From: Clostridiales bacterium
GTDB lineage: Bacteria > Bacillota > Clostridia > Christensenellales > JAISNN01
NCBI GenBank assembly: GCA_031275485.1
Contig: JAISOS010000045.1
Location: forward strand, 1 to 51,317
Length of the DNA: 51,317 nt
Reading direction: 5' to 3'
Of the stretch, positions 1 through 51,317 are shown in pieces (within the stretch, counting starts at the first letter, position 1; each line of letters begins with the position of its first letter). The translations under genes and the position numbers were made by a program. The notes beneath the pieces are model-generated. The model did not search any database and was not told where the DNA came from. It worked only from the letters and a program-made list of their open reading frames with translations.

Positions 1-2
1 AC

Positions 3-296
3 AACATCACGGCGGCGGCGCGTAAGTACGACAACGCGTGGGAAGCCAAGGTCTTAACCAACGACAGAACCTTTAAGACCCTCGTAGACCCCGTAGACAT
101 TATTCAGGGCAATATGACCGCGACCATCGCGAACATCACAAGGGTTTTCAACGAAACGCAGAAATTCCCCGAGATGAACGCCTATCTCGTGTCCAAGGTT
201 TTTGCCGACTGGACGGCGAACGGCGGCGCAGAGGACATGGACGCATTATATAAGCGAAAAACGAGTTCCCGTCGAGCGAAAAACCGTTTGCTTTGA
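3..296 (+). CDS. 3' end of an unrecognised protein (partial)
   Basis: The reading frame is open from the left edge and stops at 294-296, giving about 97 residues of a C-terminus. The visible part has acidic and aromatic residues spread as in a folded domain (segments such as DPVDIIQG and SKVFADWTANGG) and ends in a strongly basic tail rich in Lys and Arg. I do not recognise the family. The ATG at 114 is only an internal methionine: the same frame runs upstream with similar composition and no ribosome binding site precedes it. A weak hairpin with a T run follows at 314-343. Confidence 0.55.
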   Translation, partial: NITAAARKYDNAWEAKVLTNDRTFKTLVDPVDIIQGNMTATIANITRVFNETQKFPEMNAYLVSKVFADWTANGGAEDMDALYKRKTSSRRAKNRLL

Positions 297-313
297 AAAC
301 GTTTGAACAAATA

Positions 314-343
314 CCGCAGACACCGCCAAATTTGCGGATTTTT
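314..343 (+). terminator. Weak intrinsic terminator after the partial gene
   Basis: CCGCA at 314-318 can pair with TGCGG at 333-337, followed by ATTTTTT. The stem is only five base pairs with a long loop, so this is a modest candidate. It lies just downstream of the partial gene and upstream of the promoter at 386. Confidence 0.4.
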
Positions 344-385
344 TGTAAAAAAACGCGTTTGTCCGAATAAATTTATTATCGGAGA

Positions 386-414
386 TTGACAAAAGCGTTT
401 TTGTGTGTTAAACT
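386..414 (+). promoter_or_regulatory. Sigma-A promoter of the tyrosine leader/aroF-tyrA operon
   Basis: TTGACA at 386-391, a 17-nt spacer, and TAAACT at 409-414. The -35 is a perfect consensus match and the -10 is good. Transcription would start near 421, about 24-36 nt before the leader peptide start codon. Confidence 0.8.
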
Positions 415-456
415 AAATATATACTAAGATGGCGAATTATTCAAATGGGCGGCTTT

Positions 457-540
457 ATGAAAAGCGAACGGATTTTTAAGGCTTATTATACCGCTTACGG
501 CTATTATTACTATTATAGCCGGCGTTTTGTTATGCGGTAA
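457..540 (+). CDS. Tyrosine-rich leader peptide of a transcription attenuator
   Basis: This short frame encodes 27 residues from the ATG at 457 to the TAA at 538. Residues 10, 11, 14 and 16-20 are tyrosine (8 of 27), encoded by both TAT and TAC and including five in a row. An in-frame ATG at 445 would add four residues; the only Shine-Dalgarno-like sequence is a weak GGGCGG at 447-452, so the exact start is open. Such a codon run just upstream of alternative hairpins, in front of DAHP synthase and prephenate dehydrogenase genes, is the hallmark of a leader that senses charged tRNA-Tyr by ribosome stalling. Its role is regulatory; the peptide itself probably has no function. Confidence 0.8.
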   Translation: MKSERIFKAYYTAYGYYYYYSRRFVMR

Positions 541-607
541 TTTGCCTGAAATTCTAAAGAATTGTCAAGGGAATGAAAGACCGCATAAAAAATTCGCGGT
601 CTTTTTT
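489..607 (+). promoter_or_regulatory. Tyrosine attenuator: competing 1:2, 2:3 and 3:4 hairpins
   Basis: Three pairings use the same segments. 1:2: TACCGC (489-494) with GCGGTA (534-539), enclosing an inner CGGCTAT (498-504) : ATAGCCG (515-521) stem. 2:3: GCGGT (534-538) with ACCGC (580-584), extendable by TTT:AAA. 3:4: AAAGACCGC (576-584) with GCGGTCTTT (596-604) plus a T run, the terminator. Region 1 lies inside the Tyr codon run, so a ribosome stalled at Tyr codons would mask region 1, free region 2 to pair with region 3, and prevent termination. With ample Tyr-tRNA, 1:2 and 3:4 form and transcription stops before aroF. The pairings are read directly from the sequence; the regulatory logic follows the trp/his/phe attenuator model. 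Confidence 0.75.
576..607 (+). terminator. Attenuator terminator
   Basis: A nine-base-pair stem (AAAGACCGC 576-584 with GCGGTCTTT 596-604) with an 11-nt A-rich loop is followed by a T tract reaching 607. It lies about 36 nt after the leader peptide stop codon and about 300 nt before aroF. Confidence 0.8.
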
Positions 608-913
608 CAATAAACCTCTTGCAAAACCCGGAATATGAGGCGCGAAAGCGTTCACAAATAATTCGTAATTTTGGCGGGAAATTGTCGGAGTCATTAAAGA
701 TAATTCCGGCAAAAAACACTTTGTTTCACGGCTGAATTAAACTGCCGCTATACGGAAATTATCCCGGTTTCGAAAGAAAGCTATCGGGGAATTTATAATA
801 AAACGGGAAATGTGAAAACGGAGAAATAAAAAAATAAAAAACGAATAAATAAAGGCAAAAAAATAAATAGATAAAATTAAGCGAAAAAATAAACAAACCG
901 GAGGACGGGAGAT
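608..913. other. Non-coding leader between attenuator and aroF
   Basis: No gene is visible. There is an imperfect hairpin at about 684-712 (TGTCGGAG with TTCCGGCA) without a T run. The last 110 nt are strikingly A-rich and nearly free of T and C except for short islands, ending in the GGAGG ribosome binding site of aroF at about 900. No T-box motif (AGGGTGGNACCGCG) is present, so tRNA sensing here rests on the leader peptide. Confidence 0.6.
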
Positions 914-1912
914 ATGATTTTAGTAATAAAAAACGAAAAGAAAAACGAATTGGGCAAGTTAGTCGCGTGGATCAAAAAACAAGGCTTGGACGTGCATACG
1001 AGCGAGGGCGCGAACGCGACGGTAGTCGGGCTTATCGGCGACGTTTCGAGAATCGATATAGACCTTATAGCGTCCTTGGAGGCGGTGGATTCCGTCAAAC
1101 GCATTTCCGAGCCGTACAAAAAGGCAAATATAAAATTTCATCCCGACGACACAGTCGTCGACGTCGGCGGCGTCAAAATCGGCGGCGGCGGATTCGTCTT
1201 TATCGCGGGACCCTGCTCGGTCGAGAGCGAGGAACAGATTATCGGCGTTGCCGAGGCGGTCAAAAAATCGGGCGCGCAATTGCTGCGCGGCGGCGCGTTC
1301 AAGCCGCGAACTTCGCCTTACGCCTTTCAGGGTATGGGCGAGGACGGTATTCGGCTGCTGCTCCAAGCCAAAAAGGCGACGGGGCTGGGTATCGTGACGG
1401 AGATTATGAACGTCAATCAATTGCCTCTCTTTTGCGACGTTGACGTCATTCAAATCGGCGCGCGCAATATGCAAAACTTTGATCTTTTAAAAGAGGTGGG
1501 ACAGTCCGATAAGCCCGTGCTTTTAAAACGAGGGCTTGCTAACACGGTGGAGGAATGGCTTATGAGCGCGGAGTATATTATGTCTAAAGGCAATTGGCGA
1601 GTCATACTCTGCGAGCGCGGAATAAGAACCTTCGAGCATTACACGCGGAATACTCTGGATGTCTCGGCGATCCCGCTTCTGAACGAGCTGACGCATCTCC
1701 CCGTTATCGCCGATCCAAGCCACGCTTCCGGTTTGTCGAGGCTGGTCTTGCCGCTCAGTCTGGCGGCGGCGGCGGCGGGTGCCGACGGACTTATGATAGA
1801 GGTTCATAACGACCCCGAAAAAGCGCTGTGCGACGGCGCGCAAAGTATAAAGCCCGAACAGTTCGACGCGTTGGCTAATAAGGTGCGCGGAATCTTGCCG
1901 TGTGTAAAATGA
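914..1912 (+). CDS. aroF: 3-deoxy-7-phosphoheptulonate synthase (DAHP synthase, type I-beta)
   Basis: It catalyses the first step of the shikimate pathway, condensing phosphoenolpyruvate and erythrose-4-phosphate to DAHP in the cytoplasm. The protein has 332 residues. Residues 1 to about 75 form a small ferredoxin/ACT-like regulatory domain, as in Thermotoga-type enzymes that are inhibited by Tyr or Phe. The barrel follows with GPCSVES (99-105, including the metal-ligand Cys101), KPRTSPYAFQG (130-140), a HYTRNTLD motif and DPSHASG near the C-terminus. GGAGG lies 10-14 nt before the ATG. It is the first gene after the tyrosine attenuator and is followed by tyrA, so it is probably the Tyr-responsive isozyme. 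Length and motifs are normal for the family. Confidence 0.95.
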   Translation: MILVIKNEKKNELGKLVAWIKKQGLDVHTSEGANATVVGLIGDVSRIDIDLIASLEAVDSVKRISEPYKKANIKFHPDDTVVDVGGVKIGGGGFVFIAGPCSVESEEQIIGVAEAVKKSGAQLLRGGAFKPRTSPYAFQGMGEDGIRLLLQAKKATGLGIVTEIMNVNQLPLFCDVDVIQIGARNMQNFDLLKEVGQSDKPVLLKRGLANTVEEWLMSAEYIMSKGNWRVILCERGIRTFEHYTRNTLDVSAIPLLNELTHLPVIADPSHASGLSRLVLPLSLAAAAAGADGLMIEVHNDPEKALCDGAQSIKPEQFDALANKVRGILPCVK

Positions 1913-1919
1913 AAATTTA

Positions 1920-1959
1920 CGCGGGAGAAACCTTTTGTTTACAAAAGGTTTCTCCCGCG
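1920..1959. repeat. Dispersed palindrome, copy 1 (perfect 19-bp arms)
   Basis: CGCGGGAGAAACCTTTTGT is followed by a 2-nt centre and its exact reverse complement. It sits between aroF and tyrA, two genes that should be co-transcribed, and no T run follows the hairpin, so it is not a simple terminator. It is one of the best copies of the repeat family in this window. Confidence 0.85.
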
Positions 1960-2262
1960 CGCCCTTCCGAAAAGCTTTAACGTTTTTTGAGGTTTCATAC
2001 AAACAAACGGAAAAATGCGGCTAAGTTTTTTTGGAGAATAAAAAAGCGCGACCGCGCGTCTCTTTCAAAAAAATTTTCAACCTGAAAAACGGCTTAAAGC
2101 ATAATTAAAAAACGCGGCGTTAAAGCGTGAAAACGCACAGCGGAAACGATAAAAACACGCGTTGAGGTTTTTTGAAAATTTGCGCGGGGAAAGCCTTTCG
2201 CGAATAAAAGGTTTTCCCACGCGCAACTTACGGCTTAAAAAAGAAAGCGGGAGAATTTATTT
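1960..2262. other. aroF-tyrA spacer
   Basis: About 300 nt without a gene. It holds the second palindrome at 2180-2226 (separate entry) and otherwise A-rich sequence. TyrA's ribosome binding site AAAGCGGGAG lies at about 2243-2252. Confidence 0.5.
2180..2226. repeat. Dispersed palindrome, copy 2
   Basis: TTGCGCGGGGAAAGCCTTT pairs with an AAAGGTTTTCCCACGCGCAA-type right arm across an 8-nt centre. The arms have one mismatch. It lies about 36 nt upstream of tyrA, preceded by TTTTTTGAAAA as are several other copies. Confidence 0.75.
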
Positions 2263-3180
2263 ATGAACGTGGGTATAATCGGATTGGGGTTAATCGGCGG
2301 GAGTCTTGGCAGAGCGGTTAAGGCAAAGACGGAGCACAGAGTGTTCGGTATGGATATAAATCCCGACGCGGAGGAAAAGGCGCTGTTATTGAACGCGATC
2401 GACAGGACGCTCTCCGATGAGGAATACGGCGAACTGGATATATTGATATACGCCGTTACGCCAAGGATATTTGCGGGCGCGAACGATACAAACGGCGCAA
2501 GCGGCGGGAACGGCACGAAAGGCGCGGACGGAGTGCGGGCGGCGGCGGGCAGATTGAAAGACGGAGCGGTAATTCTCGACGTCGCGGGAACGAAAGCCGT
2601 GATAACCGCCGAAATGAAAAAATTGACGAAAGAATACCCGACGTTGGAATTCGTCGCGGCGCACCCTATGGCGGGCAGGGAATTTTCGGGCGTCAATTAT
2701 TCGTCGCCCTCGTTATTCGAGCGCGCGTCGATTTTGCTCGTGCCCGTAAAAGCCGAATTGGACACGCTCGCCGCTCTGAAAAAGTTTTTCGTCGGCATAG
2801 GCTTTGATTGCGTGCGCTTTACGACCTCGGAGGAGCACGATCGGATAATCGCCTATACCTCGCAGCTGCCGCACGTCTTGTCCTCGTGCTATATCGGTAG
2901 CCCTACCGCCGAATTCCATTACGGTTTTTCGGCGGGATCGTTCCGCGACCTTTCGCGGGTCGCGAGAATGAACGCGGAAATGTGGACGGAACTATTTACG
3001 GAAAATAAAGAAAATTTGTTGTTCGAACTGGACGGTATGCTTGCGCGGTTAAAAGAAATGCGCGACCGTATCGCCCGCTCCGATACGGACGGTTTGAAAG
3101 AACTGCTCTCGTCGAACAGCGCGAAAAAGGAAGCCTTAGACAAGGCGGGCAGGGCGTGGAAAAAGAAAAATAAGGAATAA
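2263..3180 (+). CDS. tyrA: Prephenate dehydrogenase
   Basis: It oxidatively decarboxylates prephenate to 4-hydroxyphenylpyruvate, the committed step to tyrosine. The 305-residue protein starts with a Rossmann motif (GLGLIGGSLG, 7-16). It has the family AHPMAGRE motif (133-140, with the catalytic His region) and a helical C-terminal dimerisation part ending near SEEHDRIIAYTSQLPHVL and further helices. There is no chorismate mutase or ACT domain. Residues about 71-92 are a Gly/Asn/Ala/Asp-rich segment where other TyrA proteins have a short loop. A GCGGGAG-type ribosome binding site precedes the ATG. It shares the aroF transcript, so the upstream attenuator would control both first and last committed steps of tyrosine synthesis. 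Confidence 0.93.
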   Translation: MNVGIIGLGLIGGSLGRAVKAKTEHRVFGMDINPDAEEKALLLNAIDRTLSDEEYGELDILIYAVTPRIFAGANDTNGASGGNGTKGADGVRAAAGRLKDGAVILDVAGTKAVITAEMKKLTKEYPTLEFVAAHPMAGREFSGVNYSSPSLFERASILLVPVKAELDTLAALKKFFVGIGFDCVRFTTSEEHDRIIAYTSQLPHVLSSCYIGSPTAEFHYGFSAGSFRDLSRVARMNAEMWTELFTENKENLLFELDGMLARLKEMRDRIARSDTDGLKELLSSNSAKKEALDKAGRAWKKKNKE

Positions 3181-3398
3181 AGATTAAGACGCGAGGAGTA
3201 ATAAATACGGATAACGGCCGCGCGCTTTTTTTCGGCGTATATCAATATGTCCGTATGAGTAAAAATCGCCGCGGGAGGGTTTTCGTTAGCGTTTATATGC
3301 GGTAATAGCCGCCGCGAAGCTTTTTCCGCCGCCGTCATTGACGGCTTGCTCGATTTAAATTTTTATGTAAAATATAAATAAAAAAAGCGCATTTTTTA
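3181..3398. other. Intergenic region after tyrA
   Basis: No gene seen. The sequence is mixed in composition, ending in an AT-rich stretch that carries the promoter at 3399. Confidence 0.5.
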
Positions 3399-3427
3399 TT
3401 GACAAGCGGCATAAAATAATATATAAT
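3399..3427 (+). promoter_or_regulatory. Perfect consensus promoter with no gene behind it
   Basis: TTGACA at 3399-3404, 17 nt, TATAAT at 3422-3427: an exact match to the sigma-A consensus and spacing. Start of transcription would be near 3434. The next annotated gene, greA, begins 750 nt later beyond an intrinsic terminator. Confidence 0.8.
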
Positions 3428-3433
3428 AAATAA

Positions 3434-3750
3434 AAAATCGGCGGATACCGCGCGGGTTGCCGCAAGGCGTTCTTTTCAACGGACGCCGCGCGGATTTTCG
3501 CGGGAATTTATTGACGGATATTATACTGCGAAAGCCGTTGCGGAGCGGTTTTTCGGGTTTATTCGCGCGGAAACGATTTTCGCGAGCGCGGTACGCGGCG
3601 GTCGCGTTTTTGAACCGTACCGCAAGCGCTTCTCCCGCCGCGCGAAACGCGGTCGCGAAAGGTTTTGCTTATTTTTTGCGTACAGCCGCTTGCGAACGGT
3701 ATTGAACCGACGGGGAAACCGCCGCGCCGTCTTTAAAAAGACGGCGTTTT
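3434..3750 (+). ncRNA. Candidate structured small RNA of about 315 nt
   Basis: The segment runs from the predicted start of the consensus promoter to a strong terminator. It is much richer in G+C than its flanks and full of short inverted repeats, for example GGCGT...ACGCC at about 3463-3489. An 82-codon frame starting with TTG at 3457 has no ribosome binding site and an Arg/Ala-rich translation that looks like chance. I see no landmarks of RNase P RNA, tmRNA or SRP RNA. Calling it an RNA is an inference from the promoter-terminator pair. Confidence 0.45.
3725..3750 (+). terminator. Intrinsic terminator of the candidate RNA
   Basis: CGCCGTCTTT (3725-3734) pairs with AAAGACGGCG (3737-3746), with the innermost pairs opening into an A-rich loop, followed by TTTT. 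Confidence 0.75.
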
Positions 3751-4186
3751 CAAATTAGGGTGTATTCGCGCAAGCGAAAGCGGGTAGGATTTCAGGCGTT
3801 TTTGGCAATGCGCGTCGCCGTGCGGGAAAAAACGACGCCGATCGATTCGAAAGGCTTAACGAGTATAAATAAATTGATAAGTTTTTTTGAAAAGAGCGCG
3901 GGAAGATCTTTTGTTCTTAAAAGGTTTTCATACGTCGCGCGCCGTATCGCGGCGGCGTGTATTTTTTCCGGCAGGCTTATGGAGCTTTCTTTTCAATAAC
4001 CGAGAGGCTTTCCGGAAGGGAAAATTTTCTAAAAAATCCGCCCGCGTTAATTATGCGGACGCCGTTTTAAAACGATAAATTTAATTCATTCAATGCGAGA
4101 TGACTTATCGGACGTCTTTTTTCTTTGACCGTTTACGTGGCGGTTCGGGAATAAATTTATAATAATGAGGGGGAATAATTGCCATT
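3751..4186. other. Region upstream of greA
   Basis: No convincing gene; open frames here are Arg/Phe-rich shadows. A degenerate copy of the dispersed palindrome lies at about 3896-3940, preceded by TTTTTTGAAAAGA. TATAAT at 4158-4163 could be the -10 of greA, but no good -35 stands at the right distance (TTGACC at 4125 is too far). Confidence 0.5.
3896..3940. repeat. Dispersed palindrome, degenerate copy 3
   Basis: GCGCGGGAAGATCTTTTGTTC is followed by TTAAAAGGTTTTCATACGTC-type right-arm sequence. Several arm positions no longer pair, so this copy is decayed, but the flanking TTTTTTGAAAAGA and the CTTTTGTTC core match the family. Confidence 0.6.
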
Positions 4187-4660
4187 ATGGGAAAGGAAAT
4201 TTTATTGACTAAGGAAGGCTACGAAAAATTGCAGGAGAGGCTCGGGTATCTTCAAACCGTCGCCAGACAGGAGGTTTCGGAAAAAATTAAAACCGCGCGG
4301 GAATTCGGCGATTTGTCCGAGAACGCCGAATACGACGCCGCGAAGGAGGAGCAGGTTCATATCGAAAACGAAATTAAAGAAATCAACGAGAAGCTTCTCG
4401 CCGCCGTACTTATAGACGAGAGCGCGGTGGATACGAAAGTCGTGTCCTTGGGCTGCACCGTAAAGATACAGGATTTGGAATTCGACGAGAAACTGGAGTT
4501 CAAAATCGTCGGAAGTACGGAGGCCGATTCGTCGCAAAATAAAATCAGCAACGAATCGCCGATCGCGCAGGCGATTATCGGTAAAAAAAAGGGCGCGGTT
4601 TGCGACGTCGTTACGCCCGGCGGCGGGATGAAAGTGAAGATATTGAGCATCAATCTTTGA
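4187..4660 (+). CDS. greA: Transcription elongation factor GreA
   Basis: It rescues backtracked RNA polymerase by stimulating transcript cleavage through the secondary channel. At 157 residues it is of standard length. The N-terminal antiparallel coiled coil carries the conserved tip REFGDLSENAEYDAAKEEQ, whose acidic residues act at the polymerase active site. The C-terminal FKBP-like domain ends in SPIAQAIIGKKKGAVCDVVTPGG. The ATG at 4187 is preceded by GAGGGGG at 4167-4173, a rather long spacing. It stands alone between long intergenic regions. Confidence 0.95.
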   Translation: MGKEILLTKEGYEKLQERLGYLQTVARQEVSEKIKTAREFGDLSENAEYDAAKEEQVHIENEIKEINEKLLAAVLIDESAVDTKVVSLGCTVKIQDLEFDEKLEFKIVGSTEADSSQNKISNESPIAQAIIGKKKGAVCDVVTPGGGMKVKILSINL

Positions 4661-5405
4661 CAATTTTCAGCGACGCCTCGGCGCGTCCCGTTTTATCGGG
4701 GAACGAAAGTCGAGGCGCGGAGCGCGTTAGACGCTTACGGTTTTTGACGGCGTAAAGCGAAGAGTTCCGCTTTGCGGCGGATACGCGAAAGAGCGCGCGT
4801 CAAAGCCTCGATATTATAATTATAATCCGCCGTTCGGAATACCGGGCCGGCGGATTGCTTTTTATAGTCTTACAGTATAAAGTAACGGAATAAAAACGGA
4901 ATAAAAACGGCGTAAAAACGGCGTAAAAACGGCGGAAAAAACGGCGCGGAAACAGTGAAAAAACAATGGGGGAAATAACGTAAAAAAGGCGGCAAAACAA
5001 CGAAAGAATAGCGGAAAAGCGGTGTGAAAACGGCGTAGAAATAGCTGAAAAGCAACTTAAAAACAATATAAAAAGCAATTTAAAATAATATGAAAACGGC
5101 ATAAAATAGCGGAAAAACGGTGTATAAACGGTATAACGTGATGAAAAAACAACGCAAAAACGGCGCGCGGCAATATATAAAAAACAACCTGAAAAAAATA
5201 CATAAAAAATACATAAAAATAATGTAAAATAACGTTGAAAGTAAATAAAAAACGCGCGGCGGACGCCGGGTAAACGATAAAATAAAAATGTAAAAAACAC
5301 GCGGGAAATACGGAATAGACGATAAAATAAAAATGTAGAAAACGGCGCGGTAAATACGGAATAAAACGCGCGGCGGCACGGCAAATTTAAGGAGGTTTCG
5401 GTCTT
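4661..5405. other. Long intergenic region with A-rich degenerate tandem repeat
   Basis: About 740 nt without a gene. From about 4880 to 5370 the plus strand is built of irregular repeats of AAAACGGCGTA-like units of about 11-13 nt, purine-rich and poor in T and C. Long minus-strand open frames here are Phe/Tyr/Arg monotony caused by the repeat and are not real. The repeat ends in TTTAAGGAGGTTTCGG, the ribosome binding site of the next gene. No terminator is obvious. Confidence 0.6.
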
Positions 5406-6443
5406 ATGGAAGCAAGCCGCAGAAACGTTCTTTTTGACAATTTCAGAGGCATTTTGGTGTTCGTATTCGTGATGCTCGCGGTTCTCGGGGGAATCTTCCG
5501 CGCCGACGTTCCCGAATGGATTTTTTCTCACGCGCTGGGAAGATCCCTGGGACCTTTTGGCAGTCCGTTCACGCCGGTCGATCTCGGAATGATTTTCTTC
5601 TATTTTGTCGGAGGAATGACCGCCGTTCCCGCGTTCAAGAGGCGCGCGGCGAGCCTCGGCAAAAACCAAGCGTTAAAACGCCTTTTTATACGCAATATCG
5701 GGCTGATAGGCATAGGCGCGGTTATGTATCTCGTCGCGGGCATCGTCAACAAAAGTCCCGAGCCGGGCGCGTGGGGACCTCTGCACTCCATAGGCTTTAC
5801 GGGGCTTATCGTTATGTTCTTTCTCAATCTGAAGCCTAAATGGCGCGCTCTCGCGGGCGTCGCTTTGACTGCCGTTCACGATATTTTTCCCGGTTTTATG
5901 TATACATACCTCTGCACGCCGAATTTCGGCGCGGACGGCGGTTTCGCGATTTGCGTCATTTACGCGGGCTTTTTTCTTATAACGACGGTTCTGTTCGATT
6001 TGTATGAAAAGGGTTTCGGATATTTCCTTTTGGGACTGCTTCCGATATTCGCCTACGCCGCGGTTGTATACGGCTTCGGCATTATCCCGCCGTCCTACCA
6101 TCCGTACAACGCGACGTTTTTCGCCGTTACATACTGCGTCGTCGCGCTGCTGTTTATACTGATAAAGGTCGTTTCCGAAGCCGTTACCCGCGTACTCGAA
6201 AAGCGAATTTTGAAACGTAAGGTAAGCGGGCTCATTCCGCTTATAGGGCGTATGGGGCGCAATCTTTTATTCTATTTTATAGCGAGATACCCTATCGCGC
6301 TGTTGTTTCAAATACTCTATTCGTCGCTGTTCGTCCGCATGGGCGCGGTCGCAGGAGGTATTGCCGTTACCGCGCTCTCGATAGCGCTGCTGTACGGCGT
6401 GGAAATCTTTTTCAAAAAGAAAAATATAATAATAAAACTGTAA
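5406..6443 (+). CDS. Polytopic membrane protein, acyltransferase-like (DUF1624/DUF5009-type)
   Basis: The 345-residue protein is strongly hydrophobic, with about nine or ten predicted membrane segments and a basic C-terminus. It opens with NFRGILVFVFVMLAVLGG, the arginine-glycine context seen at the start of the heparan-alpha-glucosaminide acetyltransferase-like and related acyltransferase families. A loop ending in PGAWGPLHSIGFTGL follows the third or fourth segment. The likely role is transfer of an acyl group across or at the membrane, but no catalytic residue can be assigned by eye. The ribosome binding site AAGGAGG at about 5389-5395 is excellent. It appears to be a single-gene unit. Confidence 0.6.
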   Translation: MEASRRNVLFDNFRGILVFVFVMLAVLGGIFRADVPEWIFSHALGRSLGPFGSPFTPVDLGMIFFYFVGGMTAVPAFKRRAASLGKNQALKRLFIRNIGLIGIGAVMYLVAGIVNKSPEPGAWGPLHSIGFTGLIVMFFLNLKPKWRALAGVALTAVHDIFPGFMYTYLCTPNFGADGGFAICVIYAGFFLITTVLFDLYEKGFGYFLLGLLPIFAYAAVVYGFGIIPPSYHPYNATFFAVTYCVVALLFILIKVVSEAVTRVLEKRILKRKVSGLIPLIGRMGRNLLFYFIARYPIALLFQILYSSLFVRMGAVAGGIAVTALSIALLYGVEIFFKKKNIIIKL

Positions 6444-6468
6444 AGGATTTTGTTCTTTTTTTTAATTT

Positions 6469-6507
6469 ACGCTGGGAGAACTTTTAAGAAAAGGCTTTCC
6501 TCCGCGT
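6469..6507. repeat. Dispersed palindrome, copy 4
   Basis: ACGCTGGGAGAACTTTT pairs imperfectly with AAAAGGCTTTCCTCCGCGT. It follows the membrane protein gene by about 25 nt, without a terminator-like T run. Confidence 0.65.
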
Positions 6508-7104
6508 TCTTTTTCTAATAAGAACTCCGGTCTTTTAAGGCGCGCGTTCACGTAAACGAAAACGGGTAATTTCAGGCGGTTTCCGCGTCTTTCGAGGTAT
6601 TTTTAATGTGCGCGGCGCGCTTTACGCCGCGCGGGAAAAGCGCCGGCGAAAAGGGGTGAATAAGCGCAAAAAACGCGCCGTTCGCGCTTTGCGCGGGATC
6701 GCTACGGGCATAAGAAACGGCGACGGTCTTTCCGCGGTTTTCGCCGTTTTTTTTACGACGCGAAGTTACCTCGCAACCGGCGGTATAACGACGCTTGGCT
6801 TGCCGGATTTTACATGGCGACGCTTATTAAGCGCGGCGGGGTCGCTTTTTCCGTTTACTTTTATGCGGGGCGGCGCTATTAAGCGCGTCCGCGCCGTTTT
6901 TCCCGTTTATTTATTCTATTTTTACTTTTTCCCCTTTATTTTTTACATAACAACGCTATTAAGCATATTCGTTTGCCTTTTTTCTGTTTATTTTTATTCG
7001 CGTTTATGGTATAATAATGCCGTCGGTTTTAATATTATCGGTCGGTTTGCCGACGATTAATTCAAAATGAATTAATATTTATATAATATCATTTATATGA
7101 AGTA

Positions 7105-7155
7105 CGCATAACGCGCCTATGTGCGGCGATTACGCTTTTCACGGAACGTTATGCG
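7105..7155 (+). promoter_or_regulatory. 5' leader hairpin before the M50 protease gene
   Basis: CGCATAACG at 7105-7113 is the exact reverse complement of CGTTATGCG at 7147-7155, separated by 33 nt that can fold further. It ends 42 nt before the ATG at 7198. A separate inverted repeat (7056-7064 with 7068-7076) lies just upstream. This could be a leader RNA structure or operator; no known riboswitch is recognised. Confidence 0.35.
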
Positions 7156-7197
7156 GTAAAATAGAGAATAAAATAAAAACAAAAAAAACGGAGTGAC

Positions 7198-7872
7198 ATG
7201 TTAGATATTCTTTTTAAATCCGACGGCTCGCCGCGGGATACGTTTATCGAACTCGCAGGGTATCTTTTCGCTCTGATTGTCGGCTTTATGATGCACGAAT
7301 TGGCGCACGGCTACGTCGCTAAATGGAACGGCGACGACACCGCGAAGCTCGCGGGGCGGCTGACCTTTAATCCCTTGAAGCACCTCGATTTGTTGGGCAC
7401 GGTTTGTCTTTTGCTGTTCGGGTTCGGCTGGGCGAAGCCCGTGCCGATCAACACGCGGAATTTCAGACATTTTCGGCGCGGATTTTTTGCCGTCGCGATA
7501 GCGGGCGTGACTATGAATCTTATTCTCGCGCTGTTTTTTACGGGCGCGTACCATTTGCGGTCTTTCGCCGAGCCCGCGCTTACGGCTACGGAGCTCGGGG
7601 CGACGATAGCCTATTTGTTATACGCGTTTACGTATTACAGCATATTCGTAAATCTTATGCTTATGATTTTCAATTTGATGCCCGTGGCGCCGCTCGACGG
7701 TTTTAGAGTGCTGGAGGCGTTAGGCGAGGGCAAGAGCCGCATTATAGACAAATATATCGATTTTATGAGACGTTACGGCTTCATGACGATTATAATCATA
7801 ATCGCGTTTAACAATTTAGGGTTGTTCAGCGCGATAATAGGTTGGTTCGCCGATATTTTGGGTATAAAGTAA
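7198..7872 (+). CDS. Site-2 protease family membrane metalloprotease (M50)
   Basis: This is an intramembrane zinc protease of the rhomboid-unrelated S2P class, 224 residues. The zinc-binding HELAH motif is at residues 33-37 in the first membrane segment. The third ligand lies in the NLMPVAPLDGFRVL motif (Asp167) in a later segment. About five or six hydrophobic segments are visible and there is no PDZ domain, so it belongs to the short group often found next to scpA in Clostridia. The substrate is unknown. AACGGAG lies 10 nt before the ATG. It is the first gene of a co-directional cluster with scpA and scpB. Confidence 0.88.
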   Translation: MLDILFKSDGSPRDTFIELAGYLFALIVGFMMHELAHGYVAKWNGDDTAKLAGRLTFNPLKHLDLLGTVCLLLFGFGWAKPVPINTRNFRHFRRGFFAVAIAGVTMNLILALFFTGAYHLRSFAEPALTATELGATIAYLLYAFTYYSIFVNLMLMIFNLMPVAPLDGFRVLEALGEGKSRIIDKYIDFMRRYGFMTIIIIIAFNNLGLFSAIIGWFADILGIK

Positions 7873-8010
7873 GGGCAGTAAAAAGCGTATCTCATGAAGT
7901 TTTTGGGAAAGGAACGCCGAAAACGGCGTAACGGTATCGGCCGATAATAAGGGCGAAAAAGGCGATAGGGGTAGAAAAAGGCACATATCATTGAAGTTTT
8001 TTGGAAAGGG

Positions 8011-8051
8011 GTGCGGGGAAACCTTTTGTTCACAAAAGGTTTCCCCCCGCG
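8011..8051. repeat. Dispersed palindrome, copy 5
   Basis: GGGGAAACCTTTTGT (8015-8029) and its exact reverse complement (8032-8046) surround a 2-nt centre, extended by GCG/CGC on both sides. Flanked by TTTTTTGGAAAGGGG on the left. It lies between the M50 gene and scpA. Confidence 0.85.
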
Positions 8052-8087
8052 TAAAGCTCCGTTTTTTCAAAAAAAGGAATTTTGCTA

Positions 8088-8945
8088 ATGGATGAGAATA
8101 TAAACGCGCCGAATTGTGAAAACGACGGGGCGCGAAATTCCGCCGCCGTCGGTTTTTTGCATTCCGGCTTTCGGCACGAATTTAAATTGAGGACTTTCGA
8201 GGGTCCGCTCGACCTGCTTTTGAGTCTTATAAGAGAGGCGAAAATCGACATAAAAGATATATTCGTGTCCGAAATTACGAATCAGTATATCGAATACGTG
8301 GCGGGAATGGACTTCCTCGACCTCGATTACGCGGGCGATTTTATAGAAATGGCGGCGGCGCTACTCGAAATCAAATCGAAAAAATTGCTGCCGAAGGTCG
8401 AAAAGGAGAAAAACGAGGAGGACGTCCGGGACGAGGATTGGCTGATACGGCAGCTGGAGGAATACAAGCTGTTTAAGGACGCCGCCGAAACGCTTAGGAC
8501 GCTCGAGATTACGGGCGCGTTCTACCGCGAACCCGATTATGACGAAAACGACTTCAAAACCGTATTCAAAAATTTTTCGACGGAAAAGCTGATAGAGGCG
8601 TTCGCCGCCGTCCTGCACAGGAGCGGCAGGCGCGATACGGAAAATATCACGCGCAAAATAGTTAAGGAACGTTTCACCGTGGCGAACCGCGTCATTTTTA
8701 TAGCGCGGCTGCTCCGCGAACGCGGGAGGATCGGCTTTTTCGGACTGTTTGACGACGGTTTTTCCAAATTGGAGGTTATAAATACCTTTTTGGCGGTGCT
8801 GGAATTGCTGAAAAAACAGCTCGCGAGAGCCGAACAAGACGAATATTATTCGGATATTTTTTTGACGGCGGGAGATGCGGGAGACGTTGACGCCGCGGGG
8901 CTTGACGCGGAGGACGCCGCGTCCGACGCGGACGAATTTAAATGA
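8088..8945 (+). CDS. scpA: Segregation and condensation protein A
   Basis: Kleisin subunit of the Smc-ScpA-ScpB condensin that organises and separates chromosomes. The kleisin N-terminal part is clear: FKLRTFEGPLDLLLSLI, then KIDIKDIFVSEITNQYIEY and DFIEMAAALLEIKSKKLLP, which bind the Smc neck. The C-terminal winged-helix part follows, ending in GFSKLEVINTFLAVLELLKKQL. There is an extra N-terminal stretch of about 25 Asn/Ala/Gly-rich residues and a C-terminal acidic Asp/Ala tail, both unusual. I chose the ATG at 8088, with AAAAAGGAAT upstream, over the TTG at 8082. It precedes scpB. Confidence 0.92.
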   Translation: MDENINAPNCENDGARNSAAVGFLHSGFRHEFKLRTFEGPLDLLLSLIREAKIDIKDIFVSEITNQYIEYVAGMDFLDLDYAGDFIEMAAALLEIKSKKLLPKVEKEKNEEDVRDEDWLIRQLEEYKLFKDAAETLRTLEITGAFYREPDYDENDFKTVFKNFSTEKLIEAFAAVLHRSGRRDTENITRKIVKERFTVANRVIFIARLLRERGRIGFFGLFDDGFSKLEVINTFLAVLELLKKQLARAEQDEYYSDIFLTAGDAGDVDAAGLDAEDAASDADEFK

Positions 8946-9132
8946 GAAACGGCGGGGCGCGTGAAAAAGACGCGGAAACGGAAAATAACGGCATAGAAAA
9001 GCGCGTTAAAACACGTAAGAATACGTAAAAAAGGAATATACGAAAAAAGGCAAAAAACGCGTAAAAAAAAATAGAAAATGACGGAGAAGAGCCGCGCGGC
9101 GGACGGTTTTCGGGGACGGGGAAAAGTAACGG
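8946..9132. other. A-rich spacer between scpA and scpB
   Basis: Purine-rich leader of 187 nt with scattered AAAAACG units, resembling the stretch before the membrane protein gene at 5406. No promoter or terminator recognised. Confidence 0.4.
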
Positions 9133-9801
9133 ATGGATAATTTGAAGGAAATACTCGAAGCGGTGATTTTTACCGCCGGAAAGGGCGTGTCGAAAAAGGA
9201 AATCGCCGAAAAACTGCCAGGCGCGTCGGCGGAGGAGATCGAAAACGCGCTCGCCGCGCTCGCCGAAAAATACGGAGGAGAATCCGGAGTGAGGCTTATA
9301 AGATATAACGACAAGGCGCAGTTTTCCTCAAATCCCGCCTACGGCGGCTCGGTGTCGGACGTGCTGACGCCCGTAAAGGAACGGGAACTCTCGAAAACGC
9401 TGCTGGAAGTGCTTGCTATAATAGCTTATAAACAGCCCGTTACGAGGCTCGATATAGAGGAAATCAGGGGCGTAAGCTCGGAATACGCCGTGGCTCTGCT
9501 CCAAAAGGTCAATATGATAGAGTCGGCCGGCACAAAAGACGCCGTGGGGCGTCCGACGCTTTTTCGGACGACGGAGGAGTTTTTGAGAAAATTTTCCTTA
9601 GGAGAAATCGGCGACCTGCCGATGTACGGCGAGGTCTTAGAGCGCGTGAAGTTAATCGACGAAAACTATAACAGAGTTTCGGAGGCTTTGTATAACGACC
9701 GCGCCGCCGCGCTTGCCGCCGCCGACGGGGACGAAGGGGAGTTCGAGGACGCGGAAAAGCCCGAATTTTTAGAGGGCGAGGAATACGAGGTTATAGAATA
9801 G
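9133..9801 (+). CDS. scpB: Segregation and condensation protein B
   Basis: Winged-helix partner of ScpA in the condensin complex; a dimer binds the middle of ScpA. The 222-residue protein begins LKEILEAVIFTAGKGVSKKEIAE and carries the family motif LLEVLAIIAYKQPVTRLDIEEIRGV near the middle, then a second winged helix (VGRPTLFRTTEEFLRKFSLG). The C-terminus is an acidic tail rich in Glu and Asp. It follows scpA and is probably translated from the same message. Confidence 0.93.
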   Translation: MDNLKEILEAVIFTAGKGVSKKEIAEKLPGASAEEIENALAALAEKYGGESGVRLIRYNDKAQFSSNPAYGGSVSDVLTPVKERELSKTLLEVLAIIAYKQPVTRLDIEEIRGVSSEYAVALLQKVNMIESAGTKDAVGRPTLFRTTEEFLRKFSLGEIGDLPMYGEVLERVKLIDENYNRVSEALYNDRAAALAAADGDEGEFEDAEKPEFLEGEEYEVIE

Positions 9802-10066
9802 ACTTAGCGGGCGGGATCGACGGATAACCGGAACCCGTCAAAATCAAGCGTGAAACGCGGAGAAAACGGAGTTTTGGCGCCGCAAAATATATAAAAGGGC
9901 GCGACGAAGCATGCGGAAAGCGCATAAAAATGTGCGGAAACCGCAACGAAATACGTAAAAGCGCGTGAAAATGCGCGGAAAACGCGGTAAATCCGAAACG
10001 GGAATATCGGAAACGGATAAAAAATTTAAGCGGGGAGCATGAAAAACGGCTTGCCGGAGGTGAAAT
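9802..10066. other. A-rich leader before the RND permease gene
   Basis: 265 nt of purine-rich sequence with recurring CGTGAAAATGCGCGGAAAA-like words. Ends in TTGCCGGAGGTGAAATATG, an excellent ribosome binding site. No promoter of consensus quality is seen. Confidence 0.4.
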
Positions 10067-13000
10067 ATGTTTGCAAAATTCAGCGTGAAAAGACCGCATA
10101 CCGTTATAGTGGCTATCGTTTTGATAGCCATTCTCGGCTTTTTGTCGTTTCGGGATATGGGCGTGGATTTTTTGCCGAACATAAATCTGCCGTACATAGT
10201 CGTCGCCACGCCTTACCCCGGAGGCTCCTCGCCGGAGGCCGTCGAGGAGGTAGTTACCGCGCCCCTCGAACAGGTCATAGCGACCGCCGGCAACATCAAA
10301 AGCATTACGACGGAATCATATCCTATGCTGTCCTTTATAATCATAGAGTTTAAGGGCGGTACCGATATAAATTCCGCGCTGACCGAAATCAACGAGAAAA
10401 TCAAAAACTTCAAGACGATGAGGGAAAGCTCCGGACTTTTGGACGAGGCGGTGAATTCGGGAGGCTCCACGATACCGGATCAGTTCGCCGACGCCGCCGA
10501 TCTTATGAACGCAATTTCGGATTCCGTGGTTATGACCGTCAATCCGACTATGCTCCCGATTATGAAGATTTCGCTCTACGAACGAGGCAAGACGATTGCC
10601 GAATCTTCGGCGTATCTCGAGGCGGCCGCGAAAAAACTAGAGACCGTGGACGGCGTGTCGTCCGTGGACGTTACCGGACTTGTCAAGACGATGTATTTTC
10701 TCAATATCGACAACGGCAAAATTATAAACTCCGTGCTGTCCGCGTTTATAGATTTCGACGCTGCGTTCGACGCGCTCTACGACGGGATTTTGGCGCTGTC
10801 CCGCGAGGCTGCGGATGGCAGATTGGCCGACGACGCGGCGATTATGGCGCAAAACGTTCAAGCCGCCGCAGACGCGGTATTCGCGGAGATGAACGGACTT
10901 GCCGCGGCGCTGGGCGGCGCGGTCGAAGACGCGGTTTCGGGCGTCGCGGAAAGGGCGGCGGACGGTATGTTCGATATGATTAAGGACGCGGCGGACGCGG
11001 CGTTCGGCGGCTTGGACGCGGACGGGAGGGGCGCGGCGGAAGCTCTCAAAAATATGATTTTGGACGCCGTTTCCGATGCGGAGGTCTCCTTTACGGAGGC
11101 GGCAAAGACGGCGGCGGTGGAGGCCGTCGGGCAGTTTTTCGACGGATTGATAATTTCCTTAAACGCCGCTTTCGACGGCTTGTATACGGGCGATCCTATA
11201 AACGACGGTCTGATAGACGGCTTGAAGCAAAGCGTTTCGGAAGCCGCGGAGGGTATGCGGGAGCCTCTTTACGAGGCGGCGAGAGACGCCGCCGCGAGCG
11301 TGTCCGCCGGCGTTTTCAACGGATTAAGAGAAAGCGTAAGCGCGGCGTTCGACGGTCTGAACGCGGAAGGAGCGCTCGACGAAATTATAGAGGGAATAAG
11401 AGAAAGCGTTTCGGAAGCGATAGAGAACGCGAGGGCGGCCTTTAAGGAATCTTTGAGAACCGCCGTAGAGGGGAGCGTGACGGACGCCGTTCAAGGAGAG
11501 ATAAACGCGTTAAAGGCCGAAATCGACGGAATTATAGGGGAAGCCGCAGACTTCGCCGACGAATATCTGACGATGATAGGCCCCGCGATAGAAGACCCCG
11601 CCGCCGTGCTTTACGGCGTGCTGAAAGACGCGGAAACGCGCGTACAATATAAAACGCTCTACTTCGACGCGCTCGACGCGCTGTTCGATTACGCGGGCGC
11701 GGCGATCGGCGAGATAATAGCCGCCGATCTTTTGGAAATGGCGCTGTTCGCTAACGATATGGAAATGCCCGTAGGCTCGGTCGGCGGCTCGACGATAGCC
11801 GTAGGCAATAAGGTGACGACGAAAGAGGAGTTGTTTACTCTTCCGATAGCGACGGTAAATATCGCGGACGAAATTTTAAACGCCGTCGCGGGACTGAGAC
11901 TAAGCGAATTGGACGCGGCTTATCAAACGAACGCGCTTCTACTCGCGTTCGCCGAATCGCTCGCCGCGTGGGCGCTGACCCCGGGCGCAAGCGCGGCGGG
12001 GCTTTTGAGCTCCGTTATAAAGGCCGTCGACGGCGCGGGCTTAAAAACCGAAACATTGAGAGAGCTTTTGAGGCTGTACGGCATAACCTCCGACATATTC
12101 GGAGATCTGAACGCGATAGACGAGGCTTTCGAGGACGGGAAATTCTCTCTTTCCTCGTTGCTCGCCGCGAACGAAGCGTTCGGAGACGCCGTGCATTGGC
12201 TACGGGACGGCAGTATCACGCTGCGTCTTGACGATATTTGCGCGATTACCGAAATCGACAACGGGAGCCTTCTGCATACGATTTTGAACGGCGTGGCGGG
12301 CGTACAACTCAGTGTGAACAAGAATCCGACCGCGTCCACTGCGGAAGTTTCAAGCGGAGTGCGCGCGCTCCTTGAGGAGCTTGCGGCGCAAAATCCCGAC
12401 CTCGAATACGTAGTTCTCGAGGATCAGGGCGAGTATATTCAATTGGTGATAAACACAATTTTGAGCAGTCTTATCACGGGCGGCATACTGGCGGTTCTGG
12501 TTCTGCTATTTTTTCTGAAAAAGACCGGTCCGACAATCGTCGTCGGTCTGTCGATAGTTCTTAGCCTCGTTTTGGCGTTCATTATGATGCGTCTCGCGGG
12601 GATAGAGCTTAATATAGCCTCGATGGGCGGACTGGTACTCGGCGTGGGCATGCTTGTGGACAATTCCATCGTCGTAATCGAGAACATATTCTCTATGAAA
12701 AACTCGGGCAAGGACGTGTTTAAGGCGGCGGTAGACGGCACGAATCAGGTTACGGAGGCTATCGTCGCGTCCACGCTTACGACCGTCGTAGTGTTCGTGC
12801 CGCTGTTCTTTACAAGCGGCATAGCCTCGGAAATCATAACCGACCTCGCGCTCACGATGTCTTTCGCGATCGCGTCGAGTCTCATAGTCGCCTTGACCTT
12901 CGTGCCTATGGCGGCGACCACCTTTATAAAAAATTCCGACAAGATTTCGCGCCTGCAAACTTTCGCCTTCGGGCTGTTCTATAAATTTACGTCGGATTTA

Positions 13001-15307
13001 AAAAAACGCCCGAAATGGTTGCGCGCCGCGCTTTCGCCCGTCGTTATAGCGGGGAATCTGCTGATAAAGGAAACTTCGGAGCGCGACGGGAAATTGTTTA
13101 ACATATTCAAAAAGGGCTATAAAAACGTACTCAAATTCTGCCTCAATAAAAAGGTCGTCCCGATTACCGTTGCGGCGGTTCTTTTGGGCTTCGCCGCGCT
13201 CGCGGCGTTCACCGTGAACAGCTCGATTCTGCCCGAGCTCGATATGAACACGATAAATATGCACTTTGACGTGGACGAGACCAAGCTTTACGAGTACGGC
13301 TTCGACAAAAACGACGTGTTGCAAGCACTAATGTACGCGACCGACGACGCCGTTGAAAGGCGCGGAGAGCGCGAAATCGCGGACAGCAGCGTTTCGGTCT
13401 ATACGGGCTTCAAGATTATGGGTTCGTCGATAGAGGATATGAGCGGCGGGCTTATCAATACGGACGGAATGTTCGGAGGCACGCTCCTCGGCGGCGCGGT
13501 GTCGTCCGGCGGCGACCTCGAATGCACGGTGCTTCTGAACGACAAAAAAATCCGAAAAAAATCCGCCGCGGATATAGCGGGAGAGATAGCGCGCGAAATT
13601 TCCGCCGTAACTTACGGTCAAACCGGCGCGGGCGGCGGCTCCGGGCTTTTCGGCGGCATAAATTTGGGAGGAATAGACCTCGGAGGCATAGATTGGGACG
13701 CGATCCTTGGCGGCGGGGCGTCCGCGTCCGGCGAAAAACCGTTTTCCGACTTCGTAAGGATAAGCTATTCTTTCAACAGCATAGCGGAAATTGCCGCCCT
13801 AGACAACGATTACGTTCAGTTGAACGTCTACGCGGACGATATGACGATTCTGGAAGCGCAGACTGCGGCTCTCACCGAGACGATTAGAAATAACGCGCGC
13901 GGCGTAACCGCCGTCTCGAACACTCTGGAAAACCGCGCCTACGAGTACCGCTTAATTCTGGACAAGGATAAGGTAAGCCAAAAGACGGGCGGCTTTAACG
14001 CCACCGTCATTATGGAGCTTTTACGGCGGTTTACCGAACCCGCGTCCGGCTCCGCCGTCACTTTGACCGACGCGGACGGGAAAAAGACGTCTTACGACGT
14101 AACCGTCTATTCGTCCGAAAGAGAGGTCAAAAAATGGTACAGGATAGACGTCGCCAAATTGAGCGGCGCGGATGCGGGCAGATATAAGAACATATACGTG
14201 GAGGAATACGCCGCGAAGGACGAAAACGGCAAGGATACCGTTGTCGCGGCGTACTATACCTACGACACGGCGGGTATAAAATGGGCTTTGGAGAAACGCG
14301 CGGACGGCGCGTTCGTAAACGACGGCGCGGATATCCTGCTCTATAAAAAATCCGATACCATATACTACTCCACGGAATTCCGCGACGCGATAGCATCCGC
14401 GAAGGATCTCCTTTATTACGAATTGCCTTACGAGAATTTTTTGACGGGCGAGACTGGGACGGTCGCCTTGTATGAGCTTTTGAGCGAGGAATGCATAATC
14501 CGCAGCGAAAACGGAGAGCCGACCGATATAACGAAAACGCCTGCGGATATGAAAATAACCAAGACGTCCGGCTCGCGCTATCTTCCGATAACCGTATACT
14601 TCGGCTCCGGCACGGGCGTGAACGCCGTGAAATCCGAAATCAATAGGGCCGTCGCCGCTTATTATTCAGAAAACGCGAAGCCCGGCGGACTGACCTACGG
14701 GTTCTCGTCCTCCACCGCGCTTGCCGACGAGATATTCTCGACTATGTTCTTCGTTTTGGGGCTGGGCGTGGTTTTTATTTATCTCGTTATGGTCGCGCAG
14801 TTCAGATCCTTGAAAGACCCGCTCATCATTATGTTTACCGTGCTTTTGGCGTTTACGGGCAGTATGTTCGCGCTGGTTATGTTCGGAATGGAAATATCGA
14901 TGTTTTCCATAATAGCGTTCATAGTGCTCGCGGGCGTGGTCGTCAATAACGGCATCGTATTTATCGACTATACGAACAGGCAGATAGCCGAGGGTAAGTC
15001 CGTGCGCGAAGCGATCCTGAAAACCGCCGAGGACAGACTCCGCCCGATTTTAATGACCGCGCTGACCACTATTATGTCTTTGCTCGTTATGGCGTTCGAC
15101 GCCTCGCAGGCGGCGTCCGTGCTTCGTCCTATGGGCGTCGCCGCGACTGGCGGTTTGCTCTACGCGACGCTCCTTACTCTCATAATCGTGCCTACGCTTT
15201 TCGAGCTGTTCAATAAGGAAAAAAAGAACGGCAAAAAACGGTTCAGACTCTTCGCCGAAAATTACGAGTATTTCAATAAGGAACGGACAAAAAAAGAATC
15301 GCTGTGA
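10067..15307 (+). CDS. Giant RND-family efflux permease (AcrB/SwrC-like) with large porter-domain insertions
   Basis: A proton-driven membrane exporter of the AcrB/HAE group, 1746 residues against about 1030-1100 normally. The N-terminal membrane segment and porter start are typical (PYPGGSSPEAVEEVVTAPLE; FKGGTDINSALTEINEKI). At about residue 215, where AcrB has a short hairpin, roughly 330 residues of Ala/Asp/Glu-rich amphipathic helix with internal repeats (FDGLNAEGALDEIIEGIRES-like units) are inserted. The porter resumes at VGSVGGSTIAVGNKV, about 564. A second helical insertion of about 120 residues precedes LRLDDICAITEI, about 718. The first membrane bundle follows (GGLVLGVGMLVDNSIVVIENI). 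The second half also has a long Gly-rich stretch before the last bundle (VLAGVVVNNGIVFIDYTNR). No membrane-fusion partner is adjacent, as for SwrC. GGAGGTGA precedes the ATG. Confidence 0.9.
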   Translation: MFAKFSVKRPHTVIVAIVLIAILGFLSFRDMGVDFLPNINLPYIVVATPYPGGSSPEAVEEVVTAPLEQVIATAGNIKSITTESYPMLSFIIIEFKGGTDINSALTEINEKIKNFKTMRESSGLLDEAVNSGGSTIPDQFADAADLMNAISDSVVMTVNPTMLPIMKISLYERGKTIAESSAYLEAAAKKLETVDGVSSVDVTGLVKTMYFLNIDNGKIINSVLSAFIDFDAAFDALYDGILALSREAADGRLADDAAIMAQNVQAAADAVFAEMNGLAAALGGAVEDAVSGVAERAADGMFDMIKDAADAAFGGLDADGRGAAEALKNMILDAVSDAEVSFTEAAKTAAVEAVGQFFDGLIISLNAAFDGLYTGDPINDGLIDGLKQSVSEAAEGMREPLYEAARDAAASVSAGVFNGLRESVSAAFDGLNAEGALDEIIEGIRESVSEAIENARAAFKESLRTAVEGSVTDAVQGEINALKAEIDGIIGEAADFADEYLTMIGPAIEDPAAVLYGVLKDAETRVQYKTLYFDALDALFDYAGAAIGEIIAADLLEMALFANDMEMPVGSVGGSTIAVGNKVTTKEELFTLPIATVNIADEILNAVAGLRLSELDAAYQTNALLLAFAESLAAWALTPGASAAGLLSSVIKAVDGAGLKTETLRELLRLYGITSDIFGDLNAIDEAFEDGKFSLSSLLAANEAFGDAVHWLRDGSITLRLDDICAITEIDNGSLLHTILNGVAGVQLSVNKNPTASTAEVSSGVRALLEELAAQNPDLEYVVLEDQGEYIQLVINTILSSLITGGILAVLVLLFFLKKTGPTIVVGLSIVLSLVLAFIMMRLAGIELNIASMGGLVLGVGMLVDNSIVVIENIFSMKNSGKDVFKAAVDGTNQVTEAIVASTLTTVVVFVPLFFTSGIASEIITDLALTMSFAIASSLIVALTFVPMAATTFIKNSDKISRLQTFAFGLFYKFTSDLKKRPKWLRAALSPVVIAGNLLIKETSERDGKLFNIFKKGYKNVLKFCLNKKVVPITVAAVLLGFAALAAFTVNSSILPELDMNTINMHFDVDETKLYEYGFDKNDVLQALMYATDDAVERRGEREIADSSVSVYTGFKIMGSSIEDMSGGLINTDGMFGGTLLGGAVSSGGDLECTVLLNDKKIRKKSAADIAGEIAREISAVTYGQTGAGGGSGLFGGINLGGIDLGGIDWDAILGGGASASGEKPFSDFVRISYSFNSIAEIAALDNDYVQLNVYADDMTILEAQTAALTETIRNNARGVTAVSNTLENRAYEYRLILDKDKVSQKTGGFNATVIMELLRRFTEPASGSAVTLTDADGKKTSYDVTVYSSEREVKKWYRIDVAKLSGADAGRYKNIYVEEYAAKDENGKDTVVAAYYTYDTAGIKWALEKRADGAFVNDGADILLYKKSDTIYYSTEFRDAIASAKDLLYYELPYENFLTGETGTVALYELLSEECIIRSENGEPTDITKTPADMKITKTSGSRYLPITVYFGSGTGVNAVKSEINRAVAAYYSENAKPGGLTYGFSSSTALADEIFSTMFFVLGLGVVFIYLVMVAQFRSLKDPLIIMFTVLLAFTGSMFALVMFGMEISMFSIIAFIVLAGVVVNNGIVFIDYTNRQIAEGKSVREAILKTAEDRLRPILMTALTTIMSLLVMAFDASQAASVLRPMGVAATGGLLYATLLTLIIVPTLFELFNKEKKNGKKRFRLFAENYEYFNKERTKKESL

Positions 15308-15335
15308 TTTTGGCTTTTTTGTTTTTTTAAGATTA

Positions 15336-15378
15336 CGCGGTGGGGAAACCTTGCGTTTACAAAGGTTTTCCCACCGCG
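15336..15378. repeat. Dispersed palindrome, copy 6
   Basis: CGCGGTGGG (15336-15344) pairs with CCCACCGCG (15370-15378), with AAACCTT/AAAGGTTTT inside. The right flank GCCCCTTTTCAAA matches that of other copies. Confidence 0.8.
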
Positions 15379-15804
15379 CCCCTTTTCAAAGAACTCCGTT
15401 TTTTTACTATAGCCGCCGCGAATCGGAATTGAGCGAATATAACCGCCGTTTTTTTCGCCGTAAAGAAAGTATGACAAGGTTCTTTATCAATATTCGGACG
15501 GTGAGAAAAAACATTCTTTTTGTTAACCTTTGCGCAATTCAATTCGTAACGACCGTATATAAGCGGATGAACGCCGAATCTTTATTTTTGCCGGATAGCC
15601 CATTTCTTTATGGAATTATTCGCCGCTACCCTTCTTTTCGTTTCGCAAAAGACCCGTTCTCACGCGAAACTAATGCTGCGAATATCGTTAAAGCGTAAAT
15701 CGGATTATCCCGCCTAAACGTTTGAAAAATGCCGTAGTTCGGCGTTCAACTTGTCGGATTTCATATAACAACGCTATTGAGCATATTTTAAATTTTGTAA
15801 TATA

Positions 15805-15833
15805 TTGACTTTTTTTATTATTTGCTTTATAAT
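15805..15833 (+). promoter_or_regulatory. Promoter of the 256-residue protein gene
   Basis: TTGACT at 15805-15810, 17 nt of T-rich spacer, TATAAT at 15828-15833. Start near 15840, giving a 44-nt leader with AACGGAGGGG before the ATG at 15884. Confidence 0.8.
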
Positions 15834-15883
15834 ATATAAAATAGCCGTTATAAAAACGGCCGCGCTTCTTAACGGAGGGGTTT

Positions 15884-16654
15884 ATGGCGTTGCAATTTTG
15901 GAAAAAAGCCTTTAACGAGGACGATTGGGCGGACGACGGTTATCGTTTTACGCCGCCCGAGGACGATGCGGCGGCGTTTGCGGATGCCGGGGGAACTTTT
16001 GCGGACGACGGCGGCGACGATTTTATCGACGAGTCCGAGATTCCGGCAGGCTACGAATACCGCGAGGGCTGGGTTTATGTCGGCGAAAACAAGGACGCCG
16101 TCAAGGATAACTATTATTTCCGTTTGCCGCCCGAATTGAAAGCCGAATTTAAAGACCTGTTTATAGACAGAAACAAGCTTGTCGTCGCGCGTTGTCCCGC
16201 GTATGTCATAGACGGCGACAACGAGCTGTTTTTTCAATTGATATTCACGTATATAGTGAGATTCAGAAAGATTATTTCAATCGCTCTCATCGAAAACCTG
16301 TACGAATACCTCTATTATAAATTCATAGACAATCCGAAAATACTAACGCGGCTGAACGACAAGCTGATACGGGTATACTTCGCGAGACGGAACGAGGCGG
16401 ATAACCTTTATAAATGCGAGGAAAAGTGCCGCGAGGACGTGGCGTTCAATTTGGAATATATACCCGATTTTCCGCGAAATCTGAGCTCGTATAAAAGACT
16501 GGTTCTGATTTTGGAAAGCGGAGGCAAGTTGGCCGAGGCGAAAGCGCTTTGCGAAAGGGCGATAGATTTGTCCTTAACCGATAAAACCAAGGCGGACTAT
16601 TCCGGACGGCTCGAAAAAATCGAGAAAAAAATGAGCCTGTCCGAAAGGAAATAA
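15884..16654 (+). CDS. Unknown protein with acidic N-terminus and helical (TPR-like) C-terminus
   Basis: I do not recognise the family. The first 55 residues are rich in Asp, Ala and Gly and probably disordered. Residues about 60-200 contain aromatic, basic and acidic residues typical of a folded cytoplasmic protein, with YYFRLPPELKAEFKDLF and a long helical stretch. The end (SYKRLVLILESGGKLAEAKALCERAI) resembles a tetratricopeptide helix pair. No signal peptide or membrane segment is seen. Expression is well supported by a near-consensus promoter and an AGGAGG-like site; it appears monocistronic. A regulatory or adaptor role is possible but unproven. Confidence 0.75.
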   Translation: MALQFWKKAFNEDDWADDGYRFTPPEDDAAAFADAGGTFADDGGDDFIDESEIPAGYEYREGWVYVGENKDAVKDNYYFRLPPELKAEFKDLFIDRNKLVVARCPAYVIDGDNELFFQLIFTYIVRFRKIISIALIENLYEYLYYKFIDNPKILTRLNDKLIRVYFARRNEADNLYKCEEKCREDVAFNLEYIPDFPRNLSSYKRLVLILESGGKLAEAKALCERAIDLSLTDKTKADYSGRLEKIEKKMSLSERK

Positions 16655-16749
16655 GGTCCGCGCAAGCGAGTTTAATTTGTTTGCTTTTCGGAGAACCCGT
16701 TCGGCAATTTAAAAAGTTGTGCGCGCGGAATATATAAACGATTATTTTG

Positions 16750-16778
16750 TTGACACGGCGGCGTAAATATACTATAAT
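16750..16778 (+). promoter_or_regulatory. Strong promoter upstream of tRNA-Leu
   Basis: TTGACA at 16750-16755, 17 nt, TATAAT at 16773-16778: exact consensus. The tRNA-Leu gene starts 311 nt after the predicted start point, so either a long precursor or a separate RNA is made. Confidence 0.8.
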
Positions 16779-16780
16779 AT

Positions 16781-16868
16781 CCGTACCGTGAAAGACTTGA
16801 GCGAGAGCGGTAAAAACGCGGAAACGGTTAATAACTGTTATACGAAAACCGCACGGAACGGTTTTAAG
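16781..16868 (+). ncRNA. Candidate structured RNA at the start of the tRNA-Leu transcript
   Basis: CCGTACCGTG (16781-16790) pairs with CACGGAACGG (16852-16861) over nine positions with one A-A mismatch, closing a domain that contains a further GCGG...CCGC stem. TTTT follows directly, terminator-like. The closing stem sits at the predicted transcription start. There is no open frame of note. Beyond it GGCGTAATCGCC and CCGTATACGG form further small hairpins. It does not match 6S RNA, SRP RNA or a T-box by eye. Confidence 0.35.
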
Positions 16869-17095
16869 GCGTAATCGCCGTATACGGTCGTTGCGGATTG
16901 GAACGGCGAAAAGAACGGTTTTCCGTGTCGCACGAAAATACGAAAAACAACCTTTTGGTCGCCTAAGGCAAAAAAAATCGACAGTTATATTCGTGCAATC
17001 CCGATTCATAACGGCTGAAAATACGTATATAAAAGACGATATCGGAAAAATTTCCGAAAACTTAGGGGGGGCGGATTCCTGAAAATTCATATTAT
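16866..17095. other. Spacer before tRNA-Leu
   Basis: No gene. Small inverted repeats as above; a G-rich run (GGGGGGG) at about 17064-17071. Confidence 0.4.
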
Positions 17096-17181
17096 GCGGA
17101 TATGGCGGAACGGCAGACGCGCTAGATTCAGGTTCTAGTCAGGGCAACTTGGTGGAGGTTCAAATCCTCTTATCCGCACCA
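17096..17181 (+). tRNA. tRNA-Leu (anticodon CAG), CCA encoded
   Basis: Acceptor arms GCGGATA (17096-17102) and TATCCGC (17171-17177) pair fully, followed by discriminator A and CCA at 17179-17181. The anticodon stem CTAGA/TCTAG encloses TTCAGGT, giving CAG. A long variable arm (CAGGGCAACTTGG region) marks it as a class II tRNA. The T arm carries GGTTCAAATCC. It borders the mobilizable element, but no repeated tRNA 3' end is found at the far side. Confidence 0.95.
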
Positions 17182-17189
17182 TACACACG

Positions 17190-17240
17190 AAATCCGAACG
17201 GATTCGATCTATTCATGATCGGTGATTCGTTCGGATTTTC
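17190..17240 (+). terminator. Hairpin after tRNA-Leu
   Basis: AATCCGAACG (17191-17200) pairs exactly with CGTTCGGATT (17228-17237), followed by TTCTGTG. It is a plausible terminator for the tRNA transcript; the long loop of 27 nt and the short T run are less than ideal. Confidence 0.5.
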
Positions 17241-17375
17241 TGTGTATTTTGACTATCCCAGCTTCAATATGAAAAAGAGGATAAGCAAGAAATAACGCTG
17301 CTGCGCCTTTGTGGAATCTATGTATGCAGAGTGGCGGGTATTCTCTTGCCACTCTGTTGTATTCAGTTTTCAGGT

Positions 17376-17624
17376 TTATGCGGTCTTGTCCTTTTCAGTC
17401 TGCTGCGCCATCCACTCCGCAAATTCTTTCCTGCCCTTATCACTTTCGAAATAGGCCCTAATTGCCGGGAGGATACATCGGGCGAAGGACTGGATTTCGC
17501 GCTTTGGCGGGTCAAAACCGTTCGTGCTCGATTTTGATTTTCTGCGGGATTTCGGGATAGTCCTTGCGGGATAATACCCCACAACCTTAACTTGCCATCG
17601 TGGGTCGCGGTTACGTATTGCCAT
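17376..17624 (-). CDS. Small element-borne protein downstream of the relaxase gene
   Basis: The 82-residue product begins MAIRNRDPRWQVKVVGYYP and contains GFDPPKREIQSFARCILPAIRAYFESDKG. Similar small proteins of unknown function accompany mobilization genes in gut Firmicute elements; I cannot name the family. I chose the ATG at 17624 because GAGGAGG stands eight bases upstream; an ATG at 17654 in the same frame has no such site. It begins 37 nt after the relaxase stop codon, so the two are probably one transcript. The product is basic and cytoplasmic; it might assist relaxase action. Confidence 0.6.
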   Translation of the reverse strand: MAIRNRDPRWQVKVVGYYPARTIPKSRRKSKSSTNGFDPPKREIQSFARCILPAIRAYFESDKGRKEFAEWMAQQTEKDKTA

Positions 17625-17660
17625 GCGGTCTGCCTCCTCATATTCAATTTTCAAGCTGCA

Positions 17661-18971
17661 TTACCGAGCGTCGCGATCTCGGCTTTTGGGTTTTTGTTTA
17701 GGTGGCTCCGGTGCGTTGTCAATCCTGACCCTCCACGGACTTTCTGCCCGAAGCTTACTCATTTCCTTTGCTCTCTGAGATTCAATTCTCTGCTGTTCCC
17801 GCGCCTCCTTTGCCTTTTGGACAACTTCCAAGAGGAAGCTTATCACCGTTTCCGGGACTTCTCTCATGGCTTCTATGAACGGCTGCGCTTTTTCCTGCAA
17901 TCTCTCAAACGCGGACTTCATATCGAAATATTTTTCGCGCCATCCACGAAGCTGTGTGCTCAAGTCCTCGATGGTATGCTGCGCCTTGTAGGCGAATTTT
18001 GCGAGACTTGTGAGCTTTTCAAATTCCGCTGCGGTCAATTCCACCTTGTCGCTGAACCGTTTCTTTTTGCCCATTTTCTCAACTTCCACGATTCCGCGAT
18101 ACATCGGTTCGACCTGCCGGATTCGGTCTTTCAACTCGTCTAGCCACATCTCAGATTCCAACGTGTCGGCGCGGATTTCTTTGAGCCGCACACGCTCCTG
18201 TGAGACCTTATACTCCGCTATCTCTTGATGTTCAGCGGTGCTGCCCTCCACGCCGCGTTCGAAATCTGTAAAACCAGCATCCCTCATGTGGTTGAAAAAT
18301 CTTGTCTGCAACAGGCTGTATGAAGCCATTCGCCGCGTTTCGCCCTTTTCGTTGACCGTATCCTGGAACGCCCACTTTTTGCTGTGACTGATTTGGTGGA
18401 TGACATCCTTCGTTTTGCCGACTAAAGTTGGGTCGCGACAGCGTTTCGACCACTTGACCTCTTTGTCCACCACCGGGAGATAAATCACGTGCAGATGATA
18501 GTGGTAAACATCCTTGCCAAGCTTCTCTGAAAGTCCCTTGTTCCGCTCGTCTGCGTGCATTACCGCCGAGAGGATATACGGACTGCCGACTTCTTTTTCG
18601 GCAAATCGGAATACCTCCCCGAAGAAAGCTTTTGCGTAATCATACCCGCCATGCCGTTCAAAATAAGCGGTGTTTACGTCAAAGACCATCTCCTCGAAGA
18701 TTTTCGCATCCTCCTTCAGACCTCTTGTGCTGACCTCGCCCGCCTCAAGCATTTGCGCCAGCTTTTGCTCGTAGGTGGCGTCGCACCGCCGAAAGTGGAC
18801 ATTGAGCGGACTGCGCTCCGGCTCGATGTCGGGGTTGGCGTAATGCTCGTTTTTGCGTTCGTTGTGCCGTTCCCGAATACCGATACCGCCGCGCTTGTAA
18901 GATTGATTTCGGACTACCGTCCGGTCAACCTTTTCTGTTTCTACCCCATTTGCATCACCTCCGTTCCGCAA
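17661..18971 (-). CDS. mobV: MobV-family relaxase (Mob/Pre plasmid mobilization protein)
   Basis: It nicks and covalently binds the element at oriT for conjugal mobilization. The N-terminus has the MobV hallmark GIGIRERHNERKNEHYANPDIEPERS. The histidine motif YHYHLHVIYLP supplies metal ligands. The C-terminal half is a long coiled coil (about residues 240-410) and a Pro/Lys-rich end. The start is a problem: the only good ribosome binding site (GGAGGTGATG) leads to ATG codons at 18957 and 18949 that run into TAG after a few codons, because the protein frame is offset by one base at a run of four G. In-frame TTG codons at 18971 and 19001 lack ribosome binding sites, and the latter overlaps the promoter. 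The given start is provisional. Confidence 0.85.
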   Translation of the reverse strand: MRNGGDANGVETEKVDRTVVRNQSYKRGGIGIRERHNERKNEHYANPDIEPERSPLNVHFRRCDATYEQKLAQMLEAGEVSTRGLKEDAKIFEEMVFDVNTAYFERHGGYDYAKAFFGEVFRFAEKEVGSPYILSAVMHADERNKGLSEKLGKDVYHYHLHVIYLPVVDKEVKWSKRCRDPTLVGKTKDVIHQISHSKKWAFQDTVNEKGETRRMASYSLLQTRFFNHMRDAGFTDFERGVEGSTAEHQEIAEYKVSQERVRLKEIRADTLESEMWLDELKDRIRQVEPMYRGIVEVEKMGKKKRFSDKVELTAAEFEKLTSLAKFAYKAQHTIEDLSTQLRGWREKYFDMKSAFERLQEKAQPFIEAMREVPETVISFLLEVVQKAKEAREQQRIESQRAKEMSKLRAESPWRVRIDNAPEPPKQKPKSRDRDAR

Positions 18972-18989
18972 GTGGTTCTTGCATATACA

Positions 18990-19036
18990 ATTATACTGCA
19001 AACACTATTGACAAGTCAAGCGTGATTTGCTATAGT
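18990..19036. promoter_or_regulatory. Divergent overlapping promoters and operator between mobV and the XRE regulator
   Basis: Rightward: TTGACA 19008-19013, 17 nt, TATAGT 19031-19036. Leftward, read on the minus strand: TTGACT (19019-19014), 18 nt, TATAAT (18995-18990). The two -35 boxes are the arms of one inverted repeat, TTGAC-AA-GTCAA, at 19008-19019. A protein bound there would block both promoters, so the XRE product probably represses itself and the relaxase. Confidence 0.75.
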
Positions 19037-19076
19037 ATAAAAAGTGCAAGACTAGCGAACTTGGGAGGTTTTGAAA

Positions 19077-19748
19077 ATGCAGCGTGTTAAGAAAAATAGC
19101 GCGGACGAATACAACAGCAAATTCGCGTCACGGCTTCGTTACCTGATGCGCCACGGGGATACGAATCAACAGAAACTGGCAGACTTCATTGGCGTAACCC
19201 GACAAGCTGTGAGTGCCTATACATTGGGCGTTTCCCTGCCGGATATAGAAAAATTCGAGAAGATAGCGGACTTTTTCGGCGTGTCCACGGAGTATCTGCT
19301 AGGCAGAACCGACATCATGGTGATGGACATTGATAAGCAAGCGATTTCGAAAAAGCTGCAACTATGCGAGGATTCGATTGACAGAATAATCGACTTGCAG
19401 AAAGAAAAAGAGCCCTTTGCCGTTATTTTCGACAGATGGCTCAGATTTACGGATTTGGAAGAAATGATGGAGAATGTGTACCGCAGCGCGTTAGCCGCCG
19501 CCGACGCAAAGAAGAACGAGCGCCTCCCTGAGAAACATAAGATTGATGACGAAGAAAAAACTACGCTCAATTGGTGCGGATATGTAGTGTTGTCCCCGGC
19601 GGAGCAGATGGATTTGTATGAGCAAAAAGCTGCGAAAATATTCATTCAGTCGATAGAGCGATTACAAGAAGAAAGCGGTCAAGCGGCACTCGCTCTCTAT
19701 GATTCCGATGATCAGCCGGAAAACGACGAGGCTGCGGAGGGGCGGTAA
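19077..19748 (+). CDS. XRE-family transcriptional regulator (ImmR-like repressor)
   Basis: Residues about 12-75 form a helix-turn-helix domain: LRYLMRHGDTNQQKLADFIG, VTRQAVSAYTLGVSLP, IEKFEKIADFFGVSTEYLLGRTD, the last part being the typical XRE end. The remaining 145 residues are mostly helical with no recognised domain; no HExxH peptidase motif is visible. I take the ATG at 19077, eight bases after GGGAGG, and not the TTG at 19071, which is too close to that site. The gene is divergent from mobV and probably controls the shared operator, and possibly the palindrome-bearing promoter at 19888. Confidence 0.85.
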   Translation: MQRVKKNSADEYNSKFASRLRYLMRHGDTNQQKLADFIGVTRQAVSAYTLGVSLPDIEKFEKIADFFGVSTEYLLGRTDIMVMDIDKQAISKKLQLCEDSIDRIIDLQKEKEPFAVIFDRWLRFTDLEEMMENVYRSALAAADAKKNERLPEKHKIDDEEKTTLNWCGYVVLSPAEQMDLYEQKAAKIFIQSIERLQEESGQAALALYDSDDQPENDEAAEGR

Positions 19749-19887
19749 TATACTCTTTCAGAGTATATTAATAATTATGACACTTTCGGCAAGCCGCAAA
19801 GTGCCGTGGGCGCTCCGAGGGGATTCGCCGCCTGCGAACGGCGCGGGAGTGCGGCGAGGGTTGGGGCTTGAGTTTAAGAAAAAATGC

Positions 19888-19916
19888 TTGACAGCGAGTA
19901 GCTACTATGTTATACT
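19888..19916 (+). promoter_or_regulatory. Promoter with internal palindrome, driving the DUF1413-RMS-HEPN cassette
   Basis: TTGACA 19888-19893, 17 nt, TATACT 19911-19916. The spacer contains a perfect 10-bp palindrome AGTAGCTACT (19898-19907), and GTAGCTATTAGCTGTTATAA with another TAGCTA follows the -10. The position between -35 and -10 suits a repressor operator. Confidence 0.75.
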
Positions 19917-19969
19917 ATTGTTGTAGCTATTAGCTGTTATAATTCGAGCCACAAAAAGGAGCGAACTTA

Positions 19970-20236
19970 ATGACAAATAAGCATATGACAATCACAGCAA
20001 CTACTCCGCTAACCGAACTGATTCCAATGGCGCAATCTAAAATTTCTTGCCTTGAATCGGGTGAAGAATTTCTTGTTAAGGATCTTTTCCTTGGTTATGA
20101 ATGGGGCAGAATCCCCAAAGGAATCCGCACAAAACTTGGAAGTGCATTTTTTGCTTTTGCCCAAAATGCAGGAAATAAGGAACTTGAGGTTTTAAATAAA
20201 ACTCCGCAAAATCAACAGCGTTACCGAAAGCGTTAA
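19970..20236 (+). CDS. DUF1413 small protein
   Basis: The 88-residue protein contains the DUF1413 signature SKISCLESGEEFLVKDLFLGYEWGRIP and ends in a basic QQRYRKR tail. The function is unknown; members are frequent on mobile elements of Firmicutes. AAGGAG stands eight bases before the ATG. It is the first gene behind the promoter at 19888 and is separated by 59 nt from the restriction-modification gene, so co-expression is likely. A regulatory or DNA-contacting role in the cassette is possible, not shown. Confidence 0.75.
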   Translation: MTNKHMTITATTPLTELIPMAQSKISCLESGEEFLVKDLFLGYEWGRIPKGIRTKLGSAFFAFAQNAGNKELEVLNKTPQNQQRYRKR

Positions 20237-20295
20237 CAACGACAGCGATACAAATAAAATTCTCCCCGCTATCTCTTTTGAAGGAGCAATGCCGT

Positions 20296-23166
20296 ATGAA
20301 TACAACGCCATTAGAAATGGATACAAGAAATCTGATAAACAAGAGCCTTGAAAATTTGGGTTGGGTGCTTGATGGTACACAGCAGAATGTTTATTTCGAA
20401 CAACCTAAAACGGAAACTGAAAAAAAGAAGTTGGGCGGTAAACGACCCGACTATGTACTATATTCATCTGATAAAAACGCCAATGACAAGCCGTTGATTG
20501 TTATTGAGGCGAAAAAGAAGGGCGAGCGTTTGGATACGGCTTTGGAGCAAGGGGTTCACTATGCCCGTCAGCTTGAGGCTCCCATTGTTTTTGCCACGGA
20601 TGGCCTGTTCTGTAAATCCTATCATACAAAGTTTGACAGGACGCCTATTCTGAATGGTGAAGAAGTGGATGAATTTCTTCGTGAAGCGTTAGCATTAAAA
20701 TATTTATCGCAATGGGAAGTCAACACTGTTTCGCCCAAGGTTCAATATGACCGCAAAGAACTCATCAAAATTTTTGATGAAGCCAATAATATGCTCCGTG
20801 GCGAAGGGCTTCGCGCAGGAATTGAGCGTTTTGGCGAATTTGCAAATATCCTTTTTTTGAAACTGATAAGTGAAACGGAGCAAATCAAAGAAGAATCGGG
20901 CGAAAAATCGGATTTCGATTCAGCTTGCCGTTGGGATGCAATAAAAAACATTCCGGCAACTGCCAGAATTGATTATATTAATGCTACCGTTTTTGAGCGA
21001 CTAAATACCAGATATAACACACCTATATTTACGCCGCTTACTATTCGTAGCGAAAGCATCTTGAAAGAGATAATGGACAAATTAGACCCTCTGATGCTGA
21101 CGGATGTTGATTCAGACGTTAAGGGAGATGCTTTTGAATATTTCCTTAAAGAATCTGCTGCCACTAAAAATGACTTAGGCGAGTATTTTACACCTCGTCA
21201 TATCGTTAAAACGATGGTTAAATTGGTCAATCCACAAATTGGGGAAAAAATATATGACCCTTTCTGTGGAACGGGTGGATTTCTCATTGAAAGTTTCCGT
21301 CACATATGGAACACTATGGCGAGAAATGATGAAAACAAGAGCAAGCTTAAAGAGAAAACTATTTACGGTAATGAGATAACTAATACTGCCAGAATAACGA
21401 AAATGAATATGATACTGGCTGGTGACGGTCATAGCAACATTCATATGAAGGACAGTCTTGCTAATCCTGTCGATGGAATGAAAAACGAGGGTTATGACAT
21501 TGTCATCACCAATATGCCCTATTCTCAAAAGACCAAGTATGGTAGCCTGTATGACTTGCCATCCAACAACGGTGATAGTATATGCGTTCAGCATTGTATG
21601 AAAGCAATCAATGCCACCGCCGAAAATGGGCGCATGGCTCTTGTTGTGCCAGAAGGCTTTTTGTTCCGTAAGGATTTAGCAAAAACGCGAGAGTTGCTTA
21701 TGAAAAACAGTAATCTTCAAAGCGTTGTTTCTTTACCGCAGGGGGTCTTTTTACCCTATACAGGTGTGAAAACGGACATTATTTATGCCACAAAGGTAAA
21801 TCAAAAACTCAAAGCTGCCGATAAGCGTAAAGACTTCTGGTATTTTGAGGTTAAAAATGATGGCTATACGCTTGATAACCACAGGCGCAAATTAGATGTT
21901 GGCAACGATTTGGAAAAGCCGCAGGAATATCGCAAATTAGATGAAGACCAACGCCAAGAAATGATGGATGTTGGTTTTGAAACCATACCTATTGAAAAGG
22001 TTAAGAACAATTCTTATATTTTGGTGGGCAGTAGATATAGGGAACAAAGCCAGTCCAAAAGCATGTTTGAATTGTTGCCGTTAAAAGCAGTGACAGAAAT
22101 TATTGCAGGACAATCACCTGATGGGAGTAATTATAATACGCAGGGTAACGGCATCCCCTTCTATCAAGGCAACGCTGATTTCGGTTCTGTTTGCCTCAAT
22201 GCGCCCCAAAAATGGACCACACAGATTACTAAAACAGCAATCACCTCAGATATTCTGCTATCCGTAAGAGCTCCAGTTGGAGCGGTTAATATTTGTAATC
22301 AAGAAGTGTGCATCGGCAGAGGTCTTATGGCTTTACGCGCAAAAAATATAACCGAAGCAAAGTACCTTTTCTATGTACTAAAGGGCGCATCTGAAAAACT
22401 GCGCAATTTTTCTTCGGGAAGTACTTTTGAGGCAATTACTAAAAAGGATGTTGAGGATTTCAAAATACCTGTGCCATCATTTGAAATTCAGCAACAAATC
22501 GTTGATGAACTGGATAGCTATCAACGCATTATTGATGGTGCGAGAGCGGTTGCGGATAATTACAGCCGTATAATTCGCATTGGCTCAGACTGGGAATTGA
22601 GAAAAGTTGGCGATATGTGTAAAATAAATAGTGAATCGGTAGACCCATCGCAAAAATATGGAGAATCTGAGTTTGTCTATATTGATATTTCTTCCATTGA
22701 AAACAGTACAGGTGCTATTGAAAGAGTGAATCATATAAAGGGAACGAATGCCCCAAGTCGCGCCCGACGAGTTTTCAAGTATGGAGACATACTGATGTCA
22801 ACTGTCAGACCTAACCTAAAAGCATTCGCCTATGTTGATTTTGATGCAGGTAACTATATTGCTTCAACTGGTTTTGCCGTGCTAACGCCGGAAAATGTTT
22901 CGGGGAAATTTCTTTATTATATGCTATTCCAAGATTTCGTGGGGAATCAACTAACAGACTTGATGAGCAAAGGTATGTACCCAAGTATTAATAAATCTGA
23001 TGTGGAAAGCATTAGCATACCCGTTCCGTCAATAGAAGTTCAACAACAGATTGCATCTGAAATCGAAAAGGAAGAATCGCTTGTTGAACCATCAAAACAG
23101 CTTGTAAAGGTATTCACAAAGAAAATTCAAAATCGCATCAATGAGATTTGGGGTGAAAAAGTATGA
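20296..23166 (+). CDS. Single-chain restriction-modification-specificity enzyme (type IIG/type I-like RMS fusion)
   Basis: It combines in 956 residues what type I systems split into subunits. Residues 1-110 resemble a type I HsdR N-terminal nuclease: Asp52 (RPDYVLY) and Glu71-x-Lys73 (IVIEAKKK) form a PD-(D/E)xK site. Residues about 150-580 are an N6-adenine methylase: SAM motif DPFCGTGGFLIES (321-333) and catalytic NMPY (406-409, where NPPY is usual). Residues about 590-760 and 765-950 are two HsdS-like target recognition domains, each ending in IPVPS..IQQQI-type helices. No translocase helicase is present. I use the ATG at 20296, nine bases after AAGGAG, rather than the TTG at 20278. It overlaps the next gene by four bases. 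Codon usage is A+T-rich, in line with transfer. Confidence 0.88.
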   Translation: MNTTPLEMDTRNLINKSLENLGWVLDGTQQNVYFEQPKTETEKKKLGGKRPDYVLYSSDKNANDKPLIVIEAKKKGERLDTALEQGVHYARQLEAPIVFATDGLFCKSYHTKFDRTPILNGEEVDEFLREALALKYLSQWEVNTVSPKVQYDRKELIKIFDEANNMLRGEGLRAGIERFGEFANILFLKLISETEQIKEESGEKSDFDSACRWDAIKNIPATARIDYINATVFERLNTRYNTPIFTPLTIRSESILKEIMDKLDPLMLTDVDSDVKGDAFEYFLKESAATKNDLGEYFTPRHIVKTMVKLVNPQIGEKIYDPFCGTGGFLIESFRHIWNTMARNDENKSKLKEKTIYGNEITNTARITKMNMILAGDGHSNIHMKDSLANPVDGMKNEGYDIVITNMPYSQKTKYGSLYDLPSNNGDSICVQHCMKAINATAENGRMALVVPEGFLFRKDLAKTRELLMKNSNLQSVVSLPQGVFLPYTGVKTDIIYATKVNQKLKAADKRKDFWYFEVKNDGYTLDNHRRKLDVGNDLEKPQEYRKLDEDQRQEMMDVGFETIPIEKVKNNSYILVGSRYREQSQSKSMFELLPLKAVTEIIAGQSPDGSNYNTQGNGIPFYQGNADFGSVCLNAPQKWTTQITKTAITSDILLSVRAPVGAVNICNQEVCIGRGLMALRAKNITEAKYLFYVLKGASEKLRNFSSGSTFEAITKKDVEDFKIPVPSFEIQQQIVDELDSYQRIIDGARAVADNYSRIIRIGSDWELRKVGDMCKINSESVDPSQKYGESEFVYIDISSIENSTGAIERVNHIKGTNAPSRARRVFKYGDILMSTVRPNLKAFAYVDFDAGNYIASTGFAVLTPENVSGKFLYYMLFQDFVGNQLTDLMSKGMYPSINKSDVESISIPVPSIEVQQQIASEIEKEESLVEPSKQLVKVFTKKIQNRINEIWGEKV

Positions 23167-23951
23167 ATGCTGAATTTGACACCTCAAGTGTGCCTTATCT
23201 TGACGAAATCCTCTCGTATCTTCCCATTGAAGCGGAAGATACGGAGGATGTTTCGGCATATCTGAAAAACATTACCAATCTCATTGCATTGAACTACAAA
23301 TATGAGCAATACCAATTTGCTTATTTCGGACTGCATCTTTTGTATATGACATATATCTATGTCACTGTTTGGAAAATCAGCAAAATACATACGGAACGAT
23401 ATAATGATGCCGTTTGCTTCGCCCGTACCTATAGCGGGCGCAACAATGAGCTTGATTTTGAAAATATTGGTTCCGTTTTTGAGTATAGTCTTGTGTCCGA
23501 AAAAGAATTGCCGAAGATATTTAAAATCATTGAGTTGAACGAAGGGCAAATCGGCACTATAGCAGGATTGGTAGATACTCGAAACGATATGGCTCATGCC
23601 TCAGGTAAATTTGAGTTACTGACGGAAATATCATTTAATACTAATGCGAACAGCATTCTTTCATCCATCCGAAACATTCATAACTGCATGGATAAGCCTC
23701 TCCGCAAATGGTATGAGGACTTTCTTTTACAACTGTGCAATGGTGAGTTTGAAGAATACACCGATTTTAATGATTTGATATTTGAGAAAATGATTCAAGG
23801 ATTTAACCTATCTATGGTTGAATTATCGGCTTGTAATAAAATGAGTTTGCAGAAACTGCGTACAGACTATCCCCAACATAGAGAACTGCTAAAACGATTT
23901 GAAAACGACCTATCGCAATACTGTCAAAACAATGGATATATAACCGACTAA
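23163..23951 (+). CDS. HEPN-motif protein coupled to the RMS enzyme (candidate RNase effector)
   Basis: I do not recognise a named family for this 262-residue protein. Residues 140-145 read RNDMAH, an Rx4H motif of the kind that forms the active site of HEPN ribonucleases, set in a helical context (GQIGTIAGLVDTRNDMAHASGKF). A second helical region with aromatic residues (residues 45-75) and a long C-terminal helix fit an all-helical fold. Its ATG overlaps the RMS stop codon (ATGA), with GGGGTGA upstream, so the two are translated together. PrrC, a HEPN anticodon nuclease, is similarly tied to a type I system, so an abortive back-up nuclease is a reasonable hypothesis. A simple non-catalytic HEPN-like or AbiV-type protein is the alternative. 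Confidence 0.6.
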   Translation: MNAEFDTSSVPYLDEILSYLPIEAEDTEDVSAYLKNITNLIALNYKYEQYQFAYFGLHLLYMTYIYVTVWKISKIHTERYNDAVCFARTYSGRNNELDFENIGSVFEYSLVSEKELPKIFKIIELNEGQIGTIAGLVDTRNDMAHASGKFELLTEISFNTNANSILSSIRNIHNCMDKPLRKWYEDFLLQLCNGEFEEYTDFNDLIFEKMIQGFNLSMVELSACNKMSLQKLRTDYPQHRELLKRFENDLSQYCQNNGYITD

Positions 23952-23985
23952 GAAATCTTCTCCGAAAGAATCGAGGTGAATCCAC

Positions 23986-25491
23986 ATGAAAGCCGTAATC
24001 TACGCCCGCTATTCCTCGGATAATCAGCGTGAGGAAAGCATTGAGGGGCAAATTCGTGAGTGCAAAGCCTATGCCGAAAAGCAGAGCATTACGGTGCTAT
24101 CCACCTACATTGACCGGGCTTTTTCTGCCAAGACGGATAACCGCCCCGAATTTCAGCGAATGATTAAGGATAGCGGCAAGCGTCTTTTTGATGTCATAAT
24201 CGTGTGGAAGCTTGACCGATTCGCGAGAAATCGCTACGATTCGGCGCATTATAAAGCCATTCTCCGCAAAAACGGTGTCAAGGTCGTTTCCGCAACAGAG
24301 ATTATCGCTGCTGATTCCACAGGCATTTTACTTGAATCCCTGCTTGAAGGATATGCCGAATTTTATTCCGCCGAACTGTCTGAAAAGGTAATCCGCGGCA
24401 TGACCGAAAACGCTTTGAAATGCAAATATAACGGCGGCGGGTTGCCCGTGGGCTATACTATTGACAGCGACCAGCAGTTTCAAATCGACCCGGTTACCGC
24501 ACCGATTGTGCGGGATACCTTTGAAAAATATCACAGCGGCTCGACCATAGTAGAAATCGTCCGTTGGCTGAATGAACGTGGCATCAAGCCACAGCGCGGC
24601 AAGGCAATGGGAATTGACAGCGTAAAACGCCTATTAAAAAATCGCCGTTATATTGGCGAATACAAATATCGGGACACGACGGTTCCGAACGGTATTCCGG
24701 CGTTGGTTGACATTGATTTATTCAACCGCGTGGGTGAGCGCCTTGCAAAGAACAAGAAAGCTCCCGCCAGATATAAGGCAAAAGCTGAGATGTATTTGCT
24801 CTCTACGAAGCTCCATTGCGGTCTTTGCGGCGCCTTTATGGTCGGGGAAAGCGGCACGAGCAAAACCGGAAAATTCCACCAGTATTATAAATGCGTGAAC
24901 GCAAAAAAACACAAGGGGTGCAAGAAAAAATCTGTCAAGAAAGCTTGGATTGAAGCCCTTGTGATGGACGAGCTTGTGGCGATGCTGTTTGACGATGCGA
25001 TTATTGACCGCATTGTTGATTTGGTGATGGAGTCGCAAAATCAAGAGAATACCGCCCTGCCGGTTTTGCAGACAAGATTGACTGAAACCACAAAAGCTAT
25101 TGAAAATATCCTCAATGCCATTCAGCAGGGCATTCTAACTCCGTCCACTAAAGAGCGGCTTGAAGCGTTGGAGCAAGCTAAGGAAGAATTGGAAATGGAC
25201 ATTTTACAGGAGGAATTATTCCGTCCGTTTGTTTCGGAGGCTAAAATTCGCTTCTGGTTACATAAATTCCGCGAGGGAGATTTGCAAGACCCGGAACATC
25301 GGCAACGATTGGTGGATAGCTTTATCAACGTAATCTATCTGTTTGATGACCACTTTACAATTACCTTCAACTACAAAGAGGGCGCAAAAACCGTATCGTT
25401 AGCCGATGTTCAAGCTTCGGCGGCAACGACTGCGATTCGTTCGGATTTGTGTGCGGTCGGCGCACCAATAACGAAAGCGTTTGGACCCTAA
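23986..25491 (+). CDS. Large serine recombinase (site-specific integrase/resolvase)
   Basis: It catalyses integration and excision of the element through a serine-DNA intermediate. The N-terminal catalytic domain begins VIYARYSSDNQREESIEGQ, with Ser10 as the likely nucleophile, and includes VIIVWKLDRFARNRYDS. The recombinase domain follows (VGYTIDSDQQFQIDP; GIKPQRGKAMGIDSVKRLLKNRRYIGEYKYRD). Then come a zinc ribbon (LHCGLCGAFM, later CVNAKKHKGC) and a coiled coil at about residues 360-420. At 501 residues it is of normal size. GAGGTGA precedes the ATG. It lies at the right end of the element, next to the expected attachment site, and is followed by an intrinsic terminator. Confidence 0.93.
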   Translation: MKAVIYARYSSDNQREESIEGQIRECKAYAEKQSITVLSTYIDRAFSAKTDNRPEFQRMIKDSGKRLFDVIIVWKLDRFARNRYDSAHYKAILRKNGVKVVSATEIIAADSTGILLESLLEGYAEFYSAELSEKVIRGMTENALKCKYNGGGLPVGYTIDSDQQFQIDPVTAPIVRDTFEKYHSGSTIVEIVRWLNERGIKPQRGKAMGIDSVKRLLKNRRYIGEYKYRDTTVPNGIPALVDIDLFNRVGERLAKNKKAPARYKAKAEMYLLSTKLHCGLCGAFMVGESGTSKTGKFHQYYKCVNAKKHKGCKKKSVKKAWIEALVMDELVAMLFDDAIIDRIVDLVMESQNQENTALPVLQTRLTETTKAIENILNAIQQGILTPSTKERLEALEQAKEELEMDILQEELFRPFVSEAKIRFWLHKFREGDLQDPEHRQRLVDSFINVIYLFDDHFTITFNYKEGAKTVSLADVQASAATTAIRSDLCAVGAPITKAFGP

Positions 25492-25542
25492 TATATCTTT
25501 GTAAAAGGCAAACCGGGGCGTATTAGACGCAGATAGGAAAAT

Positions 25543-25570
25543 AAGGACAAATCATTGTCTTTTATTTTTT
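25543..25570 (+). terminator. Intrinsic terminator after the serine recombinase gene
   Basis: AAGGACAA (25543-25550) pairs with TTGTCTTT (25555-25562, one G-T pair) over a 4-nt loop, followed by a T-rich tract. Confidence 0.7.
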
Positions 25571-25720
25571 TATAATGCGCGTATATAAATCGTCAAAAAT
25601 TATAATCGTCTTTTCGTCTTCGTTTATGTTTCGCATATAGCCGTCAACTTCTTCATACAAGGATATTTATAAAATTATCAAGGAAATTTTTCTAAATTGT
25701 GCGGAGGAAGAATGGGGAAT

Positions 25721-25764
25721 GCTGGGGAAAACCTTTTGTTCGCAAAAGGTTTCTACCCGCGCCC
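25721..25764. repeat. Dispersed palindrome, copy 7
   Basis: GCTGGGGAAAACCTTTTGT and ACAAAAGG-type right arm around TTCG. Its presence marks return to the host chromosome, since no copy lies inside the mobilizable element. Located downstream of hflX (minus strand). Confidence 0.75.
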
Positions 25765-25800
25765 CATTTTCAATAGCCGCCGCCGGATATTATTCTTCCG

Positions 25801-27453
25801 TTATTCCCCGAACAGTTTTCCCTTAATCATCGCGCGCAACTCGTTTAAGCCCTCGCCTGTTTTCGCCGAAATGCGAACCGAATCGGACAATGCGGGTTTG
25901 AAACCGTCATTAGCCGTATCGATTTTGCCGTATGCGGAATCGGATAACGCGGAGTCGAATCCGTCCTTTGCGAGGTCGATTTTGTTATACGCCGTAATAA
26001 TAGGTTTGCCGCCCGCGCCGAGTGTGTCGAGAACGCTGAGAACCGTGTCGTACTGCCTCCGCACAGACGGAGAGGAGCAGTCCGCAACGTGTACCAAAAG
26101 ATCGGCGTATTTCGCCTCCTCAAGCGTCGAACGGAACGCGTCTATCAACTCGTGGGGGAGGCGGTCGATAAAGCCGACCGTGTCCGTAAGCAAATATTCC
26201 TTGCCGACGTCCGTCCAAATTCGCCGCGTGACTGGATCGAGCGTCGCGAACAGCTTGTCCTCGGCTAGTACGGACGCTTTCGCGAGCGCGTTCATAAGCG
26301 TGCTTTTTCCCGAATTCGTGTAGCCCACAAGCGCGACGGTTTTTATGCGGCCGTTCACGCGGTTTTCGCGACGCAGATCCCTGCCGCGCTTGATTTTTTC
26401 TATCTTTTCGGAAAGCTCTAAAATCATCCTTTTGGTATGCCGTCTGTCCGTTTCCAGTTTAGTTTCTCCCGCTCCTCTCGTCGCCGCTCCGCCCTCTCCG
26501 CCGCCGCCGATCCGAGACAGCGCCTTGCCCTGGCCCAAGAGCTTTGGTAGCGCGTATTGCAGTTTGGCGAGCTCTATTTGCAACTTACCCTCGTTGGTTG
26601 CGGCGCGGCGCGCGAAAATTTCCAAAATGAGCATGGCGCGATCCGCCGCCTTTACGTTCAGAGCGTTTTCTATATTCCGAAGCTGCAAGCCGGTCAACTC
26701 GTTGTCGAATATCACCGCGTCGGCTTTTTGCGCGTTGACGGCGGCGCGGATTTCCTCTATTTTGCCGCTGCCTACGCAAAAGTTTTTGTCCGGCGCGTCC
26801 TTTATCTGCGCGATTTCGCCTACAACGTTAAGCCCCGCCGTATCGGCGAGGCTTTTCAGCTCCGCGAGATATTCGTCAGAGTTCCTTTTCGCCGCGCAAA
26901 CTAAAATTACACGTTCCGCGTCTTTTACCGTTTTCAGCAGCGCGGGCTTTTCGAATACCTTTTCGGAGAGCGCGATATTGTAAAAGACCTCCGCGTGGTC
27001 TATTGCGTCATAGCTCCCGTACCTGACGATTTGCGTCTCGCCGCCGCTCCGTATGAACGCCGCCGATATGTCCGACGGCGCGCCGTCCGAAGCGTTGACT
27101 GCGGCGAGCATATCCAAGCGCAACGAATGCAACGCGTTTAGGTCCGCCTCGGAAAACGCGGACGACCCGTTCAGATGCGTGTGAAAGCACCTGACGCCCG
27201 TCAGCTTTTCTTCCGACCTTTTCAGGTTCAGGCGCATCGCCGCCACCTCCGCGCCGTCGCCTATGCCGACCGCCAAAACCTGCCCGCCGCGCGAGATATA
27301 CGCGCAGATTTCGCGGTTTATTCCGCGCGAAACGCGGCTGATTTCATCGAGAACGCCGCCGTCGATTATAAGATCCTTTTCATAAAAGCCCGCGAGGGCT
27401 TCGAGTCCCTCCAACACGCTTTTTTTTATCCCCGCCGTGTTGCCGTATACCAT
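25801..27453 (-). CDS. hflX: GTPase HflX, long form with N-terminal JAMM-like motif
   Basis: HflX is a ribosome-binding GTPase that splits stalled or hibernating ribosomes. The 550-residue protein has the HflX subdomain (FDNELTGLQLRNIENAL; GAGETKLETDRR) and a GTPase domain: P loop GYTNSGKS (377-384), FATLDP switch I, DTVG (424-427), NKID (490-493). It is about 130-170 residues longer than enterobacterial HflX. The extra N-terminus contains HTHLNGSSAFSEAD (91-104), an HxHx7SxxD arrangement as in JAMM metalloproteases, with Glu48 as possible upstream Glu. After NKID a segment is duplicated (KDGFDSALSDS, then NDGFKPALSDS). GGAGG precedes the ATG at 27453. Confidence 0.93.
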   Translation of the reverse strand: MVYGNTAGIKKSVLEGLEALAGFYEKDLIIDGGVLDEISRVSRGINREICAYISRGGQVLAVGIGDGAEVAAMRLNLKRSEEKLTGVRCFHTHLNGSSAFSEADLNALHSLRLDMLAAVNASDGAPSDISAAFIRSGGETQIVRYGSYDAIDHAEVFYNIALSEKVFEKPALLKTVKDAERVILVCAAKRNSDEYLAELKSLADTAGLNVVGEIAQIKDAPDKNFCVGSGKIEEIRAAVNAQKADAVIFDNELTGLQLRNIENALNVKAADRAMLILEIFARRAATNEGKLQIELAKLQYALPKLLGQGKALSRIGGGGEGGAATRGAGETKLETDRRHTKRMILELSEKIEKIKRGRDLRRENRVNGRIKTVALVGYTNSGKSTLMNALAKASVLAEDKLFATLDPVTRRIWTDVGKEYLLTDTVGFIDRLPHELIDAFRSTLEEAKYADLLVHVADCSSPSVRRQYDTVLSVLDTLGAGGKPIITAYNKIDLAKDGFDSALSDSAYGKIDTANDGFKPALSDSVRISAKTGEGLNELRAMIKGKLFGE

Positions 27454-27745
27454 TTTGCCTCCGCGCGCTTTTTGACTCCGTAACGGTCATTCGCGGTATT
27501 TTAGAGTATATCCGAAAAAACGACGAAAGTCAAGCGTATCGCCGCCGTTTTTACCCGGTCCTTTTTTTTCGCCGGCGTTGAAAAAATAATTCATCCTTTG
27601 AAACTTGGCGGCGAATAGTTTTCGGACGATTTTTGCGCGCGGTCGCGGCGTTTTTGACGGCGCGCGCTTTCGCGGTATTTTACGTTGCGGCGTCATACTG
27701 AGAGGCGGTAAAAGATACTGCGGGCGCGGTTTTGAAAGAGGTCTA
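27454..27745. other. Spacer between divergent hflX and the InsA-like gene
   Basis: About 290 nt with no gene or repeat recognised. It ends in the promoter at 27746. Confidence 0.4.
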
Positions 27746-27774
27746 TTGACAAACCGCCAAAAACATGTTACAAT
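27746..27774 (+). promoter_or_regulatory. Promoter placing the start point on the ATG of the InsA-like gene
   Basis: TTGACA 27746-27751, 17 nt, TACAAT 27769-27774. The ATG at 27781 is seven bases after the end of the -10, where transcription is expected to begin, and there is no Shine-Dalgarno sequence. Confidence 0.75.
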
Positions 27775-27780
27775 ATGCGC

Positions 27781-28230
27781 ATGGAAAAAGCCGGAGAGAA
27801 AAAGATATGCCGCAATTGCGGTTCGACAAGAAACGTCAAGTGGGGAAAGAGAAGAGGCAAGCAGTGTTACAGGTGCGGTGACTGCGGCTTTCAATTTACA
27901 AGGGAGGACGGAAGAAAGTCGGAAAAAACTATTTTGCAGGCGGTGGCATTGTATTGTTGCGGTTTTTCGTTTAAGACGATAGGTATGATTCTTTACTATC
28001 ACGACACGACGATTATGCGTTGGATAGGCGAATTTGCGGATAAGCATTGCCAAAAACCGGTTTCCAAAGGTGAGGTTTTAATCGAATTGGACGAAATGCG
28101 CCGTTTTGTCGCTTCAAAAAAGGCACAACTGGAATTTGAAAAGCATGCCGAAGAGCAGGCGGAGCGCTTTTTGTCGGGGAACGCGAAAATAGAGATACCG
28201 CGGCTTCTGCAAGACTGCATAGTCGATTAG
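27781..28230 (+). CDS. Orphan IS1-like InsA/transposase N-terminal fragment
   Basis: The 149-residue product starts with a zinc ribbon (CRNCGS, then CYRCGDCGFQFT) followed by a helix-turn-helix (ALYCCGFSFKTIGMILYYHDTTIMRWI), as in the IS1-family InsA/transposase N-terminus. The part where a catalytic Asp would start is recognisable (VLIELDEMRRFVASKK), but then the sequence departs into a Glu/Ala/Lys-rich tail and stops, so no full DDE domain exists. No terminal inverted repeats were seen. It is either a decayed transposase or a DNA-binding protein derived from one. A good promoter argues that it is still expressed. I prefer the ATG at 27781 over 27775. Confidence 0.65.
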   Translation: MEKAGEKKICRNCGSTRNVKWGKRRGKQCYRCGDCGFQFTREDGRKSEKTILQAVALYCCGFSFKTIGMILYYHDTTIMRWIGEFADKHCQKPVSKGEVLIELDEMRRFVASKKAQLEFEKHAEEQAERFLSGNAKIEIPRLLQDCIVD

Positions 28231-28790
28231 AGAAATTCGAGGGCAAAGACGGCGGATCCGAACGCCGTTATAGTTCTTTCGAAACCGTAAAAGGTCGCCT
28301 TTTGTCGAAAACCATTACTTTTTCCGCATCCTTTTCCTCCTCGTTTTGTAAAAAGGCTTGATTTTTTCCCGAATTATTATTATAATAAATAAGCGGGGAA
28401 AGTCGCGGAATGTTATCCGTCGCGAATATGGATAGGAATTGCGCGGTCTAAACTCCGCCTTATTTCGCCGTAAGCGGCAAATTTCTACCGCGCGAATACG
28501 AAAAAGAGCACTTTCAGCCGTTTGCGGCAAAAAAACCAACGATTATATCGATAAATTTTAAAATTATGCGCCGTGTGATTTAAAGAAAATTTGAAGCGAG
28601 CTTTAAGCTCGGCGGGACGCGTCTTTTTGCGCCTCCGCAGCGCAGTGAAAAAATGTAAAACGCTTTGCGTTTTAGGGTCGTTTAAACTACATAACGCATG
28701 GTTTAAAAGTTTTTTACTGCGTATTCGCGCGATTCCGATTTATATTATAACGGTTTTATAATCGTAAAAATAAAGAGAGAGGATTAATTT
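28231..28790. other. Intergenic region before the CvpA-like gene
   Basis: 560 nt with no gene. It includes an inverted repeat CGAGCTT-TAAGCTCG at about 28600 and AAAACGC-TTT-GCGTTTT at about 28656-28674. AGAGAGAGGA precedes the next ATG. Promoter candidates are weak. Confidence 0.45.
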
Positions 28791-31394
28791 ATGGAATGGC
28801 TTACGGAATGGATTGCGGAAACGGGGTATGTGGGGACGGCTTACGCGGTCGCGTTTATCGCGATAGCTGCGGGCGCTTTATTCTCGGGCTTTACTAAGGG
28901 CTGGAAAAGGAGTCTTTTGCGGCTCGTATTGACGGTTGTCGCCGTGCTTTTGACGGTAGCCGCGTTGCCCGCCGTGCTGGATTTGGTTTTAACGTCGGAT
29001 TTTTCGTCCGTTTATCAATTGGAGATAGAAGGGACGGGAGTTTCGACGTTGCAGGAAATCGTGGACGTTTATATCGTTAAATACGCCGGAGAATATATAA
29101 GCGCCGATTCGGGCACGGCGGGACTTGCGGTTTCGCTGGCGAAAATGCTCGTTTCGCTCGTCGTGTTCTTTGTTCTTTTCGGAATAATCAATTTCTTCAT
29201 GCAAATAGTCTATTGGCTCATAAAAGGACTCGTCGATTCCAAGCACACTGCGGGCAAAAAGTTCAAAAGCAAAAAACTCGTCGGCGCGCTTATCGGAGCG
29301 GTCAACGGTGCCGTGCTCGCTTTCGTATCCTTAGCGCCCGTTTTGGGACTCGCGGATTTAGCGCAACCGTTCGTTAAGAACGAATTCGTCCGCGGAAAAC
29401 TGCCGGAAGAGATACTGGTTTACGCGGACGAATTCGTCGACTACGACGGCTTTGTCAAAAAGATTTTAGGCTACGATGGGTTGGACGTCGACTTTCTAAA
29501 CAGAATTACGCGCGTCGAAAACAGCGACGGCACGGAGCTGTCCGCGTCGGATTTTAAAGAGTTTTCGGAGATTTTGACCGAGGCGGTATGGCTTTATGAG
29601 AATAAGGACAAGTTGCAGGACGTCGAAGCGATGAGCGAGGAGGAGATGACTACCGCGATAACCTACGCGCAAAAAATCGTCGATTTTCTCTTTGAGAACG
29701 GCGTTACCGAGATAATTTTAAACGACGGGTTGAAATATCTGAAGGATCATCCGATAACCAAATTGGACGCGCTGAAAGGGCTTGATGCGGTTTGGAAAGA
29801 GCTTATAACCGTCGCCGCCGACGCGCTGTTCGGCGATTACGGCGCGACGGAAAAGGTGCGCGCGGAGCTGAACGCGCTTTTCGGTCTTGCGAACAATCTG
29901 ATTCCGCAAATCAAGTGGTTCGCGGCGAATTCCGCCGCTCTTTCGGGTATATTCGACGGCACGCTAACCGACGAAACCGTGAAAGAGGCGTTTACGGAGC
30001 ACGCGCAAGCCGCAATCGACGCGCTTTTCGGCGCGGAGAACGACACGCTGATAACGAAAGTCGCGGCGGAAATAATCGTCGGCGGCACTGATTTATCCGA
30101 CATGATTCCCGAGGATTTCAGACCGGCGGTCGCCGAAATACTCGGCGTAATAGGCGCTGGCGGGTCGGAGAACGTCAAAGCCAATCTCCGCGAACTGTTG
30201 AGCTTCGCCGTCGATTTGGTCGGAAAAACATCCGTCGTCGGCACGCTTAAAAGCGTAGACGGCGCGACGGACGGCGGCGCGAGCGCGCTTCGGGCACTGC
30301 TTGCGGACGAGGATTTTGTGGAAATTTTCAGGACGAATATCGGCAACGAGGCGGTTTCGGGAACCATAGCCGGTCTTGTGGATGCGCTGTTGAAAGACAC
30401 GCCGCAGGCGGGGGCGCCGCTCGGCGATTTTTTCCGCGAGCTTGGCAAAAATCCGTCGGCGGTAGCCGTCGAGTTTGGATTTATGTCGAACGCGTTCGGC
30501 GCGATAGAAAGCTTCGATTGGAGTGAGCTTTCAAAATTTGCGGACGGGCTTAACGCCGTCTTTGAAATCGAAGACGGCGGAGCCGCGTCGCTGACCCAAA
30601 GAACGATCGCCGCGATAATCGCCAACGTGTTTGTTTCGGAGATTCTCAGACCGGACGCTTATGAAGCCGTCGGTATAATTACGATGCCGTCGGTCGCGGG
30701 TCAGGACGCTCCGGCTTGGTCGGGCGGGACCTGGACCGGAGAGGCTTGGACGGCGGAAATCAATATCGTAAACGAACTTTTAACGGCTCTCGGCGAGGCG
30801 GTTTCGAGCGGCTCCGAAATTGACGGCGCCGATTTGACGGCTCTCGGCGGGGCGCTCGATAATTTAAAGGAATCCAAGCTTTTCTACAACGACTATAACG
30901 GCTTTGTAGGCTTTGTGTTGGGAGAAGCTAACGACGCTCTCGGCGGATTGCTTGACGGCTTTGACGGCGATTACAGAACGGTGGAATGGAAGAATACGTT
31001 CGCCGTGGCGTATGCCGCGTATCAATTAAGTCGGGCGGATTTAAGCGGCGTAATAGACGCGATAGCGGAGACGGTGGAGGATATTATCGCGAACGGCATA
31101 GACGGCGTAGACGGCGGCGATTTAGCGGCGGTATACGAAGCCGTTGCAAATAGCGTGGGCGGCGAGGTAATAGCGGTTATTCAAGAGATTTTGAGCGGCA
31201 TTATTTCGGACGGAGGCGCGGGCGAGGCGGTAAGCGGCGTTTTGGAGAATATACCGAACGACCTAAAAGAAAAACTCGCGGAAAAAGCGGCGGAATTGCT
31301 GACGGGCGGCGAGAGCGCGGCGGGGGATGCGGCATGGATAACGGACTTCCTCGCCGGTCTATTCGACTATATATCCGAATACGACCCCGCGTAG
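28791..31394 (+). CDS. Large CvpA-like membrane protein with long helical extracytoplasmic region
   Basis: The first 185 residues contain about four membrane segments and the CvpA-type sequence FSGFTKGWKRSLLRLVLTVVAVLLTVAAL, later KLVGALIGAVNGAVLAFVSLAPVLGL. CvpA (colicin V production) proteins are about 160-200 residues; here about 680 more follow, rich in Ala, Asp, Glu and Gly, helical, without further membrane segments. That region is similar in composition to the insertions in the RND permease at 10067. It ends in DYISEYDPA with no anchor motif. The function is unknown; a cell-envelope role is a guess. A strong terminator lies 115 nt downstream. Confidence 0.7.
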   Translation: MEWLTEWIAETGYVGTAYAVAFIAIAAGALFSGFTKGWKRSLLRLVLTVVAVLLTVAALPAVLDLVLTSDFSSVYQLEIEGTGVSTLQEIVDVYIVKYAGEYISADSGTAGLAVSLAKMLVSLVVFFVLFGIINFFMQIVYWLIKGLVDSKHTAGKKFKSKKLVGALIGAVNGAVLAFVSLAPVLGLADLAQPFVKNEFVRGKLPEEILVYADEFVDYDGFVKKILGYDGLDVDFLNRITRVENSDGTELSASDFKEFSEILTEAVWLYENKDKLQDVEAMSEEEMTTAITYAQKIVDFLFENGVTEIILNDGLKYLKDHPITKLDALKGLDAVWKELITVAADALFGDYGATEKVRAELNALFGLANNLIPQIKWFAANSAALSGIFDGTLTDETVKEAFTEHAQAAIDALFGAENDTLITKVAAEIIVGGTDLSDMIPEDFRPAVAEILGVIGAGGSENVKANLRELLSFAVDLVGKTSVVGTLKSVDGATDGGASALRALLADEDFVEIFRTNIGNEAVSGTIAGLVDALLKDTPQAGAPLGDFFRELGKNPSAVAVEFGFMSNAFGAIESFDWSELSKFADGLNAVFEIEDGGAASLTQRTIAAIIANVFVSEILRPDAYEAVGIITMPSVAGQDAPAWSGGTWTGEAWTAEINIVNELLTALGEAVSSGSEIDGADLTALGGALDNLKESKLFYNDYNGFVGFVLGEANDALGGLLDGFDGDYRTVEWKNTFAVAYAAYQLSRADLSGVIDAIAETVEDIIANGIDGVDGGDLAAVYEAVANSVGGEVIAVIQEILSGIISDGGAGEAVSGVLENIPNDLKEKLAEKAAELLTGGESAAGDAAWITDFLAGLFDYISEYDPA

Positions 31395-31507
31395 CCGCCG
31401 GGACAATAAGCGTGATTTTACTTTCGTATAATTCGGTATTTGCGGCGTTTTCTTTTGAACGAATCGGCGAACGACGGATTAAGCTTCTCCTTTAAAAAGG
31501 GTTTGAT

Positions 31508-31554
31508 AAAACGCAAGAGCGGTTTGTATATCCAAGCCGCCCTTGCGTTTTTTT
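31508..31554 (+). terminator. Strong bipartite intrinsic terminator
   Basis: AAAACGCAAG (31508-31517) pairs with CTTGCGTTTT (31542-31551), and inside it GCGGTTTG (31519-31526) pairs with CAAGCCGC (31533-31540). A run of seven T follows. It would end the transcript of the CvpA-like gene. Confidence 0.85.
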
Positions 31555-31644
31555 GTGCACGGTTATATGAAGCGGGATTAAGAACTCGCTTGTGAATCGA
31601 AGCGAGCCGTTTTTGTTTGCCGTCGCGGCTTTCCAGCGTGCTTA

Positions 31645-31824
31645 TAAGTATATCGTCTGATCTTAAAAAGCATAAACGCGGTGGGCAAGCTGGCGGCGGC
31701 AAACTCGATCGCGTTTAAACGAGGGATAACTAACGGCGAAATGGAGGACGCGTTAAAGGAAAACGAAACCGTAGATAAAGAAATGTACGGCTATCTGCTT
31801 GAACAAAACGCAAATGAAAACTAA
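31645..31824 (+). pseudogene. Remnant of a small phage-type gene
   Basis: After an in-frame stop at 31645 a frame stays open to the TAA at 31822, reading about 58 residues that look like real protein (for example GKLAAANSIAFKRGITNGEME, shown in part, and KEMYGYLLEQNANEN at the end). It may start at the GTG at 31681, but no ribosome binding site is present. It lies just upstream of a holin gene, in the order seen in phage lysis regions. I treat it as decayed. Confidence 0.35.
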
Positions 31825-31900
31825 AAAACGGCGGTACTATACCGCGAAACTCATAAAGCACAACATAGCGGCGGCTTAACGCAAAAAGAAAATTTTAAAC

Positions 31901-32155
31901 ATGGAAAACTTAATAGAGATCGTATCCGTCCCCGTCATAACGGCGGTGGTCTACGGAGCGATGGAACTGTACAAATACGACGTGAGCGGCAAGGAAAGCT
32001 CTATCCGGCTTATACCCATAATCGGCGCAATCTTAGACGCGGCATTCGGTATAACGGCGTTCTTTGCAATACCGGATATTGTAGCCGCCGACAACGTATT
32101 TACGGCGATTTTAATCGGCGGCGCAAGCGGTCTCGCCGCTACCGGCGGCAACTAA
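31901..32155 (+). CDS. Phage holin, apparently cut short by a nonsense codon
   Basis: The 84-residue product has two or three hydrophobic segments and resembles small Firmicute phage holins (SVPVITAVVYGAMELYKY; AVFGIT-type middle; FTAILIGGASGLAATGGN). Holins form the membrane lesion that releases the phage lysin. The stop codon falls where relatives I recall continue with NQIIKQL; directly after the TAA the same frame reads I-I-K-Q-L, so a CAA-to-TAA change is likely. There is no lysin gene intact beside it. AAGAAAATTTTAAAC before the ATG is a poor ribosome binding site. Confidence 0.7.
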   Translation: MENLIEIVSVPVITAVVYGAMELYKYDVSGKESSIRLIPIIGAILDAAFGITAFFAIPDIVAADNVFTAILIGGASGLAATGGN

Positions 32156-32319
32156 ATTATCAAGCAACTCATTACTAATTGCAAAGAGGATAAACCCGAT
32201 AATAAAAAACGACGTAGACGGGAAAACCGCAGACTAAGGCATAACTGCAACGTCCAAAAGAGGGAGAACGCGGCTGTAACGGGCGACAGACGGGCAGTTT
32301 TTTCTGAATTCGGGGCGGT

Positions 32320-33222
32320 ATGATTCTATGTCCTTCCCGAAACCGCGCTAAGATACAGGGGCGCATACAACTCCGAAGCTTAGGACACGGCTTTGAAATA
32401 GAGGTTATCGCCTCGACTTGTACGACAATCGGATATGCCTTATATACCTGCCGCGATTGCGGGTTTAACCACAAGGATAACTATGTTTCGCTTTTAGGAG
32501 ATGCGATTACGGGATTGTCGTCGTAGAGCCTACTTGTACTAAAGAAGGCTATTCGACCTACACTTGCCGCAATTGCGGAGATAGCTTTACAGACGATTAC
32601 AGACCGGCAACGGGACATTCGTATTATACGGGGATTATTGAGCCGACCTGCGTAGCTTACGGTTATACGGAGCATATTTGTGAGGATTGCGGCGATAGGT
32701 ATGTTACCGATTTATGTCAGACCGCGCGGACATGATTACGAAAAGATTGTGATTAAGCCTACGGAAACGAGCGCGGGTTATACGATAAACCTTTGCAAGG
32801 ATTGTAATTACAGCTATCTTTCGGACTTTGTAACGAGCGGCGACGAGCATTTTGATGAGCATTATCACGAATACTCTTTATTCGTGGCAAGGTATGACGA
32901 AGAAAAGCATTTTATTTTGCGGTGCTATTGCGATTGCGGCGAGGTAGATAATTCGCTTGTATATGCGGTTTTTATTGACGAGAACGGCGATTATATTACC
33001 CCGAGCACGAATGTCGACGGTGAAGTACGGTATTCGCAGCTTGTCGGGGACTTTAATGTGCTTATCTTAAGTAACGGCGGCGTGATATTGGCTACCTTTA
33101 ATCCGGCGGTTGAAGAGGAAGTTATTTGGAGAAACAAAATGTCGGATACGAAACACGGAGCAAAATTAAATGCAGTTTGCATCAATATTTTGAAAGGAAT
33201 TTGCCGACGCGCCCATGCGTAA
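32320..33222 (+). pseudogene. Frameshifted gene for a Cys-pair repeat protein
   Basis: Three tandem units share the pattern V-x-PTC-T-x-x-GY-x-x-Y-x-CxxCG-x-x-(F/Y), ending at GH or a GD equivalent, as in zinc-ribbon-like repeats of phage or surface proteins. The units lie in different frames: unit 1 (ASTCTTIGYALYTCRDCG) in one, unit 2 (VEPTCTKEGYSTYTCRNCG) and unit 3 (IEPTCVAYGYTEHICEDCG) in another, and the following VIKPTETSAGYTINLCKDC in a third. One base lost near 32500 and one T gained near 32715 (GATTTATG) explain this. The downstream part has an acidic domain of about 110 residues (ending NPAVEEEVIWRNKM). With the holin it marks a decayed prophage. Confidence 0.6.
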
Positions 33223-33740
33223 TCTTTTGGACGACATCAAACTGGCGGCAAGAAAAAAGAAAAGGAAAAAATAATAAATCCCGATGAAATTATTTCAGCA
33301 GAGGAATATAAAGCCGTATACTGTATATAGCAATGGAGAACAAAAAAATTACAATATATTGTGGTCAAAGGAGCAAAAAGGCAAAAAAATCTTCCTTGGT
33401 AAGGGCGGGGTCATGCATTCGAACCGCGTTAGTAGCTCCGATTGCTGATGCGGCTCGGTCGGCAGAGCGGTCGATTCGTAATTAGCAAGTCTGGAATTAA
33501 ATTCTGCGCATTTCCGGTATTACTATGCGGGATGGGAGCTGTTTATGCCGATTATGTTGATACAATTGAAAGTATTAGTGTTTCCTTGTGAAAAAGCGGG
33601 CGGACTTCCGTAAAAAACGCCGAGGTAGTTCGGTTTGAATGGGACTATAAAAAAGATAAATTTTTTGGAAAGAGACGCGGGGGCTTTTGTTTACAAAAGT
33701 TCCCGCGCCGCGCGATTTTTATAAAAATTTATTAAAAATA
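33223..33740. other. Prophage debris and spacer before the hydrolase gene
   Basis: About 520 nt. A 19-codon Lys-rich frame at 33215-33274 may be another remnant. A D-arm-like GCTCGGTCGGCAGAGC lies at 33453-33468 without the rest of a tRNA. A dispersed palindrome is at 33676-33707. Nothing else seen. Confidence 0.4.
33676..33707. repeat. Dispersed palindrome, short copy 8
   Basis: CGCGGGGGCTTTTGT and ACAAAAGTTCCCGCG around TT. This copy lacks the AAACC/GGTTT step of the others. Left flank TTTTTTGGAAAGAG matches the family. Confidence 0.75.
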
Positions 33741-34718
33741 TTAAAACTTGTCGGTTAAAAATTCTCTGACGGAGGATTCGTACAGTCCCTTGTTTTTGAA
33801 GTGGCTCGAGCCGTGCGCCGCGCCCTCCACCAAAACGAATTTCTTTTCGGTAGGGCAGTGGGCAAAGCACTCCTCGCTCATAAATAAAGGAACAAAGGCG
33901 TCGGCTCCTCCGTGTATGAACAGAACCGGCACTTTCGCGTATTTGACGGATTCTTTCGAGTCAACTTCGTCGAAAGAATAACCCGCGACGCGCTTACAGA
34001 CGGCGCCCGTGAGATTGACGAGAGGGAACGGCGGCAGGTGAAACAACCGTTTGATTTGAAAGGAAAGCTCCGCTTTGACGGAAGTGAACGGGCAATCGGC
34101 TATGACCGCCTTTACGTTATCGGGCAGTTCTAGATCCAGCGTTTGCAAAACCGTCGCGCCGCCCATAGATATGCCCGTAAGCACGATTTTGCCGTTCGGG
34201 TATTTGTCGGTGACGAGTTTGAGCCATTTTAAGGCGTCGCGTCGGTCGAGAACGCCGAAGCCGATATATTTCCCCTCGCTGCGTCCGTGCGCTCTGTGCT
34301 CTGGTAGCAGGACGTTATAGCCTTCGTCGAGATAGAATTGCGCGATCGCCGCAAAGTCGCGTTTGCCGTCCGAGGTGTAGCCGTGCATACAAACGACGGT
34401 TTTGTCGGTCTGGACGGAATTTTCAAAAAATCTGCCCATAAGTTTCAGCCCGTCGTCGGTCGTAACCGTAACGTCTTCGTGCGGCAGGGCAAGCAACCGC
34501 TCCGACTCCTCTTCGATATACTTGGCGAGTTCCTCGACGTAGTCGCCCAAAAGCTTTCTTAATAGCGACGCGTAAAACGGATTGGCGGGATCCATAGCGT
34601 GCCGCCCGACAATCATTTTAAACGCCGTAAAAGCTATAGCGCAAAGACACAAAGCGACGAGCGCGAGCGCCGCCGCGATTATGAAAAGCAGACCCCAATC
34701 AAAACTCAAAAAAACCAT
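33741..34718 (-). CDS. Alpha/beta hydrolase with N-terminal membrane anchor
   Basis: The 325-residue enzyme begins with one membrane segment (LLFIIAAALALVALCLCAIAF), then an alpha/beta hydrolase domain. It has HGYTSDGKRDF as the oxyanion region, GISMGG with the nucleophilic Ser, the Asp loop HGGADAFVPL and a C-terminal GAAHGSSH with the catalytic His. It matches the group of membrane-attached serine hydrolases resembling YqkD/BEM46. The substrate is unknown, perhaps a lipid or peptide ester. It is transcribed alone toward the prophage debris. Confidence 0.85.
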   Translation of the reverse strand: MVFLSFDWGLLFIIAAALALVALCLCAIAFTAFKMIVGRHAMDPANPFYASLLRKLLGDYVEELAKYIEEESERLLALPHEDVTVTTDDGLKLMGRFFENSVQTDKTVVCMHGYTSDGKRDFAAIAQFYLDEGYNVLLPEHRAHGRSEGKYIGFGVLDRRDALKWLKLVTDKYPNGKIVLTGISMGGATVLQTLDLELPDNVKAVIADCPFTSVKAELSFQIKRLFHLPPFPLVNLTGAVCKRVAGYSFDEVDSKESVKYAKVPVLFIHGGADAFVPLFMSEECFAHCPTEKKFVLVEGAAHGSSHFKNKGLYESSVREFLTDKF

Positions 34719-35619
34719 AAGAATACCTCGTTTAAAAATTTTTCGGAAGTCGGCGCGTATTTATACGGCTGGAAGACTAATGACGCGCGGACGCCGTGCG
34801 CGAAAGGCGGTTTTTGTCCCATTTTTCACCCGGCGCCGCTCTTTTTTCCGCAATAGCTCCCATGCCGTTCCAAAAAAACGCGTTGCCGGACGCAAAAACC
34901 GACGGGAAATCTCTCTTTTCCGATTAGCGTCCGCGCGCCCTAATTCGCCGTATTTACTTTACTGTATTACAATTATATCATACCGCCGCGCAGAAATCAA
35001 TAAATTCCGAAAATTTCCGGGAAGTTTTTTCTTTATTTACGGTAATGAAAAATTATTTTTTCTTAAAAGTTTTAATTTTCGCTCAAAGTATGCCGCGAAC
35101 AATGCTTTTCGGCGTCGTTTTTTATCGTTTTTTGTTCCTCATTTTTGCGGCGTATTCTCAATAAAGCGCAAACGGCGCGTTTAAGCGTTTTTGTCCCTTT
35201 CGGCGTTGTTTTTCTCCGCGCGCGTCGCCGACACGCATCTTAAAAACACCTTGAAAGGAGTCCCGCTAAAATCCTATCGTTTTCGTTTGCGCGAATACGT
35301 TCCGGTTAGTCATCCTTAGTGCGATCGTTATAGCCGTTTGATTTGTCCGGACTTTCAAAAGAGGTGCGGAAATTCGCCGTTTTAGCGGTTAAAATTTATA
35401 AGGAAAGGATTTTTGCAAAAAAAATTTTTTTTGCGTGAAAACACTTTAATTATTATAGAAAATGTTGTATAATATATGTGTTTTCGGTGTATTTTTAGGC
35501 GGAATATAGCGCGGCGCGCGGTGCGGACGGCTTTTAAAAAAATCTTAAAACCGAACGGTAAGGGTATTTCTAAACGATCGTTTAAAGATGCCTTAATAAA
35601 AAAGAATAGGGGAGCCGCG
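34719..35619. other. Long intergenic region before the topoisomerase genes
   Basis: About 900 nt without a convincing gene; the frame at 34582-35184 is antisense or low-complexity. A 20-nt word at 35163-35182 (AAAGCGCAAACGGCGCGTTT) recurs with one change at 51040-51059 and inverted at 6671-6690. TATAAT at 35468-35473 is a likely -10 for the topoisomerase operon, with only a weak TTTAAT at -35. Confidence 0.5.
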
Positions 35620-37575
35620 ATGTCGGGAAACGAGTACAGAGCAAAAGATATAGAGGTTTTGGAGGGCTTGGACGCCGTGAGAGTGCGTCCCGGTATGTAT
35701 ATAGGCACGACGGGGAGCAAGGGTATGCACCACCTGCTTTGGGAGATCGTGGACAACGCCGTAGACGAGGTTGTAAACGGCTTCGGCGATACCGTCGAGG
35801 TGACGATTTTCGAGGATAACAGCGCGAGCGTGTTCGACAACGGCAGGGGGATTCCCGTGGATATTCATCCGAAAATGAAAATCAGCGGCGTTGAGGTCGT
35901 GTTTACGCTGTTGCACGCGGGCGCGAAATTCAATAACGACAGCTACGGTTTTTCGGGGGGGTTGCACGGCGTGGGCGCGTCCGTCGCCAACGCGCTCTCC
36001 GAATGGCTGTTCGTCGAGGTGCATAAGGACGGCAAGCTGTACAGACAGGAGTTCCACTCGCCCGAAATCGACGGTAAAATCAAAAGCGGCGTTAAAAAAA
36101 CCGAGATAGCTTGCGTGAAAAACACGGACAAAAAGGGTACCTACGTCAAATTTCTGCCCGACGGGCGGGTGTTCGGAAACGAGAAATTCCAGACGGACGT
36201 CATCGCGAAAAGACTTCGTGAAATCGCGTTTTTGAATAAGGGAGTGAGGATCGTTCTTACAGACCGCAGAGTGAGCCGCGACGACGATTTTAAGGTATAC
36301 GAGTACCTGTACGCCGGGGGCTTAAAAGACTTCGTGCTGTTCTTGAACGACGCGAAGGATCCGCTCTATCCCGAACCGGTATTCATAGAGAGCAAGACCG
36401 AGAAATTCAGAATGGCGCTGTCCTTTCAGCATACGGACGGGTATACGGAGAGCGTTTTTTCCTATGTTAACAACATACCGACAACCGAGGGCGGTACGCA
36501 CGAGACGGGCTTTAAATCCGCGCTTACCAAGGTCTTAAACGACGCGGCGAGAAAAAAGGGCGTCTTGAAAGACAAGGACGCAAACCTGCAAGGCGAGGAT
36601 TTTCGCGAGGGTATAACCGCCGTGCTCGCCGTGAGCATGCAAAACGTGCAGTTCGAGGGGCAGACGAAAACCAAGTTAGGCAACGTCGAGGCTAAAGGTC
36701 TCGTGGAAAACCTCGTCGCGGGGCTACTCGACGAATATTTCTCCGCCGCCGCTAACCAAGCGGTTCTCGACAAAATTTTGACCAAAGCCGCTCAGGCGGC
36801 GCGCGCGCGCGAAGCGTCGCGGCTCGCAAAGGAGGTCGCGCGCCAAAAGAACAGTATGAGCAACTCCAATCTCGTGGGCAAGCTGTCCGCCTGCACGGGT
36901 AAAAACGCCGCCGTCAACGAGCTTTTTATCGTCGAGGGCGACTCCGCGGGAGGGAGCGCGAAGCAGGGGCGCGACAGAACCTTTCAAGCTATATTGCCTT
37001 TGCGCGGCAAGCCGCTGAACGCCGAGAAAAAAAGGCTCGACCAGATACTCCTAAACGACGAGATACGGAGTATTATAAGCGCGCTGGGCACGGGAATCTC
37101 CGAGGACTATAACCCGAGGGATCTTAAATACGATAAGCTGATAATCCTCGCCGACGCAGACCAGGACGGCGCGCATATACGCTCCATACTTTTGACCTTC
37201 TTTTTCAGATATATGAAAGAGTTGATAACGGACGGACATATCTATATCGGCATGCCGCCGCTCTATAAAATCACAAAAAAAGACGGCGTAAGGTACGCCT
37301 ATAACGACGACGAGTTGCAAAAAATTTTGAAAGAAACGGGGAAGTCGTATCAATTGCAACGCTATAAAGGCTTGGGAGAGATGAACCCCGAACAGCTCTG
37401 GGAAACGACGATGAATCCCGCAAGCCGCTCGCTCGTGCGCGTAAGTATCGAGGATGCCGCCGACGCCGAGAAAATTATTACGGTGCTTATGGGCGACGCC
37501 GTCGAACCGCGCAAAAAATACATATACGAATACGCGGACTTTAATAAAGAAACGTTATTTGATAAATTAAAATGA
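35620..37575 (+). CDS. parE: Type IIA DNA topoisomerase subunit B (ParE/GyrB)
   Basis: ATPase subunit of a topoisomerase that changes DNA supercoiling or unlinks daughter chromosomes. The 651-residue protein starts at the ATG at 35620 (GGGGAGCC upstream); the longer frame from 35476 is leader. It has the GHKL ATPase domain (VRVRPGMYIG, EIVDNAVDE, DNGRGIPVD, GGLHGVGASVANALSEW), the transducer, and the TOPRIM domain (EGDSAGGSAKQGRDR, DADQDGAHI). HHLLWEIVDNAVDE and ALSEWL are closer to ParE than GyrB, but telling them apart by eye is uncertain. Its partner A subunit follows after 107 nt that contain a perfect palindrome copy. Confidence 0.9.
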   Translation: MSGNEYRAKDIEVLEGLDAVRVRPGMYIGTTGSKGMHHLLWEIVDNAVDEVVNGFGDTVEVTIFEDNSASVFDNGRGIPVDIHPKMKISGVEVVFTLLHAGAKFNNDSYGFSGGLHGVGASVANALSEWLFVEVHKDGKLYRQEFHSPEIDGKIKSGVKKTEIACVKNTDKKGTYVKFLPDGRVFGNEKFQTDVIAKRLREIAFLNKGVRIVLTDRRVSRDDDFKVYEYLYAGGLKDFVLFLNDAKDPLYPEPVFIESKTEKFRMALSFQHTDGYTESVFSYVNNIPTTEGGTHETGFKSALTKVLNDAARKKGVLKDKDANLQGEDFREGITAVLAVSMQNVQFEGQTKTKLGNVEAKGLVENLVAGLLDEYFSAAANQAVLDKILTKAAQAARAREASRLAKEVARQKNSMSNSNLVGKLSACTGKNAAVNELFIVEGDSAGGSAKQGRDRTFQAILPLRGKPLNAEKKRLDQILLNDEIRSIISALGTGISEDYNPRDLKYDKLIILADADQDGAHIRSILLTFFFRYMKELITDGHIYIGMPPLYKITKKDGVRYAYNDDELQKILKETGKSYQLQRYKGLGEMNPEQLWETTMNPASRSLVRVSIEDAADAEKIITVLMGDAVEPRKKYIYEYADFNKETLFDKLK

Positions 37576-37593
37576 TTTTTTGTTGAAAAAAAT

Positions 37594-37635
37594 ACGCGGC
37601 GGAAACCTTTTGCCGGCAAAAGGTTTCCGCCGCGT
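37594..37635. repeat. Dispersed palindrome, perfect 42-bp copy 9
   Basis: Every one of the 21 bases of the left arm, ACGCGGCGGAAACCTTTTGC plus one C, has its complement in the right arm with no spacer. It stands between the two topoisomerase subunit genes, which must be co-expressed, and no T run follows. Confidence 0.9.
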
Positions 37636-37682
37636 AAGTCCCGTTCGCAAAAAAAAATAATAACTTATAAAAGGGATTTACT

Positions 37683-40103
37683 ATGGCTAATAAGGAAATT
37701 CAACCGCAGGACGCTAATATTTACGAGAGGTCTATCGAGAGAGTGATGCACGACTCGATGATGCCGTATTCGGAGTACGTGATTATGGACAGGGCGCTGC
37801 CGCGCGTGGAGGACGGATTGAAGCCCGTTCAGCGGCGCATAATGTATACCATGCTCGAATTGGGTTTGGAGCCGGACAAGCAATACAGAAAGTCCGCGAG
37901 AATCGTGGGCGATTGTCTGGGTAAGTATCACCCGCACGGCGACAGGTCGGTATACGACGCTATGGTCAGAATGGCGCAGAGTTTCAATATGCGTATGCCG
38001 CTCGTGGACGGGCACGGCAACTACGGCTCGATAGACGGCGACGGCGCCGCCGCTATGAGGTATACCGAGGCGAAGTTGACGCCGCTAGCGATGGAAATGC
38101 TGAGAGATTTGGAGAAAAACACGGTTAATTGGAGTCTGAATTTCGACGATACGCTAAAAGAGCCGGACACGCTGCCGGGACGCTTTCCGAACCTGCTCGT
38201 CAACGGCGCGGCGGGTATAGCCGTGGGACTTGCCACGAATATCCCCACGCACAATCTTACGGAGGTAATCGACGGCGTAATCGCTATGATAGATAATCCC
38301 AAAATCAGCCTTGCGGAAATGATGAAAATCATAAAAGGACCGGATTTTTCCACGGCGGGCTACCTGATTTGCGGAGACGAATTGGAGACGGCTTACGAGA
38401 CGGGACGGGGCAGGGTAATTATGCGCGCAAAAATTCATATCGAGGATATGAACGACAAAAAATCCGTCGTCATAACCGAGCTGCCCTATCAGGTCAACAA
38501 GTCCGCGTTGCTGAAAAAGATCCTCGAGCTCCGCGAGGACAGAAAGGAAATTCTGGGCGGCATAACCGACATAGTCGACGAGTCGGACAGAAACGGCATA
38601 CGCGCCGTGCTCCGTATAAAAAAGGATGCGGACGCGGATGAAATTATCAGGTATTTGTGCAAATACACCGATTTGCAGCTGACCTTCGGTATAAATATGG
38701 TTGCGATAGCGGGCGGCAAGCCCGAACAGCTGGGACTTCTCAAAATTTTGAGATATTACATAGATTATCAGCTGGAAATAATCCGCCGCCGCACCGAATA
38801 CGACTTGAAACAGGCGAAAGCGCGCGAGCATATTCTGGAAGGACTGATTGTAGCCATAGAAAATATCGACGAGGTCATAAAAATTATAAAATCTTCAAAA
38901 AACACCTCGCAGGCGCGCGACAGACTCCGCGAACGCTTCGTTCTCGACGAAATTCAGGCGCAGGCTATTCTCGATATGCGCCTCGCGCGCCTAACCGCTC
39001 TCGAAATAGAAAAGTTAATCGCCGAACTGGCTGAGATCAGAAAGCTTATCGACAGGTTGACGGCGATTTTGAAGTCGCCCGGATTGCAGATGCAGGTGAT
39101 AAAGAACGAGTTGAACGATATAAAAAATAACTTCAAATGCCCGCGGCTTACCGAGTTAGTCACTTCTGCGGACGATATAAAAACGGAAACCGTGGACGAT
39201 TCTACGCCGTTCAGAGATGGTTGGATTGTCGCGCAGAACCGATCGCTGAGACGTATAGGCGCGAAATCGTTCGGCTATTACGCGAAAAATCCGTCCTCGC
39301 TTACCTCCGGCGATTTGATAGACTTCGCGCTGTTCGCCGACAACGGAAAAGAGCTTCTCGCATTCTCGTCGCTAGGCAATATATTTAAGTTCAAGTTCGA
39401 CAGCCTGCCCGAGGTCAGGCTTAAAGACGGCGGCACGCCGTACAGAGATCTGTTCCCCGATATACGCGGCGACGAAAATATCGTGAGAATTGCGGCGTTT
39501 AACGAATTCCCTGCGGGCGCTCTCTATCAGTTCACCGCTAACGGCATGATTAAAAAATCCGCGTGGACGGAGTACGGCGTCAACAAAGCGTATTTTCAGT
39601 CCGTCGTGCTGAAAGAGGGCGATTTCGTTACGTCGTGCGAGGACGAGTTGGACGGCGGCACCGTATTTTTCGTCACGGCGGGCGGTATGTGCCTGAACGC
39701 CAAAACCGACGACGTGCCGGAGCAGGGCAGACGCTCCGGCGGCGTGAAGGGCATAGCGCTGAACGACGGGGATTCGATAATTATGATGACCCAGGTTGAC
39801 GATTGCGGCGAGGTCGTCGTAGTTACCGACAACGGCTTTGCGAAACGCGTCCTAATCGGCGAAATCGAGCCTATGAGCCGATATAGAAAGGGGGTCAAAA
39901 TTATAGAGTTCGGCGCGCAGAACGGCTCCAAAATAGTGTACGCGGGATATGTCAAGGAGCCCTACGATATAGCCGTCGTAAAAGGAAACGGCGATACCGC
40001 CGTGTTTAATACGGAAAGCATAAAAATAGAAAACCGCACGCATAAGGGCAGAAGCCTCTTTAAAGAAAAAACGACCGTTACCGCAGTAAAAAGAGTGAAA
40101 TAA
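37683..40103 (+). CDS. parC: Type IIA DNA topoisomerase subunit A (ParC/GyrA)
   Basis: DNA cleavage and rejoining subunit, 806 residues. The catalytic tyrosine is Tyr127 in [11 protein letters not shown]. The start [38 protein letters not shown] (shown in parts) resembles ParC, while the C-terminal domain carries [13 protein letters not shown], a degenerate GyrA box, so gyrase activity is possible. In the quinolone-determining region the sequence is [12 protein letters not shown]: the position equivalent to E. coli GyrA Ser83 is Arg88, and the acidic position (Asp87) is kept as Asp92. An AAAGGGA ribosome binding site precedes the ATG. Confidence 0.88.
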
Positions 40104-40255
40104 TAACGGGTACAAAAAACGCGCGCGTTGGTCTTTCCCAAAAAGCTTCCGCGTGTTTTTACGGCTTTTATGCGGGATCGTAAGACTTAGTTTAAGTCCT
40201 TTGCGAAGCTTAATAAAGGGCGCCCGCGTGAGGGCGGAGGGTTCGGCAAATATTT

Positions 40256-41257
40256 ATGATTTACAGAATAAATTCCGACGGTAGCGGTACGCAAATCCGC
40301 GATTATCTAAAACGGAAAGGGTACTCTTATACCGCCGTAAAGGATTTGAAAAAATTCATGGGGCAACTGCGTGTGAACGGATTACCGGTACGCGCCGACA
40401 CGGTCTTATATGAGGGCGACATTTTGGAAACCGACGAGAACGAATTAAAAGTCTCCGCCGTCGCGCCCGTCGAAATGCCGATAGACATTGTGTTCGAGGA
40501 CGAATATCTGCTTGCCGCGGACAAGCCGCCGGGACTCGCCGTGTTGCCCACGCGCGCGCATTATAACAATTCGCTGGCGAACGGAGTAACCGCTTATATG
40601 ATAAATAAGGGCGCGAAAGACTTTATATTCCGCGCCGTAAACAGGCTCGACGCCGATACGTCGGGGTTGATTTTGATTGCAAAAAAAAAGTTCGTTCAGC
40701 ATATCGTTCAAAAAGGGCTCAGGAAATACTATTTTCTCGCCGTCGAGGGCATAATCGAAAAAAACGGCGAAATCAAGCTACCAATCCGTGACGATAAGGA
40801 AAAGCGAATGCGTGCAGTCGGCGAAGGAGGCGCGTTCGCGCACACCGTGTATTCGCCCGTAAGATACGGTAAAAATCGGGATAGGGATACCGGCAATATT
40901 GCGGATATGCGGCGTTGTCCTTATGCCTGCGAAAAAGACGCGTCGGATGGACAAAACCGCGACATTACGGATACGCGGTATCGATATCCCCGCAAAAACG
41001 GCGTAAAAGGCGGACGGGAACGGGATATTACGGGGGTTCTCGCCGAAACCGTAACGGGAAGAACTCATCAGCTACGCGTGCATTTCGCCGCGATAGGACG
41101 TCCGATTATAGGCGACGCGAAGTACGGCGTCCGCTCCGACCGTATCCCGCGCCAGGCGCTCCATTCGCATATAGCGCGCTTCAATCACCCCGTTACGGGC
41201 GCGGAAACGGAGATAGTCTGCAAAATCCGCGACGATATAGAAAGGCTTTTCGATTGA
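40256..41257 (+). CDS. RluA-family RNA pseudouridine synthase with Arg/Asp-rich insertion
   Basis: It converts selected uridines in rRNA to pseudouridine. The 333-residue protein has an S4-like N-terminus (LRVNGLPVRADTVLYEGDIL) and the catalytic motif NRLDADTSGLILIAKKK, with Asp of the RLDxxTSG motif as nucleophile, then YFLAVEGII and, near the end, GRTHQLRVHFAAIGRPIIGD. Between about residues 200 and 265 a segment rich in Arg, Asp, Gly and Tyr replaces the usual short strand connection. GGAGG lies about 20 nt before the ATG. It follows the topoisomerase genes but is probably separate. Confidence 0.9.
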   Translation: MIYRINSDGSGTQIRDYLKRKGYSYTAVKDLKKFMGQLRVNGLPVRADTVLYEGDILETDENELKVSAVAPVEMPIDIVFEDEYLLAADKPPGLAVLPTRAHYNNSLANGVTAYMINKGAKDFIFRAVNRLDADTSGLILIAKKKFVQHIVQKGLRKYYFLAVEGIIEKNGEIKLPIRDDKEKRMRAVGEGGAFAHTVYSPVRYGKNRDRDTGNIADMRRCPYACEKDASDGQNRDITDTRYRYPRKNGVKGGRERDITGVLAETVTGRTHQLRVHFAAIGRPIIGDAKYGVRSDRIPRQALHSHIARFNHPVTGAETEIVCKIRDDIERLFD

Positions 41258-41529
41258 TAAAGGCGGAGCTTTTTTAAGAAATGGCGGGATTTTTTGCGCG
41301 CTTATCGAAACGCGGCAAGCGCGCGTCTTTGTTTACGGATGTTTCGGCAAAAAGCCTTGCTTCGCCCGCGTTTTTTGTCTTTATTTCCGCAAGAAATCCA
41401 CCGCTTTTCCGCGTAAAGCGTTGCGGTCGCGCCCGATAAAGCTCGCAAAAGGTTTCTCCCCCGCGATCTTTTAAAAATAAAAAAGCGTATAAGAAGCCAT
41501 ATTCGATAGTAAAAAACGTCGAAATATTG
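41258..41529. other. Spacer with half palindrome
   Basis: No gene. CGCAAAAGGTTTCTCCCCCG at about 41444-41465 is a right-arm half of the dispersed palindrome. Confidence 0.45.
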
Positions 41530-41535
41530 TATAAT
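41530..41535 (+). promoter_or_regulatory. TATAAT -10 box directly before rqcH
   Basis: TATAAT at 41530-41535 ends six bases before the ATG at 41542, where transcription would begin. There is no clear -35 and no Shine-Dalgarno sequence, so the message may be leaderless. Confidence 0.5.
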
Positions 41536-41541
41536 ATCCGT

Positions 41542-43536
41542 ATGCCAAACGATTTAATAACCCTGAACGTTTTGACGCTGGAACTGAACGATATTCTCGC
41601 GGGCGGAAAAATTGACAAAATTACCCAGCCAGAAAGGAATACCGTAACGCTTTCCGTGCGAAATAATGCGAAAAATTATACGCTTCTGCTCTCGTGCGCG
41701 CCCGGTATGCCGCGCATTCATTTGACGCGTCAAAAAAAGGAAAATCCGAAAAACGCGCCCGCATTTTGCATGTTGCTTAGGAAATATTTGGAAAGGAGCG
41801 CGATTCGTTCCGTTTCTTTGCTCGGCGGCGACAGAATTATAGCTCTCATATGCGAGGGAAAAAACGAGCTTTATGACCCCGTAAACCTTTCTCTTGTGTT
41901 GGAATTGATGTCCAGACACAGCAACATTTTTCTTCTTAGCGGCGAGTCGCGCATTTTGGGCACGGCGAAACCCGCTTTTTTGAGCGACGATAACGAAAGA
42001 CTGCTCATTGCGGGCGCGCCGTATTCGCCGCCTAAAAACGGCAAAACCGCGTTAGACGACGCGGACGGCATACGCAAACTGCTGTTGTCGCGGGACTCGG
42101 GCGGTTTCCGTCCGTTTTTCGCGGGAAATATCGGCGGCGTGTCCAAGGAAACGGCGGACGAAATCGCTTTCAGAGCGGGACTTTTCGACGCCGAATTTCC
42201 CATTGACGGCAAGCGGGCGGAGAGTGTAATATCGGTCGCAAAAGAATTCTGTTTCCTTGCCGATTCCGAAAAAAAATCGCCCCGCGTATTATTCAAAAAC
42301 GGCGTGCCCGTCGATTTTTTCGTTACCGAATACCGGCATTTAAATCCGTCGAATCCGCGCGCACCGTACGGACGGCAAGCCGATTTATCCGAGACGGAAA
42401 GCGGCTCAAATACCGGCTTCGGTTTATACGCCGCCGCGCCGAAAACTCCGAATTACGCGTCAGACGGTTCTTTAAACCCGCCCGTCCGTTGGGAATACGC
42501 GCGTTTCGCGGCTCTGAACGAAGCCGCCGATTGTTTTTATACCGAAAAGGAGCGACTCGATTCGGCCGAGCGCAAGGCGAGAGTTCTGAACGGCGTTTTG
42601 GCGAGGAGCATAAGCAAGGTTCAGAAAAAGATAGCCGACGACAAAAACAACATTTTCCTCTCCGAAAACGCTGAAAAATTTAAAAAATACGGCGAGCTGA
42701 TTTTAAACGATATATACCGCGCGCGCAAAAATACGGACGCGGTTATTCTGACCGATTACGAAAACGGCAAAAATATCTCAGTTCCGCTCTCGCCCGAGCT
42801 TACTCCCGCCGAAAACGCCGCCGCGTATTTTAAAAAATATTCCAAACTCAAGCGCACCGGAGAAAACGCGAAAAAAAATCTCGCGCAAAATTCCGCCGAG
42901 CTGGAATATCTGTTATCCGTGAGGGCTACCGTAGAGCTTGCCGAAAGTCCGGCACATTTTTCAGAAATTGAAAGCGAGCTTGCGGAACGCGGTTTGATAA
43001 AACCCTCGCGCGGCGGTTCGGAAAATCGAAATCACGGCGGCGGCATAAACGCAAGCAATCAACGCAAAGACGGCGGGGGTAGCGGAAAATGCTATCGCGC
43101 CATAGACGAAAAAAGTCGAGGTAACGGCGGCGGCGATGGAAAAAGCGGTAAAAACGGCGCGCGTAATCATAAAGGTATAGATCTTTACGAATGCGAGTAC
43201 GTCGGGTTCAAAATATACGCCGGACGAAACAACGTTCAGAGCGATTACGCGACGTTTTCGCTCGCGAAGGGCGGCGACATTTGGTTGCACGTAAAAAATT
43301 ACCACGGCGGACACGTCATAATAGCGGCGGAGGGGCGAGCCGTACCGGACTCGGTTATCGCGGCGGCGGCGGGACTCGCCGTATACTTTTCCCAAGCGCG
43401 CGGATCGTCCAAAATCCCCGTCGATTATACCGAACGGCGTAATGTGAAAAGATCCCCCGCAGGCAAGGGTACGGCCGTTTATTCGGATTTCAAAACCGTT
43501 CTCGCCGATTCGTTTTTGATTAAAAGATCATTTTAA
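41542..43536 (+). CDS. rqcH: Ribosome quality control protein RqcH (FbpA/NEMF family)
   Basis: It binds stalled 50S subunits and adds C-terminal alanine tails to nascent chains; older names are fibronectin-binding protein A. The N-terminal NFACT-N domain is clear (LNVLTLELNDILAGGKIDKITQPERNTV, in parts; VNLSLVLELMSRHSNIFLL). A long coiled coil and the NFACT-R domain follow, with GFKIYAGRNNVQSDYATFSLAKGGDIWLHV (in parts), HGGHVII and, later, a DYTERRNVKRSPAGKGTAVY-type end. Between the coiled coil and NFACT-R about 60 Gly/Asn/Lys/Ser-rich residues are inserted. I take the ATG at 41542, not the TTG at 41527 that overlaps the -10 box. Confidence 0.92.
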   Translation: MPNDLITLNVLTLELNDILAGGKIDKITQPERNTVTLSVRNNAKNYTLLLSCAPGMPRIHLTRQKKENPKNAPAFCMLLRKYLERSAIRSVSLLGGDRIIALICEGKNELYDPVNLSLVLELMSRHSNIFLLSGESRILGTAKPAFLSDDNERLLIAGAPYSPPKNGKTALDDADGIRKLLLSRDSGGFRPFFAGNIGGVSKETADEIAFRAGLFDAEFPIDGKRAESVISVAKEFCFLADSEKKSPRVLFKNGVPVDFFVTEYRHLNPSNPRAPYGRQADLSETESGSNTGFGLYAAAPKTPNYASDGSLNPPVRWEYARFAALNEAADCFYTEKERLDSAERKARVLNGVLARSISKVQKKIADDKNNIFLSENAEKFKKYGELILNDIYRARKNTDAVILTDYENGKNISVPLSPELTPAENAAAYFKKYSKLKRTGENAKKNLAQNSAELEYLLSVRATVELAESPAHFSEIESELAERGLIKPSRGGSENRNHGGGINASNQRKDGGGSGKCYRAIDEKSRGNGGGDGKSGKNGARNHKGIDLYECEYVGFKIYAGRNNVQSDYATFSLAKGGDIWLHVKNYHGGHVIIAAEGRAVPDSVIAAAAGLAVYFSQARGSSKIPVDYTERRNVKRSPAGKGTAVYSDFKTVLADSFLIKRSF

Positions 43537-44094
43537 TTTTTTGTCGATACGCGTCGGATGACGCGGAGATTTCGGCAAGGGAGATCGCATTGCGGTAACG
43601 GAAAAATGAAAGCCGTACCGAAGTGAGACCGGTCTAGATCTTTGCGAAGTTTGATAATAAAAGTAAACGGGAAAGCGTTTACGGAAATGGATAATTATGA
43701 ACTGACGCTATTGCTTGAAATGATATTTGCAAGCGGCGTTTATGCGCTAAGTGAAACCCTTTCAAACATTTTCACACGACTCAAGCAGGTTTACACCTCA
43801 AAAGCTAATGATTATTTATAATAATCTAAGGGAAGCTTTGGGATATTATATAACGGAGCAGGTTCGGAACAATCTGAGAGAGTTGCCAAAATAAATTAAG
43901 CAGGAGCATTTTGTCGTAAACGGCTGTAAAAACGATTAGAAATAGGAACGGCAAAATTATTTAGCATAATAGCGTTATGAAAATATGCGCATTGTGAATA
44001 TATCTAACGCGAAGGGCGACACTAAAGCGGCTACAATAAGCGAGTCTCTTGAAGACGGAAAATAAAGAACAAAATGGGGCTGAATCTTTCGCCG
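43537..44094. other. Intergenic region between rqcH and argH
   Basis: 558 nt between convergent genes. The only coding candidate is a 44-codon frame at 43687-43821 (separate entry). No convincing terminator for either neighbour. Confidence 0.4.
43687..43821 (+). CDS. Possible small protein or remnant (44 residues)
   Basis: The frame reads MDNYELTLLLEMIFASGVYA and continues to a TAA, with a composition like a real helical protein (phage-like). There is no ribosome binding site and no promoter, and the frame is short, so it may be a remnant of an element or chance. Confidence 0.2.
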   Translation: MDNYELTLLLEMIFASGVYALSETLSNIFTRLKQVYTSKANDYL

Positions 44095-45633
44095 TCACAA
44101 GAGCCGTATAATGCGTTTTGAACCGTTCAGCCGCTTTTTTAAATTAATTATGGATTTTTTGACCGCCGACGGTGCGGGACCGCCCTCCGACGACAGCTTT
44201 GAGAGCAGATTTTTTACGTCGATTGCCGCATAAACATCCTCGCCGAACAGCGCGCCGCGCTCCGAAAGCGCGTCGAATTCCGCGCGGGTAAGTTTTTCAT
44301 TAGACTTAGAGAGATTCGGCGACCGCAAAACGCTCGACTTCGGTTTGCCGGCTTCCGCGCGCGGAAGCTTTTCCTTGTCGCCGCCGTCCTTGCCGTGATA
44401 GGCGTTGAATTCCGCAAGAGTCAATTTGTCGAGAGGCCTTTTTTTAGCGAGAGCATAGCCGACCAAAAGGCTTGTGATTTCGTATGCCGTGCGGAAAGGA
44501 ATACCGCGGACCGAAACGAGGTAGTCTGCGGCGGCCGTCGCGTTTATATAGCCCGAGCCGCAAGCCTCGAGCATAACGGCGCGGTTATAGGTAAGCGACG
44601 CGGTCATTCCGGTGAGGAGATTAAGGCAGACGGCGAGCGTGTCGTACGCGTCGAAAAGCGGCTCCTTATCCTCCTGCATATCCTTGTTATAGGCGAGCGG
44701 CAGACCCTTCATCACGGTCAAAACCGTAGTCAGCGCGCCGTAAACTCTGCCCGTTTTTCCCCTTATAAGCTCCGCTATATCGGGGTTTCTTTTTTGCGGC
44801 ATTATGCTTGAGCCCGTAGAATACGCCTCGTCCACAGTTACATATCCGAAATCCGGAGAGGAAAACAGCACGATTTCCTCCGAAAAACGCGACATATGAA
44901 GCATGGTATTAGCCGCCGCGTAGATGAACTCCGAAACAAAATCTCTGTCCGAAACGCCGTCCAGGGAATTGTTTGAAATTTCGTCGAACCCCAAGAGCTC
45001 CGCAACGTAACGGCGGTCGATAGGATGCGTCGTTCCGGCGAGTGCGCCGCTGCCTAACGGCAACACGTTGAGTCGTTTTTTACAATCAAGGAAACGCGTC
45101 AAATCACGGTAAAACATTTCGGCGTAAGCCATAAGGTGGTGCGCGGCGGTCACTGGTTGCGCTTTTTGCATATGCGTAAAGCCCGGCATCACCGCGTCGG
45201 TGTTTTTTTCGGCCTTTTTAATCAGCGCGTCTATCAGCGAGAGCAAAAGCGCGGCGGTTTCTTTACACAGCCGCCGCACATACAACTTAGAATCAGTCGC
45301 CGTTTGATCGTTGCGGCTTCTCGCCGTGTGCAGTCTTTTTCCCGCGCCGCCCGCGCGTTTTATCAGCTCGGCTTCTATGAACATATGAATGTCCTCCGCT
45401 CCCTCTGCGCGCAAAAGCCCGCTTTCCATGTCGCGCCTAATTCCGTCCAAGCCGTCCGCGACGCTTTCCGCGTCCGCGCTCGATATTACGCCGCATTTTT
45501 CGAGCATTTTGGCGTGCGCGAGACTGCCCTCTATATCCTCTCTGAAAAGTCTCTTGTCAACCGACAGCGACGAGTTAAAAGCGTCCGCCGCAGGGTCGAT
45601 ATTTTTATTGAAATTTCCGGTACGGTAAGCCAT
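44095..45633 (-). CDS. argH: Argininosuccinate lyase
   Basis: It cleaves argininosuccinate to arginine and fumarate, the last step of arginine synthesis. The 512-residue protein has the fumarase-superfamily signature GSSIMPQKRNPD in the loop with the catalytic Ser, HTARSRNDQ and GFTHMQKAQPVT. It is about 50 residues longer than usual: near the C-terminus a Lys/Gly/Ser-rich segment separates two similar words, KLTLAEFNAY and KLTRAEFDAL, as if a short stretch was duplicated and diverged. The start lies 119 nt after the argG stop, with AAGGAACTC upstream. It forms an operon with argG. Confidence 0.94.
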   Translation of the reverse strand: MAYRTGNFNKNIDPAADAFNSSLSVDKRLFREDIEGSLAHAKMLEKCGVISSADAESVADGLDGIRRDMESGLLRAEGAEDIHMFIEAELIKRAGGAGKRLHTARSRNDQTATDSKLYVRRLCKETAALLLSLIDALIKKAEKNTDAVMPGFTHMQKAQPVTAAHHLMAYAEMFYRDLTRFLDCKKRLNVLPLGSGALAGTTHPIDRRYVAELLGFDEISNNSLDGVSDRDFVSEFIYAAANTMLHMSRFSEEIVLFSSPDFGYVTVDEAYSTGSSIMPQKRNPDIAELIRGKTGRVYGALTTVLTVMKGLPLAYNKDMQEDKEPLFDAYDTLAVCLNLLTGMTASLTYNRAVMLEACGSGYINATAAADYLVSVRGIPFRTAYEITSLLVGYALAKKRPLDKLTLAEFNAYHGKDGGDKEKLPRAEAGKPKSSVLRSPNLSKSNEKLTRAEFDALSERGALFGEDVYAAIDVKNLLSKLSSEGGPAPSAVKKSIINLKKRLNGSKRIIRLL

Positions 45634-45688
45634 ATATATATGAGTTCCTTTTTTAAAACGGAGAATTTTTTTATTTTTTAGAATAATA

Positions 45689-45726
45689 CGGAGGGAAGCC
45701 TTTTATCCGCAAAAGACTTCCCCCGC
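45689..45726. repeat. Dispersed palindrome, copy 10
   Basis: ACGGAGGGAAGCCTTTT and AAAAGACTTCCCCCGC arms around ATCCGC, between argG and argH of one operon. Confidence 0.75.
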
Positions 45727-45752
45727 ATAAGCTTTCAAATAAAATTTTATTT

Positions 45753-46961
45753 TTATTTTTTCTTAGAGTTCAATTTCAGCGCTCTGACTTTCAGAGGCAA
45801 ACCGAATAGGTTGATAAAGCCCTCCGCGTCCTTTTGATTATACACGTCGTCGGCGGAGAATGTGGCGATATCTATATCGTGCAGGGAATACGGACTTTTT
45901 ACGCCCGCATGATAGCATCTGCCTTTATATAATTTCAGGCGCACGGTTCCCGAAACGGGTTCGGCGGCTTTGTCGAAAAAAGCGGAGAGGCTTTCTCTTA
46001 AAGGCGTGTACCATTGCCCGTTATATACCAAATCGGCGAATTTCAGCGCGAGGTGCCGTTTTAAGTGGGCGGTTTCCTTGTCGAGGGTCACGCTCTCCAA
46101 AATTTTCAAAGCTTCGAACAGAATCGTGCCGCCGGGCGTTTCGTACACGCCGCGCGACTTCATCCCGACGAGACGGTTTTCGACCATATCGGCGACGCCC
46201 ACGGAATGCTTGGAGCCGAGCTTGTTGAGTTTTCGGAGCAACGCGAAGCCGCCGAGCTTTTTGCCGTTCAGCGCGGCGGGAACGGATTTTTCAAAATCGA
46301 TTTCGACGTATTCGGGCGCGCGCGAGGCGTTTTCGGGCGTTTTAGTCAGTAGCAGAACGTCGTCGGGAGCCTCGTTCATAGGATTCTCCAAAACGCCTCC
46401 TTCATGGCTCAGATGCCATATGTTTCTATCCATGCTGTACGGACGCTTTTTCGTTACGGGCACGGGAATATTTTTCTTTTCGGCGTACTCTATCGCCTCC
46501 TCGCGGGATTTGATATTCCATATCCGCCAAGGCGCGATAATTTTCAGAGCGGGATCAAGAGCTTTTACGGTTAGCTCGAAGCGCACTTGGTCGTTACCCT
46601 TGCCGGTGCAACCGTGACAGATTGCGTCCGCTTTTTCCCTTTCGGCGATCTCAACCAACCTTTTCGCGATGACGGGACGCGCCATACTTGTGCCGAGCAG
46701 GTATTTGTCCTCGTAGACCGCGCCGGCTTTCAGCGTGGGAAATATGAAATCCTCGACGAATTCGCGCCGCAAATCCTCGATATAAATTTTACTCGCGCCG
46801 GACCTCAACGCCTTTTCTTTCAACGGCTCAAGTTCCTCGCCCTGACCTACGTCGCCCACGACGGCTACGACCTCGCAGTCGTAGTTTTCCAAAAGCCACG
46901 GAATGATGATAGACGTATCCAATCCGCCCGAATAGGCGAGAACGATTTTCATTTTCGGCAT
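45753..46961 (-). CDS. argG: Argininosuccinate synthase
   Basis: It joins citrulline and aspartate with ATP to form argininosuccinate. The 402-residue protein starts [17 protein letters not shown], containing the ATP-binding P-loop of N-type ATP pyrophosphatases, and carries [13 protein letters not shown] and [11 protein letters not shown], all as in the family. I use the ATG at 46961, with GGAGGA seven bases upstream; the ATG at 46973 overlaps that site. It is the first gene of argGH. The leader (46962-47250) has a TATAAT at about 47030 on the minus strand and no obvious Arg leader peptide. Confidence 0.96.
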
Positions 46962-47250
46962 AAATTCCTCCATAAATTGCGTAAACGATATTTTTTAATT
47001 TGACTTTTCGACTAATTATCATTATTATATTATAAAAGCGGGATTTAAGCAATAAAATAAACGGCTTATTTAAATATTTTTTCTTTCGGCATATACGGAA
47101 AAATCGGGAATTTACGGCGGCGTTATTTCAAATAAAATAATAAAATAATAAAACGATATATACGAAAACCCGAGGATTTTACAACGGCTTTAACGCCCGG
47201 TTGAAGCGGAATTATAGTTGCGGAAATATATTATAAAAAAGAGAAATTAA
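46962..47250. other. Divergent region between argG and ruvC
   Basis: AT-rich, 289 nt. On the minus strand a TATAAT box near 47030 with TTTATT 16 nt before it could serve argG. On the plus strand TATATTATAAA precedes ruvC. No ARG box or T-box recognised. Confidence 0.4.
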
Positions 47251-47757
47251 ATGATTATTTTAGGAATAGATCCCGGAATTGCGATAGTCGGGTACGGTAT
47301 AATCGGTTCCGAAAAGGGAATCCACACCGTTGTGGACTACGGCGTAATCGAAACGCCTCAAAGCGAAACTACGGCGGTTCGGCTCGCATTGCTGGCTGAG
47401 AGTATGGAAAAAATCATAAAAGCCCGCAGACCCGATTCCGTCGCTATCGAGGAGCTGTATTTTAACAACAATCAAAAAACCTTCATCCGCGTCGCCGAGG
47501 CGCGCGGCGTACTCCTCCACACCGCGATAAAGGAGTGCGGGCGGCTCTCCGAGTACACGCCGCTGCAAGTCAAACAATCGGTGACGGGCTACGGACGCGC
47601 CGATAAGCCGCAAATGCAGCAAATGGTCAAGCTACTCCTGAAATTAGACGCCGTACCTAGGCCCGACGACGCCGCCGACGCGCTCGCCGTCGCGCTCTGC
47701 CACGCGCAACACTGCCGCTCCGCCGAAGCCCGCGCGGGCTACGGGAGATATTGTTAA
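47251..47757 (+). CDS. ruvC: Holliday junction resolvase RuvC
   Basis: It cuts Holliday junctions symmetrically during recombination. The 168-residue protein has the RNase H-like fold with acidic catalytic residues: Asp7 in ILGIDPG, Glu in AIEELYFNNNQKT, and Asp in the C-terminal RPDDAADALAVALCHA. Length is standard. It is followed after about 250 nt by ruvA; a ruvB gene is not in the window, although the three are usually adjacent in Clostridia. Confidence 0.95.
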   Translation: MIILGIDPGIAIVGYGIIGSEKGIHTVVDYGVIETPQSETTAVRLALLAESMEKIIKARRPDSVAIEELYFNNNQKTFIRVAEARGVLLHTAIKECGRLSEYTPLQVKQSVTGYGRADKPQMQQMVKLLLKLDAVPRPDDAADALAVALCHAQHCRSAEARAGYGRYC

Positions 47758-48005
47758 GAGGTAGATTATTATTTTTCAGATTATGCGCGGTAAGCCTTTT
47801 GTGAATTCATCGGACCGGGCGGCAAACATGCGCGAGGGGCGCGGATGCGTCTTTATTCGCGGATATCTTGACAAAAAGCCGCACCCGCGTTTTTGCCTTT
47901 ATCTCCCTTGCGGCAAGCGGTTTTGTCATATGAACCGGTAAAAATTGGGAAAGAGGTACGGTGAAAAGGTTTATCCGTATAAATTTAAAAAAATAAGAGG
48001 GGAAA
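47758..48005. other. ruvC-ruvA spacer with half palindrome
   Basis: A left half of the dispersed palindrome (TGCGCGGTAAGCCTTTTGTG) lies at about 47784-47803. The rest is unremarkable. Confidence 0.4.
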
Positions 48006-48599
48006 ATGTTTTCATATATAAGGGGAAAGATTACGGACAAGGAAGCCGGCAGAATAACCGTCGAGAATAACGGAATAGGCTACGAGATTTTTGTTTCGTC
48101 AAATACGCTCGCGTATTTCAACAGGGGAGACGAGGCGCTTATTTACACTTATTTTCAAGTTAAGCAGGACGGGGCGGCTCTTCTCGGCTTTCAGAATAAG
48201 GAGGAAAAAAATATGTTCTCGCGCCTAATTACCGTAAACGGCATAGGTCCGAAAAACGCGCTTGCCATATTGAGCGGAATTACGCCCTGCGATTTGGCGT
48301 TCGCCGTCGCGAAAAACGATCCCGCGCTGCTTGCTAAGGTAAAAGGCATAGGCAAAAAAACTGCGGCGCGCATCGTTCTTGAATTGAAAGAAAAAATAGT
48401 TTTGGAGGATGGCGAGGTCGCGGGCGGCGCAGGCTCGGACGGTAACGGAAATTTGGGCGGGGGGACGGACGACGCGGTAGTCGCGCTACAGGCTCTGGGC
48501 TTTGCCCGCGCCGACGCTCTGAAAGCCGTAGGAAAGGCGGCGGCTTTGGTTAGCGGCACGGAAAACATTATCAGAGCGGCGTTGAAATTGATGAATTAA
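48006..48599 (+). CDS. ruvA: Holliday junction branch migration protein RuvA
   Basis: Tetramer that binds Holliday junctions and loads RuvB. The 197-residue protein has the OB fold start MFSYIRGKITDKEAGRITVENNG, the helix-hairpin-helix motifs (VNGIGPKNALAIL, VKGIGKKTAARIVLELKEK) and the C-terminal RuvB-binding domain (DAVVALQALGFARADALKAV). The flexible linker is Gly/Asn/Asp-rich (GGAGSDGNGNLGGGT). AGAGGGG lies just before the ATG. Confidence 0.95.
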   Translation: MFSYIRGKITDKEAGRITVENNGIGYEIFVSSNTLAYFNRGDEALIYTYFQVKQDGAALLGFQNKEEKNMFSRLITVNGIGPKNALAILSGITPCDLAFAVAKNDPALLAKVKGIGKKTAARIVLELKEKIVLEDGEVAGGAGSDGNGNLGGGTDDAVVALQALGFARADALKAVGKAAALVSGTENIIRAALKLMN

Positions 48600-50905
<2,306 letters not shown>

Positions 50906-51206
50906 TTTTCTATAATGGCTGATTTACGCGGGGAAACCGTTTTTTTAGAGCTTTAATTATTAAGACGTGTTTGAAAAATCTAAATTACGCGCCGTTCGAC
51001 GGTTTTTCCGCCGTGCGTCGTTGCGGCGCGCTCACATATAAAGCGCGAACGGCGCGTTTCGTTCCTTTTATTTTAAAAAATGGGAGTTCTAGAAATTCGT
51101 GATGATTTTGCCCCGTCCGTATCCCGTTTTTATCACGAAAATTTAGAATCCCCTAAAAAAGATTATGAGGACGCGCGGGAAAGCCTTTTGCAAACAAAAG
51201 GCTTTC
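50906..51206. other. Spacer after ligA
   Basis: About 300 nt with no gene. A half palindrome (ACGCGGGGAAACCG) is at 50926-50939, and the 20-nt repeated word AAAGCGCGAACGGCGCGTTT at 51040-51059. Confidence 0.5.
51174..51206. repeat. Dispersed palindrome interrupted by an insertion sequence
   Basis: CGCGGGAAAGCCTTTTG (51174-51190) and CAAAAGGCTTTC (51195-51206) pair exactly, but the expected CCGCG after 51206 is missing and insertion-sequence DNA begins. Confidence 0.75.
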
Positions 51207-51213
51207 AGACTGT

Positions 51214-51252
51214 AGACAAAGCCCCTGTTAAGTTTGATTTAACAGGGGCTTT
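51214..51252 (+). terminator. 17-bp hairpin at the insertion-sequence end
   Basis: GACAAAGCCCCTGTTAA pairs exactly with TTAACAGGGGCTTTGTC over a short loop. In transcripts entering from outside it would fold and could end or block readthrough and translation of the transposase. No long T run follows. Confidence 0.55.
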
Positions 51253-51262
51253 GTCGTATAAT
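51234..51262 (+). promoter_or_regulatory. Transposase promoter embedded in the hairpin
   Basis: TTGATT at 51234-51239 (in the hairpin loop and right arm), 17 nt, TATAAT at 51257-51262. RNA started here lacks the left arm, so it would not form the hairpin. The ATG at 51270 is eight bases after the -10. Confidence 0.65.
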
Positions 51263-51269
51263 AAGAAGC

Positions 51270-51317
51270 ATGTTAAGTATAAAGGAAAAAGAACAAAGAC
51301 GGCGGATAAAAATGCCG
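51270..51317 (+). CDS. Transposase, N-terminal fragment (partial)
   Basis: Sixteen residues are visible, MLSIKEKEQRRRIKMP, after which the window ends. This start resembles IS1182-type DDE transposases, a judgement from memory on a short stretch. No ribosome binding site precedes the ATG. Confidence 0.5.
   Translation, partial: MLSIKEKEQRRRIKMP

Follow-up and report, generated by a model that had tools for sequence, protein, structure and literature searches.

A giant AcrB-type RND permease with mostly helical docking-domain insertions in a Clostridiales bacterium, a possible adaptor-free exporter

Background

AcrB, MdtB and the other HAE-1 permeases share a common core of transmembrane (TM) and porter segments, with 12 TM helices, two large loops and the PF00873 (ACR_tran) domain. 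In AcrB, the docking-domain hairpins cross-link to TolC (PMC4446572), and S258 is located in the beta-hairpin of the docking subdomain DN (PMC5404916). The alpha-hairpins of TolC and AcrA, which belong to separate proteins, are parts of a helical conduit that meets the RND funnel at a surface equivalent to that of the insertions described here; no sequence relation to these insertions was found. In a different RND family, MmpL4 and MmpL5 (MmpS5L5) of mycobacteria also carry a large helical insertion predicted to make an envelope tube: for the 196 aa inserted in MmpL5, the prediction is a hexameric helical tube of 13 nm, and efflux is lost when they are deleted (PMC12501195). This insertion lies in the second periplasmic domain and consists of a heptad antiparallel pair with a disulfide; the partner protein is MmpS. 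We regard MmpL5 as the closest precedent for a helical stalk or tube made by an RND insertion.

In this work, we describe a permease encoded within the window, a 51,317-nucleotide stretch of DNA from a gut Clostridiales bacterium, which shares the HAE-1 core and differs from AcrB and MdtB by about 430 additional residues in DN, about 92 in DC, and a genome in which neither adaptor nor TolC was detected.

Results

The permease is encoded by a frame with no internal stop:

10067..15307, + strand: AcrB-type RND permease, 1746 aa, 12 TM segments (ORF, PF00873, hydropathy)

PF00873, the only Pfam family found in the protein, matches it with an E value of 2.3e-130 (436.6 bits, cut-off 28) in three pieces, corresponding to profile positions 1-199, 249-569 and 797-1020; no MMPL family domain is present. 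By hydropathy, two large extracytoplasmic loops, 36-790 (about 755 aa) and about 1055-1550, follow TM1 and TM7 which, together with the profile order, is the AcrB/HAE-type arrangement. MdtB, CmeB and AcrB are among the best solved relatives in PDB sequence alignments; the curated NCBIfam cut-offs for multidrug RND subfamilies were not reached, either by NF033617 (377 bits vs 1250) or by the others. The N-terminus, MFAKFSVKRPH, is near-identical in complete genus relatives. TM4 reads VDNS (D865) and TM10 VNNG, so that D-N and N occupy what we take to be the equivalents of the AcrB relay D407/D408-K940; for this reason proton coupling is only assumed, from family membership. The second Asp and the Lys are replaced also in L058, a relative without insertions.

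In an anchor-to-anchor alignment, the DN region (residues 205-722) spans 517 aa, against 106 aa in L058 (1060 aa). DN is enlarged by about 430 aa, mostly helical, and two insertions were mapped in it:

10727..11701, + strand: DN insertion 1, residues about 221-545, acidic Ala-rich helical domain with 11/15-residue periodicity (mapping, periodicity, AF2 helices)
11849..12196, + strand: DN insertion 2, residues about 595-710, about 115 aa (alignments)

A sequence-only reading of this DNA had proposed an RND permease enlarged by helical residues at 215-564 and 577-718: the frame, the split profile match and the DN length bear out the enlargement, and the two stretches correspond to the mapped insertions. 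Their assignment to the porter domain has to be revised, as the sequence alignments place them on the membrane-distal side, within the docking (funnel) subdomain. This location follows from site mapping via MdtB and from AcrB hairpin equivalence. Insertion 1 is preceded by the DN strand NIDNGKI and followed by a helix leading to EMPVGS, its site being fixed through the L058-MdtB alignment (L058 193 = MdtB 203, L058 225 = MdtB 208); D714-G715-S716, directly after insertion 2, correspond to about AcrB 256-258, at the tip of the beta-hairpin, by the offset of the PDB alignment (698-957 to AcrB 239-500). Insertion 1 matches no Pfam family above cut-off and no PDB sequence (best E 0.97). Its best sub-threshold Pfam match is Apolipoprotein (E 0.0003, 21 bits vs a cut-off of 90); Perilipin is weakly matched by it and Phasin by the L037 insertion, both below curated cut-offs.

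The hydrophobic periodicity of insertion 1 is 3.75 residues per turn, with a power of 52; none of 200 shuffles exceeded 24.5. The shuffle test was run on two proteins, the second being L037, whose first half is 48% identical and which has the same period, likewise far above shuffles; a period of 3.75 was also found in L042 and of 3.71 in L039. Autocorrelation peaks at 11, 15, 26 and 30 in L037, the spacing of a right-handed coil, and similarly in L042; it is mixed in L039, and L010, a partial sequence, comes closer to 3.6. Two AF2 runs (two-sequence alignments, single chain), of low mean pLDDT (50.3 and 38.7), predict helices at 253-314, 322-371, 377-429 and 437-519, with nearly equal borders in both, except for a nick in the third, at 397, in the larger of the two. 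In that larger model insertion 1 scores better than any other region, with block means of mostly 55-79. Helices of 50-83 residues such as these would measure about 7.5-12.5 nm, given 1.5 A per residue. Disorder of insertion 1, named beforehand as an outcome that would undo the helical reading, is not predicted, the helical periodicity and the AF2 helices arguing against it. For insertion 2, which has no significant helical periodicity, the AF2 models suggest helices at low confidence, so that the proposed helicity holds for the first insertion and only tentatively for the second.

Internal repeats had also been proposed, and the self-alignment score of insertion 1, 206 against 58 +/- 11 for shuffles, agrees with them:

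10838..11536, + strand: diverged repeats of about 57 aa in insertion 1, residues 258-317 (marginal), 318-373, 374-432 and 433-490

Pairs among units 318, 374 and 433 reach scores of 67-78, where shuffling yields maxima of 36-52, and unit 258 is marginal; insertion 1 contains three or four diverged units. The helix breaks fall on the AAF[DG]GL-type turn motifs that close the units, the last copy being degenerate. A repeat profile trained on the window protein (P0001) did not detect the units in relatives; the repeats are therefore either confined to this protein or have diverged too far elsewhere to be recognised. Tandem expansion at the DNA level was rejected, as TRF shows only 9-bp, 2-copy arrays.

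Two features were located in the second loop:

14129..14404, + strand: DC insertion, residues about 1355-1446, about 92 aa (alignment, periodicity test)
13613..13732, + strand: Gly-rich loop, residues 1183-1222 (alignment)

The Gly-rich loop, pointed out in the initial reading, does exist, but is absent from the genus relatives L037 and L042; the notable change in this half is the DC insertion, common to relatives of the "giant" clade described below and absent from L058 and L057. It shows no significant helical periodicity.

Homologous insertions of about 195-335 aa are found in genus relatives, known from separate MAGs; for insertion 1, the comparison with L037 gives a z of 17. The DN region measures 388-528 aa in other genus members with complete sequence, L010 being partial and the gene of a sixth genome cut at a contig end. 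The search for homologues with the same insertions, suggested beforehand, thus led to rejection of an assembly error as their source: they recur in separate MAGs, with no stops.

In an order-level tree, some deep nodes of which are weakly supported, the window genus falls inside a clade whose members are giants (1417-2105 aa) and have an enlarged DC. Two RND permeases from other families of the order, L045 (2105 aa) and L052 (1939 aa), exceed that of the window. A second order-level group, of 1240-1410 aa, mostly features heptad DN inserts. Within a class-wide sample, counted by eye, about 95 of the strong RND hits show no break, nearly all in proteins of 1004-1074 aa, and 27 begin at profile positions of about 190-206, mostly in proteins of 1220-1490 aa. 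Most of the 15 profile-break proteins examined contain an insert that measures 225-295 aa and is autocorrelated at 7 residues; in the heptad group the autocorrelation is high at both 7 and 14. In L103 and L104, the insert is short and lacks this signal. In L102, L105-L113 and L116, the DN-site insert (about 225-295 aa, helical) starts like EKIDxLNKKIL and apparently represents an unnamed domain.

Insertion 1 lies at this same recurrent site, ACR_tran position about 198, as do the inserts of clostridial heptad-insert RNDs of 1210-1350 aa (L057, L065, L102, L105-L113, L116). These have a period of about 3.5, and L057 and L065 feature a DC of normal size and, like the window gene, no adjacent exporter partner. 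The window type differs from them by its 11/15 correlation in place of the heptad 7/14, by its extra insertions and by its position behind scpAB. Judging from these sequence comparisons, the window permease looks like an extreme case of an enlargement that many Clostridia share; no description of clostridial RND docking-domain insertions was found in the open-access literature.

The genes preceding the permease are:

7198-7872: M50 peptidase gene, preceding scpA
8082..9801, + strand: scpA and scpB, directly upstream of the RND gene (Pfam, tblastn)

The order M50-scpA-scpB-RND is kept in the genus where contigs allow (tblastn), and Pfam identifies no exporter partner among the neighbours. TetR genes adjoin L057, L065, L047 and L058; none is next to the window gene. 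Downstream, a Mob_Pre plasmid mobilisation gene (17661-19001, - strand) has as neighbours an HTH gene and an ORF that by eye resembles type I restriction-modification genes (20278-23166); together they are probably a mobile element.

In the whole genome, 91% complete, there is no match to OEP (TolC-type) or Omp85, and the sole RND_mfp match, below cut-off, coincides with a stretch whose product is a biotin carrier protein of 133 aa; neither the cognate adaptor nor the outer-membrane factor of a tripartite pump was thus detected. Since none of these was detected, the cell likely lacks an outer membrane, consistent with what had been supposed from the sequence; at this level of completeness, a partner gene may have been missed.

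Two other membrane proteins of this genome are likewise enlarged, as are their counterparts in the genus. The first, an MMPL transporter (1740 aa; L079:2367-7589, G000:C57), has a second extracytoplasmic region of about 1180 aa with diverged repeats of about 100 aa; genus orthologues with complete frames measure 1539-2193 aa, against mostly 650-1000 in the order's other families. A CvpA-like protein of 867 aa (window 28791-31394, + strand), with only a weak Colicin_V match, bears an Ala/Asp/Gly-rich extension of about 680 aa and measures 852-894 aa in genus members with near-complete matches. These extensions and the RND loop are alike in composition (acidic, Ala/Gly-rich, low-Lys/Arg). Homology of the RND insertion to either extension was rejected, the similarity not being significant.

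Discussion

The reading that we favour, though we put it slightly below an even chance, is that of an adaptor-free AcrB-type exporter with a helical docking-domain superstructure, most likely carrying substrate into or through the wall. The superstructure is suggested by the DN length, the 3.75 period and the agreement of AF2 helix borders, by the position of insertion 2 against the equivalent of the AcrB hairpin contacting AcrA and TolC, by the heptad inserts at the same site in other Clostridia and by the MmpL5 tube; that no adaptor would be involved is suggested by the lack of OEP, Omp85 and true RND_mfp matches in the genome. Such an exporter, probably proton-driven, would function with neither adaptor nor TolC. 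We envisage a docking domain rebuilt by a bundle of long helices of about 325 aa with right-handed 11/15 periodicity, plus about 115 aa at the hairpin tip, in DN, and by about 92 aa in DC. If the protein forms a trimer like AcrB, a helical superstructure about 8-12 nm long would stand on the funnel exit. Its most likely task, in line with what has been proposed for the coiled-coil tube of MmpL5, would be to conduct substrate outward from the membrane, either into the wall or through it. We infer trimer state, height, proton coupling and conduit role. The MmpL5-type heptad hairpin of the second periplasmic domain was not found here, the main insertion being in the first loop with a period of 3.75. 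The tall stalk or conduit of the sequence-only reading gains from the extra helical mass, its outward location and the MmpL5 precedent, although AF2 confidence is low; a stalk role of the DN insertions is plausible, a conduit across the wall more conjectural.

Within the genus, insertion length varies about two-fold (about 195 to about 335 aa), which counts against a fixed-geometry tube, as such a tube would not obviously tolerate this spread. Because of this variation, which better suits a spacer or scaffold, a serious rival, although on balance unlikely, is that the helices substitute for the missing adaptor ring in stabilising the trimer, or attach to polymers of the wall or to another envelope protein, with substrate exiting at the funnel as usual. 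The insertions lie where AcrA packs in AcrB, and the MmpL10 coiled-coil domain is reported to trigger oligomerisation (PMC12183618). Long helices of about 325 aa, however, exceed the expected need for trimer stabilisation, and relatives without insertions, among them L058 and most of the class members measuring 1004-1074 aa, do without any such helices.

The parallel enlargements of the MMPL and CvpA-like proteins, whose composition, though not sequence, matches that of the RND loop, would fit either a shared envelope constraint or a tendency of the lineage to lengthen certain loops. They favour a lineage-specific, largely neutral or generic extracytoplasmic enlargement with little specific transport role, which we nevertheless consider improbable: only these three proteins stand out by these measures in a sample of about 372 kb of the genome, the same DN site is expanded in many Clostridia, and the repeats keep a regular helical period. 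More improbable still is that the amphipathic helices bind lipid or hydrophobic cargo, in the manner of apolipoprotein or perilipin 11-mers, as a sink or shuttle for hydrophobic substrates. The 11-residue correlation and the Apolipoprotein, Perilipin and Phasin matches reported above point in this direction, but every Pfam match is below the curated cut-offs, and amphipathic helices commonly give such matches.

A bolder version of the favoured reading, which we rate as rather unlikely, would see in the adaptor-free exporter a single-polypeptide efflux machine of a cell without outer membrane, its AcrB docking domain itself turned into an exit duct, helical and right-handed, by convergence with MmpL5 and TolC, within an undescribed, class-wide clostridial group with helical inserts.

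Little is understood of the way AcrB-type pumps function in bacteria that have no outer membrane. The recurrence of a helical insertion at the docking surface, along with the apparent lack of partners, makes a direct test of its role feasible. If the favoured reading is true, RND transporters would have gained wall-reaching helical extensions more than once, in the window type and in MmpL5.

Follow-up and report, generated by a model that had tools for sequence, protein, structure and literature searches.

The window analysed here, a stretch of 51,317 nucleotides from a Clostridiales bacterium (contig JAISOS010000045.1), carries on its minus strand an hflX gene whose product extends N-terminally beyond the HflX core. 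The features of this gene are as follows.

25801..27453, minus strand: hflX, predicted MPN-HflX fusion of 550 aa with an ATG start (ORF; TIGR03156, 415.8 bits)
27458..27462, minus strand: GGAGG, likely ribosome-binding site, 4 bases before the ATG (sequence reading)
26944..27453, minus strand: N-terminal domain predicted to be of MPN/JAMM type, residues 1-170, with the MPN fold proper at about 27-154 (AlphaFold2 pLDDT 85.6; fold matches; conservation)
27310..27312, minus strand: Glu48, predicted general acid-base residue (E in 129 of 131 distinct rows)
27142..27183, minus strand: residues 91-104, HTHLNGSSAFSEAD, predicted zinc site with H91, H93 and D104 as ligands and S101 as catalytic serine (sequence; roles by analogy with AfJAMM)
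26926..26946, minus strand: flexible linker between the MPN domain and the HflX core, residues 170-176 (pLDDT below 50)
25804..26919, minus strand: canonical HflX core, residues 179-550 (structural alignment to 8a57_D and 5ady)
26611..26874, minus strand: GTP-bdg_N (HflX ND1), residues 194-281 (Pfam E 3.6e-30)
26359..26607, minus strand: GTP-bdg_M (helical region), residues 283-365 (Pfam E 3.3e-24)
25981..26340, minus strand: MMR_HSR1 GTPase domain, residues 372-491 (Pfam E 1.1e-20)

By every test made, the protein is an HflX. Its match to TIGR03156, which begins at residue 183, scores 415.8 bits against a curated cut-off of 216.75 and places it in the family, and the HflX order of ND1, helical region and GTPase domain is present in the Pfam matches and in a full-length model. 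This model superimposes on Listeria HflXr on the ribosome (8a57_D) with Z 37.6 and 2.9 Å over 347 residues, and on E. coli HflX (5ady) with Z 33.9. Because residues from about 178/179 to 550 pair with the Listeria and E. coli structures from their residues 1 and 8, respectively, residues 1-170 can be read as having been added cleanly in front of an otherwise whole HflX.

Elsewhere in the window, a gene group at 20278-25491 (plus strand), convergent with hflX and ending just downstream of it, encodes a 962-aa protein with HSDR_N-like, N6_Mtase and Methylase_S regions, followed by a 262-aa ORF that has no Pfam match and then by a large serine recombinase. Divergent from hflX, at 27775-28230 (plus strand), lies the gene of a 151-aa zinc-ribbon protein that is IS1-type InsA-like by eye and has no Pfam match. 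An AcrB-type transporter ORF at 10067-15307 (plus strand) is 1746 aa long, compared with a profile of 1021 positions, and contains three matching stretches.

Site and predicted fold of the N-terminal domain

The JAMM pattern has been given as EXnHS/THX7SXXD, where the His and Asp residues hold zinc, the Glu is predicted to act in acid-base catalysis and a catalytic role is predicted for the second Ser (PMC300881). This pattern of the JAMM/MPN+ superfamily, EXnH(S/T)HX7SXXD, is present in the window protein: residues 91-104, HTHLNGSSAFSEAD, read H-x-H, seven residues and S-E-A-D, and a Glu stands at residue 48, just as the earlier sequence-only reading of this DNA had it. In 200,000 shuffles of the protein, HxHx7SxxD arose in 74 and H[ST]Hx7SxxD in 9, and the motif is found once among the 343 six-frame open stretches of at least 60 aa in the window.

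Conservation of these five positions, proposed in the same reading as a check, bears it out and speaks against chance much more strongly than the shuffles do. E48, H91, H93, S101 and D104 are all kept in 128 of 131 distinct rows (column by column, 129, 128, 128, 130 and 129 of 131, respectively). The three rows that lose the site, L139, L140 and L143, drop both histidines together, and in two of the three the Glu has gone as well, which suggests that the JAMM site behaves as one functional unit; these rows are HflX with a site-dead MPN domain, comparable to the MPN- proteins of eukaryotes. The full site is found in all 80 loci kept from a scan of named genomes, where H91, T92 and H93 are conserved by construction because the seed peptide of the scan contained HTH. 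The 30 relatives of the order sample and the 28 of the phylum sample were not seeded on that peptide: all 30 domain matches of the former carry the motif, and 25 of the 28 of the latter have the full site, the profile for that search being alignment A2, which contains site-positive rows only. In an alignment of 30 relatives that had not been retrieved by their motif, E49, H92, T93, H94, S102 and D105 are invariant (first-row numbering), as are G4, R56, G58, G66, R89 and D115. The statement in the same reading that long clostridial forms of HflX carry an HTHPNG word was also correct, this word being seen in relatives from the named-genome scan.

Structure prediction, another check that had been suggested, gives an MPN fold, so that neither of the two outcomes named beforehand as fatal to the reading has appeared. 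The AlphaFold2 model of the domain, made from 30 rows (pLDDT 85.6, pTM 0.78), retrieves from the PDB with Foldseek 2kcq of the Mov34/MPN/PAD-1 family at the top (E 1.3e-3, probability 0.98) and COP9 signalosome, PfJAMM1, Rpn11 and RadC chains at the next ranks, with low TM values of 0.31-0.38 in the leading rows. The top match in VIA-align is Pyrococcus PfJAMM1, with Z 8.3 and 3.7 Å over 113 residues, where the noise level of the tool is 7-8; RadC appears at rank 25 with Z 6.9, many rows being tied within 1 Z. All 50 of the 50 matches listed by VIA-align are MPN/JAMM chains, including Cap3, a bacterial Ubl-deubiquitinase and two chains of the ER membrane complex that we take to be MPN proteins. 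A Z of 8 alone would be weak, and it is the uniformity of the listed matches that makes the assignment persuasive. When the model was compared with viral models, the leading named matches were mostly MPN, RadC-JAB and minor capsid proteins. We consider the predicted MPN fold and its site to be well supported by computation.

At the level of sequence, no Pfam or NCBIfam model matches the N-terminal domain above its cut-off. Prok-JAB (PF14464), with a gathering cut-off of 25 bits, reaches 16.8 bits with the whole protein and 19.1 with the domain; RadC (PF04002) has no match in the window protein, and the best of the 12 relatives that do match it has E 0.0052. Over 30 members, Prok-JAB is touched by 20 and RadC by 12 at E values of up to 1, the best being 0.00043. 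A single-sequence search of solved structures gave only weak, apparently unrelated matches. The profile search of the PDB returned an unrelated S19 first (E 0.011), as well as AMSH-like protease and STAMBP (E 0.016-0.023), with HTHP..LSxVD in register, and further weak matches to N11, Prp8 and an MPN/PAD-1 protein. In hhalign comparisons, the domain scored 81% with RadC (E 1.2e-5) and a weak 2.9% with the Prok-JAB set (E 0.016), the motif being in register with both, while the accepted relatives RadC and Prok-JAB scored 46% with each other and eight unrelated or reversed control pairs at most 0.9%. Both of these sets are motif-chosen, because only motif-matching loci entered them (26 of 30 loci, matching the RadC motif, in the RadC profile, and 14 of 30 in the Prok-JAB profile). 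By its motif and predicted fold, the first domain is a member of the JAMM/MPN+ superfamily, within which it seems to form a separate JAMM family.

Distribution and history of the fusion

In all 138 copies, the domain shares its reading frame with an HflX core, and stand-alone copies account for none of these 138 matches, obtained with profiles seeded with HflX-fused copies. The order sample, comprising 61 genomes (the window's own and 60 relatives) from 50 genera and searched with the domain alone, has the domain in 30 genomes and 21 genera. HflX is over its cut-off in 38 of the 61 genomes, and the domain is present in 29 of these 38; in genome G005 it lies in a truncated gene below the HflX cut-off. 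A profile search of the phylum sample found the domain in 28 of 149 genomes, 122 of which have HflX (28 of 122). As about three quarters of the HflX genomes in this sample lack the domain, it is dispensable for HflX function in general.

The scan of named genomes yielded 394 confirmed relatives, and the 80 loci kept belong to Clostridia, Christensenella, Oscillospiraceae, Defluviitaleaceae and similar groups, with Acetivibrio mesophilus strain N2K1 (locus L104) among the carriers of the fusion. After these 80 loci had been thinned at 62% identity and screened for contig ends, 29 of them entered alignments A2/A3. No viral relatives of the domain were found in IMG/VR with peptide patterns or in phages with tblastn. 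Separately, in phylum family f80, the HflX frame of L238 and L240 (740 and 830 aa) continues, by eye, into a region like DusB-type tRNA-dihydrouridine synthase, another putative HflX fusion; L243 (756 aa) follows the same length pattern.

A quick tree was built from 81 HflX cores (52 carrying the domain and 29 lacking it), with cores shorter than 280 residues and identical cores left out. It needs 11 changes, compared with a mean of 23.8 after shuffling and with 0 of 500 shuffles as low, and at least three changes lie on well supported branches. These counts are one or two too high, because L166, a row scored as lacking the domain, is in all likelihood the C-terminal half of a fusion gene that has been split in two: it comes from the same genome as L027, and both lie at contig ends. 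The domain is patchy and appears to be old, an old gain followed by losses or transfers probably lying behind this pattern.

Proposed function and its alternatives

The reading that we favour, with moderate confidence, is that of a two-module protein in which a flexible linker connects an MPN+ (JAMM) zinc-metallopeptidase-type domain to an entire ribosome-splitting GTPase, the domain cutting a peptide or isopeptide bond at the large subunit. Most likely, the domain is an active zinc (iso)peptidase brought by HflX to the large ribosomal subunit, where zinc, activity and substrate are all putative. By analogy with AfJAMM, zinc would be held by H91, H93 and D104, water would be activated by E48, and the intermediate would be steadied by S101. 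A 2025 review describes displacement of H69 on the large subunit by HflX ND1, and, in M. smegmatis, a 39-residue extension before ND1 that touches uL16 and H38, reaches H69-71 and promotes splitting (PMC12493154). In the present protein, HflX-GTP on the ribosome would push H69 aside with its ND1 and split the 70S. Since the MPN domain, like the mycobacterial extension, precedes ND1, and since it is flexibly linked, it would be expected in the region where that extension lies, near uL16/H38/H69 on the side of the large subunit that faces the small one. There it would cut a tag, conjugate or tail on a ribosomal protein, a factor or the nascent chain of stalled or split ribosomes, the substrate itself being a guess. 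A bolder version, which we put forward only tentatively and think rather doubtful, is that Clostridia and their relatives have a metallo-isopeptidase coupled to the ribosome that has gone unrecognised, with HflX not only splitting stalled ribosomes but also trimming a modifier, peptide or protein, off the large subunit or nascent chain. If this were true, the rescue of ribosomes in bacteria would contain a deconjugation step similar to the removal of ubiquitin during ribosome quality control in eukaryotes.

ORF clustering of the 80 loci and the window found no conserved hflX neighbour that would name a substrate. The largest shared neighbour group covers 15 of 81 loci (frames overlapping hflX itself excluded), and in one group cysteine desulfurase-like (13 loci) and IscU-like (8 loci) genes, named by eye, precede hflX. 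The notion that the domain substitutes for the bL27-processing protease Prp was rejected, Prp being present in 21 of 30 fusion and 21 of 31 fusion-free genomes of the order sample, with no link.

The MPN domain could instead be a non-catalytic wedge or docking module, with the MPN subunits eIF3f and eIF3h as a possible parallel; it would bind rRNA or a ribosomal protein and aid splitting or keep the subunits apart, and any zinc would be structural or a sensor. This would agree with the mycobacterial extension, which promotes splitting and reaches H69-71 (PMC12493154), and with L139, L140 and L143, where the domain seems useful without its metal site because it is kept after the site has been lost. 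However, the full catalytic set persists in 128 of 131 distinct rows, and a wedge needs neither E48 nor S101, whose equivalents in AfJAMM do not hold the zinc (PMC300881), so that we regard a purely mechanical role as unlikely. Less likely still, the MPN domain would be RadC-like and work on rRNA, tRNA or a small ligand, in a nucleic-acid or signalling capacity and not as a peptidase. Of the two profiles compared, that of RadC lies closer (81%), the function of RadC was unknown in 2003 (PMC300881), and a ribosomal location would put RNA beside the site, but AMSH-type peptidases come first among the MPN proteins in the profile search of the PDB, and the fold comparison ranks PfJAMM1 first (Z 8.3) and RadC 25th (Z 6.9), with many ties within 1 Z.

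It also seems improbable that the domain strips targets on the ribosome of a ubiquitin-like protein of ThiS/MoaD type. JAMM proteins directed at CysO or SAMP remove ubiquitin-like proteins, the window genome has a ThiS-family and a ThiF-family ORF, and the structure of PfJAMM1, the top fold match, contains SAMP2 according to its title; against this, a small ThiS-family ORF is over its cut-off in only 7 of the 30 fusion genomes of the order sample. As most fusion genomes lack a recognisable modifier of this type, it is not supported as the general substrate, although a modifier from an unknown family may still play this part. Finally, the sub-threshold Pfam score would suit a motif that had arisen by chance in an unrelated extension, an explanation that is practically ruled out by the conservation in 128 of 131 rows, the predicted fold, the register with RadC and AMSH, and the 74 occurrences in 200,000 shuffles.

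Relation to known systems

HflX has been studied extensively as a factor in ribosome splitting and antibiotic tolerance, and much of the deubiquitination in eukaryotes centres on MPN+ domains. A widespread and, as it appears, old HflX/MPN+ fusion with an intact site would predict bond cutting on split ribosomes in some bacteria, a step of which we found no description in the literature searched, and it supplies exact residues for mutation and a named species, Acetivibrio mesophilus. An MPN/JAMM domain on HflX was likewise not described in that literature, where no paper mentions a JAB domain together with HflX; most subscription papers and all preprints lay outside the search, and an earlier account may therefore exist elsewhere. 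In one paper in which JAMM appeared to be mentioned together with HflX, the word was 'jammed'. The accessible part of a survey of JAB domains in prokaryotes, published in 2006, does not mention HflX (PMC1779556), and the 2025 review reports N-terminal extensions of HflX in several Clostridium spp. (PMC12493154).

The HflX proteins of E. coli (5ady), Listeria (8a57) and M. smegmatis (8vk0) resemble the window core (Z 33.9-37.6, 41-44% identity) but, unlike the window protein, are without the 170-residue MPN domain. The mycobacterial N-terminal extension also precedes ND1; however, extensions of that type have 39-58 residues, whereas the window protein has a predicted globular domain of 170 residues and falls outside the type. 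RadC (PF04002) belongs to the same superfamily as the domain by profile comparison, with the motif in register, but has PS before xxD where the HflX-fused domain has mostly LS, and the window genome encodes a separate RadC of its own on another contig. With the JAMM/MPN+ peptidases PfJAMM1, AfJAMM, AMSH, Rpn11, Csn5 and Cap3, the domain shares the complete EXnH(S/T)HX7SXXD pattern and the predicted fold, but none of them gives a strong sequence match to it (AMSH-like, E 0.016). In contrast to these peptidases, which are tied to ubiquitin machinery, the HflX-fused domain has its own conserved G4, R55, G57, G65, R88 and D114 and is joined to a ribosome GTPase.
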